The translations under genes were made by a program, and so were the position numbers. A stretch of 55,568 bases of DNA from positions 1 to 55,568 of the forward strand of contig JALGVA010000012.1 in the NCBI GenBank assembly GCA_029820295.1, read 5' to 3'. Below, in pieces: positions 1-55,568 of this stretch (the first letter of the stretch is position 1; each line of letters begins with the position of its first letter). Origin of the DNA: Candidatus Zipacnadia bacterium. Its GTDB lineage: Bacteria; Armatimonadota; Zipacnadia; Zipacnadales; UBA5352. The notes under the pieces were generated by a model. It ran no database searches. It was not told the origin of the DNA and worked only from the letters and a program-made list of their open reading frames with translations.

Positions 1-30
1 TCACCGGTTCGAATCCGGTTGCCGCCTCCA
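1..30 (+). tRNA. tRNA-Cys, 3' end only (cut by window edge)
   Basis: The first 30 bases are the 3' end of a tRNA. A perfect T-arm lies at 3-19 (5-bp stem around a TTCGAAT loop), followed by a seven-base acceptor strand at 20-26 (TGCCGCC), discriminator T at 27 and an encoded CCA at 28-30. A U discriminator with a GGCGGCA-type acceptor fits bacterial tRNA-Cys best; tRNA-Gly also has U73 and is the alternative. The tRNA-Leu just downstream supports Cys, because a Gly-Cys-Leu tRNA order is known in other bacteria such as Escherichia coli. The anticodon lies outside the window. Confidence 0.75.
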
Positions 31-44
31 GTGTCTTTAACGGC

Positions 45-112
45 GGGGCATGGGGGATGGGGGATGGGGCATAGGGGGTGGGGCATAGGGGATGGGGCAT
101 GGGGCATGGGGG
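45..112. repeat. G-rich short tandem repeat between two tRNA genes
   Basis: About 68 bases of imperfect tandem units built from GGGGCAT and GGGGAT/GGGGGAT words, with almost no cytosine apart from the GCAT words. Runs of three to five G recur every six to eight bases, so the plus strand could form G-quadruplexes or slip during replication. It sits between the tRNA-Cys end and the tRNA-Leu start and would be in the tRNA spacer transcript if the two are co-transcribed. No protein-coding role is evident; open frames across it are low-complexity artefacts. Confidence 0.8.
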
Positions 113-194
113 AACGGCACCGACTCAAGGCCTCACCTGTGTCCGGCGTGACGTTGTCGTCGCTGCCGTGCTCTGTCGTTCGCTGTCGTACAAA

Positions 195-286
195 GCCGGA
201 GTGGCGGAACTGGCAGACGCCGGGGACTTAAAATCCTCTGAGGGATTACCCCCCTCGTCCGGGTTCGAATCCCGGCTCCGGCACCA
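195..286 (+). tRNA. tRNA-Leu (anticodon UAA)
   Basis: A complete class II tRNA of 92 bases including encoded CCA. The acceptor strands at 195-201 (GCCGGAG) and 276-282 (CTCCGGC) pair perfectly, with discriminator A at 283 and CCA at 284-286. The anticodon loop is 227-233 with TAA at 229-231, closed by a 5-bp stem with one G-U pair. A long variable arm precedes the T-arm (259-275). It follows tRNA-Cys by about 165 bases, separated by the G-rich repeat, and is probably the last member of a tRNA cluster. Confidence 0.95.
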
Positions 287-311
287 GCATGAGTTCGCAT
301 CCGCAGACATC

Positions 312-3311
312 CTACGGAGCGGTGAAGGCCTCTTCGGGCGGCAGGTAGGTGACCATCAGGTCCTTGAGGTAGACCTCCTGTTGCGGGACCGGCCCATACT
401 CCCGGAAGCGCAGCACCTTCTCCGGCAGCGTGATGATCAGGCGCGTGAAGCGCAGCGGGTAGTGCACCACGCCATCGCCGCTGAAGCGCCACTGGCTGGA
501 GTAGGGCCAGTGGTAGCCCTCGCCCGGGTAGTTGCCCGGCAGCGGGAAGCGCAGGTAGCTCCAGCCCTCGAAGTTGATGCTGCTGCGCCCCCACGGGTCG
601 CCGGTGTTCCAGTCGTTCAGGCCCGCCCCCTGCAGCGCCGCGAACTGAGCGGCCGGCAGCCAGTCGGCCATCCAGTGCGTCGGCTCCCCGCTCTGCTCGC
701 AGCCCAGCGAGATCCAGCGCTGCCCGGAAGCGTCCTCCAGCTCGAAGATGATCCGACCCCAGCCACCGTTACCGTTGACCATCAGCCCGATCTCGGTCGG
801 TTCGCCCGGGATCTCAACGCCCGAGTTATGCCGCAGCGCCGAGAACATGGGCAGATAGACCGGCCCCTCCACCGGCAGCCGCGGGCGCACGCACAGCACC
901 TCGGGCTCGCCCTCGAACTCCGCCACCTCACGGTATTCGAACTCTCCCTTGCGTCGCGCGCAGGCGAAGTCGTACATCTCCAGCTCCAGGTCGCGGCCGG
1001 TCTCAGCCGTCCACTCGTCCATGTCGCCCAGCGGTGAGATCACGAAGCTGTCGTCTTCGGGCCGACCTGGCAGCGCCGCGTCGCCGGCCTCGAGGCGCGC
1101 CACGCGCACCTTCGAGACCACGTAGACGGGATCGGAGGAGATCGTGACCCTCGCTCGGCGGCGGCGTACTGGCAGCGGCTGCTCGTGCCCCATCATGTCC
1201 ACCAGCGTCGGCCGGTCCTCGACCGGCAGCGTCACCTGCACCTCGCGCGTGCCGCGCACGGTCCACAGGCAGGTGACGCGCCGGCCATCGCCCCGGCGGA
1301 ACTCCAGCGCGTAGACGGTCGGCGCGGCGCAGGGCACAATGCGCTCGAAGCGCGCGCCGTCAAGCACCTGCGTGAGGGTCGCCACCGCCACGTAGGAGGG
1401 CTTGGGGCTGACGTCGGGCTGGGCGAAGCAGAAGCCCGAGGAGCCCCAATTGCTGAACCAGTAGGAGTTGCCGACATCGACGATCAGCCCGGCGCGGATG
1501 ATGGGGATCTCCCACGCCATCGAGTGCAGGATGTGGCGCACGTAGTACTGCGCCTGGGTGCGCAGCGACAGGTTGCCGGGGTTGGTGCTCGGGTAGCAGA
1601 TCTCATAGCACTGGCGCAGCGGCACGTCCTGATAGCCGTAGTGGTCGAGCACCTGCCGGTCCATCCACAGCCCGGAGTTGTTGCCCACGAAGTCCGGCGG
1701 CTGGCACTCGGGCGGGCGCTGGAAGTTCCCGGCCTCGTTGCCGCGCGAGCCGATCAGCTCGCGCGGGAAGCCGCGCTGCAGGAACTCCTCGAGCAGGTGC
1801 ACGTTCCCGTTGCCGAAGTAGATCTCGGCGTCCGGAAAGCGCATGCGGATCTCCCGGCAGGCGCCCAGCGCGCCCTCCCACATGACGTCGAAGCGCTCCT
1901 GCTCGGCGGCGTCGAACTCGTAGGGCTCGCGGCCTGTGAACATGGTGGGGGTGCGCTGGATGTGCGCGCCGGAGATGGCATCCTCGTGGAAGATCATGAT
2001 ACGCTCGGGCAGAGGCAGGCTCGGGTCCTCGGCACAGCGGCGCCACAGCTCGCGTACATCGTCGGCGCTCCTGGCCTTCACGTCATTGCCCTTGAGCACG
2101 CCGTAACGCTCGCGCGCCTCGGCGGGCTGGTTGAACATCCCGTAGCGCAGCCCGGCCCTCACGTAGAGCGGCCCGGTAATGCCCGTATCGGCGGGCGTGT
2201 AGTGCCCGCCGCAGAAGTCCCATGCGCCCCACGGCGCCTGGTCGCGATGGCGGCGCGTATCGGGCGCGAGCAGCGCGAAGTGCGTCGCGCGCGTGAGCCA
2301 CGCCTCATCACCCCGCTTGAGGCTGACCGCCAGCGCGTACCAACCGCGGCGGGGCACCTCGACCGGCAGCGTCATGCGCGCCTGCGGCACAAACCGCGGC
2401 CCGATCTCGACCGAGGTTGTGGTGACCTCGCCGTCGAGGTCGGTGGCCACGGCCTCGATCGTCCACGGCCCACTGGTGGGCGTCGGGTGCACGCCGCGCA
2501 GCGTCACCTCGAAGGTGGGCGTCTGCGGCTGGTTGAAGATGTGGCCGGCCTCGCCGCTGGTGACCTCCATCTGCACCGCCGCGCGCTGGAAGGTCATGCC
2601 GTAGATGTGCACGCCGCTGGGCAGGCCCAGCGGCCGGTAGCTGAAGCGGCACGGGTCCGGGCGCCGGATCGCCAGACGCAGCTCCTTGGTCACCTCGACA
2701 TCCAGCGCGGTGCGGTCGCGGAAATCCTGCGCCAGGGCGCGGCGCAGAGGTACGCGCATCAGGAAGATGTTCCCGTCCTCCATCGGCAGGGCGCGCACCA
2801 CGTTCTCGCCGCCGGCCTCGGTGGTGCGCGGGACGGTGGCCGAGAAGTCGTGGATGGTGGTGCGCCCGGGGCCGTCGAAGCAGCCGATGCGGAAGCTCAC
2901 GACGGGCGAGTAGGCCGGGTCGGGGTCCGTGGCGGCCAGCAGCCAGACGCAGTCGTAGTCGGCGACCGGAAGCTGGAAGAACGGGCGCATCGGCGTCGGC
3001 TCCGCGGGCACCGAGTCGTACTCGGCGTAGTAGCGCGACGGGTCCTCCACCCAGTCGGGCCACTGCGCGGCGCTCAGGAAGAGGTTCTCGCCCGCGCTGC
3101 CCGGCAGGTCGAAGGGGACGCCCTGCACCGCCACGCGCACGGACGGGAAGGCGGCGCCGCCGGCGTCATTCGCGCAGCCATCGAGGCCGACGGGCACGTA
3201 GGGGCTCTTCAGGTCCACCGCCTCCTTGCGGGCGACGACCACCTCCGCCGCCTGCGCGGTGCAGGCCATGGCCATCGACAGCGCGATACCCGGCAACATC
3301 CGGTCCCACAT
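312..3311 (-). CDS. Secreted TIM-barrel glycoside-hydrolase-like protein (unassigned family)
   Basis: A 999-residue protein with a signal peptide (residues 1 to about 21, hydrophobic core then AQA-A). Residues 30-340 look like beta-sandwich domains. Residues about 355-690 resemble a (beta/alpha)8 glycosidase barrel: an FHEDAISG segment near 441-448, a GNEAGN segment near 525-530, and a KPSYVAVATLTQVLDG stretch near 637-652 typical of the end of clan GH-A-like barrels. The remainder is beta-rich. I do not recognise a CAZy family, and the catalytic acids are guesses from position. The start has a GGAGG site eight bases upstream. It is the last gene of a minus-strand group after a heparinase-like protein and a Gfo/Idh oxidoreductase (30-base gap), which suggests extracellular polysaccharide work. 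Confidence 0.8.
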   Translation of the reverse strand: MWDRMLPGIALSMAMACTAQAAEVVVARKEAVDLKSPYVPVGLDGCANDAGGAAFPSVRVAVQGVPFDLPGSAGENLFLSAAQWPDWVEDPSRYYAEYDSVPAEPTPMRPFFQLPVADYDCVWLLAATDPDPAYSPVVSFRIGCFDGPGRTTIHDFSATVPRTTEAGGENVVRALPMEDGNIFLMRVPLRRALAQDFRDRTALDVEVTKELRLAIRRPDPCRFSYRPLGLPSGVHIYGMTFQRAAVQMEVTSGEAGHIFNQPQTPTFEVTLRGVHPTPTSGPWTIEAVATDLDGEVTTTSVEIGPRFVPQARMTLPVEVPRRGWYALAVSLKRGDEAWLTRATHFALLAPDTRRHRDQAPWGAWDFCGGHYTPADTGITGPLYVRAGLRYGMFNQPAEARERYGVLKGNDVKARSADDVRELWRRCAEDPSLPLPERIMIFHEDAISGAHIQRTPTMFTGREPYEFDAAEQERFDVMWEGALGACREIRMRFPDAEIYFGNGNVHLLEEFLQRGFPRELIGSRGNEAGNFQRPPECQPPDFVGNNSGLWMDRQVLDHYGYQDVPLRQCYEICYPSTNPGNLSLRTQAQYYVRHILHSMAWEIPIIRAGLIVDVGNSYWFSNWGSSGFCFAQPDVSPKPSYVAVATLTQVLDGARFERIVPCAAPTVYALEFRRGDGRRVTCLWTVRGTREVQVTLPVEDRPTLVDMMGHEQPLPVRRRRARVTISSDPVYVVSKVRVARLEAGDAALPGRPEDDSFVISPLGDMDEWTAETGRDLELEMYDFACARRKGEFEYREVAEFEGEPEVLCVRPRLPVEGPVYLPMFSALRHNSGVEIPGEPTEIGLMVNGNGGWGRIIFELEDASGQRWISLGCEQSGEPTHWMADWLPAAQFAALQGAGLNDWNTGDPWGRSSINFEGWSYLRFPLPGNYPGEGYHWPYSSQWRFSGDGVVHYPLRFTRLIITLPEKVLRFREYGPVPQQEVYLKDLMVTYLPPEEAFTAP

Positions 3312-3341
3312 CGGCCCGACCTCCGCTTGCGACGAGCGGCG

Positions 3342-4517
3342 CTACGCCTCCTCGAAGATCGGCAGGTCCATCGGCGCGCCGGTGTCGATGGCCTGGCGCA
3401 CGGCGATGCCGATGGCGGCGCTCTCGAAACCCGCGCGCACGTCGGCGACCGGCTCCCGGCCCTCGCGGACGGCGCGCGCGAAGTCGGCGATGAGTGCCGG
3501 ATCGGCGCCGCCGTGGCCCGTGTCGCGCGTGGGACGCTCGCGGCGCTGGTTGCGCGTGTAGCGCTCGGTGACCTCGATCCAGGCCTCGCCGGTGTCGTGG
3601 TTGGCCTCGATGTCGAGCTGCGCCCGGCTGCCGTAGAGCGTGAAGTGCAGTCGGTAGTAGGGCGCGAAGTGCACCTCGGAGTACGAGGCCACCCCGCCGG
3701 AGGCGTACTCGATGCCCGCGAAGGTCACGTCCTCGACGTCGCAGGCCTCCGACCACACGCACGGGTCATCGTCGAGGTCGATCTCGATGGGCGGCTGGGC
3801 GAGGCGGCCGGTGTGACCGTGAAAGTGCGGGCAGGTGTCGCGCTCGTCGCAGTCGCGGCAACGTTTGTCGGCGGGCCGATCGCCGGCGAAGAACTGCAGC
3901 GCGCCGATCGCCTGCACCCGCCGCGGTGACGAGCCCATGAACCAGTTGAGCAGGTCGAGCCCGTGCACGCCCTTCTGCAGCACCAGGCTGACCACCACGT
4001 CGCGCGAGCGGGTGCGGGTGCGCCCGAAGAACTGCCCGGCGTCGCGGCCGACATGATCGACCAGCGCCCCCGCCAGCACCTCGCCGATCTCGCCTGAGTC
4101 GATGATCTCGCGCACGCGACGCCACAACTGGCTGAAGCGCAGTTCGAGGAAGGTACCCACGGTCAACCCGGTCTCCCGGCGCAGGCGCGCGATCTCGATG
4201 AGGTCCTCGAAGCTCTGTGCCAGCGGCTTCTCGATCAGCACGTGCCTGCCCGCGGCCAGCGCCTCACGCGCGTTGCCGGCGTGGAAGCGGTCGCCGGTGC
4301 CCACGAAGACCGCGTCGATGCCGGCCTCCCGCGCCATGGTCTCGCCCGAGTCGAAGAGCGCCACGTCCGGGAAGTGCTCGCGCGCGAGGTCGAGCCTGGT
4401 CGTGTCGAAATCCGCCATCGCGACCAGCTCGGTCTCCTCGCCGGTACGCGTCATCTCCGCGATCCAGAAGCCCCGGATCCCCAGGCCCACCACTCCCACT
4501 CTCAGCGGCTCAGCCAT
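3342..4517 (-). CDS. Gfo/Idh/MocA family oxidoreductase
   Basis: A 391-residue cytoplasmic NAD(P)-dependent sugar dehydrogenase-like protein. The N-terminal Rossmann fold shows GVVGLGIRG at residues 8-16, and the family EKP motif is at 96-98, where lysine normally acts in catalysis. A GVHGLDLLNWF segment near 183-193 carries the conserved histidine. A cysteine group C220-x2-C223-x5-C229 followed by histidines marks a subgroup of this family and may bind a structural metal, though its role is not established. Length is usual for the family. It lies 47 bases after the heparinase-like gene and 30 before the secreted barrel protein, so it probably oxidises a sugar released by their action. Substrate and cofactor cannot be read from the sequence. 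Confidence 0.9.
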   Translation of the reverse strand: MAEPLRVGVVGLGIRGFWIAEMTRTGEETELVAMADFDTTRLDLAREHFPDVALFDSGETMAREAGIDAVFVGTGDRFHAGNAREALAAGRHVLIEKPLAQSFEDLIEIARLRRETGLTVGTFLELRFSQLWRRVREIIDSGEIGEVLAGALVDHVGRDAGQFFGRTRTRSRDVVVSLVLQKGVHGLDLLNWFMGSSPRRVQAIGALQFFAGDRPADKRCRDCDERDTCPHFHGHTGRLAQPPIEIDLDDDPCVWSEACDVEDVTFAGIEYASGGVASYSEVHFAPYYRLHFTLYGSRAQLDIEANHDTGEAWIEVTERYTRNQRRERPTRDTGHGGADPALIADFARAVREGREPVADVRAGFESAAIGIAVRQAIDTGAPMDLPIFEEA

Positions 4518-4564
4518 CGGCGTATCCCATCCCTTCGATGCTGCGTCTCGTCATGCAGGAACGG

Positions 4565-7500
4565 TCAGTCGCCCGGCCGCAGCACAATCGACTCGCGGCC
4601 CGGCAGCGTGAGCGTGGCCGGCACCGGGACATCGCCGCGCCAGCCGCCATCCTCGCCGCGCTGGAGCGAGAACGCAAAGGTCACGGTCGCCTCGTCGTCG
4701 ACGCCGTAGTCGTAGATGAAGAACCGCCTGATGCCATCGCCATCGGTGTCCGCGAAGGCCTCATCAAGCTCCGCCGCCGAGACCTGGCCGTGCTTCGAGG
4801 TGTCGATCCAGATGTCGGTGTGGCCGTTGACCCCGGCCAGGCGCCAGGTGGCCGAGCCGTCCTCGTTGCTGAGCGTCTTGCCGTGGTAGTAACGCAGGCC
4901 GGCGAGGTAGAGATCAGTGCCGCTGACCACCGAGCCGTCGGCGGCCCTCGCTACCGGTCCCTCGCCGATGCGCGGGTCGAGCGCGAGCGTGAGCACGGTG
5001 GCGTCGCCGACGTTCTCGGCGGCGGTGATCAGGTGCATGCAGTCGCTCATGCCGTTGGTGAAGCGCACGTAGCGGCCGACCAACGCCGCCGGGTAGTCGG
5101 CCGCGGGCGCGATGGTCACGCGCCGCCGGGCGTAGTCGATCGCCTCGATGACCCCGCGCCACTCGGCCGCCTCGGCGTTCAGGCTCACCTCACCCCGGCG
5201 CAACGACCTGCCGCCGACCAGGTAAAGTGCCTCGGGCTCGCCGCCGATCTCGCGCCACACGGCGAACGAGCCGTCGGTGGCGACGCCGTCGGCCTCGGCC
5301 GGCGCGCGCTTGGGGCTGCAGATGACCACGTCGGCGCGCTCGCCCGATCGGACGCGCACCGCCACGGCCTCGCTCCCGGCCGCCAGCGGCTCGATCGCGC
5401 TCACCGGGCGCTCGCCCTCCCAGCACTCGATGACGTCGAAGAAGCGGCTGGTGAGCGGCTCAGGGCCCTGGGTGTGCGCAATCGCCCAGTCCAGCTCATA
5501 CGGTTTGCCCCCGCCCGGCGGGCGACCCCTGGCGAGGGCGATGTCGGTCTGCGTGAGCGGGAGACAGGTCATGCGCACATGCACGTCCGGGTAGTTCTCC
5601 AGCGGCCAGTCGATGGACCATGGCCGGTCGGTGCGCGCGCGCGAGACGTCGTACATGTAGGCGAAGGCCGCCAGGTCCTTGTGCTCCTCCTGCCACTGCC
5701 CGCCCTCGCCGTAGGGCACGTCCGGCCCGGCGACCGTGCCGCCGTTCTGGGCCTGGAGCGCGAGCCCCTCGATCATGGCGCCCTCGGTGCGCGGCCCGTG
5801 GAAGCTCCACCAGTGGCTGTCGCGGCCGGTCACGGTGGAGAGATCGACGGCGTAGGAGCTGCGCTCGTCGAGGTCGATGAGCGCGAGCATGCGCTCGGTG
5901 CGCTGGTCGGGGAGCATCTGGTAGCAGTCGGGCGGATCGACGTCGTAGTGGTCGGGCGCGAGGGCCATGGTCACGCGCGCCCACGGCCCGTCCGCCATGA
6001 GCGTGCAGTGCCCGCGGCTGCGCGTCTGCGTGCCCTCGGTGTGCGTGCAGTAGTGTGCCGCCCAGTGCCCCTCCCACTGGCTGCGCCAGTTCCACGAGTG
6101 CGGGTAGCCGATCTCGGGCAGCAGCTTGCGCCGCAGGCCCTCGAAGCCGATGGTGAGCATGTCATTGTGCGCGTGCCCGCGGGCCCGCCCGTAGCGCACC
6201 CACAGCGCGCGTCGGTCGTCACCGTGGCCCGCGCGCAGTATGGCGTGCCCATAGCCGTCGCAGACGTTGCTGGGCTGCTCGAGGTCGGGGCCGTGCTCGG
6301 CAACGATGGCGGTGATCTGCTCGCGCATCTCCGGGTCGGTCACCTGGCTGATGGGCGCGCCCGCATTGACATCCCACAGCGCCAGGGCGTAGCGCCAGTC
6401 GCCGGTCTGCGCGAAGGGCTTGATGAACCACCGCGGGTGCACGTCCGTGGTCAGGTGCCGGCCGTAGGGGTCGGTGCCGCACACGTCCCCGGTGTCGCCG
6501 GTCTGCGCGTGGGTGCGGCCGATCAGGTTGAAGTCGAGGCAGAAGTCGTAGAGCTGGCGGTACTTGGGGTCCTCGGTGAGCACCGGCAGCCCGGCGTCAC
6601 CGTACTGCTCCGGGTTCAGCTCGGAGATGCGGTCGAGGACGTTGGCGATCTGCTGGAAGTTGGTCACATGGCCCGCGTTGTAGCCCTGCGACTCGAAGGC
6701 CGAGCCGTCGATGAAGTAGCCGTTGGTGAGGAAGTAGCTAAGCTGGCCGCCGCCGGTGAGCGCCCACTCGACCAGGTCGTGGCTGCGTGGGGTGTTGAGC
6801 AGCAGCGCCGAGTTAACCGTGGCGAGCTGGCCCTGCGGCAGGTTGCCGATGAGGTTCCTGTCGAGGCAGGCCTGCGCGACCGTGCGGAAGTAGCCGGTTT
6901 CGATAAACTCGCGCACATCCGCCATCGTCTGAATCTCGGGGTGGTTGTGCGCCTGCAGGAAGGAGATCAGCTCGGGGTCATCGTCACTCAGATAGTCCCA
7001 GAGCTGCTCAAAAGCCTCGCACATGTACGCATGGCGCGGCACCTCCCAGTTGTGCTCGATGTAAAGCCAGGTGTTGTAGATGTGGATGTCGGTCTGGGGG
7101 ACTATCTGCCCCGCCCAGACCGCGGCGCGGGTCAGGCCCTTGCGCATGTTCAGGTTCACGGCCAGGTTCAGGTACTGCTCGGCGCTGCGGAACATCATCA
7201 GTGTCGCGGCTTTCGCCAGGCGCCGGTCACCAGAGCGAGCATAGGCGAGTGCCAGGTCGCACAGGTCGGCGACGTGATGTGAGGTGTAGTACCATGAGGC
7301 ATAGTATGCTATGAAGGCATACGGATACTGCTCGCCGGGCTTGAAGTAGCCCCAGCCGTCATCGGGGAACTCGCCGCTGGTCATGTCGCCGGCGGCGAAG
7401 TCGTTGCTGGGGAACCAGCGCCCGCACTCGGGGCAGCCGACCTTCCAGGGGTGCCCCACGGGGTCGATGATCCACGGGTAGAACGCTGACCGGCCTTCGA

Positions 7501-8113
7501 AGATCTTCCGCCCGCAGACCGGGCAGCCCTTCGGGTCCTGTCGCTGCACAAAGACCGCGCGCGGGATGGTGCTCTCGCCGAGCTGATAGTAGAGCGTCTC
7601 GTCGTCGGGCAGGCCGGCGACGATCGCGTCGGCGTCCACGCCGCCGGCCGCGCGCATGGCCTCTAGGTCCTCCGGGCGCAGGAAGCTCATATCCGACTTG
7701 TGCTCGTCCTCACCATCCATGGGGAAGATGCGCGGCAGATCCCAGTTCTCAAAGCTGCGCCTCTCCAGAGCCTGGGGCCAGGTGAGGATCTGCACGGGCA
7801 GGTCGAGGGCGTAGTCGCCGGCGGTGAAGCGGATGGCGCCCGCCTCGAGCGGCGCGAGGGCGCGGAAGTAGAAGCGCTGGGTGGTGTCGCCCGCCCGCCA
7901 TGGCCAGCGGTCGAACAGCTCGAGGGCCTCCGGGAAGCTCACCTGTAGCTCGCCACAGTCGGCTGGCGTCTCGATGACGATGCGGTTCTGCTGGCCGACA
8001 AACCAGGCGATGGGCTGCTGGATGCAGCGCAGCGGGTTCTCCTGAGCCAGTGCGGCCCCGAGCGGTACACACAACATCAGCGCCACGGCGGTGGTGGTCA
8101 GGTCTGGCTTCAT
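4565..8113 (-). CDS. Secreted heparinase II/III-like protein
   Basis: An 1182-residue protein. The start at 8113 is chosen over a longer frame because it has a GAGGAG site and gives a clear signal peptide (MKPDLTTTAVALMLC..., cleavage near residue 23). Two CxxC pairs (CPVC 197-200, CPEC 227-230) form a likely zinc ribbon just before an alpha-helical toroid-like region (about 255-600). The C-terminal half has the GHAHND motif (645-650) of the heparinase II/III-like beta-sandwich, with a conserved Tyr/His region near 470-482. Such proteins cleave uronic-acid-containing polysaccharides by beta-elimination, but many relatives have untested substrates. It is the first gene of a three-gene minus-strand unit and is divergent from the arsR-like gene, sharing a 195-base promoter region. 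Confidence 0.88.
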   Translation of the reverse strand: MKPDLTTTAVALMLCVPLGAALAQENPLRCIQQPIAWFVGQQNRIVIETPADCGELQVSFPEALELFDRWPWRAGDTTQRFYFRALAPLEAGAIRFTAGDYALDLPVQILTWPQALERRSFENWDLPRIFPMDGEDEHKSDMSFLRPEDLEAMRAAGGVDADAIVAGLPDDETLYYQLGESTIPRAVFVQRQDPKGCPVCGRKIFEGRSAFYPWIIDPVGHPWKVGCPECGRWFPSNDFAAGDMTSGEFPDDGWGYFKPGEQYPYAFIAYYASWYYTSHHVADLCDLALAYARSGDRRLAKAATLMMFRSAEQYLNLAVNLNMRKGLTRAAVWAGQIVPQTDIHIYNTWLYIEHNWEVPRHAYMCEAFEQLWDYLSDDDPELISFLQAHNHPEIQTMADVREFIETGYFRTVAQACLDRNLIGNLPQGQLATVNSALLLNTPRSHDLVEWALTGGGQLSYFLTNGYFIDGSAFESQGYNAGHVTNFQQIANVLDRISELNPEQYGDAGLPVLTEDPKYRQLYDFCLDFNLIGRTHAQTGDTGDVCGTDPYGRHLTTDVHPRWFIKPFAQTGDWRYALALWDVNAGAPISQVTDPEMREQITAIVAEHGPDLEQPSNVCDGYGHAILRAGHGDDRRALWVRYGRARGHAHNDMLTIGFEGLRRKLLPEIGYPHSWNWRSQWEGHWAAHYCTHTEGTQTRSRGHCTLMADGPWARVTMALAPDHYDVDPPDCYQMLPDQRTERMLALIDLDERSSYAVDLSTVTGRDSHWWSFHGPRTEGAMIEGLALQAQNGGTVAGPDVPYGEGGQWQEEHKDLAAFAYMYDVSRARTDRPWSIDWPLENYPDVHVRMTCLPLTQTDIALARGRPPGGGKPYELDWAIAHTQGPEPLTSRFFDVIECWEGERPVSAIEPLAAGSEAVAVRVRSGERADVVICSPKRAPAEADGVATDGSFAVWREIGGEPEALYLVGGRSLRRGEVSLNAEAAEWRGVIEAIDYARRRVTIAPAADYPAALVGRYVRFTNGMSDCMHLITAAENVGDATVLTLALDPRIGEGPVARAADGSVVSGTDLYLAGLRYYHGKTLSNEDGSATWRLAGVNGHTDIWIDTSKHGQVSAAELDEAFADTDGDGIRRFFIYDYGVDDEATVTFAFSLQRGEDGGWRGDVPVPATLTLPGRESIVLRPGD

Positions 8114-8259
8114 CCGCGTCTCCTCTCGCGCCAACGGGATCGACAGGTCGTCGTGTGCTTCGCCGGCATCCCTCCGGGACCTGCGCCCCGTGGGTGCTCT
8201 CGTGGTGTTGGTCGAGCCTTGACAGGCCGCCCGGCAGGGGCTATCGTACATATTGTCCT

Positions 8260-8275
8260 ATGCTTATATGAGCAT
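8260..8275. promoter_or_regulatory. Inverted repeat, candidate ArsR-family operator
   Basis: ATGCT (8260-8264) and AGCAT (8271-8275) form a perfect 5-bp inverted repeat around TATATG, inside an AT-rich island (about 8247-8282) that stands out in this GC-rich sequence. AT-rich dyads of this type are known operators for ArsR/SmtB repressors. It lies about 35 bases upstream of the arsR-like start and between two divergent genes, so it could control both. Autoregulation is an inference. Confidence 0.45.
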
Positions 8276-8308
8276 GATATGTGTCCGTGCATCTGAGGTG
8301 ACGCCGCC

Positions 8309-8608
8309 GTGGAGATGCCGATCCCGGACTACGACGGGCTGGCCGAGGTCTTCAAGGCACTCGGCCATCCGGTCAGGCTGAAGCTGCTCGCCCGCATCCT
8401 CAAGGGGGAGTACTGCGTCCAGGAACTGGGCGATCAGATCGACACGAGCCAGCCCTCCACGTCACAGCACCTGAGGGTGCTGCGGGCGTGCGGTCTCGTG
8501 GTTCCGGAGCGTCGGGGGAAGAAGGTCTGCTATCGCGCGGCCGACGCGGGGATCGAGGAGTTCCTGCAGTCCGCGCAGCAGGTGCACGATCAACTCGGCG
8601 CACGTTGA
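8309..8608 (+). CDS. ArsR/SmtB-family winged-helix transcriptional regulator
   Basis: A 99-residue HTH protein of normal length for the family. FKALGHPVRLKLLARIL opens the domain, and SQPSTSQHLRVLRACGLV (about 47-64) is the recognition-helix region, followed by a beta-wing with RRGKKVCYR. The GTG start has GAGGTGA seven bases upstream; a later ATG is worse placed. The ArsR arsenic site ELCVCDL is here EYCVQEL: one cysteine (C36) remains and the second is Gln, so canonical As(III) binding is unlikely. C61 and C74 are other thiols. It heads a tight operon with a NifX-like protein and a methyltransferase. It may sense a metal, a thiol reagent or a redox signal; the effector is unknown. Confidence 0.92.
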   Translation: MEMPIPDYDGLAEVFKALGHPVRLKLLARILKGEYCVQELGDQIDTSQPSTSQHLRVLRACGLVVPERRGKKVCYRAADAGIEEFLQSAQQVHDQLGAR

Positions 8609-8643
8609 GCCTGACGTACTATCCCATCTCTGGAGTGAGGTCG

Positions 8644-9045
8644 ATGGAGCTTCTGGTGGCCTTCAGTACGCATGACGGCGAGAAGTTGGTCACGGACGAC
8701 CACGCCGGGCAGGCGAAGTACTTCGACGTTTACCGGATCAGTGAGAGCGGCTCCGAGTTCGTCGAGCGCCGGGAGAACGCGAAGTACGGCGGAGACGAGA
8801 GCATGAAGCACGGCGACCCGAAGAAGGCGAAGAGTTCGCTGAGCGTCCTGGAGGGCGTGCAGGTGTGGGCGAACCCGCGCTTCGGCCCCAATCTGCCGCG
8901 GCTGCTGAAGAAGCTCCTGTGCGTCGTCGTCAGGGTGGAGACGGTGGACGAAGCCGTCGGGCTGATCCGGGACAACCTGGACGCCGTGGCGCAGGAGGCG
9001 GCGAAGGGCCCGGAGCGGCAGCACCTGGTGCTGAAGCCCCAGTAG
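8644..9045 (+). CDS. NifX/NifB-C-terminal-like (dinitrogenase Fe-Mo cofactor domain) protein
   Basis: A 133-residue protein with the RNase-H-like fold of the NifX/NafY/NifB C-terminal family. Diagnostic segments are the opening MELLVAFSTHDG, then DDHAGQAKYFDVY (equivalent to the DHFG-x-A-x-x-F motif of the family), and the C-terminal VETVDEAVGLIRDNLD. The start at 8644 follows a GGAGTGAGG region; a longer upstream frame would overlap the arsR-like gene. Family members carry or insert Fe-S/FeMo-cofactor precursors in nitrogen fixers, but many non-diazotrophs have them with unknown roles. No other nif gene is in the window. It lies 35 bases after the regulator and 14 before the methyltransferase, so the three are almost surely one transcript. 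Confidence 0.85.
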   Translation: MELLVAFSTHDGEKLVTDDHAGQAKYFDVYRISESGSEFVERRENAKYGGDESMKHGDPKKAKSSLSVLEGVQVWANPRFGPNLPRLLKKLLCVVVRVETVDEAVGLIRDNLDAVAQEAAKGPERQHLVLKPQ

Positions 9046-9059
9046 CGTGGTGACCGCGC

Positions 9060-9572
9060 ATGCCGGTGGAGCAGGAGCAGATACGCGCGAAGATCGTGGC
9101 CACCGTGGGCCGGGTGGACTCGGTGCTGGACGTGGGCTCCGGCAACTGCGACCTGGTGCGCTTCCTGGCGCGTGAGGTCGCGCGCGAGGCGGTGGGGATC
9201 GACATCAACGGTCATACCGCGCACGAGGACCTGGTCCCGACGTCGGAGGGACATCCGCACACGGCGCGCTGTCTGGAGATGGATGCCCGGGACATGGCGC
9301 AACTGGTGGACGAGCGCTTCGATGCCGTCGTCAGCACTCATGCTCTGCATGAGATCGCCGACCCGCGGGCCGCTCTGCGCGAAATGCGGCGGGTGCTCAA
9401 GACCGACGGCATCCTCTTCATCGCCGACTTCACCGAGGGCGAGACGCGGTGGGATGAGAACTACTTCACACCCACCGATGTGGATGCCATGCTGCGGGAG
9501 GCCGGCTTCGAGGACGTTGACGTGCAGCAGGTCGCCGGGGAGCACTTCATGTTCGCCACGGCGCGCAAGTAA
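9060..9572 (+). CDS. Class I SAM-dependent methyltransferase
   Basis: A 170-residue protein of the Methyltransf_11/25 type. Motif I is VLDVGSGN (about residues 22-29), the acidic residue after strand beta2 is in GIDIN, and motif post-I/IV is FDAVVSTHALHEIADP. RVLKTDGILFIADF near 123-136 is a typical motif VI. It is small, with no extra substrate domain. The substrate cannot be read from the sequence. It ends the ArsR–NifX-like operon; in arsenic loci an ArsR regulator may pair with ArsM, but this protein lacks the cysteine-rich features and length of ArsM. Confidence 0.88.
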   Translation: MPVEQEQIRAKIVATVGRVDSVLDVGSGNCDLVRFLAREVAREAVGIDINGHTAHEDLVPTSEGHPHTARCLEMDARDMAQLVDERFDAVVSTHALHEIADPRAALREMRRVLKTDGILFIADFTEGETRWDENYFTPTDVDAMLREAGFEDVDVQQVAGEHFMFATARK

Positions 9573-9620
9573 CCGCGCGCCCGAGGATCCCCTCCGACAT
9601 CCGTAGCGCCCTCAGCCCGG

Positions 9621-11585
9621 TCAGATGTCGAAGTACAGGCGCTTGCCCGCGGCGAAGCTCAACGGTTTGCCCACCGAGAACGCCACCAGCAGCGCCGCGA
9701 TGGTCGCGAACATGTAGCCGAACGAGATGCCGAGGAAGCACGGGATGGCGCGCCGGTGGGCGCGCGCGCCCCAGTAGCGCAGGATGATCTTCTGGGCCGC
9801 CCAGGTGATCAGAAAGCTGGTCCAGAAGGTGCTGCCGTAGGTGCTGGCGACCACGTAGCCCCAGGGCGTGAAGGGGAAGCCGACGTAGCGCGCGCGCAGC
9901 CACGCCAGTAGCATGACGATGGCGCCGCCGCCGGCGCGGAAGACGTTGGGCAGGACCTGAAAGCCCTCAGTCGAGCGCGCCTGGGCGAGCATCTTGAGGT
10001 AGTTGCCGCGCGCCCAGCGCACCTCGTAGTAGCCGTCGCCTTCAGCCCCCGCCGCCGACAGCGCGCCGATGTCGTAGAAGGTGTCCAGGCAGGTGGCGTA
10101 GGCGATGATCAACCCGACCAACACCGCGCCCAGGCTCACCCACAGCATGGCCGGGCGCGCCAGCCGGCTCTCGCTCGCCAGCTCCAGATTCTCCACATGG
10201 TAGGCCCCCGCGGGCTGGAACATCGCCTTGGTCATCCAGCCGAAGATCGAGAACCCCGACAGCGCCTCGAGCCCCGAGCGCGTGCTGAAGCGCCCGGCTC
10301 CGCACAGGTCGAGCAGGAAGTTGCGCTCCTCGAAGACGAAGGGCACCGCATAGTAGCTGGGCAGGCCGGTCTCGGCGCGAATCCGGGCATACACCAGCGC
10401 CTCGGCGAAGAGCATGCCTATGAACGCCGACGCCATCCACAGGGGCGCGCCGGCGTTGTGCACGAACCAGATCGACGCCAGGAACCCCGCGACCGCCCCC
10501 GCCAGGCGCAGTGTGACGTGCGGATCGCGGGCGTGCGCCGCCGCCGCGAAGGCCCGGCGGTTGGCCCACAGCAGCCACAGCGCCAGCACGATGATGGCGC
10601 CCAGCGCCTGCTGCAGCTCCAGGCCCGTGTGCCAGCCCGGGCGCCGGAAGCCGTACTGGACGAACATCACCCACATGAGCATCTGCAGCAGGTAGCTCGC
10701 CCAGATGGTGAACAGGTTGTCGGTGCTCATCAGGTAGCCGAAGCCGATGAGGTGGGGCAGCGGGCGCATGTAGATACGGCGCAGCTCGTTCCACGGCACC
10801 CCGGTGAGCGCCTGGAAGGGGCGAAAGGTCACTTTCCAGTCGGGGAAGTTCGGCCAGATCGGGCTAACCACCACGGGCAGCGCGTACCAGAAGCCGATGG
10901 CGAAGCCCAGCCACATGAGCCTGTTGCCCAGGAAGGTCTGCCGCGCCTGCACGCTGCCCACCGACAGCTCCAGTGGCAGGTACAGCAGCGGGAAGCGCAG
11001 ATGCTCCTGCTCGGCCCAGCGCTGGCGGAACAGCTCGAGCAGACAGAAGATACCGCCCAGGGCCACCAGCAGGAAGAGCGTCCAGGTGCTCAGCGGCTGC
11101 AGCCACACGCGCCAGGGCACGATGCCATCGCGCGTGGACTCGTAGAAGCCGGTGACCGCCCAGTCATCCTGGGGCACCCACAGCTCGGGGAGCAACTCGT
11201 CGATCTCCTCGAGGTTGTCGTAGTAGCGTGGGACGGTGATGAACGCGAGCAGGTTGCGCGTGAAGAAGCGCCCGGACATGGCCACGCTGAGCACCAGCAC
11301 CGCGTACACCGTCAGCAGCTCACCGCGCGACAGCTCCCAGCCGCGCCGCAGCCGCCGCAGCACCGGGTTCACGCCCGCGAGCACCAGCAGGCACATCACC
11401 GCCGGCACCGGCGGCACGCTGCTCTCGATCTCGCCGGCGTTGTACACCAGCGCGACCTGCTGCACCACCAGGCCCATCAGCACCGCGAGCACCAGCGCGA
11501 TGATCAGTGCCCGCGCGCTGGGCAGGCGCGGGGGGGCCTGCTCGGCGTCATGCTGCCTGCGGTCTGTCACTCGCTCGGCCGTCAC
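9621..11585 (-). CDS. DUF6785-type polytopic membrane protein
   Basis: A 654-residue integral membrane protein. The longest frame runs further upstream, but a GTG at 11585 has GAGGG six bases before it and the residues above it look non-coding. It has about twelve or more hydrophobic segments, the first at ALIIALVLAVLMGLVVQQV and the last near AIPCFLGISFGYMFATIAALL. A WYALPVVVSPIWPNFP loop, the segment LTGVPW and the central PLPHLIGFGYLMSTDNLFTIW segment match the uncharacterised DUF6785/6784 family of planctomycete- and armatimonad-like bacteria. Function is unknown; the shape suggests a transporter. It is divergent (190-base gap) from the secreted GH10-like gene, which suggests co-regulation and perhaps uptake of its products. 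Confidence 0.8.
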   Translation of the reverse strand: MTAERVTDRRQHDAEQAPPRLPSARALIIALVLAVLMGLVVQQVALVYNAGEIESSVPPVPAVMCLLVLAGVNPVLRRLRRGWELSRGELLTVYAVLVLSVAMSGRFFTRNLLAFITVPRYYDNLEEIDELLPELWVPQDDWAVTGFYESTRDGIVPWRVWLQPLSTWTLFLLVALGGIFCLLELFRQRWAEQEHLRFPLLYLPLELSVGSVQARQTFLGNRLMWLGFAIGFWYALPVVVSPIWPNFPDWKVTFRPFQALTGVPWNELRRIYMRPLPHLIGFGYLMSTDNLFTIWASYLLQMLMWVMFVQYGFRRPGWHTGLELQQALGAIIVLALWLLWANRRAFAAAAHARDPHVTLRLAGAVAGFLASIWFVHNAGAPLWMASAFIGMLFAEALVYARIRAETGLPSYYAVPFVFEERNFLLDLCGAGRFSTRSGLEALSGFSIFGWMTKAMFQPAGAYHVENLELASESRLARPAMLWVSLGAVLVGLIIAYATCLDTFYDIGALSAAGAEGDGYYEVRWARGNYLKMLAQARSTEGFQVLPNVFRAGGGAIVMLLAWLRARYVGFPFTPWGYVVASTYGSTFWTSFLITWAAQKIILRYWGARAHRRAIPCFLGISFGYMFATIAALLVAFSVGKPLSFAAGKRLYFDI

Positions 11586-11775
11586 GTGATCCCTCGTGCG
11601 CTGTGCAGCCTGCTGCCCGGACGTGGCGCTGTTCGCCACCGCGCACGCGTGGACCTTGCCGGCCACGCACCACTGTGTCCTCGAAGCGGGAGGTGCATGT
11701 GGCGCGACAGGGCAACACTCCGGTCGGGTTGTGCGGCGTCGTGTGGCTGAGCATGAACGACGGGAGGTTGGTGGC

Positions 11776-13917
11776 ATGAGGCGTTCTAACCCGAAACTCG
11801 CGTTTCTCGTGGCGACAATCGTTTCGACCATGGTGGTGAGTATCGTGCCCGCACAGCAGGCCGATGACCGGCTCACGCTCGACGAGCTCCGCGAGGTGCG
11901 CCGTGAGCTGGCGCACGCTCCGCGCGGCATCATCGCCAACAACGATGGCTGCGACTGTCTCTACTTCCCGGGCGACCGCGAGGTGACCGTGCAGAACTTC
12001 CTCGACCTGCGCACCACCGCGCTCGCGGACTCGCAGGTAAGCACCATCGCCTACTGCACCATCAGCTCGGGCTTCAGCTTCTTCACGCATGACACCAGCG
12101 TCGGCACACTCCTGACGCGCCAGCCGGGCGACTACGGCCTGCTGCCGACCACGCAGAACATCTCGCAGGCGCTGATCGACCAGGGCTCGGACTGCCTGCA
12201 GAGCGTGGTTGATTTCGCGCACGCGAGCGGGATGGAAGCGTTCTGGTCGATGCGCATGAACGACACCCACGACGTCGCGTGGCGGCCCGACAAGCCCTAC
12301 CTGCTCTACCCGCCGCTCAAGGAGGAGCACCCCGAGTGGCTGGTGAGCGACCCGGTGAAAGGCACCACGGTCGGGCGCTGGAGTTCGGTGAACTACGCGG
12401 TACCTGAGATTCGCGACCTGGCCTTCGGCTTCATCGACGAGGTGTGCCGCAACTACGACGTGGACGGGATCGAGCTGGACTTCTTCCGACACATGTGCTA
12501 CTTCGCCAGCGTGGCCAATGGCGGCGTCGCCAGCGACGAAGAGCGCGAGATGATGACCGGACTGATCCGCCGCGTACGCGCCATGACCGAGGAGGTGGGC
12601 TTGCAGCGCGGCCGTCCGATCCTCATCAGTGTGCGCGTGGCCGACTCGGTGGAGTTCAACCGCGGCATGGGCCTGGACATCGAGCGCTGGCTCGAGGAGG
12701 GCCTGGTCGATATTCTGGTCACCAGCGGCTACTTCACGCTCAACCCGTGGGAGTACAGCGTCGAGCTGGGGCATCGCTACGACGTGCCGGTCTACCCGTG
12801 CCTGAGCGACTCGCGGGTGCGCGGCGAGACGCGCTTCCACCGGCGTTCGGTCGAGGGCTACCGGGGCCGGGCCATGAACGCGTGGGCCGCGGGCGCGGAT
12901 GGCATCCACACCTTCAATCTGTTCAGCCCGACCTCGGCCATCTTCCGCGAGGTGGGCGATCCGCAGGCGATGGCCGGACTCGACAAGCTGTACTTCGCGA
13001 CCGTGCGCGACGGCAGCGCCAACTCGTGGCTGGTCGGCGGCGAGCAGTACCGGAACGTGCCGCTGGTCACGCCGCTGCACCCGGTGAGTATCGGGCCGGA
13101 CCAGCCGCTGGCGATCGACCTGCGCGTCGGCGAGGACTTCGCGGCGACGGCGGCCGAGCCGACGGTGACGCTGCACCTGGAGCTGCCGGGCGTCGAGCGC
13201 GCCGAGCAGGTGCGCGTGACGCTCAACGGCGAGGAGCTGGCGGATGCGACCCTCGCCGACGGCTGGATCGACTTCCCGCTGCGGGCGGAGTGGCTGACCC
13301 GCGGCGCCAACCGCGTCGAAGTCGCGCTCGTGGCCGAGGAGCTGCCGGGCGCCGACGACTGGACCATCGTCTGGGAGGGCGACGAGACGCCGCAGGCGCC
13401 GTGGTACCGCGACCCGGGCTCGGAGCGCACCAGCGAGGAGCTGGCCGACGGCGCGCTCTTCATCGCCGACCGCGGCACGGTCTCGGGGGACTACCACTAC
13501 TACCGCTACGCCTGGGGGGCCACGCCCGAGGAGCCGGTGGTCATCGAGGCGCGCGTCAAGGTGCTGTCCGGCTCAAGCTTCGTGCTCTTCGGCAACGGGG
13601 CCGCACAGGAGCGGCTGGGGCTGTGGCCGGACCACATCGGGCTGTGGTTCGACCGGAACATCCGCTGGGAGATGCACACCACCGACGACTTCCACACCTA
13701 CCGCATCGAGACCGAGGGCGAGGACCTGCGGGTCTACGTGGATGGCGAGCTGCGCATCGACGCGCCGGGGCACTACGCCAACCGCCCCGGCTTCCGGCAA
13801 CTTGCCTTCGGCGCGGCCAACAGCACCGACGTGGGCGAGGCGTGGTGGGACTCGGTCCGCGCGCGCCTGAGCAGCCAGAGCTGCCGCGACGTGGTCGTGA
13901 GCGTGGACTATCCGTAG
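11776..13917 (+). CDS. Secreted GH10-like (GHL10-type) TIM-barrel protein with C-terminal LamG-like domain
   Basis: A 713-residue protein. The start at 11776 is preferred because GGGAGG lies upstream and a signal peptide follows (RRSNPKLAFLVATIVSTMVV..., cleavage near AQQA). The barrel spans about 45-440 and shows DGIELDFFRH at 230-239, where E or D is the likely acid, and LVDILVTSGYF near 310-320. These features are typical of the putative glycosidases grouped as GHL10/family-10-like. Residues about 450-540 form an Ig-like domain with a possible galactose-binding role, and about 540-705 a LamG/3-keto-disaccharide-hydrolase-like beta-sandwich (DGELRIDAPGHYA near the end). It is followed 19 bases later by an unrecognised gene in the same operon. 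Confidence 0.82.
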   Translation: MRRSNPKLAFLVATIVSTMVVSIVPAQQADDRLTLDELREVRRELAHAPRGIIANNDGCDCLYFPGDREVTVQNFLDLRTTALADSQVSTIAYCTISSGFSFFTHDTSVGTLLTRQPGDYGLLPTTQNISQALIDQGSDCLQSVVDFAHASGMEAFWSMRMNDTHDVAWRPDKPYLLYPPLKEEHPEWLVSDPVKGTTVGRWSSVNYAVPEIRDLAFGFIDEVCRNYDVDGIELDFFRHMCYFASVANGGVASDEEREMMTGLIRRVRAMTEEVGLQRGRPILISVRVADSVEFNRGMGLDIERWLEEGLVDILVTSGYFTLNPWEYSVELGHRYDVPVYPCLSDSRVRGETRFHRRSVEGYRGRAMNAWAAGADGIHTFNLFSPTSAIFREVGDPQAMAGLDKLYFATVRDGSANSWLVGGEQYRNVPLVTPLHPVSIGPDQPLAIDLRVGEDFAATAAEPTVTLHLELPGVERAEQVRVTLNGEELADATLADGWIDFPLRAEWLTRGANRVEVALVAEELPGADDWTIVWEGDETPQAPWYRDPGSERTSEELADGALFIADRGTVSGDYHYYRYAWGATPEEPVVIEARVKVLSGSSFVLFGNGAAQERLGLWPDHIGLWFDRNIRWEMHTTDDFHTYRIETEGEDLRVYVDGELRIDAPGHYANRPGFRQLAFGAANSTDVGEAWWDSVRARLSSQSCRDVVVSVDYP

Positions 13918-13936
13918 GGGGGACGGAGGGACGCGC

Positions 13937-14824
13937 ATGGGATGCTCGGGATGGCGGTGCGCACTGCGCCTCAACGAGCGGCGCGCGGTAACGGCCGGCG
14001 AGCGAGCGGATCTCGCGGCCGCCATCGGGCGCGGCGCGGATCTGCGCAGCTACGCCACCTTCGACTACGGCGAGCACATGTCCGCGCCGGGCTCGGACGT
14101 GGGCCTGGTGCAGGAGATGATGAACTTCGGCGTGATCTACCGGCTTGCGGGCGACCACGTCGCCGGCATTCAGACCACGCGCTACCCGGCCGACTGCTCG
14201 CTGGGCTTCGGCGACTTCCCGTCGCTGTCGTTCTTCCTGGTCAATGACACCGGGCAGGCGGGCGTCGCGCGGCCGTTCCTGGCCCCCAGGCGCACCGACG
14301 GGGCGTTGCCCGGCGCGCCGCCTCCGAAGTACCGCGCGCTGGATCAGTGGGACACCGATACGGACGCGCCGTCGGAGAACTACACCTACGACTTCGGCGA
14401 GTACGCCTTCTGGGTCAACGAGCGCTGGGAGCAGGTCCTGGCCCACGACGCCGATGGCCGTCCGACCTTCGGGTCATTGGCGGCGCTGCAGGACGCCTTC
14501 CGGGCGGGCTGCGCCCTGAAGGTCGGCATCGCCGACCTGTGCGCCGATCTCACCCCCGAGGGGGAGCTGCCGATCGCCCACGAGGTGTTCGTGGAGATGG
14601 GCCCGATCTACAACCACGAGGACCAGGGGTTCCTGGGCGGCGAATCGCAGCCGCTGGTGCGCGTGGGGCCGGCGGCGCCGCTGGCCTACCGCGAGCGCAA
14701 CTGGAACTTCGGCTGGGTGCTGCCGCGGACCGATGGCGTGGTCCACGAGCTGATCATCAACCCGTGGACGCGCGCGTTCACCCGCACGCGGCGCCGGGCG
14801 GCGATCAGGTGGTTCGTCGCGTAG
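13937..14824 (+). CDS. Conserved-looking protein of unknown function
   Basis: A 295-residue protein with no signal peptide and no family I can name. It begins right after the GH10-like gene (19 bases) with a GGAGGG site. Visible features are a basic N-terminus, an ADLRSYATFDYGEHM segment near 34-48, a central stretch rich in Phe, Asp and Gly (GFGDFPSLSFFLVND near 90-104), then a Trp/Tyr-rich region (SENYTYDFGEYAFWVNERWE near 145-165). The C-terminus is basic. Composition and codon use match the neighbours, so it is a real gene. It probably works with the upstream secreted protein, but the cellular location and reaction are unknown. Confidence 0.7.
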   Translation: MGCSGWRCALRLNERRAVTAGERADLAAAIGRGADLRSYATFDYGEHMSAPGSDVGLVQEMMNFGVIYRLAGDHVAGIQTTRYPADCSLGFGDFPSLSFFLVNDTGQAGVARPFLAPRRTDGALPGAPPPKYRALDQWDTDTDAPSENYTYDFGEYAFWVNERWEQVLAHDADGRPTFGSLAALQDAFRAGCALKVGIADLCADLTPEGELPIAHEVFVEMGPIYNHEDQGFLGGESQPLVRVGPAAPLAYRERNWNFGWVLPRTDGVVHELIINPWTRAFTRTRRRAAIRWFVA

Positions 14825-14848
14825 TGCCCGTGACGCGGCGGCTCTGCG

Positions 14849-16135
14849 CTAGCCCCCATGCAGGCCCTCGAGCAGGCCGACCGCGGTGTCCACGATCTGC
14901 TCGCCGAAGCCGGGCTCATAGGAGCTGGACTCGGGCTCGTAGGCGCCCTCCTCGAAGGCGCGCACGGTCGGGATGTAGCCCACCGAATCGTTGGCCAGCT
15001 CCAGCACCATGGTCTGCGCGAAGGGCGAGCGCTGCTTGATCGCCAGGCCCAGCTCCACGAAGAACTCCCCCGGCGCACTCGCCACGCCCAGGTCGCCGAT
15101 GCGCAGCGCCTGCACCACGGTGTCGCGCGGCTCGGGCGGGTCCTCGGCCATGCGCCGCACGCGGCGGGCGAACGAGCGCTCGCCCATCAGCACCGGCTTG
15201 CCCTCGGCGACGCGGGCTTCGATCTCCTCGGCGCGCGCGACGTCCTCTTCGGTGGGCGCCGCGCGCGGCGGCAGCGTCAGCTCGGCCAGCGCCGAGCCGA
15301 TGGTCACCTCGTCGGTGAACTCGGCCTCGTTGCGTCCCCACAACGCCGCCGCCGCGACCACGCCCGCCACGCGCTCGATGTGCTGGTACCGATCGTTGCG
15401 GGGCCGGGCGTTGCCCAGCACGTCGAGGTTGTTGATATCCCCCGAGGCGCCGTTGGCGAGCGCGGCCACGAAAGAGCCACCGACCATGCGCTGCATCATC
15501 CTGGAGAAGAAGCCGAAGTAGTCGGCGGAGACGGCATGGTGGTCGTCGGGGATGCCGACGTAGTGCAGGGCATAGTTGGCCAGCAGGCCGATGGTGCTGC
15601 CGTCGGAGCGGCGCAGCTCCATGACGCCGACTTCCGGGTCCACGGGTCCGGCCGGCTCGACCACGTCGGGGTTGCCCAGCCCGGGGTTGGTCTGCACGGT
15701 GCCGTCCTTCATGCGGTAGCGGCGGTTGAACACCACGCGGCTCTCGCTACCGCTGCCCCGGCCCACCAGCGCGGGCTCGCGCCGATCCCAGGCGATGCGC
15801 ACCCCGTCGGCGATACGCCCGACCACGAACTGCGTGTAGTCGTCATCGCCCGTGTGCGGCCCGGTGTGCGTGTGCGTGCACGAGACCAGGACCTGCTCGG
15901 GTTGCAGGCCCACGGTGTCAGCGATGCGCTCCTTGGCCTGATCGATGTACTCGCGGCGCAGGCCGATGAGGTCACACACCGCGATGGCGATCGCGCCCGT
16001 CTCCGACTCCAGCGCGAAGCTGCGCACGTGCAGCGGGTCATGCACGGTCGTTGCGGTACGGGCCTCGAAGTAGCCCCTCATGCCGATCCCCAGCGGCGGA
16101 GTAATGTCCACTTGCGATACGCCTGCGGTCAGCAT
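14849..16135 (-). CDS. Neutral/alkaline ceramidase-like (PF04734-type) hydrolase
   Basis: A 428-residue protein. The start at 16135 is chosen because GAGGGAGG lies seven bases upstream; the longer frame reads through non-coding bases. The metal-binding THTHTGP motif at 87-93, the LHYVG segment (VIPDD region) and NGASGDINNLD later are hallmarks of the neutral/alkaline non-lysosomal ceramidase N-terminal family. Such enzymes split N-acyl bonds through a zinc site, but many bacterial members are short and may act on other amides. There is no signal peptide, so it is probably cytoplasmic. It follows the double beta-helix gene by 77 bases and ends 24 bases from a convergent gene. Confidence 0.85.
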   Translation of the reverse strand: MLTAGVSQVDITPPLGIGMRGYFEARTATTVHDPLHVRSFALESETGAIAIAVCDLIGLRREYIDQAKERIADTVGLQPEQVLVSCTHTHTGPHTGDDDYTQFVVGRIADGVRIAWDRREPALVGRGSGSESRVVFNRRYRMKDGTVQTNPGLGNPDVVEPAGPVDPEVGVMELRRSDGSTIGLLANYALHYVGIPDDHHAVSADYFGFFSRMMQRMVGGSFVAALANGASGDINNLDVLGNARPRNDRYQHIERVAGVVAAAALWGRNEAEFTDEVTIGSALAELTLPPRAAPTEEDVARAEEIEARVAEGKPVLMGERSFARRVRRMAEDPPEPRDTVVQALRIGDLGVASAPGEFFVELGLAIKQRSPFAQTMVLELANDSVGYIPTVRAFEEGAYEPESSSYEPGFGEQIVDTAVGLLEGLHGG

Positions 16136-16212
16136 CGTGGTGCCTCCCTCGACTGCATGACTCGTGGTCAGATGTGCTTTTGCCCGAGTTGGGCGCGGAC
16201 CTGCGCGGAGCC

Positions 16213-18804
16213 CTATCCCTCCCCCGGCACCGGCGGCGCGGGCGGCAGCGAGGCGCCGACGTGGTCGGCCAGCGGGATGCCGCACGGTGCGTCGGAGAGC
16301 ACGTATGAGAGCGCGTCGGCGAAGTCCTCCATCTGATACGCCGGGCTGCCCTCGCGCGGGCGGAAGTCGCCGTTCTCCGGGTCCACGAACATGGGATCGG
16401 CGACGCGCTCGAAGCTGCCACCCTCATACTCGCGCAACACCGGCCGCAGCGCCTGCCAGTAGAGGTTGCCCTCGACCTGGCGGGCGGCGCTGCCGCGCGC
16501 GAACGCGATGGCCGGCTTACTCGGGTCGTTGCCGACGATGATGTTGCGCAGGATCATCAGGCGGGCGCCGACATTGGCGTCGATGGGCGTGTCGCCGTTA
16601 CCGACGATGGTGTTGTGGGCGATCCAGACCTCATGCGGGGGCTCGTAGGAGGGCTCGAAGTTGTAGGGGTAGTCCGCCTCCTGCCCGCCGGGCCACGACG
16701 CCGCGTGGATGCCGCGGCCGCGGTTGTTGTAGATGAGGTTGTTGATGACGAAGTGGCTGGGGCTGTGCAGGCGGATGCCGTGACCGTTGTCGTGGATCCA
16801 GTTGCCCACGATCACGTTGCGGGCACCGTAGCGAGTGGTGATGGCGTGGCCGGTGTTGTTGTAGAAGTGGTTGCCGACGATGATCTGGTCGGTGCCCTTG
16901 GTGTGTACCCCGTCCTTCCAGTTGTCGTGGAAGGTGTTGCCCTCGATGATGTGATAGCCCGGGGGCGCGGTGGGGTAGGAGCCGCCGCCGGTCTGCACCC
17001 CGTAGAAGCAGCCGGAGATGTCATTGCCGCGCAGCGTCTGGCGCCAGTTGAAGCGCTGGCAGGCGAAGTTGATACCGACCGCACCGTGGTTGAGCTCGAT
17101 GGTGTTGCCCTCGAAGAGCAGGTGCTGGCTACCCGGGCCCTGGACGCTGATGGCGTTGCCGCCCCCCTCGGCCGTGCGGATGGCCACACAGTTGATGACC
17201 GCGGAGTTGCGGCAGTACGGTCCGAACATCAGGACGATGCGCGGGATCTCGAGGAAACGCAGGTCGCGGATCTCGAGGTACGAACAGCGTTCGAGCACCA
17301 GGCGGCTGCGCAGGATGACCGCGCCGTGGGGCGTCGCGGGGCGGATGACAATGGGGGCGTCGGGTGTGCCCGAACACTCGATGGTGTCCTGATAGAAGTC
17401 GTACTCGCCCTCGGCCAGCACGATCTCGTCACCGGGCAGGGCGCGCGCCGCCGCAGCGGAGATCAGGCCGAAGGGCGCCGCCTCGCTGCCGTCGCCGCCC
17501 TCGGCTCCGGGGGCGACGTGCAGCGTGCGCCCGACCGTCTCCCCGGGCGCTTCGTAGGCGCCGAGGCTGGCCCCCGGCCCCCACGGGCGGCCGATGCCGT
17601 CGGCATCGGTGCGCACCTCGACCGCTTCGGCGGCATGGACCGCGGGGCTGTCGGGCGCGAGGTGGAAGTCGCCCCGCGCGGGGCTGGCGAAGCGCGGGTC
17701 GCCGATGATGGCGCCCTCGCCCGCCAGCGCCGCCGGGATCTCGTGGCTGAACAGGTTGCGGAACAGGTCGAACGCGCCCGCGCCGGCGATGGTCTGGCCG
17801 GGGGCGGCGAAGATGTTGTGGCGCGCCTCGACCGTGGCGCCCTCGGCGACATCGATCAGCGCGCCGGCGTCCTCCCCGGAATACAGCGTGTTGTGCAGCA
17901 GCACCGCGCGCCCGCCGGTGACCGCGACCGCCGGCCCCTCGCAGTTGGCGATGACGTTGCTGTGCAGCGCGACGCCGTCGCCGCTCAGCAGCGCGGCGGT
18001 GGCGTCCTCGTCGAAGCGGTTGGCGACCAGCAGCGTCGGTCCGGCGCTCACGCGCGCGCCGGCGGTGGTGTTGCCGAGGAACCGGTTGTAGCGTGCGGTC
18101 ACGCCCGGGGCGGCGATGTCGAGGCCGATGATGTTGCTCTCGAAGCGGTTCGCGCTGGCGATGTTGGTCTCGTCGGTGACGCCGTCCGCGGCCGTGAGGG
18201 CGATGCCGGTCTCGCAGCCGAGGAGCTGGTTGTGGTCCAGGCGGTTGCCGGTGACGCCCGGGCCGACGCGCACGCGGATGCCGGTGCGGTCCCGGCCCTC
18301 CTGGCCGCGCAGGTCGATGATGTTGTCGCTGAGCAGCGTGTTGGCGCAGTCGGGGGCGGCGATCTCGATGCCGGCGTGGCCGTCGCCGACGCTGAGGATG
18401 CGGCACTGCTCGACCTGGCAGCCGGTGGCGCCCTCCTCGAAGATGATGCCGGTACCCTCGGTGCGGATGTCCAGCCCGCGGATGTAGATTCCGGGCCGCC
18501 GGACGGTGATGGAGCCCTCGATGATCACGTCGTACTGGCGAGCGGGGAAGATCCAGAAGCGCCCACGGTGGATGACCACGTCCTCGCGGTAGACGCCCGG
18601 CTCCAGGAAGACCTGGCCCCACTCGGCGTCATGCTTCTCGACCATCTCCTGGATGCTCGAGTAGGGGCGTTCGCGCGTGCCGTCGCCGCCCTCGGGCGCG
18701 CCGGAACGCACGAACACGTCGCGGTTGGGCAGCAGGTCCTGGGCAGTGGCGACGGTGGTCACGAGCAGAAGCAGAATGAGCGCGGCCGCGGTCCACAGAT
18801 GCAT
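16213..18804 (-). CDS. Secreted double right-handed beta-helix protein
   Basis: An 863-residue protein with a signal peptide (MHLWTAAALILLLLVTTVATAQ). It has two successive parallel beta-helix units. The first starts with DVFVRSG near 29 and contains runs of N-x-I/V-x-x-N turns; the second starts with TLHVAPGAEGGDG near 427 and again has asparagine-rich coils (NAVISVQG, NHGAVGINF, HNTIVGNGD). Both starts share the DUF1565-like pattern [VF-x-V-x-G-x-x-x-GGDG-x-x-x-x-P], so the second is likely a duplication of the first. This fold is used by polysaccharide lyases and by adhesive or carbohydrate-binding proteins; a catalytic site is not clear. AGGAGC lies about ten bases before the start. Confidence 0.85.
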   Translation of the reverse strand: MHLWTAAALILLLLVTTVATAQDLLPNRDVFVRSGAPEGGDGTRERPYSSIQEMVEKHDAEWGQVFLEPGVYREDVVIHRGRFWIFPARQYDVIIEGSITVRRPGIYIRGLDIRTEGTGIIFEEGATGCQVEQCRILSVGDGHAGIEIAAPDCANTLLSDNIIDLRGQEGRDRTGIRVRVGPGVTGNRLDHNQLLGCETGIALTAADGVTDETNIASANRFESNIIGLDIAAPGVTARYNRFLGNTTAGARVSAGPTLLVANRFDEDATAALLSGDGVALHSNVIANCEGPAVAVTGGRAVLLHNTLYSGEDAGALIDVAEGATVEARHNIFAAPGQTIAGAGAFDLFRNLFSHEIPAALAGEGAIIGDPRFASPARGDFHLAPDSPAVHAAEAVEVRTDADGIGRPWGPGASLGAYEAPGETVGRTLHVAPGAEGGDGSEAAPFGLISAAAARALPGDEIVLAEGEYDFYQDTIECSGTPDAPIVIRPATPHGAVILRSRLVLERCSYLEIRDLRFLEIPRIVLMFGPYCRNSAVINCVAIRTAEGGGNAISVQGPGSQHLLFEGNTIELNHGAVGINFACQRFNWRQTLRGNDISGCFYGVQTGGGSYPTAPPGYHIIEGNTFHDNWKDGVHTKGTDQIIVGNHFYNNTGHAITTRYGARNVIVGNWIHDNGHGIRLHSPSHFVINNLIYNNRGRGIHAASWPGGQEADYPYNFEPSYEPPHEVWIAHNTIVGNGDTPIDANVGARLMILRNIIVGNDPSKPAIAFARGSAARQVEGNLYWQALRPVLREYEGGSFERVADPMFVDPENGDFRPREGSPAYQMEDFADALSYVLSDAPCGIPLADHVGASLPPAPPVPGEG

Positions 18805-19004
18805 GACTGATCAGCTCCTGACGGCAGAGCGGCACGCGTTATCGCTCCGAACGGCCCCTCGGTTCGCCGCCGGGCGCCGGGTTCCCTTGTGCGCGATTCC
18901 GTGGCCCGGCCTGCTGCCGGCCATTGCCACGAGGTCACGGGTGGTGCGCGGGCGAACCGGGCCGCCAAGCGGTCGGGAGAGCGCAGCATGGGAGGATGGC
19001 GACC

Positions 19005-19397
19005 ATGATACGCAGGGAGATCCAGCCGGCGGCGGTGCCGCGGCCGGTGGCCGAGTACGCGCAGGGCGTCGAGGTCAGCGGTGGGCGCACGCTCTACGTC
19101 GCCGGCCAGGTGGCGCTCGACGCCGATGGGCGACTGGTGGGCGAGGGTGACATCCGCGCCCAGGCGCGCCAGGTGTTCCGCAACATCAGGGCCATCATCG
19201 AGGAGGCAGGCGGTGGGATGACGGACATCGTCAAGCTCACCACCTTCCTCACCAGCATGGACGATTACCCCGGCTTCGTCGAGGTGCGCTCGGAGTTCCT
19301 GCCCGCGCCCTGGCCGGCGGCGACGCTGGTAGCGGTCTCGGCGCTGGTCAGGCCCGAGTGGCTGGTCGAGGTGGAAGCGATAGCGGTGCTGCGCTGA
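19005..19397 (+). CDS. Rid/YjgF-family protein lacking the catalytic arginine
   Basis: A 130-residue protein. The start at 19005 has GGAGG (18991-18995) nine bases before it; earlier ATGs are too close. The YjgF/RidA fold is shown by LYVAGQVALDADG near 30-42 and MTDIVKLTTFLTS near 73-85. RidA enamine deaminases have an Arg in a P-A-R-S-C-like segment; here it is P-A-A-T-L, so Arg105 (E. coli numbering) is replaced, although the following V-E-V-E-A-I-A segment keeps the glutamate. Deaminase activity is therefore doubtful. It is likely in an operon with a secreted DUF5010-like and a transglutaminase-like gene (86-base gap). Confidence 0.88.
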   Translation: MIRREIQPAAVPRPVAEYAQGVEVSGGRTLYVAGQVALDADGRLVGEGDIRAQARQVFRNIRAIIEEAGGGMTDIVKLTTFLTSMDDYPGFVEVRSEFLPAPWPAATLVAVSALVRPEWLVEVEAIAVLR

Positions 19398-19483
19398 CAC
19401 CGGCGAACACACGCGTTGCACCACGCCATGTGCAGTTGGCCGGACCACGGCCCCGCACGCCCGGGGCCCGGAGGATGAGGCCG

Positions 19484-21049
19484 ATGAGGACGCTGATTGT
19501 GCTGACCGGCAGCCTTGCGGCGCTGCTTGGAGGCGCCGCGACGAGCGCCCAGACCACCTGGTTCGAGGAGCCGCAGGCGCCCGGGCGGTGGACCGGGCCG
19601 GGTGGCGACGAGCCGGAACGGATCGAGACCTTCAGCGCCGACGAGCCTGTCGTCGGCACCTACCTGTTCTACTGGTATGACGAGTACTCCGGCGCACACC
19701 TGACCTACGGTGATGGCGGAGACGCCTGCACCACGCACCCGCCGAGCTGGTGGGACTACAGCTTCAAGTCCACGCGCTGGTGGCTCGAGCAACTGCAGGA
19801 CATCACCGCCGCGGGCATCGACTTCGCCGCGCCGGTCTACTGGGGCTACCCCGGCGACTACGACGGCTGGTCGTTCGCGGGCCTGCCGCACCTCGTGCGG
19901 GCCTGCGACTACCTGCAGCGCCTGGGCCGCCGGTACCCGAAGATCGCCCTGTTCTATGACACCAGTACGCTGCAGCACAATGCGCCGGGCCGGCACATCG
20001 ACCTGTCCACGCCCGACGGCAAGGCCTGGTTCTACTGCTCGATCCGCGACTTCTTCAGCCTCATCCCGGCGCGCCACCGGGCGGCGATCGCCGGGCGCCC
20101 GATCGTGCTGCTCTACTCGCCGCACTTCGCCGCGCGGCAGGACCCGGCGCTCTTCCCCTACGTGCGCGAGCGCTTCCGCGCCGACTTCGGCGTCGACCCG
20201 TACATCATCAAGCAGACCTCCTGGCAGGGCGAGGCCGACAACACCTGCGACTGGGGCGGCGCGCTGGGGCTACGGCTGGCGGGCTGCGCGGCGCTCGGCC
20301 CGGGCTACGACCACACCGCGGTGCGCGGGCGGCAGCCACTGATCGTGCCGCGCGAGGGCGGCGAGTTCTACCGTCGGAGCTGGGAGCGGCTGCTGGCGAT
20401 GAGCCGCGAGCGCCGGCCGTGGCTGGTGATGGTCGAGACCTGGAACGAGTTCCACGAGGGCACCGACGTCGCCGAGTCGCGCGAGTACGGGCGGCGGTAC
20501 ATCGACCTGACACGCGAGTACGCCGACCGCTTCCGCACGGGCGAGCGGATGCAGCCGAGCGGCCCGTTCGCCCAGGCGCGAGCCGTCGAAGCCGACCTGG
20601 GCGCCGAGCGCGCGGACGCCGGCGTGCGCATCGTGGCGTCGGGCGACGGCGCCTTCATCCGCACTGAGCGCGCCGGTCGGGCCTGCGTGGAGAGCACACC
20701 GACCGAGCATGGCGGGCGCTACCTGTACTTCGACCTTGACCCCAGCTTCGCGTTCGAGATCGACCCGCAGCCGATGCGCATCACGGTCGAGTACCTGGAC
20801 GCCGGCTGCGATGCGCTGCAGCTCGAGTATGACTCGCTCGACCCCGGCGGGTCGGTGCGCGAGGGCGCGTTCAAGGCAGGCGGTCGCGTCGAGATTGCTC
20901 GCAGCGGCCGCTGGCTGAGCGCGCACTTCGAGATCGACGACGCGCGCTTCGCCGACCGCGCCAACGGCGCCGACTTCCGGCTGGCGGTGCTCGGCCAGGG
21001 CGAGCTGGCACTGGCGGCGATCCGGGTGGAGAAGCTGGCCGCCGACTGA
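19484..21049 (+). CDS. Secreted DUF5010-like glycoside-hydrolase-like protein
   Basis: A 521-residue protein. The start at 19484 has GGAGG nine bases upstream and gives a signal peptide (RTLIVLTGSLAALLGGAATSAQ). Residues about 55-345 form a barrel with GIDFAAPVYWGY near 111-122 and the typical VETWNEFHEGT (317-327), a segment with Asn-Glu in the place of a catalytic acid in GH-A/GH99-like proteins. The last 170 residues look like a beta-sandwich (PSFAFEIDPQPMRITVEYLD) that may bind carbohydrate. DUF5010 proteins are not biochemically resolved as far as I can tell; glycosidase activity is likely by fold. It lies between a Rid-like and a transglutaminase-like gene. Confidence 0.85.
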   Translation: MRTLIVLTGSLAALLGGAATSAQTTWFEEPQAPGRWTGPGGDEPERIETFSADEPVVGTYLFYWYDEYSGAHLTYGDGGDACTTHPPSWWDYSFKSTRWWLEQLQDITAAGIDFAAPVYWGYPGDYDGWSFAGLPHLVRACDYLQRLGRRYPKIALFYDTSTLQHNAPGRHIDLSTPDGKAWFYCSIRDFFSLIPARHRAAIAGRPIVLLYSPHFAARQDPALFPYVRERFRADFGVDPYIIKQTSWQGEADNTCDWGGALGLRLAGCAALGPGYDHTAVRGRQPLIVPREGGEFYRRSWERLLAMSRERRPWLVMVETWNEFHEGTDVAESREYGRRYIDLTREYADRFRTGERMQPSGPFAQARAVEADLGAERADAGVRIVASGDGAFIRTERAGRACVESTPTEHGGRYLYFDLDPSFAFEIDPQPMRITVEYLDAGCDALQLEYDSLDPGGSVREGAFKAGGRVEIARSGRWLSAHFEIDDARFADRANGADFRLAVLGQGELALAAIRVEKLAAD

Positions 21050-21175
21050 TTCGAGCATGCGCTCGCAGTCCCGGGGCACGTACGGAGCTGACGCAGGGAC
21101 GTATCCGAGATGGTGTGTTGTGAGCGCTGCCGGTGCCATTGAGCGCGGCATCGCGTGAACCGAGGTGAGTTGCGC

Positions 21176-23071
21176 GTGAGCAGGTCGAAGACCGAGACGA
21201 GGAGCGTGCGCCGCACCTGGTTGTCGCAGGATGACTTCGAAGTGTGCACCCGTGACCGCGGCATCGACAACCGCGCGCGCGGCGTGCGTCTGGCACGGAC
21301 GGTCATGCTGCAGGACGAGCGCGGCATGACCCACCGCGAGAACCGCCAGACGCTCAGCGATGAGGTGCAGGCGCTCAAGGAGTTCGTGCTCGGGCCCGCC
21401 GACATGGTGGACGGGCGGCTCTACGTCTTCGGCGACCCGGCGCGGCTGGAGGTGAACGGTCAGCGCGTCAAGCCGATCCGCCGCCTCCCCTCGACCGGCT
21501 GGTCGGTGGCGCGGGTGCCGGCTGAGGTGCTGCGCGCGGGCGTCAACCGCTTCGTCTTCAGCGGCGGCGGGGAGATGCTCGTCGAGGAGTCGATGTGCCC
21601 GGACCGCTCCGCGCTGAGCACCGACGGCGGCGCGACCTGGGACTACGACTCGATGGGCCCGCAGGGCATGAACGATGGCGAGTTCCTGGTGCGCCTGCGG
21701 CTGGAGCGCTACCCGGTTGAGGCGACGATTACCTCGCAGCCGATCGATCTGGCCGCCCTGGCCGCCGAGGACGGCATCTGCCCGCGCTTCGAATCGGCGA
21801 AGGTTGACCTGACCTGCGAGGCCGACGCCCCCACAGGCACGCGCGTGCGCCTGGAGGCCCGCTGCTCCGGCGATGGACAGCGCTGGAGCGCCTGGAGTGA
21901 CGCTGCGAAGATCGGCCGGCGGCGCCGGCTTCCGCGCTTCCTCCAGTGGCGCGCGGTGCTCGGCAGCGATAGCGGCCGGACCACGCCCGTGCTGCCAGAG
22001 GTCTCGCTGGAGGCCGAGGTGCGCTCGACGGCAGGTAAGCCCACGGTGCGCGTGGTGGAGGCAGACGGGCCGGCCGAGGTCCTGGGCTCGTATCGCTTCG
22101 CGTACCAGGGCCCGACTGACCGTCTGACCCGACTGCGCGAGCAGTACGGGCTCGATGAGGTGGTCGCGGGCTGCGACACCGAGATGGAGCGCTTCGTGGC
22201 CCTGCGCGACTGGTGCCGCCACACCGCGCCGAAGGGCTGGGACTCGGGGCGGACCGACTGGTGCCCCCCCTTCGACGCGCTGGTGATCCTTGAGACCAAC
22301 CAGGATCCGCGCGCGCTGTGCATGTGCACGCACTACACAACGTTGATGGTCGAGACCGCGGCGGCGCTGGGCTACGTCGGCCGGCACGTGATCCTCGATC
22401 ACCACTGCGTGGCGGAACTGTGGTGCAACGACCTGCGCAAGTGGGTGCTGATGGACACCGGCAACTCCGAGGACCCCGAGCGCAACTGCCACTTCGAGCA
22501 TGAGGGCGTGCCGCTCAATGCACTGGAGATCCGGCGGCTGTGGCAGCAGGGGCGTACGCGCGAGATCCAGGTCGTGTACCCGCGGCGCAAGCCCGTGACC
22601 GGAGACACGCTCAAGCCCCAGGAGCAGTGCAGCTTCGAGGGCTACCGGCGCTTCGGGGCGGCGCTGCGCAACAACTTCCTCGACACGCCCTTTCCGGGCG
22701 AGCTGACGCACGGCTGGGGCAGCTACTTCTGCGACGTCTACCTGTGGTGGGAGGACGAGGCGGTGCCGCGTGAGTCGCCGGAGTACGGCCTGACCTCCAA
22801 CCGCCCGGGCGACTACTACCGGCCGGTGAACGAGACGCGCATCACGCTGCTGGCCACCGAGCGGCCGGGCGTCGTGGCGGTGGAGCTGCGCACCGACACG
22901 CCCAACTTCGAGGCCTTTGAGGTGCGCACGCGCGATGGCGACTGGCGCGACGCCGACGCCTGCTTCGAGTGGACGGTGCCCGATGACGGGGCCGCCATCG
23001 AGGCGCGCAGCCGCAACCGCTTCGGCATCCGCGGGCCGGTGAGGCGAATGGTGGTCGGGCGGACAGGCTAA
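21176..23071 (+). CDS. Transglutaminase-like superfamily protein, cytosolic
   Basis: A 631-residue protein. A GTG at 21176 has GAGGTGA seven bases upstream; an earlier GTG lacks a good site. The catalytic triad of the transglutaminase-like/papain fold can be read: C384 (in CMCTHYTTLM), H410 (DHHCVAELW) and D427 (LMDTGN). The N-terminal 300 residues are beta-sandwich-like, with an LEVNGQRV pattern and a CxxP. A C-terminal Ig-like domain ends in IRGPVRRMVV. No signal peptide is seen, unusual beside secreted neighbours. Such domains can cleave or cross-link peptides, or act as deglycosylases. The stop codon overlaps that of the convergent gene by four bases. Confidence 0.85.
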   Translation: MSRSKTETRSVRRTWLSQDDFEVCTRDRGIDNRARGVRLARTVMLQDERGMTHRENRQTLSDEVQALKEFVLGPADMVDGRLYVFGDPARLEVNGQRVKPIRRLPSTGWSVARVPAEVLRAGVNRFVFSGGGEMLVEESMCPDRSALSTDGGATWDYDSMGPQGMNDGEFLVRLRLERYPVEATITSQPIDLAALAAEDGICPRFESAKVDLTCEADAPTGTRVRLEARCSGDGQRWSAWSDAAKIGRRRRLPRFLQWRAVLGSDSGRTTPVLPEVSLEAEVRSTAGKPTVRVVEADGPAEVLGSYRFAYQGPTDRLTRLREQYGLDEVVAGCDTEMERFVALRDWCRHTAPKGWDSGRTDWCPPFDALVILETNQDPRALCMCTHYTTLMVETAAALGYVGRHVILDHHCVAELWCNDLRKWVLMDTGNSEDPERNCHFEHEGVPLNALEIRRLWQQGRTREIQVVYPRRKPVTGDTLKPQEQCSFEGYRRFGAALRNNFLDTPFPGELTHGWGSYFCDVYLWWEDEAVPRESPEYGLTSNRPGDYYRPVNETRITLLATERPGVVAVELRTDTPNFEAFEVRTRDGDWRDADACFEWTVPDDGAAIEARSRNRFGIRGPVRRMVVGRTG

Positions 23072-25923
23072 GCCGGACCAGCCAGCCACGCGGCCATGCG
23101 CAGCAGCACCTGCGCGCGTGCGCAGGTCAGGTCCTCGCCCAGGCCGAGGGTCCACAGGTAGCCGACGCGGCCGTCCTCGAAGCGGTGCGCCAGCACGCAG
23201 ATGCCCGTCGCGTTGTTCGCGGGCCGCAGCACCGGCAGCGCCCCCAGCGGCGTGAACAGGCAGGCCGAGCTGCCCGTGCCCTGCAGCGAATCGTCGGGCT
23301 CGATGCCCCGCGTGAGCGCGGTATCGCCCACCGGCACCGCAGCGCCGCCGAAGTTCCCGTAGCGCTCCGCGCCCAGCCACAGAGCGATGCGCATCAGTTC
23401 CACGTCGCTGCCGACCATGTAGAAGGGCGTCGCACTCCCCAGCAGCACCGCCCCGCCGCCGGCGACGTAGTCCTGCAGCCGCGCCAGCCCTGCGGATGAC
23501 AGCGACCGCGCGGCCAGCACGATCACGTCGGCCGTCAACGCCTCGTCGGGCAGGTCCGGCGCGGCGGGCAGTGGCACCACTCGGGCGCCGTGCGGCTCGA
23601 GCAGCGCCGCTATCTCGCTGCGCTCCCCGCCGCCGACCAGGGCGATCGTCTTCCCGGCCAGCCGCGACGGGTCGACGGCGGCATCATCCGCCAGCTCAGC
23701 CGCCAGCGCGGCCCGGTCGGATTCGGCCGACTCCCATGCCTGGGTGAGCCGCTCGTGCATCTCCCGGAGCTGGTCGGCGCCGGCGAGCAGCGCCTCGTAG
23801 TGCGCGGCCATGACGCGCTCCTCGGCGTCGATCTCTGCCGTGCGGCCCTCGCGGCCGGTCCCGGCCTCGCGCGCCCGGTCGCAGGCCTCGGCCATCGCGG
23901 CCATCTCCGCCTCCGCCGCATCCGCGTCACCCTCAAGCAGCGAGGCGTAGGCGCCGGAGGCATGGGCCGCCGCCTCCTGCAGCCCGGCGGCCACCTGCAG
24001 GCCCTGCAGCGTCGCCTGCAGATCGGGCCGGCCGGCGGGACGCAGGTCATCGGCCGCGAGCGCGGCCTCGGCCGCCGCGACGGCCTCGAGGTTCAGCCCG
24101 CGCCAGGCCTCGAAGAGCGCCTGGTACTGCCGCAGGCGCTCGGGTGCGATGGTGGCGAACCACGGCTCCCGCGCGATCGCCAGCCAGCTCGACCCCTGCA
24201 CCGGCGGGACCGGCGCGCCGCCGGCGGCCTCCATCGCGCGCGGCCGGTAGAGCATGCCGAGCTGCGCCGCCGGGCCCGGGCCGTAGAGGTGCGTGAGCAT
24301 CCGCCCGACGAAGCCGCCATCGCCGAAGATCTCCTCCGGCCGCAGCGCGCCCCGGCTGAGGTCCACGTAGGTCTGCCGCCACTCGTCCTCAGTCGCGGGG
24401 TCGAGGAAGAAGCCGTCGCCGTGCAGGTTCCACGCGTACTCGACCTCCAGCAGCGCCGGTGGGCTGCCCGCCATCAGAATCGAGCCCGCGCCTTCGAAGG
24501 ACGCGGTCATCGCCGGCGAGGCCAGCAGCGGCCACGGCACCTGCATGCGCCGCGGCCAGCCGATGATGGTGTCGCGGCTGTCGCCCTCGCGGAAGTACAT
24601 CATCACCTCATGCCCGTTGCCGCGGGTGCGCAATGCCTCGGCCAGTTCCCGGCAGCGCCTGGCGTTGTTGTCGCGGCGCAGCCCGTTCTCGCGGATGCAG
24701 AAGTGCACGTTGTCCACGTGGTGCATCAGCCGGCTGACCGTGCAGTGGTAGGCGACCTCGCGATCCCACGCCGCGTCGTCCTCGCTCCAGACCGTGTACG
24801 GCGCGCTGACGAAGATGACCAGGCAGTCGCGCGCGGCATCGTAGCCCGAGTCGGGGTGGCTGACCGCGAAGATGGCGTCGCACATGGCGTCGAAGACCGC
24901 GGCCTGCGCGCCGGCCTTGCCGTCCTCGGCCTCGACCCGGTCATTCGGATAGCGCGCGCGGCAGTCCTCGCAGCGATTCAGCCAGATCTCGGTGGCGGCG
25001 CGCAGGTCGTCCTCGTCCACGAAGTGGATGTAGAGCACCCCCGGCTCGGTGGCCTCGACGAACTCGCGCAGCAGCCGCTGCTTCTCGGCGAGCAGCGCGG
25101 CGTTGCTGACGCAGAAGCCGCGCTCGCTGGGCGCACGCTCGTCCAGGCAGAGGTAGGTCTCACCGTCGGGGTAGCTGCGCCGGTTCTTCAGCCCCAGGTC
25201 ACCGAAGAGCAGGTTGAGCGAGTGCACGCCATGGGCGCGCGCGAAGCGGTTCTGCGCGAGCTGCGTGTCCAGGCCGCCGGTCGTGTACTGGTAGAAGCCC
25301 GGCGAGCTGACGACGTTGATCTTGTGCTCCATGCACCACTCGAACTGCTCCTCGACGCTGTCGAAGTGCGGGAAGCCGCCCACCCAGCGCCAGGCGATGT
25401 CGGGCCAGTCGTGGCAGGTGAAGCCGGGGAAGCGCACGCCGCCCTCGTCGATCTCGAGCGCGGCGAGGATGGTCATGGCCGCGTAGAGCGTCCCCAGCGG
25501 CCCGGGGCCCATGAGCGCGTAGCCGACGCCACCGTCCACGGGCGCGATGACGTACTCCTGCGCGGCCTGCGCGGCGCTCAGGTCGGCGTTCCACTCGGGC
25601 GTGAGGTGCGGGCGCGCCGCCTCGCCGAACCACAGCGCCGGCCCACCGGCGAAGGCGTCCGCGCTCACGACCGGCACGGCGACCCCGCAGGCCTCCTCGA
25701 TGCGGCGGGCCAGGTGTCTGGCGGCGAGGGCGACCTGCGCCGGTGCCTCCGCCGGGATGACCAGCGACGCCGCCGGGGCGCCGTCGGCGACCAGCACGAA
25801 GGGCTCCCCGGCCGGCTCGATCTGCTGGGGCGTGGGGATGATGTTACGCAAAGCGGGCGGCAGCTCCGTCGCCCCCGCGATGGGGCACGCGAGCGCCGTG
25901 AGCACGACGGCGAGCAGACGCAT
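23068..25923 (-). CDS. Secreted GH20 N-terminal-domain / DUF4838-like protein
   Basis: A 951-residue protein with a signal peptide (RLLAVVLTALACPIAGA). Residues about 25-150 match the non-catalytic GH20b domain, opening with IIPTPQQIEP as in beta-hexosaminidases. Next comes a barrel-like region (about 165-560) with IHFVDEDDLRA, a CxxC pair (NRCEDCRARYP) and HVDNVHFCIRENGLRRD, resembling DUF4838. A helical, alanine-rich coiled-coil-like stretch (about 600-720) follows. The last 200 residues form a Rossmann/GATase-like domain (LAGKTIALVGGG...DVIVLAARS). It probably acts on N-acetylated hexosamines or similar, which is inference. A GGGAGAGAG site precedes the start. It is 33 bases after a larger secreted protein in the same unit and overlaps the convergent gene by four bases. 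Confidence 0.82.
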   Translation of the reverse strand: MRLLAVVLTALACPIAGATELPPALRNIIPTPQQIEPAGEPFVLVADGAPAASLVIPAEAPAQVALAARHLARRIEEACGVAVPVVSADAFAGGPALWFGEAARPHLTPEWNADLSAAQAAQEYVIAPVDGGVGYALMGPGPLGTLYAAMTILAALEIDEGGVRFPGFTCHDWPDIAWRWVGGFPHFDSVEEQFEWCMEHKINVVSSPGFYQYTTGGLDTQLAQNRFARAHGVHSLNLLFGDLGLKNRRSYPDGETYLCLDERAPSERGFCVSNAALLAEKQRLLREFVEATEPGVLYIHFVDEDDLRAATEIWLNRCEDCRARYPNDRVEAEDGKAGAQAAVFDAMCDAIFAVSHPDSGYDAARDCLVIFVSAPYTVWSEDDAAWDREVAYHCTVSRLMHHVDNVHFCIRENGLRRDNNARRCRELAEALRTRGNGHEVMMYFREGDSRDTIIGWPRRMQVPWPLLASPAMTASFEGAGSILMAGSPPALLEVEYAWNLHGDGFFLDPATEDEWRQTYVDLSRGALRPEEIFGDGGFVGRMLTHLYGPGPAAQLGMLYRPRAMEAAGGAPVPPVQGSSWLAIAREPWFATIAPERLRQYQALFEAWRGLNLEAVAAAEAALAADDLRPAGRPDLQATLQGLQVAAGLQEAAAHASGAYASLLEGDADAAEAEMAAMAEACDRAREAGTGREGRTAEIDAEERVMAAHYEALLAGADQLREMHERLTQAWESAESDRAALAAELADDAAVDPSRLAGKTIALVGGGERSEIAALLEPHGARVVPLPAAPDLPDEALTADVIVLAARSLSSAGLARLQDYVAGGGAVLLGSATPFYMVGSDVELMRIALWLGAERYGNFGGAAVPVGDTALTRGIEPDDSLQGTGSSACLFTPLGALPVLRPANNATGICVLAHRFEDGRVGYLWTLGLGEDLTCARAQVLLRMAAWLAGPA

Positions 25924-25956
25924 GGCACTCTCTCCCGGAGCGGGCGGCCGAGCGCG

Positions 25957-28900
25957 CTACGGCGCGGCCTCGGCCGACAGGTTCATGAAGCGCAGGCGCC
26001 GACCGCTGGGGACGATCATACCCACGCGGCCGGCGGCGAAGGTGTCGTCGGTAACCTCCATCACCAGGCGGCCGTCGCACCAGCAGCGGATCACCGGGCC
26101 ATCACACTCCACCGCCAGGCGATGCGGGATGGGGTTGTGGACCGAGAACGGGAAGAACGCGCCGGCGAGACGCTGCAGGCGGCCGTCCACGAGCCTGTCG
26201 AGCACCAGGTTGCCGTCCCAGCGCGGCTCGAGGGTCAGCGAGTAGCCGTTGCTCTCGTCGGGGCAGCGGAAGAGCAGGCCGCCGCCGGCGCGCTCCGGGT
26301 CGAGTTCCAGTGTGGTGACCGCCGCGACGCCGTCTCCCATCTCGACGTCGCTGAGCGCGCGCGCCAGCGGAGTCGGCGCGGTGCCGGTGCCGATGTCACG
26401 CCACTCCTGGCCGTCGCTGGAGAGCTGGATGGTGTAATCGTAGAAGCGGCGGCCATCCCAGAAGGTCAGCAGCCAGACGCCGGCGATCTCGTGTGGCTCT
26501 CCGAGGTCGAACGCGATCCACACGGGCATCGACTTCGTGCGGTCCGACCACCAGCCGTTGCTGGCCCTGTCGGTGATGCCATCGGCAGCCTCGACGTCGG
26601 GATGGCCGGGATCGGCGCCGATGGAGGTGACCTCGACCGGCGGGATCACGTTGCCCTGCGGGTCGCGGACGGTCATCTCAATCACGTGCGCGCAGCCGTA
26701 GTTGCCCTGGCCGCCGGTGAAGTACGCGCGCACCCACTGTGCGGTGGTCGGCGCGAACTCGATGGTGTCCCCGGCCTCGCTGGCGGGCCGGCGATCGACG
26801 CCCTGGCGCAGCCATGCGCCGTCGCGCTGCCAGACGCCGGTGACGGCTGTCGCGCCGCCTTCGAGCGCACCTCCGGGCGTGCTGACGGTCACCACCGGCG
26901 AGCGCGCGCTCTCGTTCCCTGCGACATCGACCGCCGAGACCGCATAGCCGAGTTCGCGGCCCATCGGCGCGGTGACGTCGCGGAAGCCGGTCTCCTCCTC
27001 CACGGCAGCGAGCAACTCCAGCTCGCCGCCGTTGCCCGAGCGGTAGAGGCGGTACTCGACCACGTGGTGCGCATCGTCTGAGGGCCGCCACGACAGCTCG
27101 ATGGTCCCGGCGCTCGCCTCGGCGGCCAGCCCCTGCGGGACCGTGGGCGGGTGCGCGTCGTTGAAGGCCGCCACCAGCCGCTCGATGCGCGCCAGCTCGG
27201 TGCGGGTGTGCTCGGGCATCTGGCCGCGGATGAGCAGCAGGCCGAGGTAGTCGTCGGTCGCCATCGGCCCGAGGTCGATGGCCCCACCCGACCACTCGCC
27301 GGCCTCGGTGGCGGCGAAGTGCGCGATGTCCGGGCCGCCCAGGCGGATCACGCGGTAGTCACCGCTCAGGCCGAGCAGCTCGCGGTCGATCTGCAGCGCC
27401 GGCGTGCATGCCTCGCCCAGGTTCGAGGCAGTGACCAGCAGCAGGTCATCCGAGCGCCGGTAGACGCAGCAGGACACACCCGGCCGGTCGGTCCATGCCA
27501 CGCGGTCGGTCGCCGGGGTGTAGAGGCGCGTGCCCTGGTCCATCGGGATGGTGGACAGGATCTGCCAGTAGGGGAGGGCGAACTCGGCCGAGCGGTAGAC
27601 GCTGCGATGGTAGTTGTTGTCCTGGTGCGTCCCGCGGCCGAAGAGGATGTGCGGGAAGCCGCCCATGGCGGCGTAGGTCGCGGAGCCGTGGCGCGTCTGG
27701 AAGTCGGCGTACTCGCACCAGGGATGCACCACCGCGTAGGCCATGCCGCTGTGGTAGGCGGCGGAGCGCACGTCGGTCAGCATCGAGGTCTGCACCGAGG
27801 CCTCGCCGGGCAGGTAGGCGTTCAGGTTCAGGTGGAAGAAGGTGTCCGGCGCGTAGCCGCCCGAGTGGCTGATGATGATGCCCTCGGGCCCGACCGCCTT
27901 GCGGAAGCGCCGCGTCAGCTCGACCGTCGCGAGCCCGGGGAAGGCGCGCCGGTACCTGCCGCCGCCCTCCTCGCGCCCGCTCATGGTGTGCACCGAGCCG
28001 AAGTCGAAGTAGAGCCCGTCGAGGCCCAGGTCCTGCACCCACTCGGGGTTGATGCCGCTGATGCCCTCGCGGTCGCAGGGGGTGACGTAGACCGCGCACC
28101 TGATGCCGCGCGCGTGGCAGGACGCGATCCAGCGGCGCATGTCCGCCTCGTCGAAGGGGTTGTAGGCCGGGCGCCCGTACCAGTAAAGGTGCAGCACATT
28201 CAGGCTCACGCCGCACTCGGCCATGGCGTCGATGGCGGAGTCCGACGGGTAGGTCATCAGGTTGGCGTTGCCCTCCTGCCAGTGCGCGATGCGCTGGCCG
28301 ATGGCGTTGTCGGCGCGGCGCTGGTGGCCGAGCGCGAGGCCCCAGCGGTTCGCGTACACGGTGCCCGGCTGGACGGTGACCGGCCCACCGATGTGCCACG
28401 AGAAGCGCTTGGCGCCACCCTCGTCGGCGGTCACCTCGCAGCGGAAGCCCGCGTCGCCCTCCCCCACCAGCGGCCTGCGCTCCTCGAGGCACATCTCCAC
28501 CTGGTTGGTGTAGGGCCGCTCGCGCGTGAGCGTCACGCCCATCGTCCGCAGGTAACGCGGATCCTCGAGCGTGGCCTCGCGCGCCAGGTCCTCCTGGCCC
28601 CGCCAGGTGTGTTTCCAGTGCCAGCGCAGATGCCGCAGCGGCGCCGTGTCGAGCGTCATCCCGACCTCGATCTCGTCGAGGGTCACCGCGCCGATGCCCT
28701 CGGGCGCCTCAACCGCGAAGTCGCAGAAGATGGCGCCCTCGCCCAGGACCGTGAAGCGCTGCGCCAGCACAAGCGGGCAGGGCGAGCCGTCCTCGGTCCG
28801 GGGTGTCACGCGCACCTCGAAGACCTGCGTGTCGGCGGTCTGCTCGACGATCTCGGGCACCCCCGCCTCGCCCAGGCAGGCCAGCCAGATCGCCTCCTCG

Positions 28901-29148
28901 CCACGCAGCGCGATGGCGCCGATGCCGCGCATGCCGTCGCGCTCACCGTCCAGGCGCCACCGGCCGGCATGGTCCTCGATCTGCACCTCGGCGAGCTGCC
29001 AGCCGGCGTCGGCGCGCCAGGTGGCGGCGAAGTGGTCGCCGCCGACGGTCAGGGACTGCTCCGTGCGCGCGACATCCAGCGGCTGCTGCGCCCACGCGAG
29101 CGCCCCGAACAGGGCCAGCGCGAGCGACGCGGCGATGATCCGTGCCAT
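25957..29148 (-). CDS. Large secreted multidomain glycoside-hydrolase-like protein (FN3, discoidin, LamG-like)
   Basis: A 1063-residue protein. The start at 29148 is chosen over a frame that runs much further, since it has GGGGAG nearby and a signal peptide (ARIIAASLALALFGALAWAQ). N-terminal beta-sandwich (about 25-270), then a clan GH-D/GH36-like barrel with CGVSLNVLHLYWYG, GLYFDFGSVHT, GIIISHSGGYAPDTFF and FGRGTHQDNNY (about 270-560). After a linker come an FN3 domain (about 665-765), a discoidin/F5-8 type C domain (about 790-940, IAFDLGEPHEIAGVWL) and a final LamG-like domain (about 945-1063). Domains past the barrel are typical of carbohydrate binding. The substrate is unknown. It starts the two-gene minus-strand unit with the GH20b-like gene. 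Confidence 0.83.
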   Translation of the reverse strand: MARIIAASLALALFGALAWAQQPLDVARTEQSLTVGGDHFAATWRADAGWQLAEVQIEDHAGRWRLDGERDGMRGIGAIALRGEEAIWLACLGEAGVPEIVEQTADTQVFEVRVTPRTEDGSPCPLVLAQRFTVLGEGAIFCDFAVEAPEGIGAVTLDEIEVGMTLDTAPLRHLRWHWKHTWRGQEDLAREATLEDPRYLRTMGVTLTRERPYTNQVEMCLEERRPLVGEGDAGFRCEVTADEGGAKRFSWHIGGPVTVQPGTVYANRWGLALGHQRRADNAIGQRIAHWQEGNANLMTYPSDSAIDAMAECGVSLNVLHLYWYGRPAYNPFDEADMRRWIASCHARGIRCAVYVTPCDREGISGINPEWVQDLGLDGLYFDFGSVHTMSGREEGGGRYRRAFPGLATVELTRRFRKAVGPEGIIISHSGGYAPDTFFHLNLNAYLPGEASVQTSMLTDVRSAAYHSGMAYAVVHPWCEYADFQTRHGSATYAAMGGFPHILFGRGTHQDNNYHRSVYRSAEFALPYWQILSTIPMDQGTRLYTPATDRVAWTDRPGVSCCVYRRSDDLLLVTASNLGEACTPALQIDRELLGLSGDYRVIRLGGPDIAHFAATEAGEWSGGAIDLGPMATDDYLGLLLIRGQMPEHTRTELARIERLVAAFNDAHPPTVPQGLAAEASAGTIELSWRPSDDAHHVVEYRLYRSGNGGELELLAAVEEETGFRDVTAPMGRELGYAVSAVDVAGNESARSPVVTVSTPGGALEGGATAVTGVWQRDGAWLRQGVDRRPASEAGDTIEFAPTTAQWVRAYFTGGQGNYGCAHVIEMTVRDPQGNVIPPVEVTSIGADPGHPDVEAADGITDRASNGWWSDRTKSMPVWIAFDLGEPHEIAGVWLLTFWDGRRFYDYTIQLSSDGQEWRDIGTGTAPTPLARALSDVEMGDGVAAVTTLELDPERAGGGLLFRCPDESNGYSLTLEPRWDGNLVLDRLVDGRLQRLAGAFFPFSVHNPIPHRLAVECDGPVIRCWCDGRLVMEVTDDTFAAGRVGMIVPSGRRLRFMNLSAEAAP

Positions 29149-29515
29149 GGTAACTCCCCGGCGGACCTCGTGATGCCTGCGCGTGGCTCCTTCGTTGGGG
29201 AGGGCAGGGCGTCCTGCGTGGGCGAGCGACGGCGTGAAGGGAACGGCATGCGGAGGTGGGCTCCTTCTTGGGAAGAAAGCCGCCCGTAGATCATTCTCTG
29301 CGCTCGTGATCACCTGGGAGTTCGCGGCGCGGTCTCCGCCCCCCGAGCGCTTCGCGCGCGCCCCCGCCGCAAGGAGCTGAAGCTTGTGCGCGCAGTGTCG
29401 CTCTGAGGCGCGGAATTGCTCGCGCACGGGACGGCTCGCGTGCTGCGCCCGCGGGCCTGGGCCACTGCAGCACAGGGGCGTCCCAGGGCGGCGTGAGCCG
29501 GGGGCGGAGGGGCGA
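29149..29515. other. Intergenic gap (367 bases), no gene found
   Basis: The gap lies between the two-domain Rid gene and the large secreted glycosidase-like gene, both on the minus strand. It is GC-rich, with no convincing frame, RNA gene, terminator or perfect repeat. Only weak pairings such as GATCA and TGATC around 29290-29311 are present. It should hold the promoter of the downstream secreted gene, and marks a break between two minus-strand operons. Confidence 0.6.
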
Positions 29516-30616
29516 TCAGGCCTGCCCGGGGGAAGTGCGCACGGCATCGACTTCAAGCTCGAAGAGCAGATCGTCGCGGCAGATAACGTTGTGGGCCACG
29601 ATGATCGGCAGCGGCGGGATGCCGGCCGCGGTGCGGTAGCGCTCGAAGACGCCCACGTCCTGGGGGAAGCGCACGTAGGCGGTCGCACGCGTGACGTCCT
29701 CCCACGACATGTCGCGCGATTCGAGGATCGCCTCGATGACGTCGCAGGTGCGGGCGGTCTGCGCGTAGACGTCGCCGACGTGCGCGGTGACGCCGTCGGG
29801 GTCGATGCTGGCGGTGCCGGAGACCAGCACGCGGCGCACGTCGGGCATGCTGACCTCCACCGCGCGGCTGAAGGAGCTGCCGTAGCGCAGCGCCGGGCAC
29901 TGCAGCGGCGAGGGCAGCGCCTCGACCTGCACCTCGGGACTGGTGGCGCGCACGGCGTAGACGCCCGCGACCATGGCGGCGCCGGCCAGGTTGGCCCCAC
30001 CGATGCCGGTGCTGGCCGGGACCAGCCCGTCGAACACGCCGCGCTCGGTGAAGAACGTGGTGCGCACGCGGTTGAAGTCCGCGTACCATGAGAGGATGTC
30101 GTCGAGGAAGAGCCAGGTGCGCACCACGTGGCTGAAGTCCATGCCGGCCAGCGCGAGCGCGCGCTCGATGCGCTCGAAGGTGTCGCGCGCCTGCTCGGGG
30201 CGCGGCGCATGCACGTCGGCGGTGTGGATGCCCGCCAGCAGGCACTCGGCGGCGTGCGGGCCGTCCACCAGCGCGCCTACCATGCGCCCGTCCAGTTCCA
30301 GCGGCCGCACGTGCCGGTCCGCGATCGCGTGCAGATGCACGCCGCCCAGGCCATCGCCGGAGGTCTCGCCCCGCACCCAGGTCACGGGCATGCCGGGCCG
30401 GCGCAGTAGCGCCCGGCCACCCGTCGGGTCCGAGCCATCGAAGCATTCGGCGGCCACCACGCTCGCGGCCAGGTTCCGGTCCAGGTGCTCGGCGGCGAGC
30501 GTCAGTCCGGCCGCGCTGGCGCGGGCACGCGTGACGAAGAACTCGCGCATGCCGTCACGCGGCAGCTCGCGCATCTGCAGCTCGTGGCCCGCCTGGTTGA
30601 CCTCACTCGTCGGCAT
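29516..30616 (-). CDS. Two-domain Rid/YjgF-family protein
   Basis: A 366-residue protein. The start at 30616 has GGAG nine bases before it; the longer frame runs into the 5' leader. The C-terminal half resembles a RidA-like fold: RRVLVSGTASIDPDG, then CDVIEAILESRDMSWEDVTRATAYVRF, and a final IICRDDLLFELEVDAV. The N-terminal half has the same fold more faintly (LALAGMDFSHVVRTWLFLDDIL near 190-210). This layout recalls the FkbO/Hyg5-type chorismatases and related two-domain Rid proteins, but I cannot place it with certainty. It sits 25 bases downstream of the pre-peptidase-domain gene and is most likely in that operon. It is probably cytosolic. Confidence 0.8.
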   Translation of the reverse strand: MPTSEVNQAGHELQMRELPRDGMREFFVTRARASAAGLTLAAEHLDRNLAASVVAAECFDGSDPTGGRALLRRPGMPVTWVRGETSGDGLGGVHLHAIADRHVRPLELDGRMVGALVDGPHAAECLLAGIHTADVHAPRPEQARDTFERIERALALAGMDFSHVVRTWLFLDDILSWYADFNRVRTTFFTERGVFDGLVPASTGIGGANLAGAAMVAGVYAVRATSPEVQVEALPSPLQCPALRYGSSFSRAVEVSMPDVRRVLVSGTASIDPDGVTAHVGDVYAQTARTCDVIEAILESRDMSWEDVTRATAYVRFPQDVGVFERYRTAAGIPPLPIIVAHNVICRDDLLFELEVDAVRTSPGQA

Positions 30617-30641
30617 CCTCGCACTCCTCACATGCAGCCCG

Positions 30642-33017
30642 TCATTGTGCCACGATCTCGAACGGGATGGCCGGCAGAGCGCCCAGTGGCACCGTCCACG
30701 TGGTGTCCGTGCCATCACGCCGCTTGCCCGACATCTCGACCGAGATCTCGGCGATCAGGTTGTCCTCGTAGCCGACTTCAAGCGCGCTCTCGTCGGCCCG
30801 CAGTACCACAGTGACCTCGCCCGGCCCGACGGTTACGTCCTGCAGGCTGATGCCCTCGGGAGGATCGCTCAGCTCGATGCGCACGTTCTCGGCCGGCGGC
30901 CGGCGACCGCCGGCGCGCACCGGCACCCGCGCCGTGCCCCCCAGCGGGATGGCGACGGGCGTATCGGCGTCGCGGGCGAAGGTCGGCGCGAACGGGCGCC
31001 CGCCGGTGACCGCGACCAGCAGCTCCTGAGCGGGCACGAGGTGCCGCCACAGAAAGGCCTGCATCATGTCCTCACAGGCCTGGGCCGGGTGCGTGACCTC
31101 CTGCCGGTCGATGACCGCGCTGCCCTCGAGCCGAACCGCGACCGGCTCCTCCAGGGGCTGCGCGGGCGCGGTGAGGGTCATGCGCACACTGTCGCGTCCG
31201 GCCGGAATGCGCCCGCCCTGCACGGTGAAGCCGCCGGGCAGGTCCGTCGCGGTGACCTCGATGCTACCCGTGAAGCCGTCGCGGCGCAACGCATGGACGC
31301 ACACCGCCGCTGAGCGCCCGGCCGGGATCAGCAGGCTCGCGGGCGTCACGCGCAGCGCGAAGTCGGGCTGCGCGGGCGCGAGGCGCAGGCGGTAGGCGCA
31401 GGCCTCACCGCCCTGGCCCTGCGCATCGGCCAGGCGCACGCGGTAGACGCCATCGGCCGGCAAGCTGGCCATCAGGTACGAGTCCGCGTGATGGGTCAGC
31501 AGTCCCGGGCCCGTGTGCAGGTGGCCGTCCTTCTCCATGAAGTCATCGTTCCACGCCACCACCGCGCCGGAAGCGTCGGTCAGGTGCAGCACCGAGTCGA
31601 GCGGCGAGCGTAGCCGGCGGGCGGCGACTTCGGCCACCACGCGGTCGCCGGCGCGGCCCTCGAACTCGAAGACGTCCTGGTCGCCCGGCTCGCCAATGCG
31701 GCCGTTGATGATCTGCGGCAGCTCCACGCCCTGCGCCTGGTCGGCGCCGTCGTTGGGCTCGGCCTCGACGCACTCGGGGAGCGTGTCCACGGCGTAGAGG
31801 AGCTGATTAGAGATGCCGTCCCCGCAGGGCCACGTCGCCTGGCGAATACCGTCGCCGCCGGGTGCCGTATTCAGTGACACTTCGGCGAAGGGAAGGTTCC
31901 AGCCGCCCACGGCGGCGACGGTCTCCTGTCCCTCGGGGCCCCCCAGCGGGAACATCCAGGTGATGAAGGGCTGCTCGCCGATGGCCACACGGTAGACGAA
32001 GTCCTCGCGGCCGCGGTAGATAGCGTCGCGGATCTCCAGGCGGTACCGGCCATCGGCCGGGATCTCGTAGAACATCACCGGGTCGGGATTGAAGCGGTAG
32101 TCGTCCACGTAGGCCAGCTCGTGGCCGCTGGCGTCAAGGAGCGCCACGGTGGCCTGGAACCAGCCGGGGACGGCGTCCGCGAGGTAGGGCACCAGATGCC
32201 GGGCATAGGCCTGAATGACCAGGCGCTGGCCGCGGCGGGCGGTGAAGTCGAAGTGATCGACATCGCCGGGCATGATCTGGCCGTTGACCGTCACCGGCAG
32301 GTCCAGGGGCGGTTGCTCCGGGCGCTGCACGAGCTGCTCGAGTGGCCGGGGCGCGGGGTCGTTGGGCTCCTGCTCGGCGACCTCGGGCAGCGTGCCGACC
32401 TGGAAGACCACGGGGTTGGCCATGCCCATGGGCGTGATGACCCGCAGCTCGCGATCGCCCGGCGGCGCGTCGGGGTCGATGGACACCTCAATCAGCACGC
32501 TCTCGGCGATCTGCGAGTTGGGCTGCGCCTTCTGATCGAACACGCGCGCCAGCAGGTCGGCGAGTTCAGCCAGGCTCATGCGGTCGAGGTCGCGCAGCCA
32601 GGGATGATCGGGCACCGGGTCGAGTTCCGCCCGTTTCGCCTCGATCTGGGCCGGGTCCGGGGGCTGGCCGCCCTCGCGCCGCGCCCGCTCCTCCGCCGCA
32701 CGCTGCTGTACCAGCAGCCGGATGTGCCGGCCGGCGATGCCCCTCTCGTTGGGCCGCAGGGGGCGGATGTACTCGATGACCGAGGCGTGCACGCCCTCAC
32801 CGGTGATGTGCACCGCCCTGGCACCACGCAGGTTCTGCCCGCCAGCGAGCACCTGCACGGTCGTGCCCTGCTGCCCGCCCGCGGGGTAGACGTAGCCCAC
32901 GTGCGGATCGCCGCCCTGGCGCTGGGCCCACGCGCCGATGACGCACAGGGCCAGGGTGGCCACGAGCATCGGGCACACCATTCCCGCCGTCACCCTTGCG
33001 CGGCTACATGATCTCAT
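30642..33017 (-). CDS. Secreted pre-peptidase C-terminal domain (PPC) protein of the DUF1501 operon
   Basis: A 791-residue protein if the start at 33017 is used; it overlaps the end of the DUF1501 gene by 14 bases. This start gives a basic n-region (RSCSRAR) before the hydrophobic core (MVCPMLVATLALCVIGAWAQ). A later ATG at 32981 with AAGGGTGA upstream is an alternative. After an Ig-like region (about 30-100), PPC-type repeats are seen: PGDVDHFDFTARRGQRLVIQAYA (about 240-260 on) and EPGDQDVFEFEGRAGDRVVAEV (about 450-470 on), each ending in a calcium-site-like pattern. The C-terminal third is beta-rich with three more Ig-like segments. PPC domains are non-catalytic and secreted. In planctomycetes such genes often accompany DUF1501 and DUF1549/1553. 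Confidence 0.87.
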   Translation of the reverse strand: MRSCSRARVTAGMVCPMLVATLALCVIGAWAQRQGGDPHVGYVYPAGGQQGTTVQVLAGGQNLRGARAVHITGEGVHASVIEYIRPLRPNERGIAGRHIRLLVQQRAAEERARREGGQPPDPAQIEAKRAELDPVPDHPWLRDLDRMSLAELADLLARVFDQKAQPNSQIAESVLIEVSIDPDAPPGDRELRVITPMGMANPVVFQVGTLPEVAEQEPNDPAPRPLEQLVQRPEQPPLDLPVTVNGQIMPGDVDHFDFTARRGQRLVIQAYARHLVPYLADAVPGWFQATVALLDASGHELAYVDDYRFNPDPVMFYEIPADGRYRLEIRDAIYRGREDFVYRVAIGEQPFITWMFPLGGPEGQETVAAVGGWNLPFAEVSLNTAPGGDGIRQATWPCGDGISNQLLYAVDTLPECVEAEPNDGADQAQGVELPQIINGRIGEPGDQDVFEFEGRAGDRVVAEVAARRLRSPLDSVLHLTDASGAVVAWNDDFMEKDGHLHTGPGLLTHHADSYLMASLPADGVYRVRLADAQGQGGEACAYRLRLAPAQPDFALRVTPASLLIPAGRSAAVCVHALRRDGFTGSIEVTATDLPGGFTVQGGRIPAGRDSVRMTLTAPAQPLEEPVAVRLEGSAVIDRQEVTHPAQACEDMMQAFLWRHLVPAQELLVAVTGGRPFAPTFARDADTPVAIPLGGTARVPVRAGGRRPPAENVRIELSDPPEGISLQDVTVGPGEVTVVLRADESALEVGYEDNLIAEISVEMSGKRRDGTDTTWTVPLGALPAIPFEIVAQ

Positions 33018-34335
33018 GCAGGCGCCCACCCGTCTTCACCCCGTCCTCGGCCGAGGGCAGCACCTTCACGTCCAGCCCGCGCGGGTTGGGCAGCGGGCCG
33101 TCGGGATCGATGCCCATCAGCTCGTAGATGCTCCCGATCAGGTCCACCGGGTAGACGGGGCGCTCGGCCACCTGCTCGCCGCGCGCGTCCGAGGCGCCGA
33201 CCACACGCCCGCCCTGGAAGCCGCCGCCGGCGACCACGCAGGTGAAGCAGGCGCCGTGGTGCCCGCGCCCCCCGTTCCACGGCGGCTCCCACATCACGCG
33301 CGGCGTGCGCCCGAACTCCCCGCCCCACCAGATGATCGTGCTCTCCAGCAAACCGCGGTCGGCCAGGTCCTGCAGCAGCGTGGCCATGCCCTGATCCAGC
33401 TCCGGCAGCATGCGGTTCATCGACTGGAAGTGCTGCTTGTGGGTGTCCCAACCCTTGTAGTTGATGGTGACCCACGGTACTCCCTGCTCCACCAGCCGTC
33501 GCGCCATCAGGCACGACTGCCCGAAGGTGTTGCGGCCGTACACCTCGCGCACCTCGTCGGGCTCGGTGGCGAGGTCGAACAGCTCGCGCGCCTCGCCCAG
33601 CATCAGGGCGTAGGCGTCCTGCTCGCTCCGGTCGTGCAGGGCGAACTCGGGGCTGTCGGGGATGGCGGCGCCGATGGTGTCGAGCGCGGCCAGCAGCTCG
33701 CGTCGGGCGAGCTGGCGCTCATCGGTGATGCCCGGGGCGACGATGCCTTCGACCTCGAAACGCTCCCTGGCCGGATCGCCGCCGGTGGCGAAGGGCTTGT
33801 AGGCCTGGCCCAGGAAGCCGGCCTCAGAGAACCGCCCCTGCGGCTGTGTCAGGACGATGTAGGGGTCAACGATGCCGTCGTAGCCGTGGTCGTAGCCCCT
33901 GAAGAGGGAGACCACCGCGCCCGCGCACGGGAAGACCAGCCGGCCGGGCTCGCGGCCGGTCTGCACGATGTAGGACGCCGTCTCGTGGGCGTTGATCCCG
34001 TGGGTCATGCTGCGGATGATGGCGTACTTGTCGGCCTGCTGCGCCAGCAGCGGCAACGCCGCGTTGATGACGATGCCGTCCACGTTGGTGGCGACGGTAT
34101 CGCCCAGGGGGCCGCAGTAGTCGTAGCCGGCGTCGGGCTTGGGGTCAAAGGTATCCAGATGCGACGGCCCGCCCCACATCCAGATCTGGATGACTGAGCG
34201 CGCCTTGGCCTGACGCGGCGGGGCCTGCGCCCAGGCCCCGCTCCGTCCGCCCAACACCAGCCCGGCCGCGCCCAGCGCCCCCAGCTTCAGCGCATCGCGC
34301 CGGCTGATGGCCCATCCGCGTTCTCGCGCATCCAT
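33004..34335 (-). CDS. DUF1501 (sulfatase-superfamily-like) protein, Tat-exported
   Basis: A 443-residue protein with a twin-arginine signal peptide (SRRDALKLG at about 11-19, hydrophobic core to about 36). The body has the alkaline phosphatase/sulfatase-superfamily features of DUF1501: WMWGGPSHLDTFDPKP, ADKYAIIRSMTHGINAHETA, and GKGWDTH-like (YKGWDTHKQHF) and STIIWWGGEFGRTPR segments, where Asp and His could bind metal. Function of the family is not established. Tat export suggests a folded cofactor. It is 44 bases after the DUF1549/1553-like gene, and its stop overlaps the start of the pre-peptidase-domain gene, so they are translationally coupled. Confidence 0.93.
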   Translation of the reverse strand: MDARERGWAISRRDALKLGALGAAGLVLGGRSGAWAQAPPRQAKARSVIQIWMWGGPSHLDTFDPKPDAGYDYCGPLGDTVATNVDGIVINAALPLLAQQADKYAIIRSMTHGINAHETASYIVQTGREPGRLVFPCAGAVVSLFRGYDHGYDGIVDPYIVLTQPQGRFSEAGFLGQAYKPFATGGDPARERFEVEGIVAPGITDERQLARRELLAALDTIGAAIPDSPEFALHDRSEQDAYALMLGEARELFDLATEPDEVREVYGRNTFGQSCLMARRLVEQGVPWVTINYKGWDTHKQHFQSMNRMLPELDQGMATLLQDLADRGLLESTIIWWGGEFGRTPRVMWEPPWNGGRGHHGACFTCVVAGGGFQGGRVVGASDARGEQVAERPVYPVDLIGSIYELMGIDPDGPLPNPRGLDVKVLPSAEDGVKTGGRLHEIM

Positions 34336-34379
34336 GCCAGATCCCTCGCCTCACATCGAGCGGCGTCGGTCGCGCCGTC

Positions 34380-35945
34380 TCAGTGGCGGTAGAGGAACTC
34401 CTTGCTGTTGATCAGCGCCCACGACAGGTCTACCGCCGCGTCGTAGAGCCTGCGCCCGTCCGTGGCGCAGTACTCCAGCGCGACGGCCATCTCGTCCTCA
34501 GTCGGCTCGCGCGACAGCAGTGTCAGGTACAGCTCACTGACGGTCATGCGCGCGTTCCAGCCGGTGCTGGTCAGGATCTCGCGCAGCCGCGGGCTCTGCG
34601 CGATGCGGCGCTGTACGTCCGAGGAGTTGAGCAGGTAGAGCCGCTGCGACTGCGTGGGCTCGTTGTTGCGCTCGGACAGCAGGCCGGTGTCGCGCGACGG
34701 CCGGCCGAACATCTCCAGGAACTGGCTGCTGATGCTGCCGTCGGAGAGCGCGATGGTCGGATGGTACTCGGGCACCCACGTGAAGGGCTCCGGGATGGGG
34801 CTGGAGTAGCTCTCGCCATCGCCGGCAAACCAGCACAGCGCATCGATCAGCACCTCGGCGTCCAGCCGCCGCACCGGGTAGTACGCAAAGAGCGTGCCGG
34901 CCTGCGGGTCGTCGCTGCGCGGGATGGCGGACTGCTGCCAGGTGCGCGAGTTGAGGATCAGCCGGTAGATGTGCCGCAGGTCGAAGCCGCTGTCGATCAG
35001 CTCGCGCTCGAGGCAGGCCAGCAGCTCGGGGTTGGTCGGCGGATTGTCGGCGCGAATGTCGTCGGGCTCGTGGATGATCCCCCGGCCCATCAGCCAGTAC
35101 CAGATCCGGTTGACGATGCTGCGCGCGAACCACTCGTTGTCGGGCGCGACCAGCCAGTCGGCGAAGACCACGCGCGGGTCCTCGCCCGCCTCGATGTGCA
35201 CCGCCGTGCCGTCAGGGAGCACCGCGTCCAGCGGCTCGGTGGCGGCCGGGTCGAGGTGGACGATCTCCTCCTTCCACTCGGCGGTGCCCTTGAAGGCAAT
35301 GCGCGAGAAGAAGGCGGCCATCTGCTCCCGCTGCTGTTCGGGCCAGGCGTCGAGGCGCGTGCCCATGAAGCTCAGGGCGACCGCGCCGGCGATGGCGCCG
35401 GGGTCGCGGCCCTGGATGGCACGGTAGAAGTTGACCGGCGGCACGCGGAAGTTGCTGCCGCTCGAGGTGAGCAGCTCGCGCACGAACTGGTCGCAGCGGC
35501 GGTTCTCGGCGATGGCGTCGCGGACCCAGCGGTGGTAGGCCTGCACGGCGTTGGGCCACAGGTTGATGGGGAACTCCGACTTGACGCGCAGCACGTCGCA
35601 CCACTTGAGCGCCCAGTAGTCGGTGAAGGCCTCCGTCGCCATGAGGTGGTCGATCAAGCGCGCGCGCCTGTCGGGGCTATCGTCGGCAAGGAACCCACAC
35701 ACCGCCGCGGGCTCAGGCAGCGTGCCGGTCAGGTCGAGATAGACCCGCCGGACGAAGACCTCGTCGGAGCAGGGGAGCGCGGCCTCGATGCCGTGCGCCT
35801 CAAGCGCGGCGAGCACGTGCGTGTCGATGGGGCCGACCGGGATGGGCCAGTCGGCGCGCTCATAGGGCGCGATCGGCTGCGCTCCCACGCTGAGCGTGCA
35901 CAGCCCCAGCAACAGCACCAGAGGCCCGACGATGGGTCGTCTCAT
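34380..35945 (-). CDS. DUF1549/DUF1553-domain secreted protein (short form)
   Basis: A 521-residue protein. The start at 35945 gives a signal peptide (RRPIVGPLVLLLGLCTLSVGAQ). The DUF1549 part (about 45-235) shows FVRRVYLDLTGTLPEPA and DRRARLIDHLMATEAFTDYWALKWCDVLRVK. The DUF1553 part (about 270-521) shows WLVAPDNEWFARSIVNRIWYWLMGRGI, LLNSSDVQRR and the ending WALINSKEFLYRH. Usual proteins of this type are 700-1000 residues with cytochrome c and LamG domains; both are absent, so this is the short form. Its function is not known. It heads the operon with DUF1501, pre-peptidase and Rid-domain genes. It is divergent (208-base gap) from the DegT gene. Confidence 0.9.
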   Translation of the reverse strand: MRRPIVGPLVLLLGLCTLSVGAQPIAPYERADWPIPVGPIDTHVLAALEAHGIEAALPCSDEVFVRRVYLDLTGTLPEPAAVCGFLADDSPDRRARLIDHLMATEAFTDYWALKWCDVLRVKSEFPINLWPNAVQAYHRWVRDAIAENRRCDQFVRELLTSSGSNFRVPPVNFYRAIQGRDPGAIAGAVALSFMGTRLDAWPEQQREQMAAFFSRIAFKGTAEWKEEIVHLDPAATEPLDAVLPDGTAVHIEAGEDPRVVFADWLVAPDNEWFARSIVNRIWYWLMGRGIIHEPDDIRADNPPTNPELLACLERELIDSGFDLRHIYRLILNSRTWQQSAIPRSDDPQAGTLFAYYPVRRLDAEVLIDALCWFAGDGESYSSPIPEPFTWVPEYHPTIALSDGSISSQFLEMFGRPSRDTGLLSERNNEPTQSQRLYLLNSSDVQRRIAQSPRLREILTSTGWNARMTVSELYLTLLSREPTEDEMAVALEYCATDGRRLYDAAVDLSWALINSKEFLYRH

Positions 35946-36153
35946 GGCTCCACGGCACCACCCGCGTGTCGTGTCCGAACGCCGCCTGCGCACGCCATCT
36001 CCCCGCAGTCGCATAAACGTCACATCCGGCCATCAGGTTCACAACGGCGCGCACTGTGAGGATCGATGGAGGTCCTCGCGCCCCCGACAGCGCACCATCA
36101 CCGCGTGCGTGGCGTGGCAGATCGAGCGTGGCGCGATGACTGGAGATGATCCC

Positions 36154-37356
36154 ATGGATCGGGAACGCAGACAGGAGATCCTGCGCACCCAGCGCACCGA
36201 CCGCTGGCGGCGCGGGGAGCCGCACATCGGCGGCTACTACGGCGAGGAGGAGATCGACACCGTCGTTCAGACCATCCGCGACTCGATGGACCCCAACGAG
36301 GGCTTCGGCTTCATCTGCGAGGAGATCGAGCAGTTCGAGCAGCAGTTCGCGGCCTACTGCAGCGCCGACGAGTGCGTCTCGATCAACGGCGCGGGCACCG
36401 GCCTGGACATGGCGATGATGTGCCTCGACCTGCAGCCCGGCGACGAGGTCATCGTGCCCGCCATCAACTTCCCGGGCGCCGCGCTATCGGTCATCGGTCA
36501 GGGCGGCCAAGTGGTGTGGTGCGAGGTCGATCCGCGCACTTTCCAGGCCGATCCCGAGGATGTCGAGCGGCGCATCACGCCGCGGACGAGGGCCATCTAC
36601 CCGGTGCACATGAACGGCATGGCCGCGCCCATCGACGACTACCTCGAGATCGCCGAGCTCCATCCGCACCCCGAGCACGGCCCTCTCAAGGTCATCGGCG
36701 ACGCCGCGCGCTCGTGCGGGGCCGGCTACAAGGGCCAGAAGATCGGCGGGCGCGCGTGGATGACCGTCTTCAGCTTCCACACCATGAAGCTGATGACCAC
36801 GCTGGGCGAGGGCGGCGCGGTGACCACCAGCGACCCGGACGCGGCAGCGCGCCTCCGCGCCATCCGCCAGTTCGGCGGCGGCACGCAGTGGGGCACCAAC
36901 TACAAGATGACCAAGGTTCAGGCCGCCGTGGGGCTGGTCCAGCTTGCGCGCCTTGACACCATGCTCGAAGAACGGCGCGCCGTGGTGGCCCACCGCAACG
37001 AACTGCTGGCCGGCCTCGAGGAGCTGACGCTGCCGTACGAGCCCGAGGACTGCCGGCACACCTACTACCTCTACACCTGCCTGGTGCCCGAAGACTGGGC
37101 GGGCGAGAAGCGCGACCGCATCATCCAGATCATGAGCGAGGACTACGGGGTGGGCGTGGTCGTCGCCAACCCGCCGTGCTACATCAGCAACAAGTTCCTG
37201 GGCCGCATGACCGAGGGCCAGCGGCTGCCGCTCTCCGAAGAGCTGGGCAGGCGGCTCATGTGCGTGTCGGTGCATCCGAAGATGACCACCGCCGACGATG
37301 AGTACATCTGCGCTGCGCTGTGGGAGACGGTCGAGCGCGTGCGCGAGGAAGGCTGA
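36154..37356 (+). CDS. DegT/DnrJ/EryC1-family PLP-dependent aminotransferase
   Basis: A 400-residue protein of usual length. The start at 36154 has GGAG eight bases upstream; a nearer ATG at 36136 lacks one. The fold-type I signature is visible: D183 in GDAARSCGA, and the PLP lysine K212 in FSFHTMKLMTTLGEGG. The family makes amino sugars from keto sugars using glutamate or glutamine. Here the neighbours (sugar isomerase, beta-helix and Fe-S flavoprotein) point to sugar metabolism or surface glycan making. Substrate is not readable. First gene of a five-gene plus-strand operon. Confidence 0.93.
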   Translation: MDRERRQEILRTQRTDRWRRGEPHIGGYYGEEEIDTVVQTIRDSMDPNEGFGFICEEIEQFEQQFAAYCSADECVSINGAGTGLDMAMMCLDLQPGDEVIVPAINFPGAALSVIGQGGQVVWCEVDPRTFQADPEDVERRITPRTRAIYPVHMNGMAAPIDDYLEIAELHPHPEHGPLKVIGDAARSCGAGYKGQKIGGRAWMTVFSFHTMKLMTTLGEGGAVTTSDPDAAARLRAIRQFGGGTQWGTNYKMTKVQAAVGLVQLARLDTMLEERRAVVAHRNELLAGLEELTLPYEPEDCRHTYYLYTCLVPEDWAGEKRDRIIQIMSEDYGVGVVVANPPCYISNKFLGRMTEGQRLPLSEELGRRLMCVSVHPKMTTADDEYICAALWETVERVREEG

Positions 37357-37393
37357 CGGCCGACGCGTCCTGCATTGACGAGGAGGGCCTGAC

Positions 37394-38182
37394 ATGAAGC
37401 TCGGACTGCTCACGTTCAACATGGCGAAGGAGTGGGACCTCGACACCATCTTCGAGAAGGTGCCCGCGCTGGGCTTCGCGGGCGTGGAGCTGCGCACCCA
37501 GCGTGAGCACGCGCACGGCGTCGAGCCGGACGTGCCCGATGACGAGCTGGCCGCGATCCGGGACCGCTTCGAGCAGACCGGCGTGGCGATCGCGGGGCTG
37601 AGCAGCAGTTGCAGCTACGACTCGCCCGACCCGGAGGTGCTGCGCGCCAACATCGACGCGACGAAGCGGCACCTGGACATGTGCGCGCTGCTGGGCGCCG
37701 GCGGGGTCAAGGTCTATGGGAACGTCTTCCATGATGACGTGCCGCGCGAGCAGACCATCGCGCAGCTCACGACCTCGCTGGCCGAGTGTGCCGCGCATGG
37801 CGCGGATGTGGGCGCGAAGGTGCGCTTCGAGATGCACGGGCAGTTCAACACGCCCGAGCTGTGCCTGCAGGTGCTGAGCGAGGCCGACCCGGCGGGCATC
37901 GGCCTGATCTTCAACTGCAACCCGATCGACGTGGTCGAGGGCTCGGTCGAGCCGACCTGGAACGCGGTGCGCGAGCGCGTGATCCACGTGCACCTGCACG
38001 ACCTGGCGGACCCGCAGTTCCCGTATGATGAGCTGGTGCGGCTGCTGGTGCGCGATGGCTTTGACGGCTGGGCCACCGGCGAGCTGCCCGAGAGCACCGA
38101 TGCCGACCGCGTGCTGCGGTACTTCGTGGCGCTCTGGGACGCCTACGTCGCGCTGGCCGAGGCCGCCAACCTGGAGGGGTGA
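37394..38182 (+). CDS. Sugar phosphate isomerase/epimerase (xylose isomerase-like TIM barrel)
   Basis: A 262-residue protein of typical length for the AP_endonuc_2/IolE-like family. It begins MKLGLLTFNM and shows GFAGVELRT (strand 2), the metal ligand region RFEMHG (E146, H148), and HVHLHD near 204, as in these barrels. The family isomerises or epimerises keto sugars, or dehydrates inosose. GAGGAGGG precedes the ATG. It lies 37 bases after the DegT gene and six before a secreted beta-helix gene. Confidence 0.92.
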   Translation: MKLGLLTFNMAKEWDLDTIFEKVPALGFAGVELRTQREHAHGVEPDVPDDELAAIRDRFEQTGVAIAGLSSSCSYDSPDPEVLRANIDATKRHLDMCALLGAGGVKVYGNVFHDDVPREQTIAQLTTSLAECAAHGADVGAKVRFEMHGQFNTPELCLQVLSEADPAGIGLIFNCNPIDVVEGSVEPTWNAVRERVIHVHLHDLADPQFPYDELVRLLVRDGFDGWATGELPESTDADRVLRYFVALWDAYVALAEAANLEG

Positions 38183-38188
38183 TGGTTC

Positions 38189-39280
38189 ATGTCGGCACTT
38201 ACGACGTGCGGGCCGGTCGGGCGACAGGTGCTGTGCACGCTGGCGGTGATCCCGCTGCTCGGCCTGCTGCCGACGAACCTGGCGCGGAGCCTGGCCGCGC
38301 AGATCCCGTGGCTCGACCTGAGCCGGCCCCCGGCCATCGACGCTGAGCCCGACGACCGCTTCGGGTGCGAGGGGAACCCCACCGGCGACCCCATCGGCGG
38401 CGGGCCCGGCTACCGCGACATCCACCGCACCGGCGACGTCATCGTCAACACCGCGGATGAGCTGGTGGCAGCCCTGGCGAGCGCCCAGGCGGGGCAGGTG
38501 GTGTTCGTCCCCGGCGGACTTGAGCTGGACCTGACCGACCGGGGCACGCTGACCATCCCCGGCGGCGTGACGCTGGCGGGCGACCGCGGGGCGGACGGCT
38601 CGGAGGGCGCGCTGATCATCGCGCGCGGGGAGCGCCAGAGGCTGCTGGCCACCGGCGGAGAGGACGTGCGGGTCACAGGCCTGCGCTTCGAGGGCGCCTA
38701 CGGCGGCGCCGAACGCGTGGCCACGCAGTCGCGCTTCATGAGCATCGGCCACACCGGCGGGCGCGTGGACAACTGCGAGATCTACAACTTCAACCTCGCC
38801 GGCATCGGCGTCGCCGGCCCCGCGCTGCGCGTGGTCATCGATCACAACTACATCCACCACATCCAGCTCGGCGGCCTGGGGTACCCGATCTCGACCTCTT
38901 CCAGCGACCTGCGCGTGATCGCCAACCGCTTCGACTACGGCCGGCATCACATCGCCTCCAGCGGCTCCCCCGGATCGGGCTACGAGGCCGCGTGGAACCA
39001 CATCGGCCCGAACGCCACCAGCCACCACTTCGACATGCACGGCGGCCGCGACCGCGGCGACAACACCACCATCGCCGGCGACTGGATGCACGTGCACCAC
39101 AACACCTTCGAGGGCTCACGTCCGCACGTGGTCATCCGCGGCATCCCCTCCCAGGGCGCGTGGATCCACAACAACTGGTTCTCCGGGCCCGCTGAGGAGA
39201 AGGTGCGCAGCGGCGGCAATACGTGGGTCTACCAGAACGTCTACGGCCCCGACCGCATCCTCGAGGAGGGAACGCGATGA
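38189..39280 (+). CDS. Secreted pectate-lyase-like right-handed beta-helix protein
   Basis: A 363-residue protein with an apparent N-terminal signal (RQVLCTLAVIPLLGLLPTNLA). The body has the pectate-lyase-type beta-helix: an entry LVVFVPGG-like strand (QVVFVPGGLELDL), VRVTGLRFEGAY, VIDHNYIHHIQ, WNHIGPNATSHH and VHHNTFEGSRPHVVIRG, resembling PL1/PL10-type proteins with Asn/His ladders. An active-site Arg near VVIRG is likely (position about 325) but unproven. It overlaps the next gene's start by four bases (ATGA), so coupled translation is expected. Confidence 0.88.
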   Translation: MSALTTCGPVGRQVLCTLAVIPLLGLLPTNLARSLAAQIPWLDLSRPPAIDAEPDDRFGCEGNPTGDPIGGGPGYRDIHRTGDVIVNTADELVAALASAQAGQVVFVPGGLELDLTDRGTLTIPGGVTLAGDRGADGSEGALIIARGERQRLLATGGEDVRVTGLRFEGAYGGAERVATQSRFMSIGHTGGRVDNCEIYNFNLAGIGVAGPALRVVIDHNYIHHIQLGGLGYPISTSSSDLRVIANRFDYGRHHIASSGSPGSGYEAAWNHIGPNATSHHFDMHGGRDRGDNTTIAGDWMHVHHNTFEGSRPHVVIRGIPSQGAWIHNNWFSGPAEEKVRSGGNTWVYQNVYGPDRILEEGTR

Positions 39281-41154
39281 CGGCGTGGCCGTCCCTGCTG
39301 ACCGCGGCCCTGCTGTTCCTGGCGGGCGGCGCCACCGCCCAGAACCTGGACCTGCACGGTGACCCGCTCCCGGATGGCGCCGTCCAGCGCCTGGGCTCCC
39401 TGCGCCTGCGCTCCATCAGCCCCGCCGACATCTGTTACCTCGCCGACGGCCGCGTCGCGCTGGCGCTGGGGCAGGAAATCGAGATCTGGGAGATGGACAG
39501 CCTGACCCGCCTGGGCGCCTGGCGGGTCTCCGACGCGTCGCTGTCGCGCCTGGCCCTGCGCCCCGACGGGGCTGCGCTGCTGGTCACCGACAGCGCCGGG
39601 TGGGTGCATGAGTGGGACGTGGCCGCCCACGAGGTAGTGCGCAGCTTCGACACCGGGCAGCGCGGCCTGACCACCGCCCACTACTCGCCCGACGCCACCC
39701 GCGTGCTTACCACCGGCTCGCGACCGTGTACCATCAAGGAGTGGGACCTGGCGACCGGCGAGGAGCTGATCGCCATCGAGGGTGAGATGCACTCCTTCCA
39801 CGAGGCCATCTACGGGCCCGACGGCACCACCGCCATCGCCACCGGCCCCAACGGCTCGGGCGATCTGCTTGCCCACTATGATCTCAGCACCGGTGAGCTG
39901 CTCAACACCTGGCTGCAGAACTGGTACACGCACGCCAGGAGCATCGAGCTGTCCGCCGACCGCGAGCGCCTGCTGGTGGGCAGTCGCACCTACGGCAGCG
40001 AGTGGCGCCTCGAGGGCTACGAGGAACTCGCGCGCTTCACCGGGCATTCCGGCGGCGCGGTGACCTCGGTCGCCTACTGCGCCGACCCCGACCAACTGCT
40101 CACCGGCTCGCGCGACGGCTCGATCCGCCGCTGGGACCGGCACACCCCCGAGGTGCTGCTGCGCTGGTTCGTGCACGATGGCCACGTGACCCGCCTGCTG
40201 GTCTCGCCCGACGGCGAGCGCGTGCTCTCCTACGGCGCGGGCGCGGTGGTCGAGACCAGCATCGAGACCGGCGAGGAGATCGTGGCCCTGCCGCGCCACG
40301 GGGGGCCGGTGGAGGCGGTGGCCGCGTTCCCGGAGGGGACGCGCGTGGTCAGCGGCTCGCGCGACGAGACCCTGCGCATCTGGGACGCGGTCAGTGGCGA
40401 GACGCTGGCGGTGCTGCACGGCGCGCGCCTGGGCGCGTACGCGGTGGCGGTGTCGCCTGATGGGGCGCGCGTGGCCGCCGGGGGCAAGGACGGGATCGTG
40501 CGCGAGTGGGACCTTCAGTCCGGCGAGCTTCTGCGCGAACTCGCCGGGCACTTCGGCTACGTGCGCGCGCTCGCCTACACGCCGGCGGGCGACCACCTGC
40601 TCAGCAGCGCCGACGACGCCACGGTGCGCGTGTGGGGCGAGGGCGACGAGCCCGAGCGCATCCTCCGCGGCCACCGCGGAGGCGTGCTCGCGCTGGCGAT
40701 CTCGCATGACGGCACGCGTGTGCTCACCGGGGGCCGGGACGGCACGGTGCGGCTCTTCGACCTCGCCGACGGCGAGCTGCTCGACACGCTGATGGGCCAC
40801 AGCTCGTGGGTGCAGTCAGTGGCATTCCTCGGTGACGGCGCGACCGAGGCCCTGACCGGCGGCAGCGACGGGCGCATCCTGCGCTGGGACCTCGCCGGCG
40901 GCGCGGTGACCGCCGAGATGGAGCAGGGCGAGGCCGTGCGTGCGCTTGCGCTCAGCGCGGATGCCGACCTGGCCTGCACGGCCGGCTCCTCGGGCACGGT
41001 CGTCGTCTGGGACCTGGCCGACGGCAGTCGCCTGCAGGACCTGACGGGCCATCGTGCTTCGGTCACCGGCCTGACGGTAACCCGAGATGGGCGGTACGTG
41101 GTCTCGGCCAGCGCGGACACGAGTCTGCTCGTCTGGGCGCTCCCCGGCCGCTGA
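39277..41154 (+). CDS. Secreted WD40-repeat protein, 14 repeats (double propeller)
   Basis: A 625-residue protein with a signal peptide (TAWPSLLTAALLFLAGGATAQ). From about residue 50 I count 14 WD40-type repeats, each with an S/L-P-D-G-x-x-V/L-L-T/S-G turn and a closing W-D-L or equivalent; examples are SPDGARVAAGGKDGIVREWDL and SHDGTRVLTGGRDGTVRLFDL. Fourteen fits two seven-bladed propellers. It is a binding scaffold with no catalytic domain. Its ATG overlaps the previous stop (ATGA) and it is 40 bases before the Fe-S flavoprotein gene. Confidence 0.9.
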   Translation: MTAWPSLLTAALLFLAGGATAQNLDLHGDPLPDGAVQRLGSLRLRSISPADICYLADGRVALALGQEIEIWEMDSLTRLGAWRVSDASLSRLALRPDGAALLVTDSAGWVHEWDVAAHEVVRSFDTGQRGLTTAHYSPDATRVLTTGSRPCTIKEWDLATGEELIAIEGEMHSFHEAIYGPDGTTAIATGPNGSGDLLAHYDLSTGELLNTWLQNWYTHARSIELSADRERLLVGSRTYGSEWRLEGYEELARFTGHSGGAVTSVAYCADPDQLLTGSRDGSIRRWDRHTPEVLLRWFVHDGHVTRLLVSPDGERVLSYGAGAVVETSIETGEEIVALPRHGGPVEAVAAFPEGTRVVSGSRDETLRIWDAVSGETLAVLHGARLGAYAVAVSPDGARVAAGGKDGIVREWDLQSGELLRELAGHFGYVRALAYTPAGDHLLSSADDATVRVWGEGDEPERILRGHRGGVLALAISHDGTRVLTGGRDGTVRLFDLADGELLDTLMGHSSWVQSVAFLGDGATEALTGGSDGRILRWDLAGGAVTAEMEQGEAVRALALSADADLACTAGSSGTVVVWDLADGSRLQDLTGHRASVTGLTVTRDGRYVVSASADTSLLVWALPGR

Positions 41155-41194
41155 TGCCGCCGCGGGGTGCGCAAGGGGCGTGAGGTTGGCGGCC

Positions 41195-42139
41195 ATGGCC
41201 AGCGTGCTGGCGGTGCTCACAAGCGGACGTCGCAGCGGCTTCACGGCCCAGCTCCTCGACCGCGCCATTGCCGGCGCCGCCGCGGTTGACGGCGTGCACG
41301 TGGATCTGCTCCATGCGCACGACTTCAACTTCGGCCCGTGCGTAAGCTGCTTCGCGTGCGTGCGCCGGCCGCAAGGCGCGTGCGTGCTCGACGACGACAT
41401 GGGTCGCGGGGGCGCGGGCGCGCTCTTCCGGGCCATCGCCGGGGCCAACGCGCTGCTCATCGCCGATCCGGTGCACAACTGGAGCCCGACGGCCACCGCG
41501 CGCCTGCTGATCGAGCGCTGTTACCCGTTTCTGTGGACCGGCGCGCTCAAGGGGATGCCCGCCGCCACGCTCTCGTGCGCGAGCAACCAGGGCATGCAGC
41601 GGCTGGCACGGCGCGAGCTGTGCAAGTGGCTGTTCGGGCTGCGCACGCGCTACGTCGGTGGGCTGGCGGCGCACGTCGCGACCTTCGAGCGCGCGCTGGC
41701 GGAGGCCGGGGAGATCGGCGCCGCCCTGGCGCGCGCGGCGCTCGAGGATGAGCGCGCACGGCGCGCCTGGGACGACCCCGAGTGCTTCGAGCACTACGTC
41801 CGCCACGCGCCCTGGGACCCGCTCGAGTGCTACCTCGAGAACCTGACCGACGGCACCCTCGACGCCCAGGCGTCCCCCATGGTCACCGCGCGCGGGGCCT
41901 TCGCCAACGCCCGCGCCCGCGAACTCCTCGAGGAGGCCCAGGCCGGGCTGGAGCGCACGCTCGACCTCTACCGGGCGGGCGACCGTGTTGCCGCGGCCCG
42001 TGCGCTGGCCGAGGCGAGCGCGTACTGGACGAATGCGACGTGGCTCGAGTTCCTGGCCGACGAAGTCATCGGCACCCGGCAGCCACAGGCCTACCGGCCG
42101 CTCCCGGGTCGGGGCCAGCACGCCGACGAGTCGCCGTAG
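41195..42139 (+). CDS. Iron-sulfur flavoprotein / NADPH-dependent FMN reductase-like protein
   Basis: A 314-residue protein. The start at 41195 has a GAGG site nine bases upstream. An N-terminal flavodoxin-like fold (residues 1-190) includes SVLAVLTSGRRSGFT and ADPVHNWSP. A compact cysteine motif C49-x2-C52-x2-C55-x7-C63 matches the 4Fe-4S pattern of iron-sulfur flavoproteins, which shuttle electrons in anaerobes. The C-terminal about 120 residues are an extension of unknown role. It ends the DegT operon; 15 bases separate it from the convergent DUF4091 gene. Confidence 0.88.
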   Translation: MASVLAVLTSGRRSGFTAQLLDRAIAGAAAVDGVHVDLLHAHDFNFGPCVSCFACVRRPQGACVLDDDMGRGGAGALFRAIAGANALLIADPVHNWSPTATARLLIERCYPFLWTGALKGMPAATLSCASNQGMQRLARRELCKWLFGLRTRYVGGLAAHVATFERALAEAGEIGAALARAALEDERARRAWDDPECFEHYVRHAPWDPLECYLENLTDGTLDAQASPMVTARGAFANARARELLEEAQAGLERTLDLYRAGDRVAAARALAEASAYWTNATWLEFLADEVIGTRQPQAYRPLPGRGQHADESP

Positions 42140-42154
42140 CCGCCCGGCCCGGCC

Positions 42155-45100
42155 TCACTCCTCCCCCAGCCGCTCGAGCGCTTCGAGCAGCGCGCGGCGG
42201 CGGTCGTACATGGGCAGCGGGTCGCGAGTGAAGTCGCGCGTGTCGGTGATGATGCTGCCGGGGATCTCGAGCAGCGCGCGCGTGGCGGCATCCTCGCGCC
42301 CCTGCAGCAGCCGGTCGAGCGCGTGGAAGTACTCCCAGTCCTCCAGGCCCTCGCGCAGCATCTCCCAGCGGATCGAGTCCACCGGCCCGGTCAGGATCGG
42401 CTCGTGCTCGGTGTTCGGGTCCACGTTGGGCGGGTAGATGAAGCGCCCGTCACCGTTGCCCCACCAACCGCCGCCGCTGGAGCGCCAGCCCATCGGGTCC
42501 TCCCATGGGTTCTGGTAGGCCCCGGTCTGCCGCACGCGCGCGGGCGAGTACCAGTAGCTGACCCGCCACACCAGGGCGCCCTGCACATCGTACTTCCAGC
42601 TCATCCACTGCCAGATGCGCAGATCGACCGCGTTGTGGTCGATGAACAGGCCCGCCCAGGGCGCCTTGGGGCCGGTGCACACGTACCACCAGACGTCATC
42701 GCCCGCCTGCTGGCGGGCGTGGCACTTCTCCTCGTCGTAGTTGTGCAGCACCGGGCACCAGATGTCCACGAAGCCGACCAGCGCCTCCTCCGGCTGTTCG
42801 GTGAGCATACGCTGGATGTCCGGCGCCCACTCGTCGAGTAGCCTCATGCCGTAGCGCACGTTCTCATAGTGTTCCGGCGCGGGCTCGTCCACCCAGTAGG
42901 CGTAGGCCTCGTCCAGCCAGCCCTTCTCGCGCAGGTGCTCCTGCAGGGCGTGCAGGTACTCGCCGACGATGCGATCATACTCCGGGTTGCCCTGCCGGTA
43001 GGGCCCGACGCCGCCGGGGGCGTCGCGGCGGGGCATGTAGCCGATGGGCAGGCGGAACGACTGCATGCCCATGCCGTCGATGTACCGCTCCAGCCACGGG
43101 TCCCAGGCGCTGAAGTCCACGGTAATGTGCACGTCCCGCGTGCCGGCCTCGAAGCCGCCGTCGGCGAGCAGATTCTCGGCGCCCTCGGCGGCCTCGCCGA
43201 TGAAGACGTCGTCGAACCACGCCTCGCCAGTGCTGGCGCCGGGGTCCACCCAGCGACTGCCGCGCAGGGTGAGCTGCACGCTGCGACAGCCCTCGGCGAA
43301 GCGCCCGGCGGGCAGATCGACCTCGTAGCGCTCCCAAGCGCCGGTGCCGACGTGCACGCTGTCCACGTTGCAGCCGGACATCCAGTCGCCGTCGGCGTCG
43401 TGGCAGCCGATGGTGGTCTGGAACTCGTGGCCCTGCGCCGCGCGCGCGGCGAAGCTCAGCCGATGGGCGCGCTCGCGGTTGACCGGCATGAGAGCGGTGG
43501 TGGCGGCCGCCGGGTTGGCGGTGTCGCTGTCATCGACCACGTGCAGCACCTTGGCGCCCTCGGGCGCGTCGGCGGCCGCCTGCACCTCGCCGCCGTTCCA
43601 GGCGATGCCGACCACCTCGGTGCGCGGGCGATCCAGCCAGCAGGAGTACGGGTCGATGCGGTGATCGCGGAAGCTCTGCATGTAGCGGTCGAAGACCGCG
43701 CGAAGCTGCTCGTCGGTCTGCAGGTGGTGGTAGCGCCGGATCTCGCCGGTGCCCAGGCCCATGGTGGCGACGATGCCGCGCTGAGCGGGCATCTCGAAGT
43801 CGTAGACGCGCAGGCTCACCGGCGCCTCCGCCGACCAGCCGTCGGCACTCAGCGACAGCGTGCCGCGGTACTCGCCGGGCGCGGCCTCGCGCGGAATGTG
43901 CACGCGCAGCCACAGCGGCTGGTTCTGGCCCGCGGCCACGTCCACGGGCTCGTCGAGCGGCGGCAGCGGGTCGGGCCACCAGCCGACCGCGCCCTGCGAA
44001 TCGGTGGGCGTGTGCACGTAGACGTAGGCCACGCGCAGGATGTCGATGGCCGACGCCGGGATGCTCGCACCGCCGGGACCGCTCAGGTCGCCGATGGTGG
44101 CGGTCAGGCCGGTCAGATCGCGCCGCGGCCGCACCACCACCTGCACCGGCTCGAACTCACCGCGCGACGCCTCCAGCCGCACGGTCGGCTCGGACGCAGT
44201 TGGCGCGGGGCGGTCGCGGTTGACCTTGTACGTGCCTTCGCACCACCACAGATCGGCATCGGCATCGGCGGAGATGGCGTAGCCGAAGTCGCTGCGGTAG
44301 AGTTCGGGGACCTGGAACTGGAAGCGCGCGCGGTACAGCTCCTCGCCCCCCGCATCGGCGACCACGACCGCCGCGTCGTAACGCCCGACCGAGCCGGCCA
44401 CGTAGGGCACGGTCACCTGCGCCTCGCCGCCTGCGGGGACGGAGACCTGCGCGTCGAAGCGCGTGGTCTCCCCCGCCTCGGAGGTGAACTCGATGGCCGG
44501 GCGCACGTCCAGCGCGGCTCCACCGGGATTGCGCAGCGCGATCGCGGCCTGGTTGTCGCGGCCGGGCAGCAGCGCGCCCAGAGTCAGCGGCTCCACCGCC
44601 AGCCGGTCGCTGTGCGTCTCCTCGACCAGGAAGGTGGTGGCCCCGGTCAGCGGCTCGAGCGGCTCGGCGAGGTCGGCGCGCAGTGTGTAGCCGTAGACCT
44701 GGAAGGAGCCCGGAGCGGACTCCTCGCGTCCCTCGCCCTCGCCGGGCGAGCGCAGGCGCACGAACACCGTGTCGGCGGGCAGCAGCTCCTCCGGCACCGC
44801 GAACTCGGCCTCGCCCAGGTCGCCGATCGCGCCGATCTCGGTCCAGGTCTCGCCGTCGGCGGAGGCCTCGACGCGGCAGGCGCCGCTCGCGTACCAGCCG
44901 ATGCTCACGGTCACCGTCGCCGCGGTCAGGGCGATGCCGCCGACGTCGTGACGGTAGATGACCTCGGCGCCGGGGAAGAACACCCAGCGGTTGGTATTGA
45001 GGTGCGCGGTGTGGGAATAGAGCGCGCGCGAGTAGTTTCCCGTGTAGCCGCCAACAGGTGCGTGGCAGGTGTACTCGCGGCCCTCAACCGCCTCGCCCTC

Positions 45101-45607
45101 GCCCAGGAGCAGGTCGCCACGCCTGACCGGCAGCGCGGTGACCGGGACCACCGAGACGTCGTCGAAGGCGATCTCGCCATCCGCGCGCCAGTGGCCGACG
45201 CGCACGTAGCCGGGGTCGTCGCGCGCGGGCGGCACGAAGACGTGCGCGGTGCGCGTCCACTCCTCGGTTGGGCGCACGTCGCGGTTGGCCCAGTTGGGCC
45301 CGGAGATGACGCTGCCCGCGCCGCCGCTCTCGCGGCGCATCCACGCCGAGAACTCATAGACGCGCCCGGTCTCAAGACCCGGGTCGTCGGTGCGCCAGTA
45401 GCTGGTGTCGGTGCCGTCGCCGGTCACGGCCACGCCGCGAGCGCCGGTGTGGGCCGCATCGGTCCACGTGCAGGTGTCGGCCGATGGCGACCACGCCTCC
45501 GGAGCGTCGGCGCCTTCCTCGAAGGACGGGTTGGGCAGCAGGTTGCCCTGCGCGTGGCAGGCCGCCGCCAGGGCGGTGCAGATGAGCGCGACGCCGATGG
45601 TCCTCAT
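42155..45607 (-). CDS. Large secreted protein with DUF4091 (GH123-like) domain
   Basis: An 1150-residue protein. The start at 45607 has GGAGG seven bases upstream and a signal peptide (RTIGVALICTALAAACHAQ). N-terminal CBM4-like domain (NLLPNPSFEEG near 22-32), further beta-sandwich domains (to about 610), then a TIM-barrel region of DUF4091 type (about 630-1130) with AYWVDEPAPEHYENV near 910, where the DEP carries a likely acid/base. The family is close to GH123-like glycosidases that act on N-acetylgalactosamine; the real substrate is unknown. It follows the GH32-like gene by 29 bases. Confidence 0.85.
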   Translation of the reverse strand: MRTIGVALICTALAAACHAQGNLLPNPSFEEGADAPEAWSPSADTCTWTDAAHTGARGVAVTGDGTDTSYWRTDDPGLETGRVYEFSAWMRRESGGAGSVISGPNWANRDVRPTEEWTRTAHVFVPPARDDPGYVRVGHWRADGEIAFDDVSVVPVTALPVRRGDLLLGEGEAVEGREYTCHAPVGGYTGNYSRALYSHTAHLNTNRWVFFPGAEVIYRHDVGGIALTAATVTVSIGWYASGACRVEASADGETWTEIGAIGDLGEAEFAVPEELLPADTVFVRLRSPGEGEGREESAPGSFQVYGYTLRADLAEPLEPLTGATTFLVEETHSDRLAVEPLTLGALLPGRDNQAAIALRNPGGAALDVRPAIEFTSEAGETTRFDAQVSVPAGGEAQVTVPYVAGSVGRYDAAVVVADAGGEELYRARFQFQVPELYRSDFGYAISADADADLWWCEGTYKVNRDRPAPTASEPTVRLEASRGEFEPVQVVVRPRRDLTGLTATIGDLSGPGGASIPASAIDILRVAYVYVHTPTDSQGAVGWWPDPLPPLDEPVDVAAGQNQPLWLRVHIPREAAPGEYRGTLSLSADGWSAEAPVSLRVYDFEMPAQRGIVATMGLGTGEIRRYHHLQTDEQLRAVFDRYMQSFRDHRIDPYSCWLDRPRTEVVGIAWNGGEVQAAADAPEGAKVLHVVDDSDTANPAAATTALMPVNRERAHRLSFAARAAQGHEFQTTIGCHDADGDWMSGCNVDSVHVGTGAWERYEVDLPAGRFAEGCRSVQLTLRGSRWVDPGASTGEAWFDDVFIGEAAEGAENLLADGGFEAGTRDVHITVDFSAWDPWLERYIDGMGMQSFRLPIGYMPRRDAPGGVGPYRQGNPEYDRIVGEYLHALQEHLREKGWLDEAYAYWVDEPAPEHYENVRYGMRLLDEWAPDIQRMLTEQPEEALVGFVDIWCPVLHNYDEEKCHARQQAGDDVWWYVCTGPKAPWAGLFIDHNAVDLRIWQWMSWKYDVQGALVWRVSYWYSPARVRQTGAYQNPWEDPMGWRSSGGGWWGNGDGRFIYPPNVDPNTEHEPILTGPVDSIRWEMLREGLEDWEYFHALDRLLQGREDAATRALLEIPGSIITDTRDFTRDPLPMYDRRRALLEALERLGEE

Positions 45608-45636
45608 GGTAATGCCTCCGTATGCGTCATGATCGG

Positions 45637-47067
45637 TCACAGATCGAGGGCATGGGCCTCCATGGCGCGGAACTCGGCGGCGCCGTCGAGCACCACGAGC
45701 CGGACGGCGCCCGGCCCGCGGCTCGGCGCGTACGCCGCGACCGCAAACTCGTCATCGATGAAGAGCTGCAGCACCTCGCCATCGCACAGCAGCCGCAGGC
45801 GCGCCGGCTGCACGGGCGTCACGTCCCACGGGATCGACGACAGCACCTCCGTGCCGGGCAGCCGCACGATGGCCACCTCCTGCGCGGCCGCGTCGATGAT
45901 CCCGGCGATGATGCCGCCGTCATCGCTCACGCCAATGCCTGCGCTGCCTCCGGTGCCCACGACCACCTCGACGGCGAAGCTCAGGTCGATGGCCTCGCGC
46001 TCGCAGCCCGCGACGGCAGCCGTGCCGTCGGACACGCCCAGCATCATCGCGCGGGTCGCCTGCCACTCGCCGGCGGCGGGTGCGAACTCGGGCTCGCACA
46101 GCGACGCGCCGCGGTACGCGTCCAGGCTCTCCCAGTAGAACGCGCACAGGCTGCCGTCGTGCGCCGCGTCGAGCTTGAGCGGCGGCGCCAGTTCGCGGCG
46201 CGTCGGCCCCCAGGCGTAGAGCAGCAGGTCATCACCGATGCGCTGCGCACGCGCCGCGTAGAGCGGATCGGCCATCGCGCCGGCGACCACGTCCACGGGC
46301 GGCACCTCCCACGGCCCCAGCGGATCGGACGCCTCCAGATAGTGTGTGCCGTTGCGGCACCAGCGCTCGGGCTTGATCTCCAGCGCGCGCTCAGAGTAGC
46401 GCCACAGGCGCGTGGAGTGCAGCAGATACCAGCGGCCGCGCAGCTCGAACAGGTCGGGGACCTCGTGATCGTGGTAGAGGCCCGGCGCGGCCGCCGGTGG
46501 CAGCGGCTCCCAGTGGATCATGTCCTCCGAGCGCGCCAGGCCGATGCAGCCGCGCTCGTGGCGCGGCCGGTCGCCGCGCTCGGTGGCGGTGATGAAGGCG
46601 TAGCACGCGCCTTCGGGCTCGTGCCGGTAGAGGAACGGGTCGCGCCAGGCCACCGGGCTATCGGCGTCCACGTCGGCGAGGGTCTCATACCAGCGCGGGT
46701 CGGGCTCGAGGACGGGATTGCCCTCGTGGCGCTCCCAGTGGCGCAGGTCGTCGGAGGTGAGCAGGCCGACGCGCTGGCAGCGATCCGCACGGGTCAGGCC
46801 GGTGTAGAGCATGTAGTAGCGCCCACCGACCTCGATGGCCGAGCCGGTGAAGATCGCCGCGTCGTCCCACGCGCCCGGCTCGCCGCGGCCGATCACGCGC
46901 CCCTGCTCGGTCCAGTGGATGCCGTCGGTCGAGGTGGCGTGGCCGATGCCCTCCTCGGCGAACTCGTCGCGCGCGGGGATGGCGTATTCGAGGTAGTACA
47001 TGTGCAACGCGTCCGGTCCCCGCAGGAACCAGAAGTCGCCCATGTGCGTATCGCGCGGACGGTACAT
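45637..47067 (-). CDS. GH32-like (fructosidase-family) five-bladed propeller hydrolase
   Basis: A 476-residue protein without signal peptide. The opening HMGDFWFL-x7-HMYYLEY may hold the Asp nucleophile in the position of the GH32 NDPNG motif. WDDAAIFTGSAI, AWRDPF (the RDP motif) and HEVPDLFEL (the ECP-like acid/base segment, here EVPD) follow in GH32 order. The C-terminal 130 residues form a beta-sandwich. GAGGAG precedes the start at a good distance. It is probably a cytosolic beta-fructosidase-like or related enzyme; GH43/GH68 relatives cannot be excluded. It starts the unit with the DUF4091 gene. Confidence 0.85.
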   Translation of the reverse strand: MYRPRDTHMGDFWFLRGPDALHMYYLEYAIPARDEFAEEGIGHATSTDGIHWTEQGRVIGRGEPGAWDDAAIFTGSAIEVGGRYYMLYTGLTRADRCQRVGLLTSDDLRHWERHEGNPVLEPDPRWYETLADVDADSPVAWRDPFLYRHEPEGACYAFITATERGDRPRHERGCIGLARSEDMIHWEPLPPAAAPGLYHDHEVPDLFELRGRWYLLHSTRLWRYSERALEIKPERWCRNGTHYLEASDPLGPWEVPPVDVVAGAMADPLYAARAQRIGDDLLLYAWGPTRRELAPPLKLDAAHDGSLCAFYWESLDAYRGASLCEPEFAPAAGEWQATRAMMLGVSDGTAAVAGCEREAIDLSFAVEVVVGTGGSAGIGVSDDGGIIAGIIDAAAQEVAIVRLPGTEVLSSIPWDVTPVQPARLRLLCDGEVLQLFIDDEFAVAAYAPSRGPGAVRLVVLDGAAEFRAMEAHALDL

Positions 47068-47356
47068 CAGCGTCGCTCCTCATCCCTGTGAGCGGCACAC
47101 CAAACTGAGGCAGCCCGGCACGGGCCCGCACACCTGCTCGGCTGCCGACCCTACTGTTCGCAGTCGGGGCCGTGTTACCCTCCGCCGTGCGCACGGTAGG
47201 GCCGAGCAGTCTCCTTGCTCGGTTGCCGAGGCTTCGAGAAACTGGTACCATTCGCCCCGAAGTGCGTTGGCTGATGGCGAGTGGCCCTTGGACGCGCGGC
47301 CCCTTCGGACTGGTCGCCAGCATGCGCCGATCGTGACCTATGCGGAGGCATGACGC

Positions 47357-49324
47357 ATGACGACTGAACCCGGCGGGCGAGCGGCCGCGATCTTCGGCGT
47401 ACTCTCCGCTGACGAGGATCTGGTGCGGGACCGGATCGAGGCATTCCGCGAGCAACATGCCGGGGGGGCGGCGCACGTCATGCGATCGGCCACACGCACG
47501 TGCGGCGTCGCCGCCGCGGCGGCCGGCTCCGGGCCCGCCGCCAGCACGGCGCTTGCGCCCGATGGGACGACGATGGCCGCAGTTGCGGGTGATGTCTGGG
47601 GCCGCAGCGACAGCAGCGCCGACCCGCACGCGCCGGCGTCCGCACAAGCCCTGCTCTCTCTGTGGGCCAGGTATGGTCCGGGCCTGATCCGCGAGGCGAG
47701 CGGCATGTTCGCAGCCTGCATCTGGGATGGCGCAGCCGACCGGCTTCATCTGCTGCTTGACTGGGTCGGGGGCACCCACGGCCTCTACTACGCGCAGGCC
47801 GGCGAGGCCTTTCTCTTTGCCGACAGCCCCCTGCCGCTGCTGGACGACGCGTGGGACGGCGAGCTTGACACGACCGCGCTGGCCCAGTACCTGGACTTCG
47901 GGCACATCCTCCCGCCCAATACGCTCTTCCGCGGTGTCATGAAGCTGACACCCGGGTGCGCGCTCACTCATGGGCCCGGAGACTCCGTCCGGACGGCGCG
48001 AGTCTTCAGGCATCGTTTCGATCCGGTCCGAAGCGACGACTGGGCAGAGCGCTTCCGGGTGGTGCATCGCCGTAGTCTGGAACGCGCCCTGTCCCACCAG
48101 ACCGGAAGGCCGGGTGTGTTCGTCAGCGGTGGGATTGACTCCAGCTACAACGCCGCCGTCACGCGCGAGCTGACCGGAGGCGAGATGGACACATTCTCCC
48201 TGGTGTACGCCGACGCCTCAGTCGATGAGTCCTACTACTCGCGGCTGATGGCCCGACATCTGGGGGCAAATCACCACGAACTCAGCCTGGCCTCGGCTGA
48301 CGCACTGGACGAGCTTCCCTCCATGGTGTTCGCCCTGCAGGAGCCGGCCATGGACAGCTCGTTTATCCCGACCTTCCACCTGGCCCGGTTCGCTCGTGAG
48401 AGCGTCGATGCGGTGATCGGTGGCGACGGCCCCGACCATCTCCTGGGCCGGCATTACCCGCTGGTAACCGCGCGGGCGGCACTGCGGCACCTGCCGGGCG
48501 CCGGCTGCCTCGCCGACAGTGTGCTCCGGCAGACCCATGCGGGCCTGCGGCACGCCATATGGCGACGCATGCGGCGGCGGGAGTTCGGTCGGTTCGCCTG
48601 GAAGGCGCTGGCGGCCGCGCACGCCGATCCCGTGCAGGCGTACCTCTCGATCTACAGGGAGATCGCGTACCGCAGCCTGATCCCTGCGCGCTTCCGCGCT
48701 CTACTGTCCGCGCAGGCGTGTTCCGAGCTGCCCGACATGGCCTCCGCCGATCCGCTGATCGCAAACGCACCGGCGCCGGAGTCGTCGGACTTCGACCGCC
48801 TGCTGGCGCTGGACACGACCATCGATGGCTCGTTTGGGGTCTTCGCCAAGGTCGGGCACATGGCCGCCTACCATGGCCTCACCGTGCGGGAGCCGTTCCT
48901 GGACCTGGAACTGTGCGAGCTGCTGCACCGCGTGCCCGAAGGCCTGAAGGCTCACGGAACACGCCTGCAGCGGCTGACCAACCGGGCGGCCAAGAAGCAC
49001 CTGCTCTACATCGCGGCCGAAGGCATTGTTCCCGCCGAAGTCCTCCACAGACCTAAGGCCGGGTTCCGGGCCCCGATCGACGCGTGGCTGCGGGAGCGCA
49101 TTGACGGACTCCGAGCTCATCAGTTGCTGCCGGCCCTGCTCAGCCAGGTGGAGCTGCTCGAACCGATGGCCGTGGACAAGCTGCTGCACGAACACTGCAA
49201 CCGCATCTGCGATCACGGGACGTTGCTTCTCATGCTGGTCACTCTGGATCTCTGGTACGCCATATTCGTCCAGAACCGCGGCGCAAGTCCCCACTGGACG
49301 TGGACGGATTGGCTCGCGCAGTAG
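47357..49324 (+). CDS. Asparagine-synthetase-like protein with a dead glutaminase domain
   Basis: A 655-residue protein. GGAGG lies eight bases before the ATG, so the start is firm. AsnB starts with Cys2 (CGIFGV); here the corresponding segment is AAIFGV (residues 10-15) with neither Cys nor Gly, so ammonia from glutamine cannot be made here. The synthetase domain keeps the PP-loop SGGIDSS (257-263), VDESYYSRLMARHLGANHHE (289-308) and a GGDGPDHLLG (355-364) in place of the usual GEGSDE. So it probably adenylates a carboxylate and joins an amine. It stands alone after a 289-base divergent gap from the GH32-like gene. Possible roles include lactam or amide formation; no substrate is visible. 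Confidence 0.88.
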   Translation: MTTEPGGRAAAIFGVLSADEDLVRDRIEAFREQHAGGAAHVMRSATRTCGVAAAAAGSGPAASTALAPDGTTMAAVAGDVWGRSDSSADPHAPASAQALLSLWARYGPGLIREASGMFAACIWDGAADRLHLLLDWVGGTHGLYYAQAGEAFLFADSPLPLLDDAWDGELDTTALAQYLDFGHILPPNTLFRGVMKLTPGCALTHGPGDSVRTARVFRHRFDPVRSDDWAERFRVVHRRSLERALSHQTGRPGVFVSGGIDSSYNAAVTRELTGGEMDTFSLVYADASVDESYYSRLMARHLGANHHELSLASADALDELPSMVFALQEPAMDSSFIPTFHLARFARESVDAVIGGDGPDHLLGRHYPLVTARAALRHLPGAGCLADSVLRQTHAGLRHAIWRRMRRREFGRFAWKALAAAHADPVQAYLSIYREIAYRSLIPARFRALLSAQACSELPDMASADPLIANAPAPESSDFDRLLALDTTIDGSFGVFAKVGHMAAYHGLTVREPFLDLELCELLHRVPEGLKAHGTRLQRLTNRAAKKHLLYIAAEGIVPAEVLHRPKAGFRAPIDAWLRERIDGLRAHQLLPALLSQVELLEPMAVDKLLHEHCNRICDHGTLLLMLVTLDLWYAIFVQNRGASPHWTWTDWLAQ

Positions 49325-49396
49325 CAACATCCCGCGGTTGACACCGGGGTCATGCCGGAGCGTCGTGGCGGCGTATCGGTCGATCCCTGAGCGCTG

Positions 49397-50137
49397 TCAG
49401 TCGGCGGTGCGGAAGCATAGCCCGAAGGGCAGCAGCGGGCGCCCGTAGATGTCCTTGTAGCCGTTGTAGCGCAGGTCGTTGACGCCCAGCGCATAGACCG
49501 TGCCCGGGCTCAGGCGCACCTCCAGCCTCGCGCTCATCCGGTCCTCGCTCAACGTGGCCTCGCCGCCGCGGTACCCCGGATACAGCCCGCTGCCCCGGAA
49601 GATCACCCACGAGTGGTCGCCGGGCGCGATCGGCCGGTCGAAGGTGACCGTGATCTCGCGCAGGCGCGGGTCCACGTCGGTGGCGCCCTGCTCCGGCACC
49701 GAACTCACAACGTGCGGTGGGAGCTGCTCGGGCGTCCGCTCACCGGTAGCGAAGACCCACGCGAAGCCGCACGCCGGCACGCCGTTGGCGTCCACGAAGC
49801 CGCGGTTCTGGGTGTCATTCACCGAGATGGCGTAGGTGCAGTCCTCCACCAGCGAGGCCGGCAGCACGCACGTGGTGTTGCCGTCACGCCAGGCCGGTAC
49901 TGCGTCCCGAATGCCCGGGAACACGCCGGTCCAGCGCACCCCGCCGAACCCGAAGCCATCCGGGTTCATGGGACGATCAAAGGTCACCGTCACCTCCTCC
50001 AGCCACGGATCGACGTTCGCAGCGAACGGCTCGGGGGTGACCGACACAACCTGCGGCGGCAGCGCCGTCAGCTCCTGCGCCCCCGCGCATGCGACCACTG
50101 TCAGCGCCAGGACACAACCGGCAACTGTGCGCTTCAT
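49397..50137 (-). CDS. Secreted protein of two SbsA/Big_5-type Ig-like domains
   Basis: A 246-residue protein with a signal peptide (KRTVAGCVLALTVVACAGAQ; cleavage near 22). The start at 50137 is preferred to an upstream GTG. Two copies of a Big_5/SbsA-type unit are evident: PPQVVSVTPEPFAANVDPW-x-x-x-V-T-V-T-F-D-R-P-M and PPHVVSSVPEQGATDVDPR-x-x-x-I-T-V-T-F-D-R-P-I. This is a known surface-anchoring Ig-like fold. No catalytic residues are seen. It is the last gene of the minus-strand fucosidase unit. Confidence 0.85.
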   Translation of the reverse strand: MKRTVAGCVLALTVVACAGAQELTALPPQVVSVTPEPFAANVDPWLEEVTVTFDRPMNPDGFGFGGVRWTGVFPGIRDAVPAWRDGNTTCVLPASLVEDCTYAISVNDTQNRGFVDANGVPACGFAWVFATGERTPEQLPPHVVSSVPEQGATDVDPRLREITVTFDRPIAPGDHSWVIFRGSGLYPGYRGGEATLSEDRMSARLEVRLSPGTVYALGVNDLRYNGYKDIYGRPLLPFGLCFRTAD

Positions 50138-50171
50138 GGCAACCGTCCCCATTCTGCACTCTGTGCGCTGC

Positions 50172-51911
50172 TTACGTTACCGGCGCCAGCTCAATCCCGC
50201 GCAGGTCCATGGCCTGCTGGCGGCGGATGGTTGGCACCATCACCTTGATGGTGTTCGCGCCCTTCTTGAGCCGGATGACCGCCGCCTGCTTGCGACGGAA
50301 GCGGCCCTGCGTCGAGGCGGTCCTCACCACCTGGCGCTGGCCGCCCTCGACCGCGCCCCCGCCCGTGCTGGCGATCATGCCGTTGGGCATGATGCGCGGC
50401 GCCTCCTTGCCGTTGATGATGAACTCGACCTCGCTGCCGCCCTGGCCCGGCTCCACGCGGTAGTCCAGCCAGACCTGATAGTCGCCGCGCTTCGGCACCG
50501 TCACCGTCCACTCGATGCTGTCGGCGGGGTTGATCCAGTTGCCCGCGTGGACCACGCCGTCCTCGGCCTCGTAGCGGATGCGCATGCCGTGCGGGCCGTC
50601 GAGGAAGCCGTAGAGCACCGGCAGATCGATGCGCCCGTCCTCGCCCGGCCCCAGCACCATCGGCTCGACCTCGGGCGCGCCGTCGAGGTCCACCGCAAAG
50701 ACGCTGGCGACCGGGTCGGGGGCTTCGTCCGGGAGCGTGATGACCCAGTCATCGCCATCGCGCTCGCAGGCCAGCCTGGGCCGGCCCTTCTCGACCACGG
50801 ACACGCGCTTGATCTCGTTCTTCAGCCCGGGCAGGCGGATGGCGCCGTCGGCGGGCCACTCGAAGACATGCACGTAGAGCCGCTCGCCCCTGGTGGTCAC
50901 CCGCCCGTAGAAGGGCAGCAGGTTGAACGGGCTGGCGGTGGTGCCGTAGATGGCCTCGGAGTACCGGTCCATCCACGCGCCGATGGCCTCGAGCCGCTCC
51001 ACAAACTCCTTCTGGATGGTGCCATCGGGCCTGGGGCCGACGTTGAGCAGCAGATTACCGCCCTTGGAGACGATGTCTACGAGCATGCGGATCAGGAACT
51101 CGGGGCTCTTGTAGACGGTCTCCTCCCTGTCGTAGCCCCACCAGTGCGAGGTCATGGTGATGCACGCTTCCCAGACGAGGGGCTTGCCGTCCTCGTCGAA
51201 CAGGCCCGTGGGCGGGATGCGCTGCTCGGGGGTGACCAGGTCCTCGCGCGTGAAGGCGCGGTCGTTGATGATGATGTCGGGCTTGAGGCGCCGCGCCAGG
51301 GCGTTGGTCTCCGCCCCGCCCAGCGCCTCGGGCTTGTTCATCCACCCGCCGTCCCACCACAGCACGAACGGCGCCGGGCGGTACTCAGTCATAAGCTGCT
51401 CGATGTGCTCGCGCATGTACTCGATGTAGCGCATGACGTCGTGGCCCGCTTCAGGGCGCCGGTCGGCCTCCCAGGGCAGGCGCGGCAGGTAGTCCTCGTG
51501 CCACCAGTCCATGATCGAGTAGTAGAAGCCCACCGGGATGCCCTTGCGCTCGAAGGCCGTGGTGATCTCGGCGATGGCGTCCCGCCCGAACGGGGTGTTG
51601 GTGACCTTCCAATCGGTGTTGTGGGCGTCGAACATGCAGAAGCCGTCGTGGTGCTTGGTGGTCACCACCATGTACTTCATGCCCGCGCGCTTCGCCAGGT
51701 CCGCCCAGGCGGCGGGATCGAACCTCTTGGCGGTGAAGCGCGGCGGCAGCCTGTCGTACTCCTCCTGCGGGATCTTCCCCACGTTGCGGATCCACTCGCC
51801 CCTGCCCAGCAGCGCGTAGACGCCCCAGTGGATGAACATGCCGAAGCGTGCCTGCTGGAACCACTCGAGAGTCTGTTCGCGCGTGTGCCTGGTCTTCGCC
51901 TTGCGAGCCAT
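50172..51911 (-). CDS. Alpha-L-fucosidase (GH29) with C-terminal CBM-like domain
   Basis: A 579-residue protein of the GH29 family. Visible: FGMFIHWGVYA near 23-33, TTKHHDGFCMFD near 84-95 and FVLWWDGGW near 182-190, where D187 is the likely nucleophile. The general acid is not as clear. The last 150 residues (RYEAEDGVVHAG..., from about 440) form a CBM6/35-like domain. No signal peptide is present, so the enzyme may be cytosolic, or exported by another way. GGAGG precedes the ATG by eight bases. The gene lies 42 bases after the nitrilase gene and 34 before the Ig-like gene. Confidence 0.93.
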   Translation of the reverse strand: MARKAKTRHTREQTLEWFQQARFGMFIHWGVYALLGRGEWIRNVGKIPQEEYDRLPPRFTAKRFDPAAWADLAKRAGMKYMVVTTKHHDGFCMFDAHNTDWKVTNTPFGRDAIAEITTAFERKGIPVGFYYSIMDWWHEDYLPRLPWEADRRPEAGHDVMRYIEYMREHIEQLMTEYRPAPFVLWWDGGWMNKPEALGGAETNALARRLKPDIIINDRAFTREDLVTPEQRIPPTGLFDEDGKPLVWEACITMTSHWWGYDREETVYKSPEFLIRMLVDIVSKGGNLLLNVGPRPDGTIQKEFVERLEAIGAWMDRYSEAIYGTTASPFNLLPFYGRVTTRGERLYVHVFEWPADGAIRLPGLKNEIKRVSVVEKGRPRLACERDGDDWVITLPDEAPDPVASVFAVDLDGAPEVEPMVLGPGEDGRIDLPVLYGFLDGPHGMRIRYEAEDGVVHAGNWINPADSIEWTVTVPKRGDYQVWLDYRVEPGQGGSEVEFIINGKEAPRIMPNGMIASTGGGAVEGGQRQVVRTASTQGRFRRKQAAVIRLKKGANTIKVMVPTIRRQQAMDLRGIELAPVT

Positions 51912-51953
51912 GGCTGATGCCTCCTGATGCTGAGTGCAGCGGCCTGCTGCACG

Positions 51954-52877
51954 TCAGTCCTCCGGCGTCGCCGCCAGGATCCTGTCGAGCGCATCGCGGC
52001 GATACTCGCGCCAGGTCTCCAGCCCGAACTCCGCGATGATGTCCGCGATGGTCACGTCCTCCATCTCCGACGCCAGCGTGAACTTGCCCTCCGGGTGCGT
52101 GATGTTGAGCGTCACCCCCGGCCCGTACTTCTCCCGGATCGCGTCCCACTGCTCGCGGTTCCTGTCCTGGTGGAAGCACTCGCGGTCGAGGTTCACGTCG
52201 GCGCTGGCGATGGGGTACTGGTAACCGGTCTTCACCAGGGGCAGCCCGGTCATGTCGATGATCGCGTTGATGTGCCCGCCCCACGAGGACATCAGATAGA
52301 AGCCGAACTCCTGCGCCCAGAACTCGAGCTGCCGCCCGGCGTCATACATCGACGGCCAGCACACCACCTGCGCGCCGTTCTCATGCAGTCGCTGGCCGAC
52401 CTCGGGGAAGTTCATGTCGAAGCAGATGGCGAAGCCCACGCGCCCGAAGTCGGCCTCGAAGGCCGGCGCGTCCGAGCCGGGCGTAATGCCGGCCTCAAGC
52501 TCCCCGCGCGTCGGGCGCATCTTGTGGTAGACGCCGACCACCTCGCCCGCGCGATCGACCAGCGCGGCCGCGTTGTAGAAACGCCCGTCGCGCGCCTCGA
52601 CGGTGGTGGCGACGCCGTAGCAGTTGTTGCGGCGGCAGGCCTCGCCGACGGCGTCGGTGGTCGGCCCGGGGATGGGCTCGGCCCACTTCTCCCACTCGTC
52701 GAATGCGAAGTGCCGCTGGGCGAAGATCTCGGGCAGGCACACGAGGTCGGAGCCATCCTGCGCGGCACGGTCGATCATCTCGACGGCCTGGCGGCGGTTG
52801 GACTCGAGCTGCGCCTCGCCCTCGGCCTCCTTCCTGGGGCTCCAGGAGACGGTGGTCAGTCGCGCGTAGCGGGCCAT
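51954..52877 (-). CDS. Carbon-nitrogen hydrolase (nitrilase superfamily)
   Basis: A 307-residue protein of usual length. The catalytic triad is complete: E50 (CLPEIFA), K119 (VYHKMRPT) and C152 (FAICFDMNFPE). The family hydrolyses amides or nitriles; the substrate is not evident, but a link to Rid/amine chemistry or N-acyl removal in the neighbourhood is plausible. GGAGG lies seven bases before the ATG. It lies 42 bases before the fucosidase gene, probably in one operon. Confidence 0.92.
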   Translation of the reverse strand: MARYARLTTVSWSPRKEAEGEAQLESNRRQAVEMIDRAAQDGSDLVCLPEIFAQRHFAFDEWEKWAEPIPGPTTDAVGEACRRNNCYGVATTVEARDGRFYNAAALVDRAGEVVGVYHKMRPTRGELEAGITPGSDAPAFEADFGRVGFAICFDMNFPEVGQRLHENGAQVVCWPSMYDAGRQLEFWAQEFGFYLMSSWGGHINAIIDMTGLPLVKTGYQYPIASADVNLDRECFHQDRNREQWDAIREKYGPGVTLNITHPEGKFTLASEMEDVTIADIIAEFGLETWREYRRDALDRILAATPED

Positions 52878-53178
52878 GCGGACACCTCCGGCATCGCAGT
52901 CGTGATGGCCCAGGCACCTTCGCCCCGCGCGCCACTGAGGCCTTCAGCGAGGAAGAGTGCCAAGGGGGTTGACGTGCCGTGATGAGGGGCCGCCCGGGGT
53001 GAGATGAGGTGAGCCACGCGGGCCTCATCTCAGTCGCCTGACCGGCCCGTCGTTCCCGCGGCCCTGTCGAGCCACTGCCGCGTGTCGGCGCGCCGAGAAG
53101 GTGACGGTACCCCGACGGCAACGACAATCCCCCGCCGACAGGAGTGTCGGCGGCACAGCATAATGAGGGCTCGCGCGC
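52878..53178. other. Intergenic gap (301 bases) with one stem-loop
   Basis: Between the partial secreted gene (ends 53179) and the nitrilase gene (starts 52877), both on minus strand. No gene seen. Besides the stem-loop at 53132-53153 described separately, it should hold the promoter for the nitrilase – fucosidase – Ig-like unit. Confidence 0.6.
53132..53153 (-). terminator. Perfect 9-bp stem-loop, probable terminator
   Basis: CCGCCGACA (53132-53140) and TGTCGGCGG (53145-53153) pair perfectly around a GGAG loop, 25 bases downstream of the partial gene's stop. A run of U is lacking after it on the minus strand, so it may act as an atypical terminator or an mRNA 3' stabiliser. Confidence 0.5.
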
Positions 53179-55568
53179 CTACTCTCCCTCCACCACCCCC
53201 CACCAGCCATCCAGCGCCGGGACGGTGATGGCCTCATCCATCGGCACACGCGCGCCGGTCAGCAGTTCCGTCGCCTGCGCGGAGTATCCCGGCGCGCCGA
53301 GCTGCACCGGGATGGGCTCCTGCGAGAGGTTCGTGACCGCGATCAGCAGCCGGTCATCCAGGCGCCAGGCGAAGGCGCGCAGCTCGCGTGAGGGCCCCGG
53401 GGCGATCTGCACCAGCGCGTCGTCGCGCTCGCCCTGCCACAGGAACTCGGCCGCGCGCGCCAGCAGGTTGTGCCACTTGACCAGCTTGTGCTGGTAGCGG
53501 CCGTCGAGCGCGCCGTCGAAGTGCCCGCCCCAGAACGAGACGCCGCGCGCGCCCTGGGCGATGATCGTCTGGATCTGCGCGTCGAGGATCTGCGGGTCGC
53601 TCCAGCGCGTGGCGCTGCCCAGCGGGTAGATGATCGACGAGCAGAAGATGACCGGGATGTCCACGACCTCGAGCGTGTCCTGCACGGTGTCGATGCCCGA
53701 CTGCACCGAACCGATGCCCGCGTCATCGAACCACATATCCGAGTAGTCGGCGGGCAGCGTGTAGTGCGGGGTCTCGACCTCGGTGAGGAACTGCGCGGCC
53801 CTGGACACGTCGATGGTCGCGGACTCGATGGTGTTGTTGTAGTCGTAGCCGGCCACCCACGCCTGCATCGGGCACTCCGGCAGCGCCGCCCACGCCGCGT
53901 CGCGGATCGCCCGCACATAGAGCGCGCCCTGCCAGCAGCGGAAGCCGATCCACTGCTCGCGGTAGCGCCCCTCGGGTTGCACGTCCGCGGGCCAATCCAC
54001 GTCGGCGAGGCCGGTATACTCGATGAACGCCTTGCGGCAGCGCCCATTGAAGCACAGGGGCATGGCGCACTCGTAGTCGAGCATGAAGCCGTCGCAGCCG
54101 GTGGCGCGCATCTTCTCGGTGACGGTCTGCAGGAACTCCCCGTAGGTCCCGGCCCCCTCAGCGATGATGACCGGGCAGAAGCCCGAGCTGTGGGGGCTGC
54201 CCTCGGGCGCGCGCTCGTCTTCGGTGGGCTGGAAGCTGGGTGGGCACTGGGTCGAGTAGTGCCACCAGGAGTAGAGGAAGGGCGAGATGCCGTGCGCGCG
54301 GCAGGCAGCGACGATGTCGCCGGTCCCGCCGCCGTGCAGGCGCTTGACGCCGATGCGCGCGCATGAGGCCATCATCGCATCCAGCACCACCGCGCGGTCG
54401 GCGGAGTCGTGCGCGACCATGCCCTCCCACAGGCTCAGGCCCAGGTCCTCGGGCGGCCCCGCGGCCAGCTCGGGCAGCGCCGGCAGCACGCGCACCGCCA
54501 TCTCGCGCCACGGGCCCTCTCCCGACTCGGCCACCAGGCGCGCGCGCACGGTCCCGCCGTCGGCCGCCGCCCCCGCGACGCAGTGCAGGTGCAGCGCGGG
54601 CGTCTGGCGGCTGCGCGGCCAGATGGCCCAGCCGGGCCGGTCGGGATCATCGAACGAGACGCCGCGGAAGTCGGCGGGCAGCGTGAAGTCCGGGATGGCG
54701 ATAATCAGCCGCGTGCCGCCTTCGATCGCCTCACGCGTGACCTGCACCGCGTGCGGGCCGAAGGTGATCTCGCGCACGTCGATGCCCGCAGGGACCTCGA
54801 CCTCGAAGCGCGGCGCGCGTGCGTTGTGCGTCGGGTCGAGGTTCGCGTACACCAGCGCGAGCCGCTGCCACGCGCCGTCGGCGAACCACAGCGTGTCCTC
54901 GGTGGCCGGGTTTGTGGCATTCGGCCAGAACGCGACCTGGAGGCCCGACGGGTCGGCCTCGCCGACGGCGGCGCGGGCCTCGGCGCTGGCGAGAAGCTGC
55001 TGCGCCAGCGGCGCGGGGTCGCCGACGATCACGTCATCGACCTCGACGCGCGTGATGCGCGTGCTGCGGCCGTAGTTGTTGTCGAAGTCCGGGTTCGCGT
55101 TGGCCGGGGGCATGTAGCCCTTGCCGATGATGAGCGTCGGCGCGCCCTGCCACGCCTCCGCGCGCGGAACGGTCGCGACCTGCGCCGGCTCCCCGCCGGG
55201 TTCCCCGAACAGCACGCCGATCTCGTCCGCGCGCATCTCCAGCGCCACGCGGTACCAGACGCCGGCGATGATGGGCCGCAGGTTGCCGGTGGCGCCGCCC
55301 CCGCCGCCATCGGCCCAGTTCACGCGCAGCGAGTAGGTCAGGCTCACCATCACCTGCACCCAGTTCGTCTCATTCCAGTAGAGGATCACGCCCGGCGACC
55401 ACGAGGCGGCGGTGTCGTTGATATTGAGCAGGTCCACCTGCACGCGGCCGAAGCCCTCCGGCAGCGGCGTCTCCACGTGGTTGTAGCGGTTGTCGAGCGT
55501 TTGCAGGACCAGCACCTGGCGCTGGACATCAATGGTCACCGAGGCCTCGGCGGAGCTGTCCACGGTCC
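53179..55568 (-). CDS. Secreted TIM-barrel glycoside-hydrolase-like protein (5' end outside window)
   Basis: A protein of at least 795 residues; the frame is open to the window edge, so the true start and any signal peptide lie beyond it. The visible N-terminal 330 residues are beta-sandwich, LamG-like at first (WSPGVILYWNETNWVQVMV, GVWYRVALEM). The region from about 360 to 700 looks like a barrel: GVKRLHGGGTGDIV, CDGFMLDYECAMPLCF and ARGVSFWGGHFDG; Asp/Glu in the LDYE segment are candidate acids. A short C-terminal beta domain follows. I cannot assign a family. It is the first gene before the nitrilase unit, 301 bases away. Confidence 0.8.
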   Translation of the reverse strand, partial: TVDSSAEASVTIDVQRQVLVLQTLDNRYNHVETPLPEGFGRVQVDLLNINDTAASWSPGVILYWNETNWVQVMVSLTYSLRVNWADGGGGGATGNLRPIIAGVWYRVALEMRADEIGVLFGEPGGEPAQVATVPRAEAWQGAPTLIIGKGYMPPANANPDFDNNYGRSTRITRVEVDDVIVGDPAPLAQQLLASAEARAAVGEADPSGLQVAFWPNATNPATEDTLWFADGAWQRLALVYANLDPTHNARAPRFEVEVPAGIDVREITFGPHAVQVTREAIEGGTRLIIAIPDFTLPADFRGVSFDDPDRPGWAIWPRSRQTPALHLHCVAGAAADGGTVRARLVAESGEGPWREMAVRVLPALPELAAGPPEDLGLSLWEGMVAHDSADRAVVLDAMMASCARIGVKRLHGGGTGDIVAACRAHGISPFLYSWWHYSTQCPPSFQPTEDERAPEGSPHSSGFCPVIIAEGAGTYGEFLQTVTEKMRATGCDGFMLDYECAMPLCFNGRCRKAFIEYTGLADVDWPADVQPEGRYREQWIGFRCWQGALYVRAIRDAAWAALPECPMQAWVAGYDYNNTIESATIDVSRAAQFLTEVETPHYTLPADYSDMWFDDAGIGSVQSGIDTVQDTLEVVDIPVIFCSSIIYPLGSATRWSDPQILDAQIQTIIAQGARGVSFWGGHFDGALDGRYQHKLVKWHNLLARAAEFLWQGERDDALVQIAPGPSRELRAFAWRLDDRLLIAVTNLSQEPIPVQLGAPGYSAQATELLTGARVPMDEAITVPALDGWWGVVEGE

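Follow-up and report, generated by a model that had tools for sequence, protein, structure and literature searches.

A consistently Cys-less, divergent branch of exosortase-linked AsnB-like amidotransferases, with a putative glutaminase-dead amide ligase from Candidatus Zipacnadia

Introduction

Beta-lactam and carbapenam synthetases (BLS and CPS), like the protein described here, lack the glutaminase Cys, and they use a Tyr-Glu catalytic dyad. The hydroxyamidotransferase TsnB9 acts in a natural-product pathway. As for sugar-directed relatives, WbpS, WbqG and PGN_1234 are described as converting uronic acids to uronamides, and such genes are reported in exosortase clusters (PMC7468200, PMC3684757); in a polysaccharide-mutant screen, an amidotransferase gene of this type is reported to have been hit 12 times (PMC11340318). 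According to PMC7468200, the compound to which exosortases attach PEP-CTERM proteins has yet to be identified and may be a sugar modified with an amino acid. The nitrile synthetase PesC is reported to share a Glu-Tyr pair, spaced like Glu352/Tyr357 of E. coli AsnB, with four further AsnB-like enzymes, and its Tyr-to-Phe variant to be inactive (PMC13060819); PesC and SoaC are described as glutamine users that also accept ammonia directly (PMC13060819, PMC13284220). Our search of the open-licence literature returned no paper on Cys-less exosortase amidotransferases.

We analysed a 55,568-nucleotide stretch of DNA from a Candidatus Zipacnadia bacterium (hereafter the window, meaning the whole stretch), which encodes an AsnB-like protein of 655 residues. 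The protein resembles the TIGR03108/WbpS/WbqG/PGN_1234 enzymes in its best NCBIfam model, in its two-domain layout and in the location of its orthologues in exosortase clusters beside a WbpP-like epimerase, but its clade lacks the catalytic Cys and the Gln pocket, scores 184-287 bits against 817 and has a His/His pair in place of Glu/Tyr. With Escherichia coli AsnB it shares the fold (Z 27.6 over 448 residues), the PP-loop and the acid and lysine motifs; unlike AsnB, it has no glutaminase site, falls outside the AsnB clade and comes from a host without AsnRS. Among solved structures, TsnB9 (7YLZ) comes closest, with a Z of 29.5 over 522 residues (sequence E 7.4e-11) and about 19% identity to the window protein. 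BLS and CPS have the same fold (Z about 26; BLS/CPS 26.4) and possibly a non-glutamine nucleophile in common with it, but they differ in gene context, and no small-molecule antibiotic cluster was seen. Lasso peptide cyclases (NF033535) have an AsnB-like synthetase domain as well; however, the window protein scores 48.3 bits against the NF033535 cut-off of 525, and neither a precursor in the flanking gaps nor a lasso partner among the neighbours scanned was found. The nearest family is that of the exosortase-associated amidotransferases, and not the lasso or beta-lactam enzymes.

The gene and its near-identical copy

The protein begins with MTTEPGGRAAAIFGV, and an in-frame stop lies just upstream of its open reading frame (stop-to-stop reading RMTTEPGG...). 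A 3,486-bp contig from a separate bin (genome G001) is collinear with window positions 46963-50448 at 99.5% identity and encodes an identical N-terminus; the closest named match is a Candidatus Zipacnadia MAG contig, with 99% identity over the whole protein. Given this stop and the agreement of the copy, the gene appears to be correctly started and in frame, and on the same two grounds neither an overlooked earlier start nor a frameshift can give back a Cys. The genome of the window (G000) is a fragmented MAG of 331 contigs with 4.13% contamination, so that the window contig may be mis-binned. The features of the locus are collected in Table 1.

Table 1. Features of the window gene and its surroundings, and copies of the small RNA R1 (window coordinates unless a locus is named)
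Feature	Coordinates	Strand	Basis or remark
GH32/GH43-like glycosidase, neighbour outside the system	45637..47067	-	family scan
Likely ribosome-binding site GGAGG	47344..47348	+	8 bases 5' of the ATG; read from sequence
AsnB-like amide synthetase gene, predicted	47357..49324	+	655 aa, no catalytic Cys; ORF translation, Pfam, NCBIfam, model
Ala10 codon, at the place of catalytic Cys1	47384..47386	+	sequence alignment and structural alignment to 1CT9
N-terminal domain, glutaminase fold, residues 10 to about 215	47384..48001	+	lacks Cys1, Arg49, Asn74 and Asp98
PP-loop SGGIDSS, residues 257-263	48125..48145	+	
GDGPDHLLGRH, residues 356-366	48422..48454	+	acid and Asp retained; His361/His366 in place of Glu352/Tyr357 (E. 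coli numbering)
PKAGFRAP, residues 566-573	49052..49075	+	conserved Lys567
Big_5-domain protein, neighbour outside the system	49397..50152	-	family scan
R1 copy	L078:12904-12986 (G000:C63)	-	
R1 copy	L044:3984-4067	-	
R1 copy	L044:4375-4456	-	
R1 copy	L045:2479-2561	-	
R1 copy	L045:3793-3875	-	
R1 copy	L045:4290-4372	-	
R1 copy	L084:10232-10314	-	
R1 copy	L083:10618-10706	-	
R1 copy	L046:3525-3615	+	

Clade membership and family assignment

Clade members occur in 5 of the 46 genomes of the class, namely G000, G001, G031 (48% identity), G038 (47%) and G013 (45%, truncated where its contig ends). When 291 genomes of the phylum were searched at E 1e-40, no other close relative turned up, and the best remaining match (2.6e-53) is 32% identical. 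In a tree of 35 AsnB-like proteins, the five members group together with 100/100 support, E. coli AsnB lying outside the group. Of the NCBIfam models, TIGR03108 fits the clade best (183.5 bits for the window protein, 286.7 for G031, 282.2 for G038 and 125 for G013, against a cut-off of 816.9), and it is also the best for the scanned Cys-intact homologues of the class (568-614 bits); Cys-intact homologues, at 568-724 bits, likewise fall below the cut-off. The clade is a real, consistently Cys-less and divergent branch of the exosortase-linked amidotransferases.

The window gene is the only full-length Asn_synthase match in G000. Six other PF00733 matches in that genome are weak and cover 31-82 model positions; we discarded them as Asn synthetases on account of this partial cover, and by their translations they include at least GuaA-, MnmA-, LarE- and NadE-like PP-loop proteins.

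The glutaminase half

Glutaminase and synthetase residues are numbered below as in E. coli AsnB, with the Cys as 1. Nine extra residues precede Ala10, which stands at the place of Cys1; in the AlphaFold model of the protein (mean pLDDT 73, pTM 0.80), a structural alignment matches this Ala to the first residue of E. coli AsnB (1CT9), and the Pfam matches to the glutaminase domain are weak. The first-pass annotation of this DNA had reported an Ala in place of the catalytic Cys, and the apparently correct start and frame, the near-identical copy and the structural alignment all agree with it; no Cys came from another start or frame. AsnB-type glutaminase chemistry requires a free N-terminal Cys, so that the nine extra residues would also bar it.

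At the columns of the glutamine-binding residues Arg49, Asn74 and Asp98, the window protein has a gap, Ala and Ser, respectively. In the 35-row alignment, Arg49, Asn74, Gly75 and Asp98 are kept in all 18 Cys-bearing rows and Glu76 in 17 of them, and neither Asn74 nor Asp98 occurs in any of the 16 Cys-less rows that have letters at these columns. The Cys position itself holds Ala in G000 and G001, Asp in G031 and Glu in G038 (the N-terminus of the G013 protein is missing). As the orthologues carry Asp and Glu there, the loss of the Cys looks like more than chance decay. The glutamine-hydrolysing site is lost in all orthologues whose start can be read.

Placing the 15 Cys-less rows tested in one group was rejected (p-AU 5.45e-9), the smallest number of changes being 3, with the caveat that long branches may bias this result; the change count left out G013, which lacks its N-terminus, and G040. 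Subject to the same caveat, the other Cys-less AsnB-like proteins of the class would represent separate origins. We also observed another group of Cys-less proteins of the AsnB kind, itself divergent (L023, L024, L025, L027, L028 and L030, with starts such as MAGYW, MSSLAG, MSSMAG and MSLLGG), which in the 35-row alignment lacks the synthetase acid and lysine too and which shares a contig with an exosortase cluster in two genomes, G023 and G037. These proteins are probably pseudoenzymes or catalysts of new chemistry.

The synthetase half

The C-terminal half matches the full Asn_synthase domain (PF00733, 2.1e-54). The window protein retains SGGIDSS, GDGPD (with Asp357 and Asp360) and PKAGFRAP, in line with the earlier observation that the PP-loop and the downstream motifs persist. 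All five clade members have the PP-loop SGG[IL]DSS (the first Ser of G013 lies past the contig end), Asp for the acid at 348, and the Asp351 and Lys449 equivalents.

The substrate side is altered. Glu352 and Tyr357 are present in 18 of 18 Cys-bearing rows of the 35-row alignment and are His and His in all five clade members. Searching viral contigs with the five-member clade alignment gave no relatives; a broader alignment recovered ordinary AsnB-like ORFs, which served as a control and for a fold alignment. Once those below 430 aa or more than 85% identical to a kept one had been dropped, 34 remained, of which 24 entered the structure alignment, and the MC start and a DE....Y motif, read by eye, are found in 34 of 34. 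Judging by its spacing, the Glu-Tyr pair of PesC may be equated with Glu352/Tyr357. Its replacement by His/His suggests that carboxylate handling or amine deprotonation differs from that of ordinary AsnB. At the column that we assign to the catalytic Tyr of BLS, all five members have Asp. With the glutaminase residues lost and the Glu/Tyr pair replaced, both active sites of the clade depart from those of ordinary AsnB, and with the loss of a pair that is considered to matter in PesC, any activity of the clade is putative.

Gene neighbourhoods

The window gene stands amid glycosidase genes, on another contig than the exosortase cluster of its genome. The first-pass annotation had described it as alone and without a known partner, which holds at this locus but not in the relatives. 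In G031 and G038, the orthologue lies at the head of an exosortase/PEP-CTERM polysaccharide cluster, between genes for a WbpP-like nucleotide-sugar epimerase and a GHMP kinase, and is followed downstream by those for the GHMP kinase, an initiating sugar transferase, DUF3485, PMT_2, an exosortase, a GalU-like nucleotidyltransferase and a GT4 glycosyltransferase. The PEP-CTERM-like protein of the G031 cluster scores 20.2 bits against a cut-off of 20.7, and that of G038 was identified by its sequence match to the G031 protein. The contig-cut orthologue of G013 adjoins the same GHMP kinase gene, and in G010 a Cys-intact homologue occupies the equivalent slot. The cluster of G000 itself (contig C63) comprises genes for the epimerase, GHMP kinase, glycosyltransferases, PEP-CTERM protein and exosortase, and its Asn slot is empty.

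Nine clusters have the GHMP kinase and the exosortase on one contig (G000, G010, G014, G023, G025, G027, G031, G037 and G038). In two of them, the slot upstream of the GHMP kinase gene is filled by a clade member, in one by a Cys-intact homologue and in another by two divergent Cys-less proteins; the remaining five, including G000, have no Asn-like gene there. The Asn slot is an accessory one, five of the nine whole clusters being devoid of an Asn gene. The presence of Cys-intact and Cys-less versions in one syntenic slot provides a natural comparison for the loss of the glutaminase half in the AsnB fold.

Several other genes near these loci were noted. On contig C11 of G003, a Cys-less amidotransferase gene (MSAICG, L034:1240-3201) and a Cys-intact one (MCGICG, L014:1213-3153) form a tandem upstream of an exosortase cluster and so lend themselves to a direct comparison of the two forms. 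A PP-loop protein with weak QueC/DUF7411 matches is encoded downstream of the Cys-less gene in G038 (L045:14105-15259, + strand) and G013 (L046:1036-2289, - strand); searches of the other cluster regions did not find it. The window also encodes a CN_hydrolase (51954-52877, - strand), which we considered as a glutaminase acting in trans and set aside, as no such gene occurs among the scanned proteins of the G031 and G038 clusters.

Selection and codon use

In the G031-G038 comparison, the N-domain has a dN/dS of 0.133 and the C-domain one of 0.128, while the GHMP kinase and the exosortase beside them have 0.123 and 0.141, respectively (values approximate at dS 1.5-1.7). These similar values indicate that the Cys-less N-domain is held as firmly as the neighbouring genes, and both domains are under purifying selection in this pair. 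Between the window gene and G031, dN/dS is 0.34 for the N-domain and 0.19 for the C-domain, and 4 of the 6 amino-acid changes between the G000 and G001 copies fall in the N-domain, which looks relaxed in the window lineage. The window gene has the oddest codon use of eight genes compared, with a GC3 of 0.83 against 0.89-0.95 in seven neighbours and a codon score of 0.125 against 0.245-0.615, in keeping with a gene that was moved or acquired.

Proposed role and alternatives

With a little better than even confidence, we propose that the clade is a glutaminase-dead ligase of WbpS/TIGR03108 kinship that adenylates a uronic-acid carboxylate of a surface glycan and turns it into an amide, with either free ammonia or a different amine as nucleophile, in the exosortase/PEP-CTERM pathway. 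We infer both the substrate and the nucleophile. The functional home would be the exosortase/PEP-CTERM surface-polysaccharide pathway, although the G000 gene stands away from its cluster. There the enzyme would adenylate the C6 carboxylate of a nucleotide- or lipid-linked uronic-acid sugar; cytosolic ammonia or another small amine would attack the adenylate to give a uronamide or a substituted uronamide, and the role left to the N-terminal domain would be that of a scaffold for the structure and the substrate pocket.

A uronic acid is the likeliest acid on three counts, namely the TIGR03108/WbpS kinship, the epimerase of the slot, which is closest to a capsular protein and WbpP with TviC as its best NCBIfam model, and the epimerase-like gene at the equivalent place in the G000 cluster, whose product is closest to UDP-glucuronate decarboxylases (298 bits). 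No uronic-acid dehydrogenase was found among the cluster proteins scanned. Free ammonia would be the simplest nitrogen source for the Cys-less clade, given that PesC and SoaC take it directly, and the changed Glu/Tyr pair may leave room for another amine. An amide ligase of the cluster that is unable to use glutamine, and whose carboxylate-handling pair is replaced, would point to a changed amide on the exosortase-linked glycan, making the Cys-less enzyme a candidate for direct substrate screening.

A more specific version, which we regard as unlikely, is that the activated uronic acid is joined to an organic amine such as an amino acid, an amino sugar or ethanolamine, with His/His as the new base, so that a substituted amide is built either on the PEP-CTERM acceptor or on the glycan of the surface. 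The loss of the glutaminase would then be a switch of nucleophile, one that arose more than once in the class.

We find it rather improbable that the protein is instead a degenerate, inactive AsnB-like pseudoenzyme, serving as a scaffold or regulator, or that its gene is being lost. Such decay would fit the absence of both the glutaminase and the Glu352/Tyr357 pair, as well as the relocation, odd GC3 and codon score and relaxed N-domain of the window copy; moreover, the lack of the synthetase acid and lysine in the separate Cys-less group (e.g. G023a, G015, G022, G035, G037 and G042) means that pseudoenzymes of the AsnB fold may exist in the class. However, the PP-loop and the Asp348, Asp351 and Lys449 equivalents are kept in five of five clade members, and dN/dS is 0.13 in both domains of the G031-G038 pair, like that of the neighbours.

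Much less probable is a peptide or metabolite ligase of the beta-lactam synthetase or lasso-cyclase kind, with a small partner encoded elsewhere. The first-pass annotation had assigned the protein to that pattern, and part of this assignment stands, as a dead glutaminase beside a kept adenylating domain indicates an amide ligase that does not draw its ammonia from glutamine, and BLS and CPS are among the top structural matches (Z 25-26). The more specific part is not supported, given the low NF033535 score and the fact that AsnB and TsnB9 match structurally as well as BLS and CPS or better. The two gaps flanking the window gene, searched for the kind of small peptide gene that had been suggested as something to look for, contain no coding-like small ORF and no coding signal for a ribosomal peptide partner; no lasso B1/B2 partner was found among the other eight of the nine large ORFs family-scanned around the gene, and the neighbours of the orthologues encode sugar enzymes and an exosortase.

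An ammonia-dependent asparagine synthetase supplying the cell's asparagine would suit the sole full-length Asn_synthase protein of G000 but is very improbable, as PF00733 finds nothing at 1e-20 in 29 of the 46 genomes of the class, the orthologues belong to a polysaccharide cluster, the substrate-side pair is changed, and AsnRS (TIGR00457) is found in 1 of the 46 genomes and absent from G000, where GatB is present (checked in G000 only), so that the class seems to make Asn on tRNA and free asparagine is an unlikely product.

Small RNAs near the clusters

In exosortase clusters, a conserved small RNA with strong covariation (model R1, 83 positions) is encoded shortly upstream of the GHMP kinase gene and in the opposite orientation to it (Table 1), with further copies on L085, L086 and L088. 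By eye, most copies are preceded by a TTGACA/TATAAT-like promoter and end in a GC hairpin with a T-rich tail. Compensatory changes occur in 9 of 20 pairs (23 cells, against a shuffled mean of 8.3), and no Rfam match was found in the seven loci searched. The model gives 18 hits in 14 of the 46 class genomes, with one in the whole of G000; the exact hairpin pattern of G031 and G038 has no match there, but a diverged copy was found by profile and by model. Six of the 18 hits lie outside the seed. The hit on the contig of G011 follows the Asn gene of that genome, whereas the remaining five are distant from the cluster genes that were looked for, some of them near two-component regulators.

Between R1 copies, we observed repeated non-coding stretches (L045:3190-3350, 3560-3770 and 4060-4270; L044:3740-3960) that, by eye, have a promoter-like start, a conserved ACGGGGGG.. 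box and a long hairpin followed by a T-run. No Rfam match was found in L044 or L045, and the stretches are perhaps a second RNA of about 200 bases. In the window, the only Rfam match is a tRNA gene at 195-283 on the + strand.
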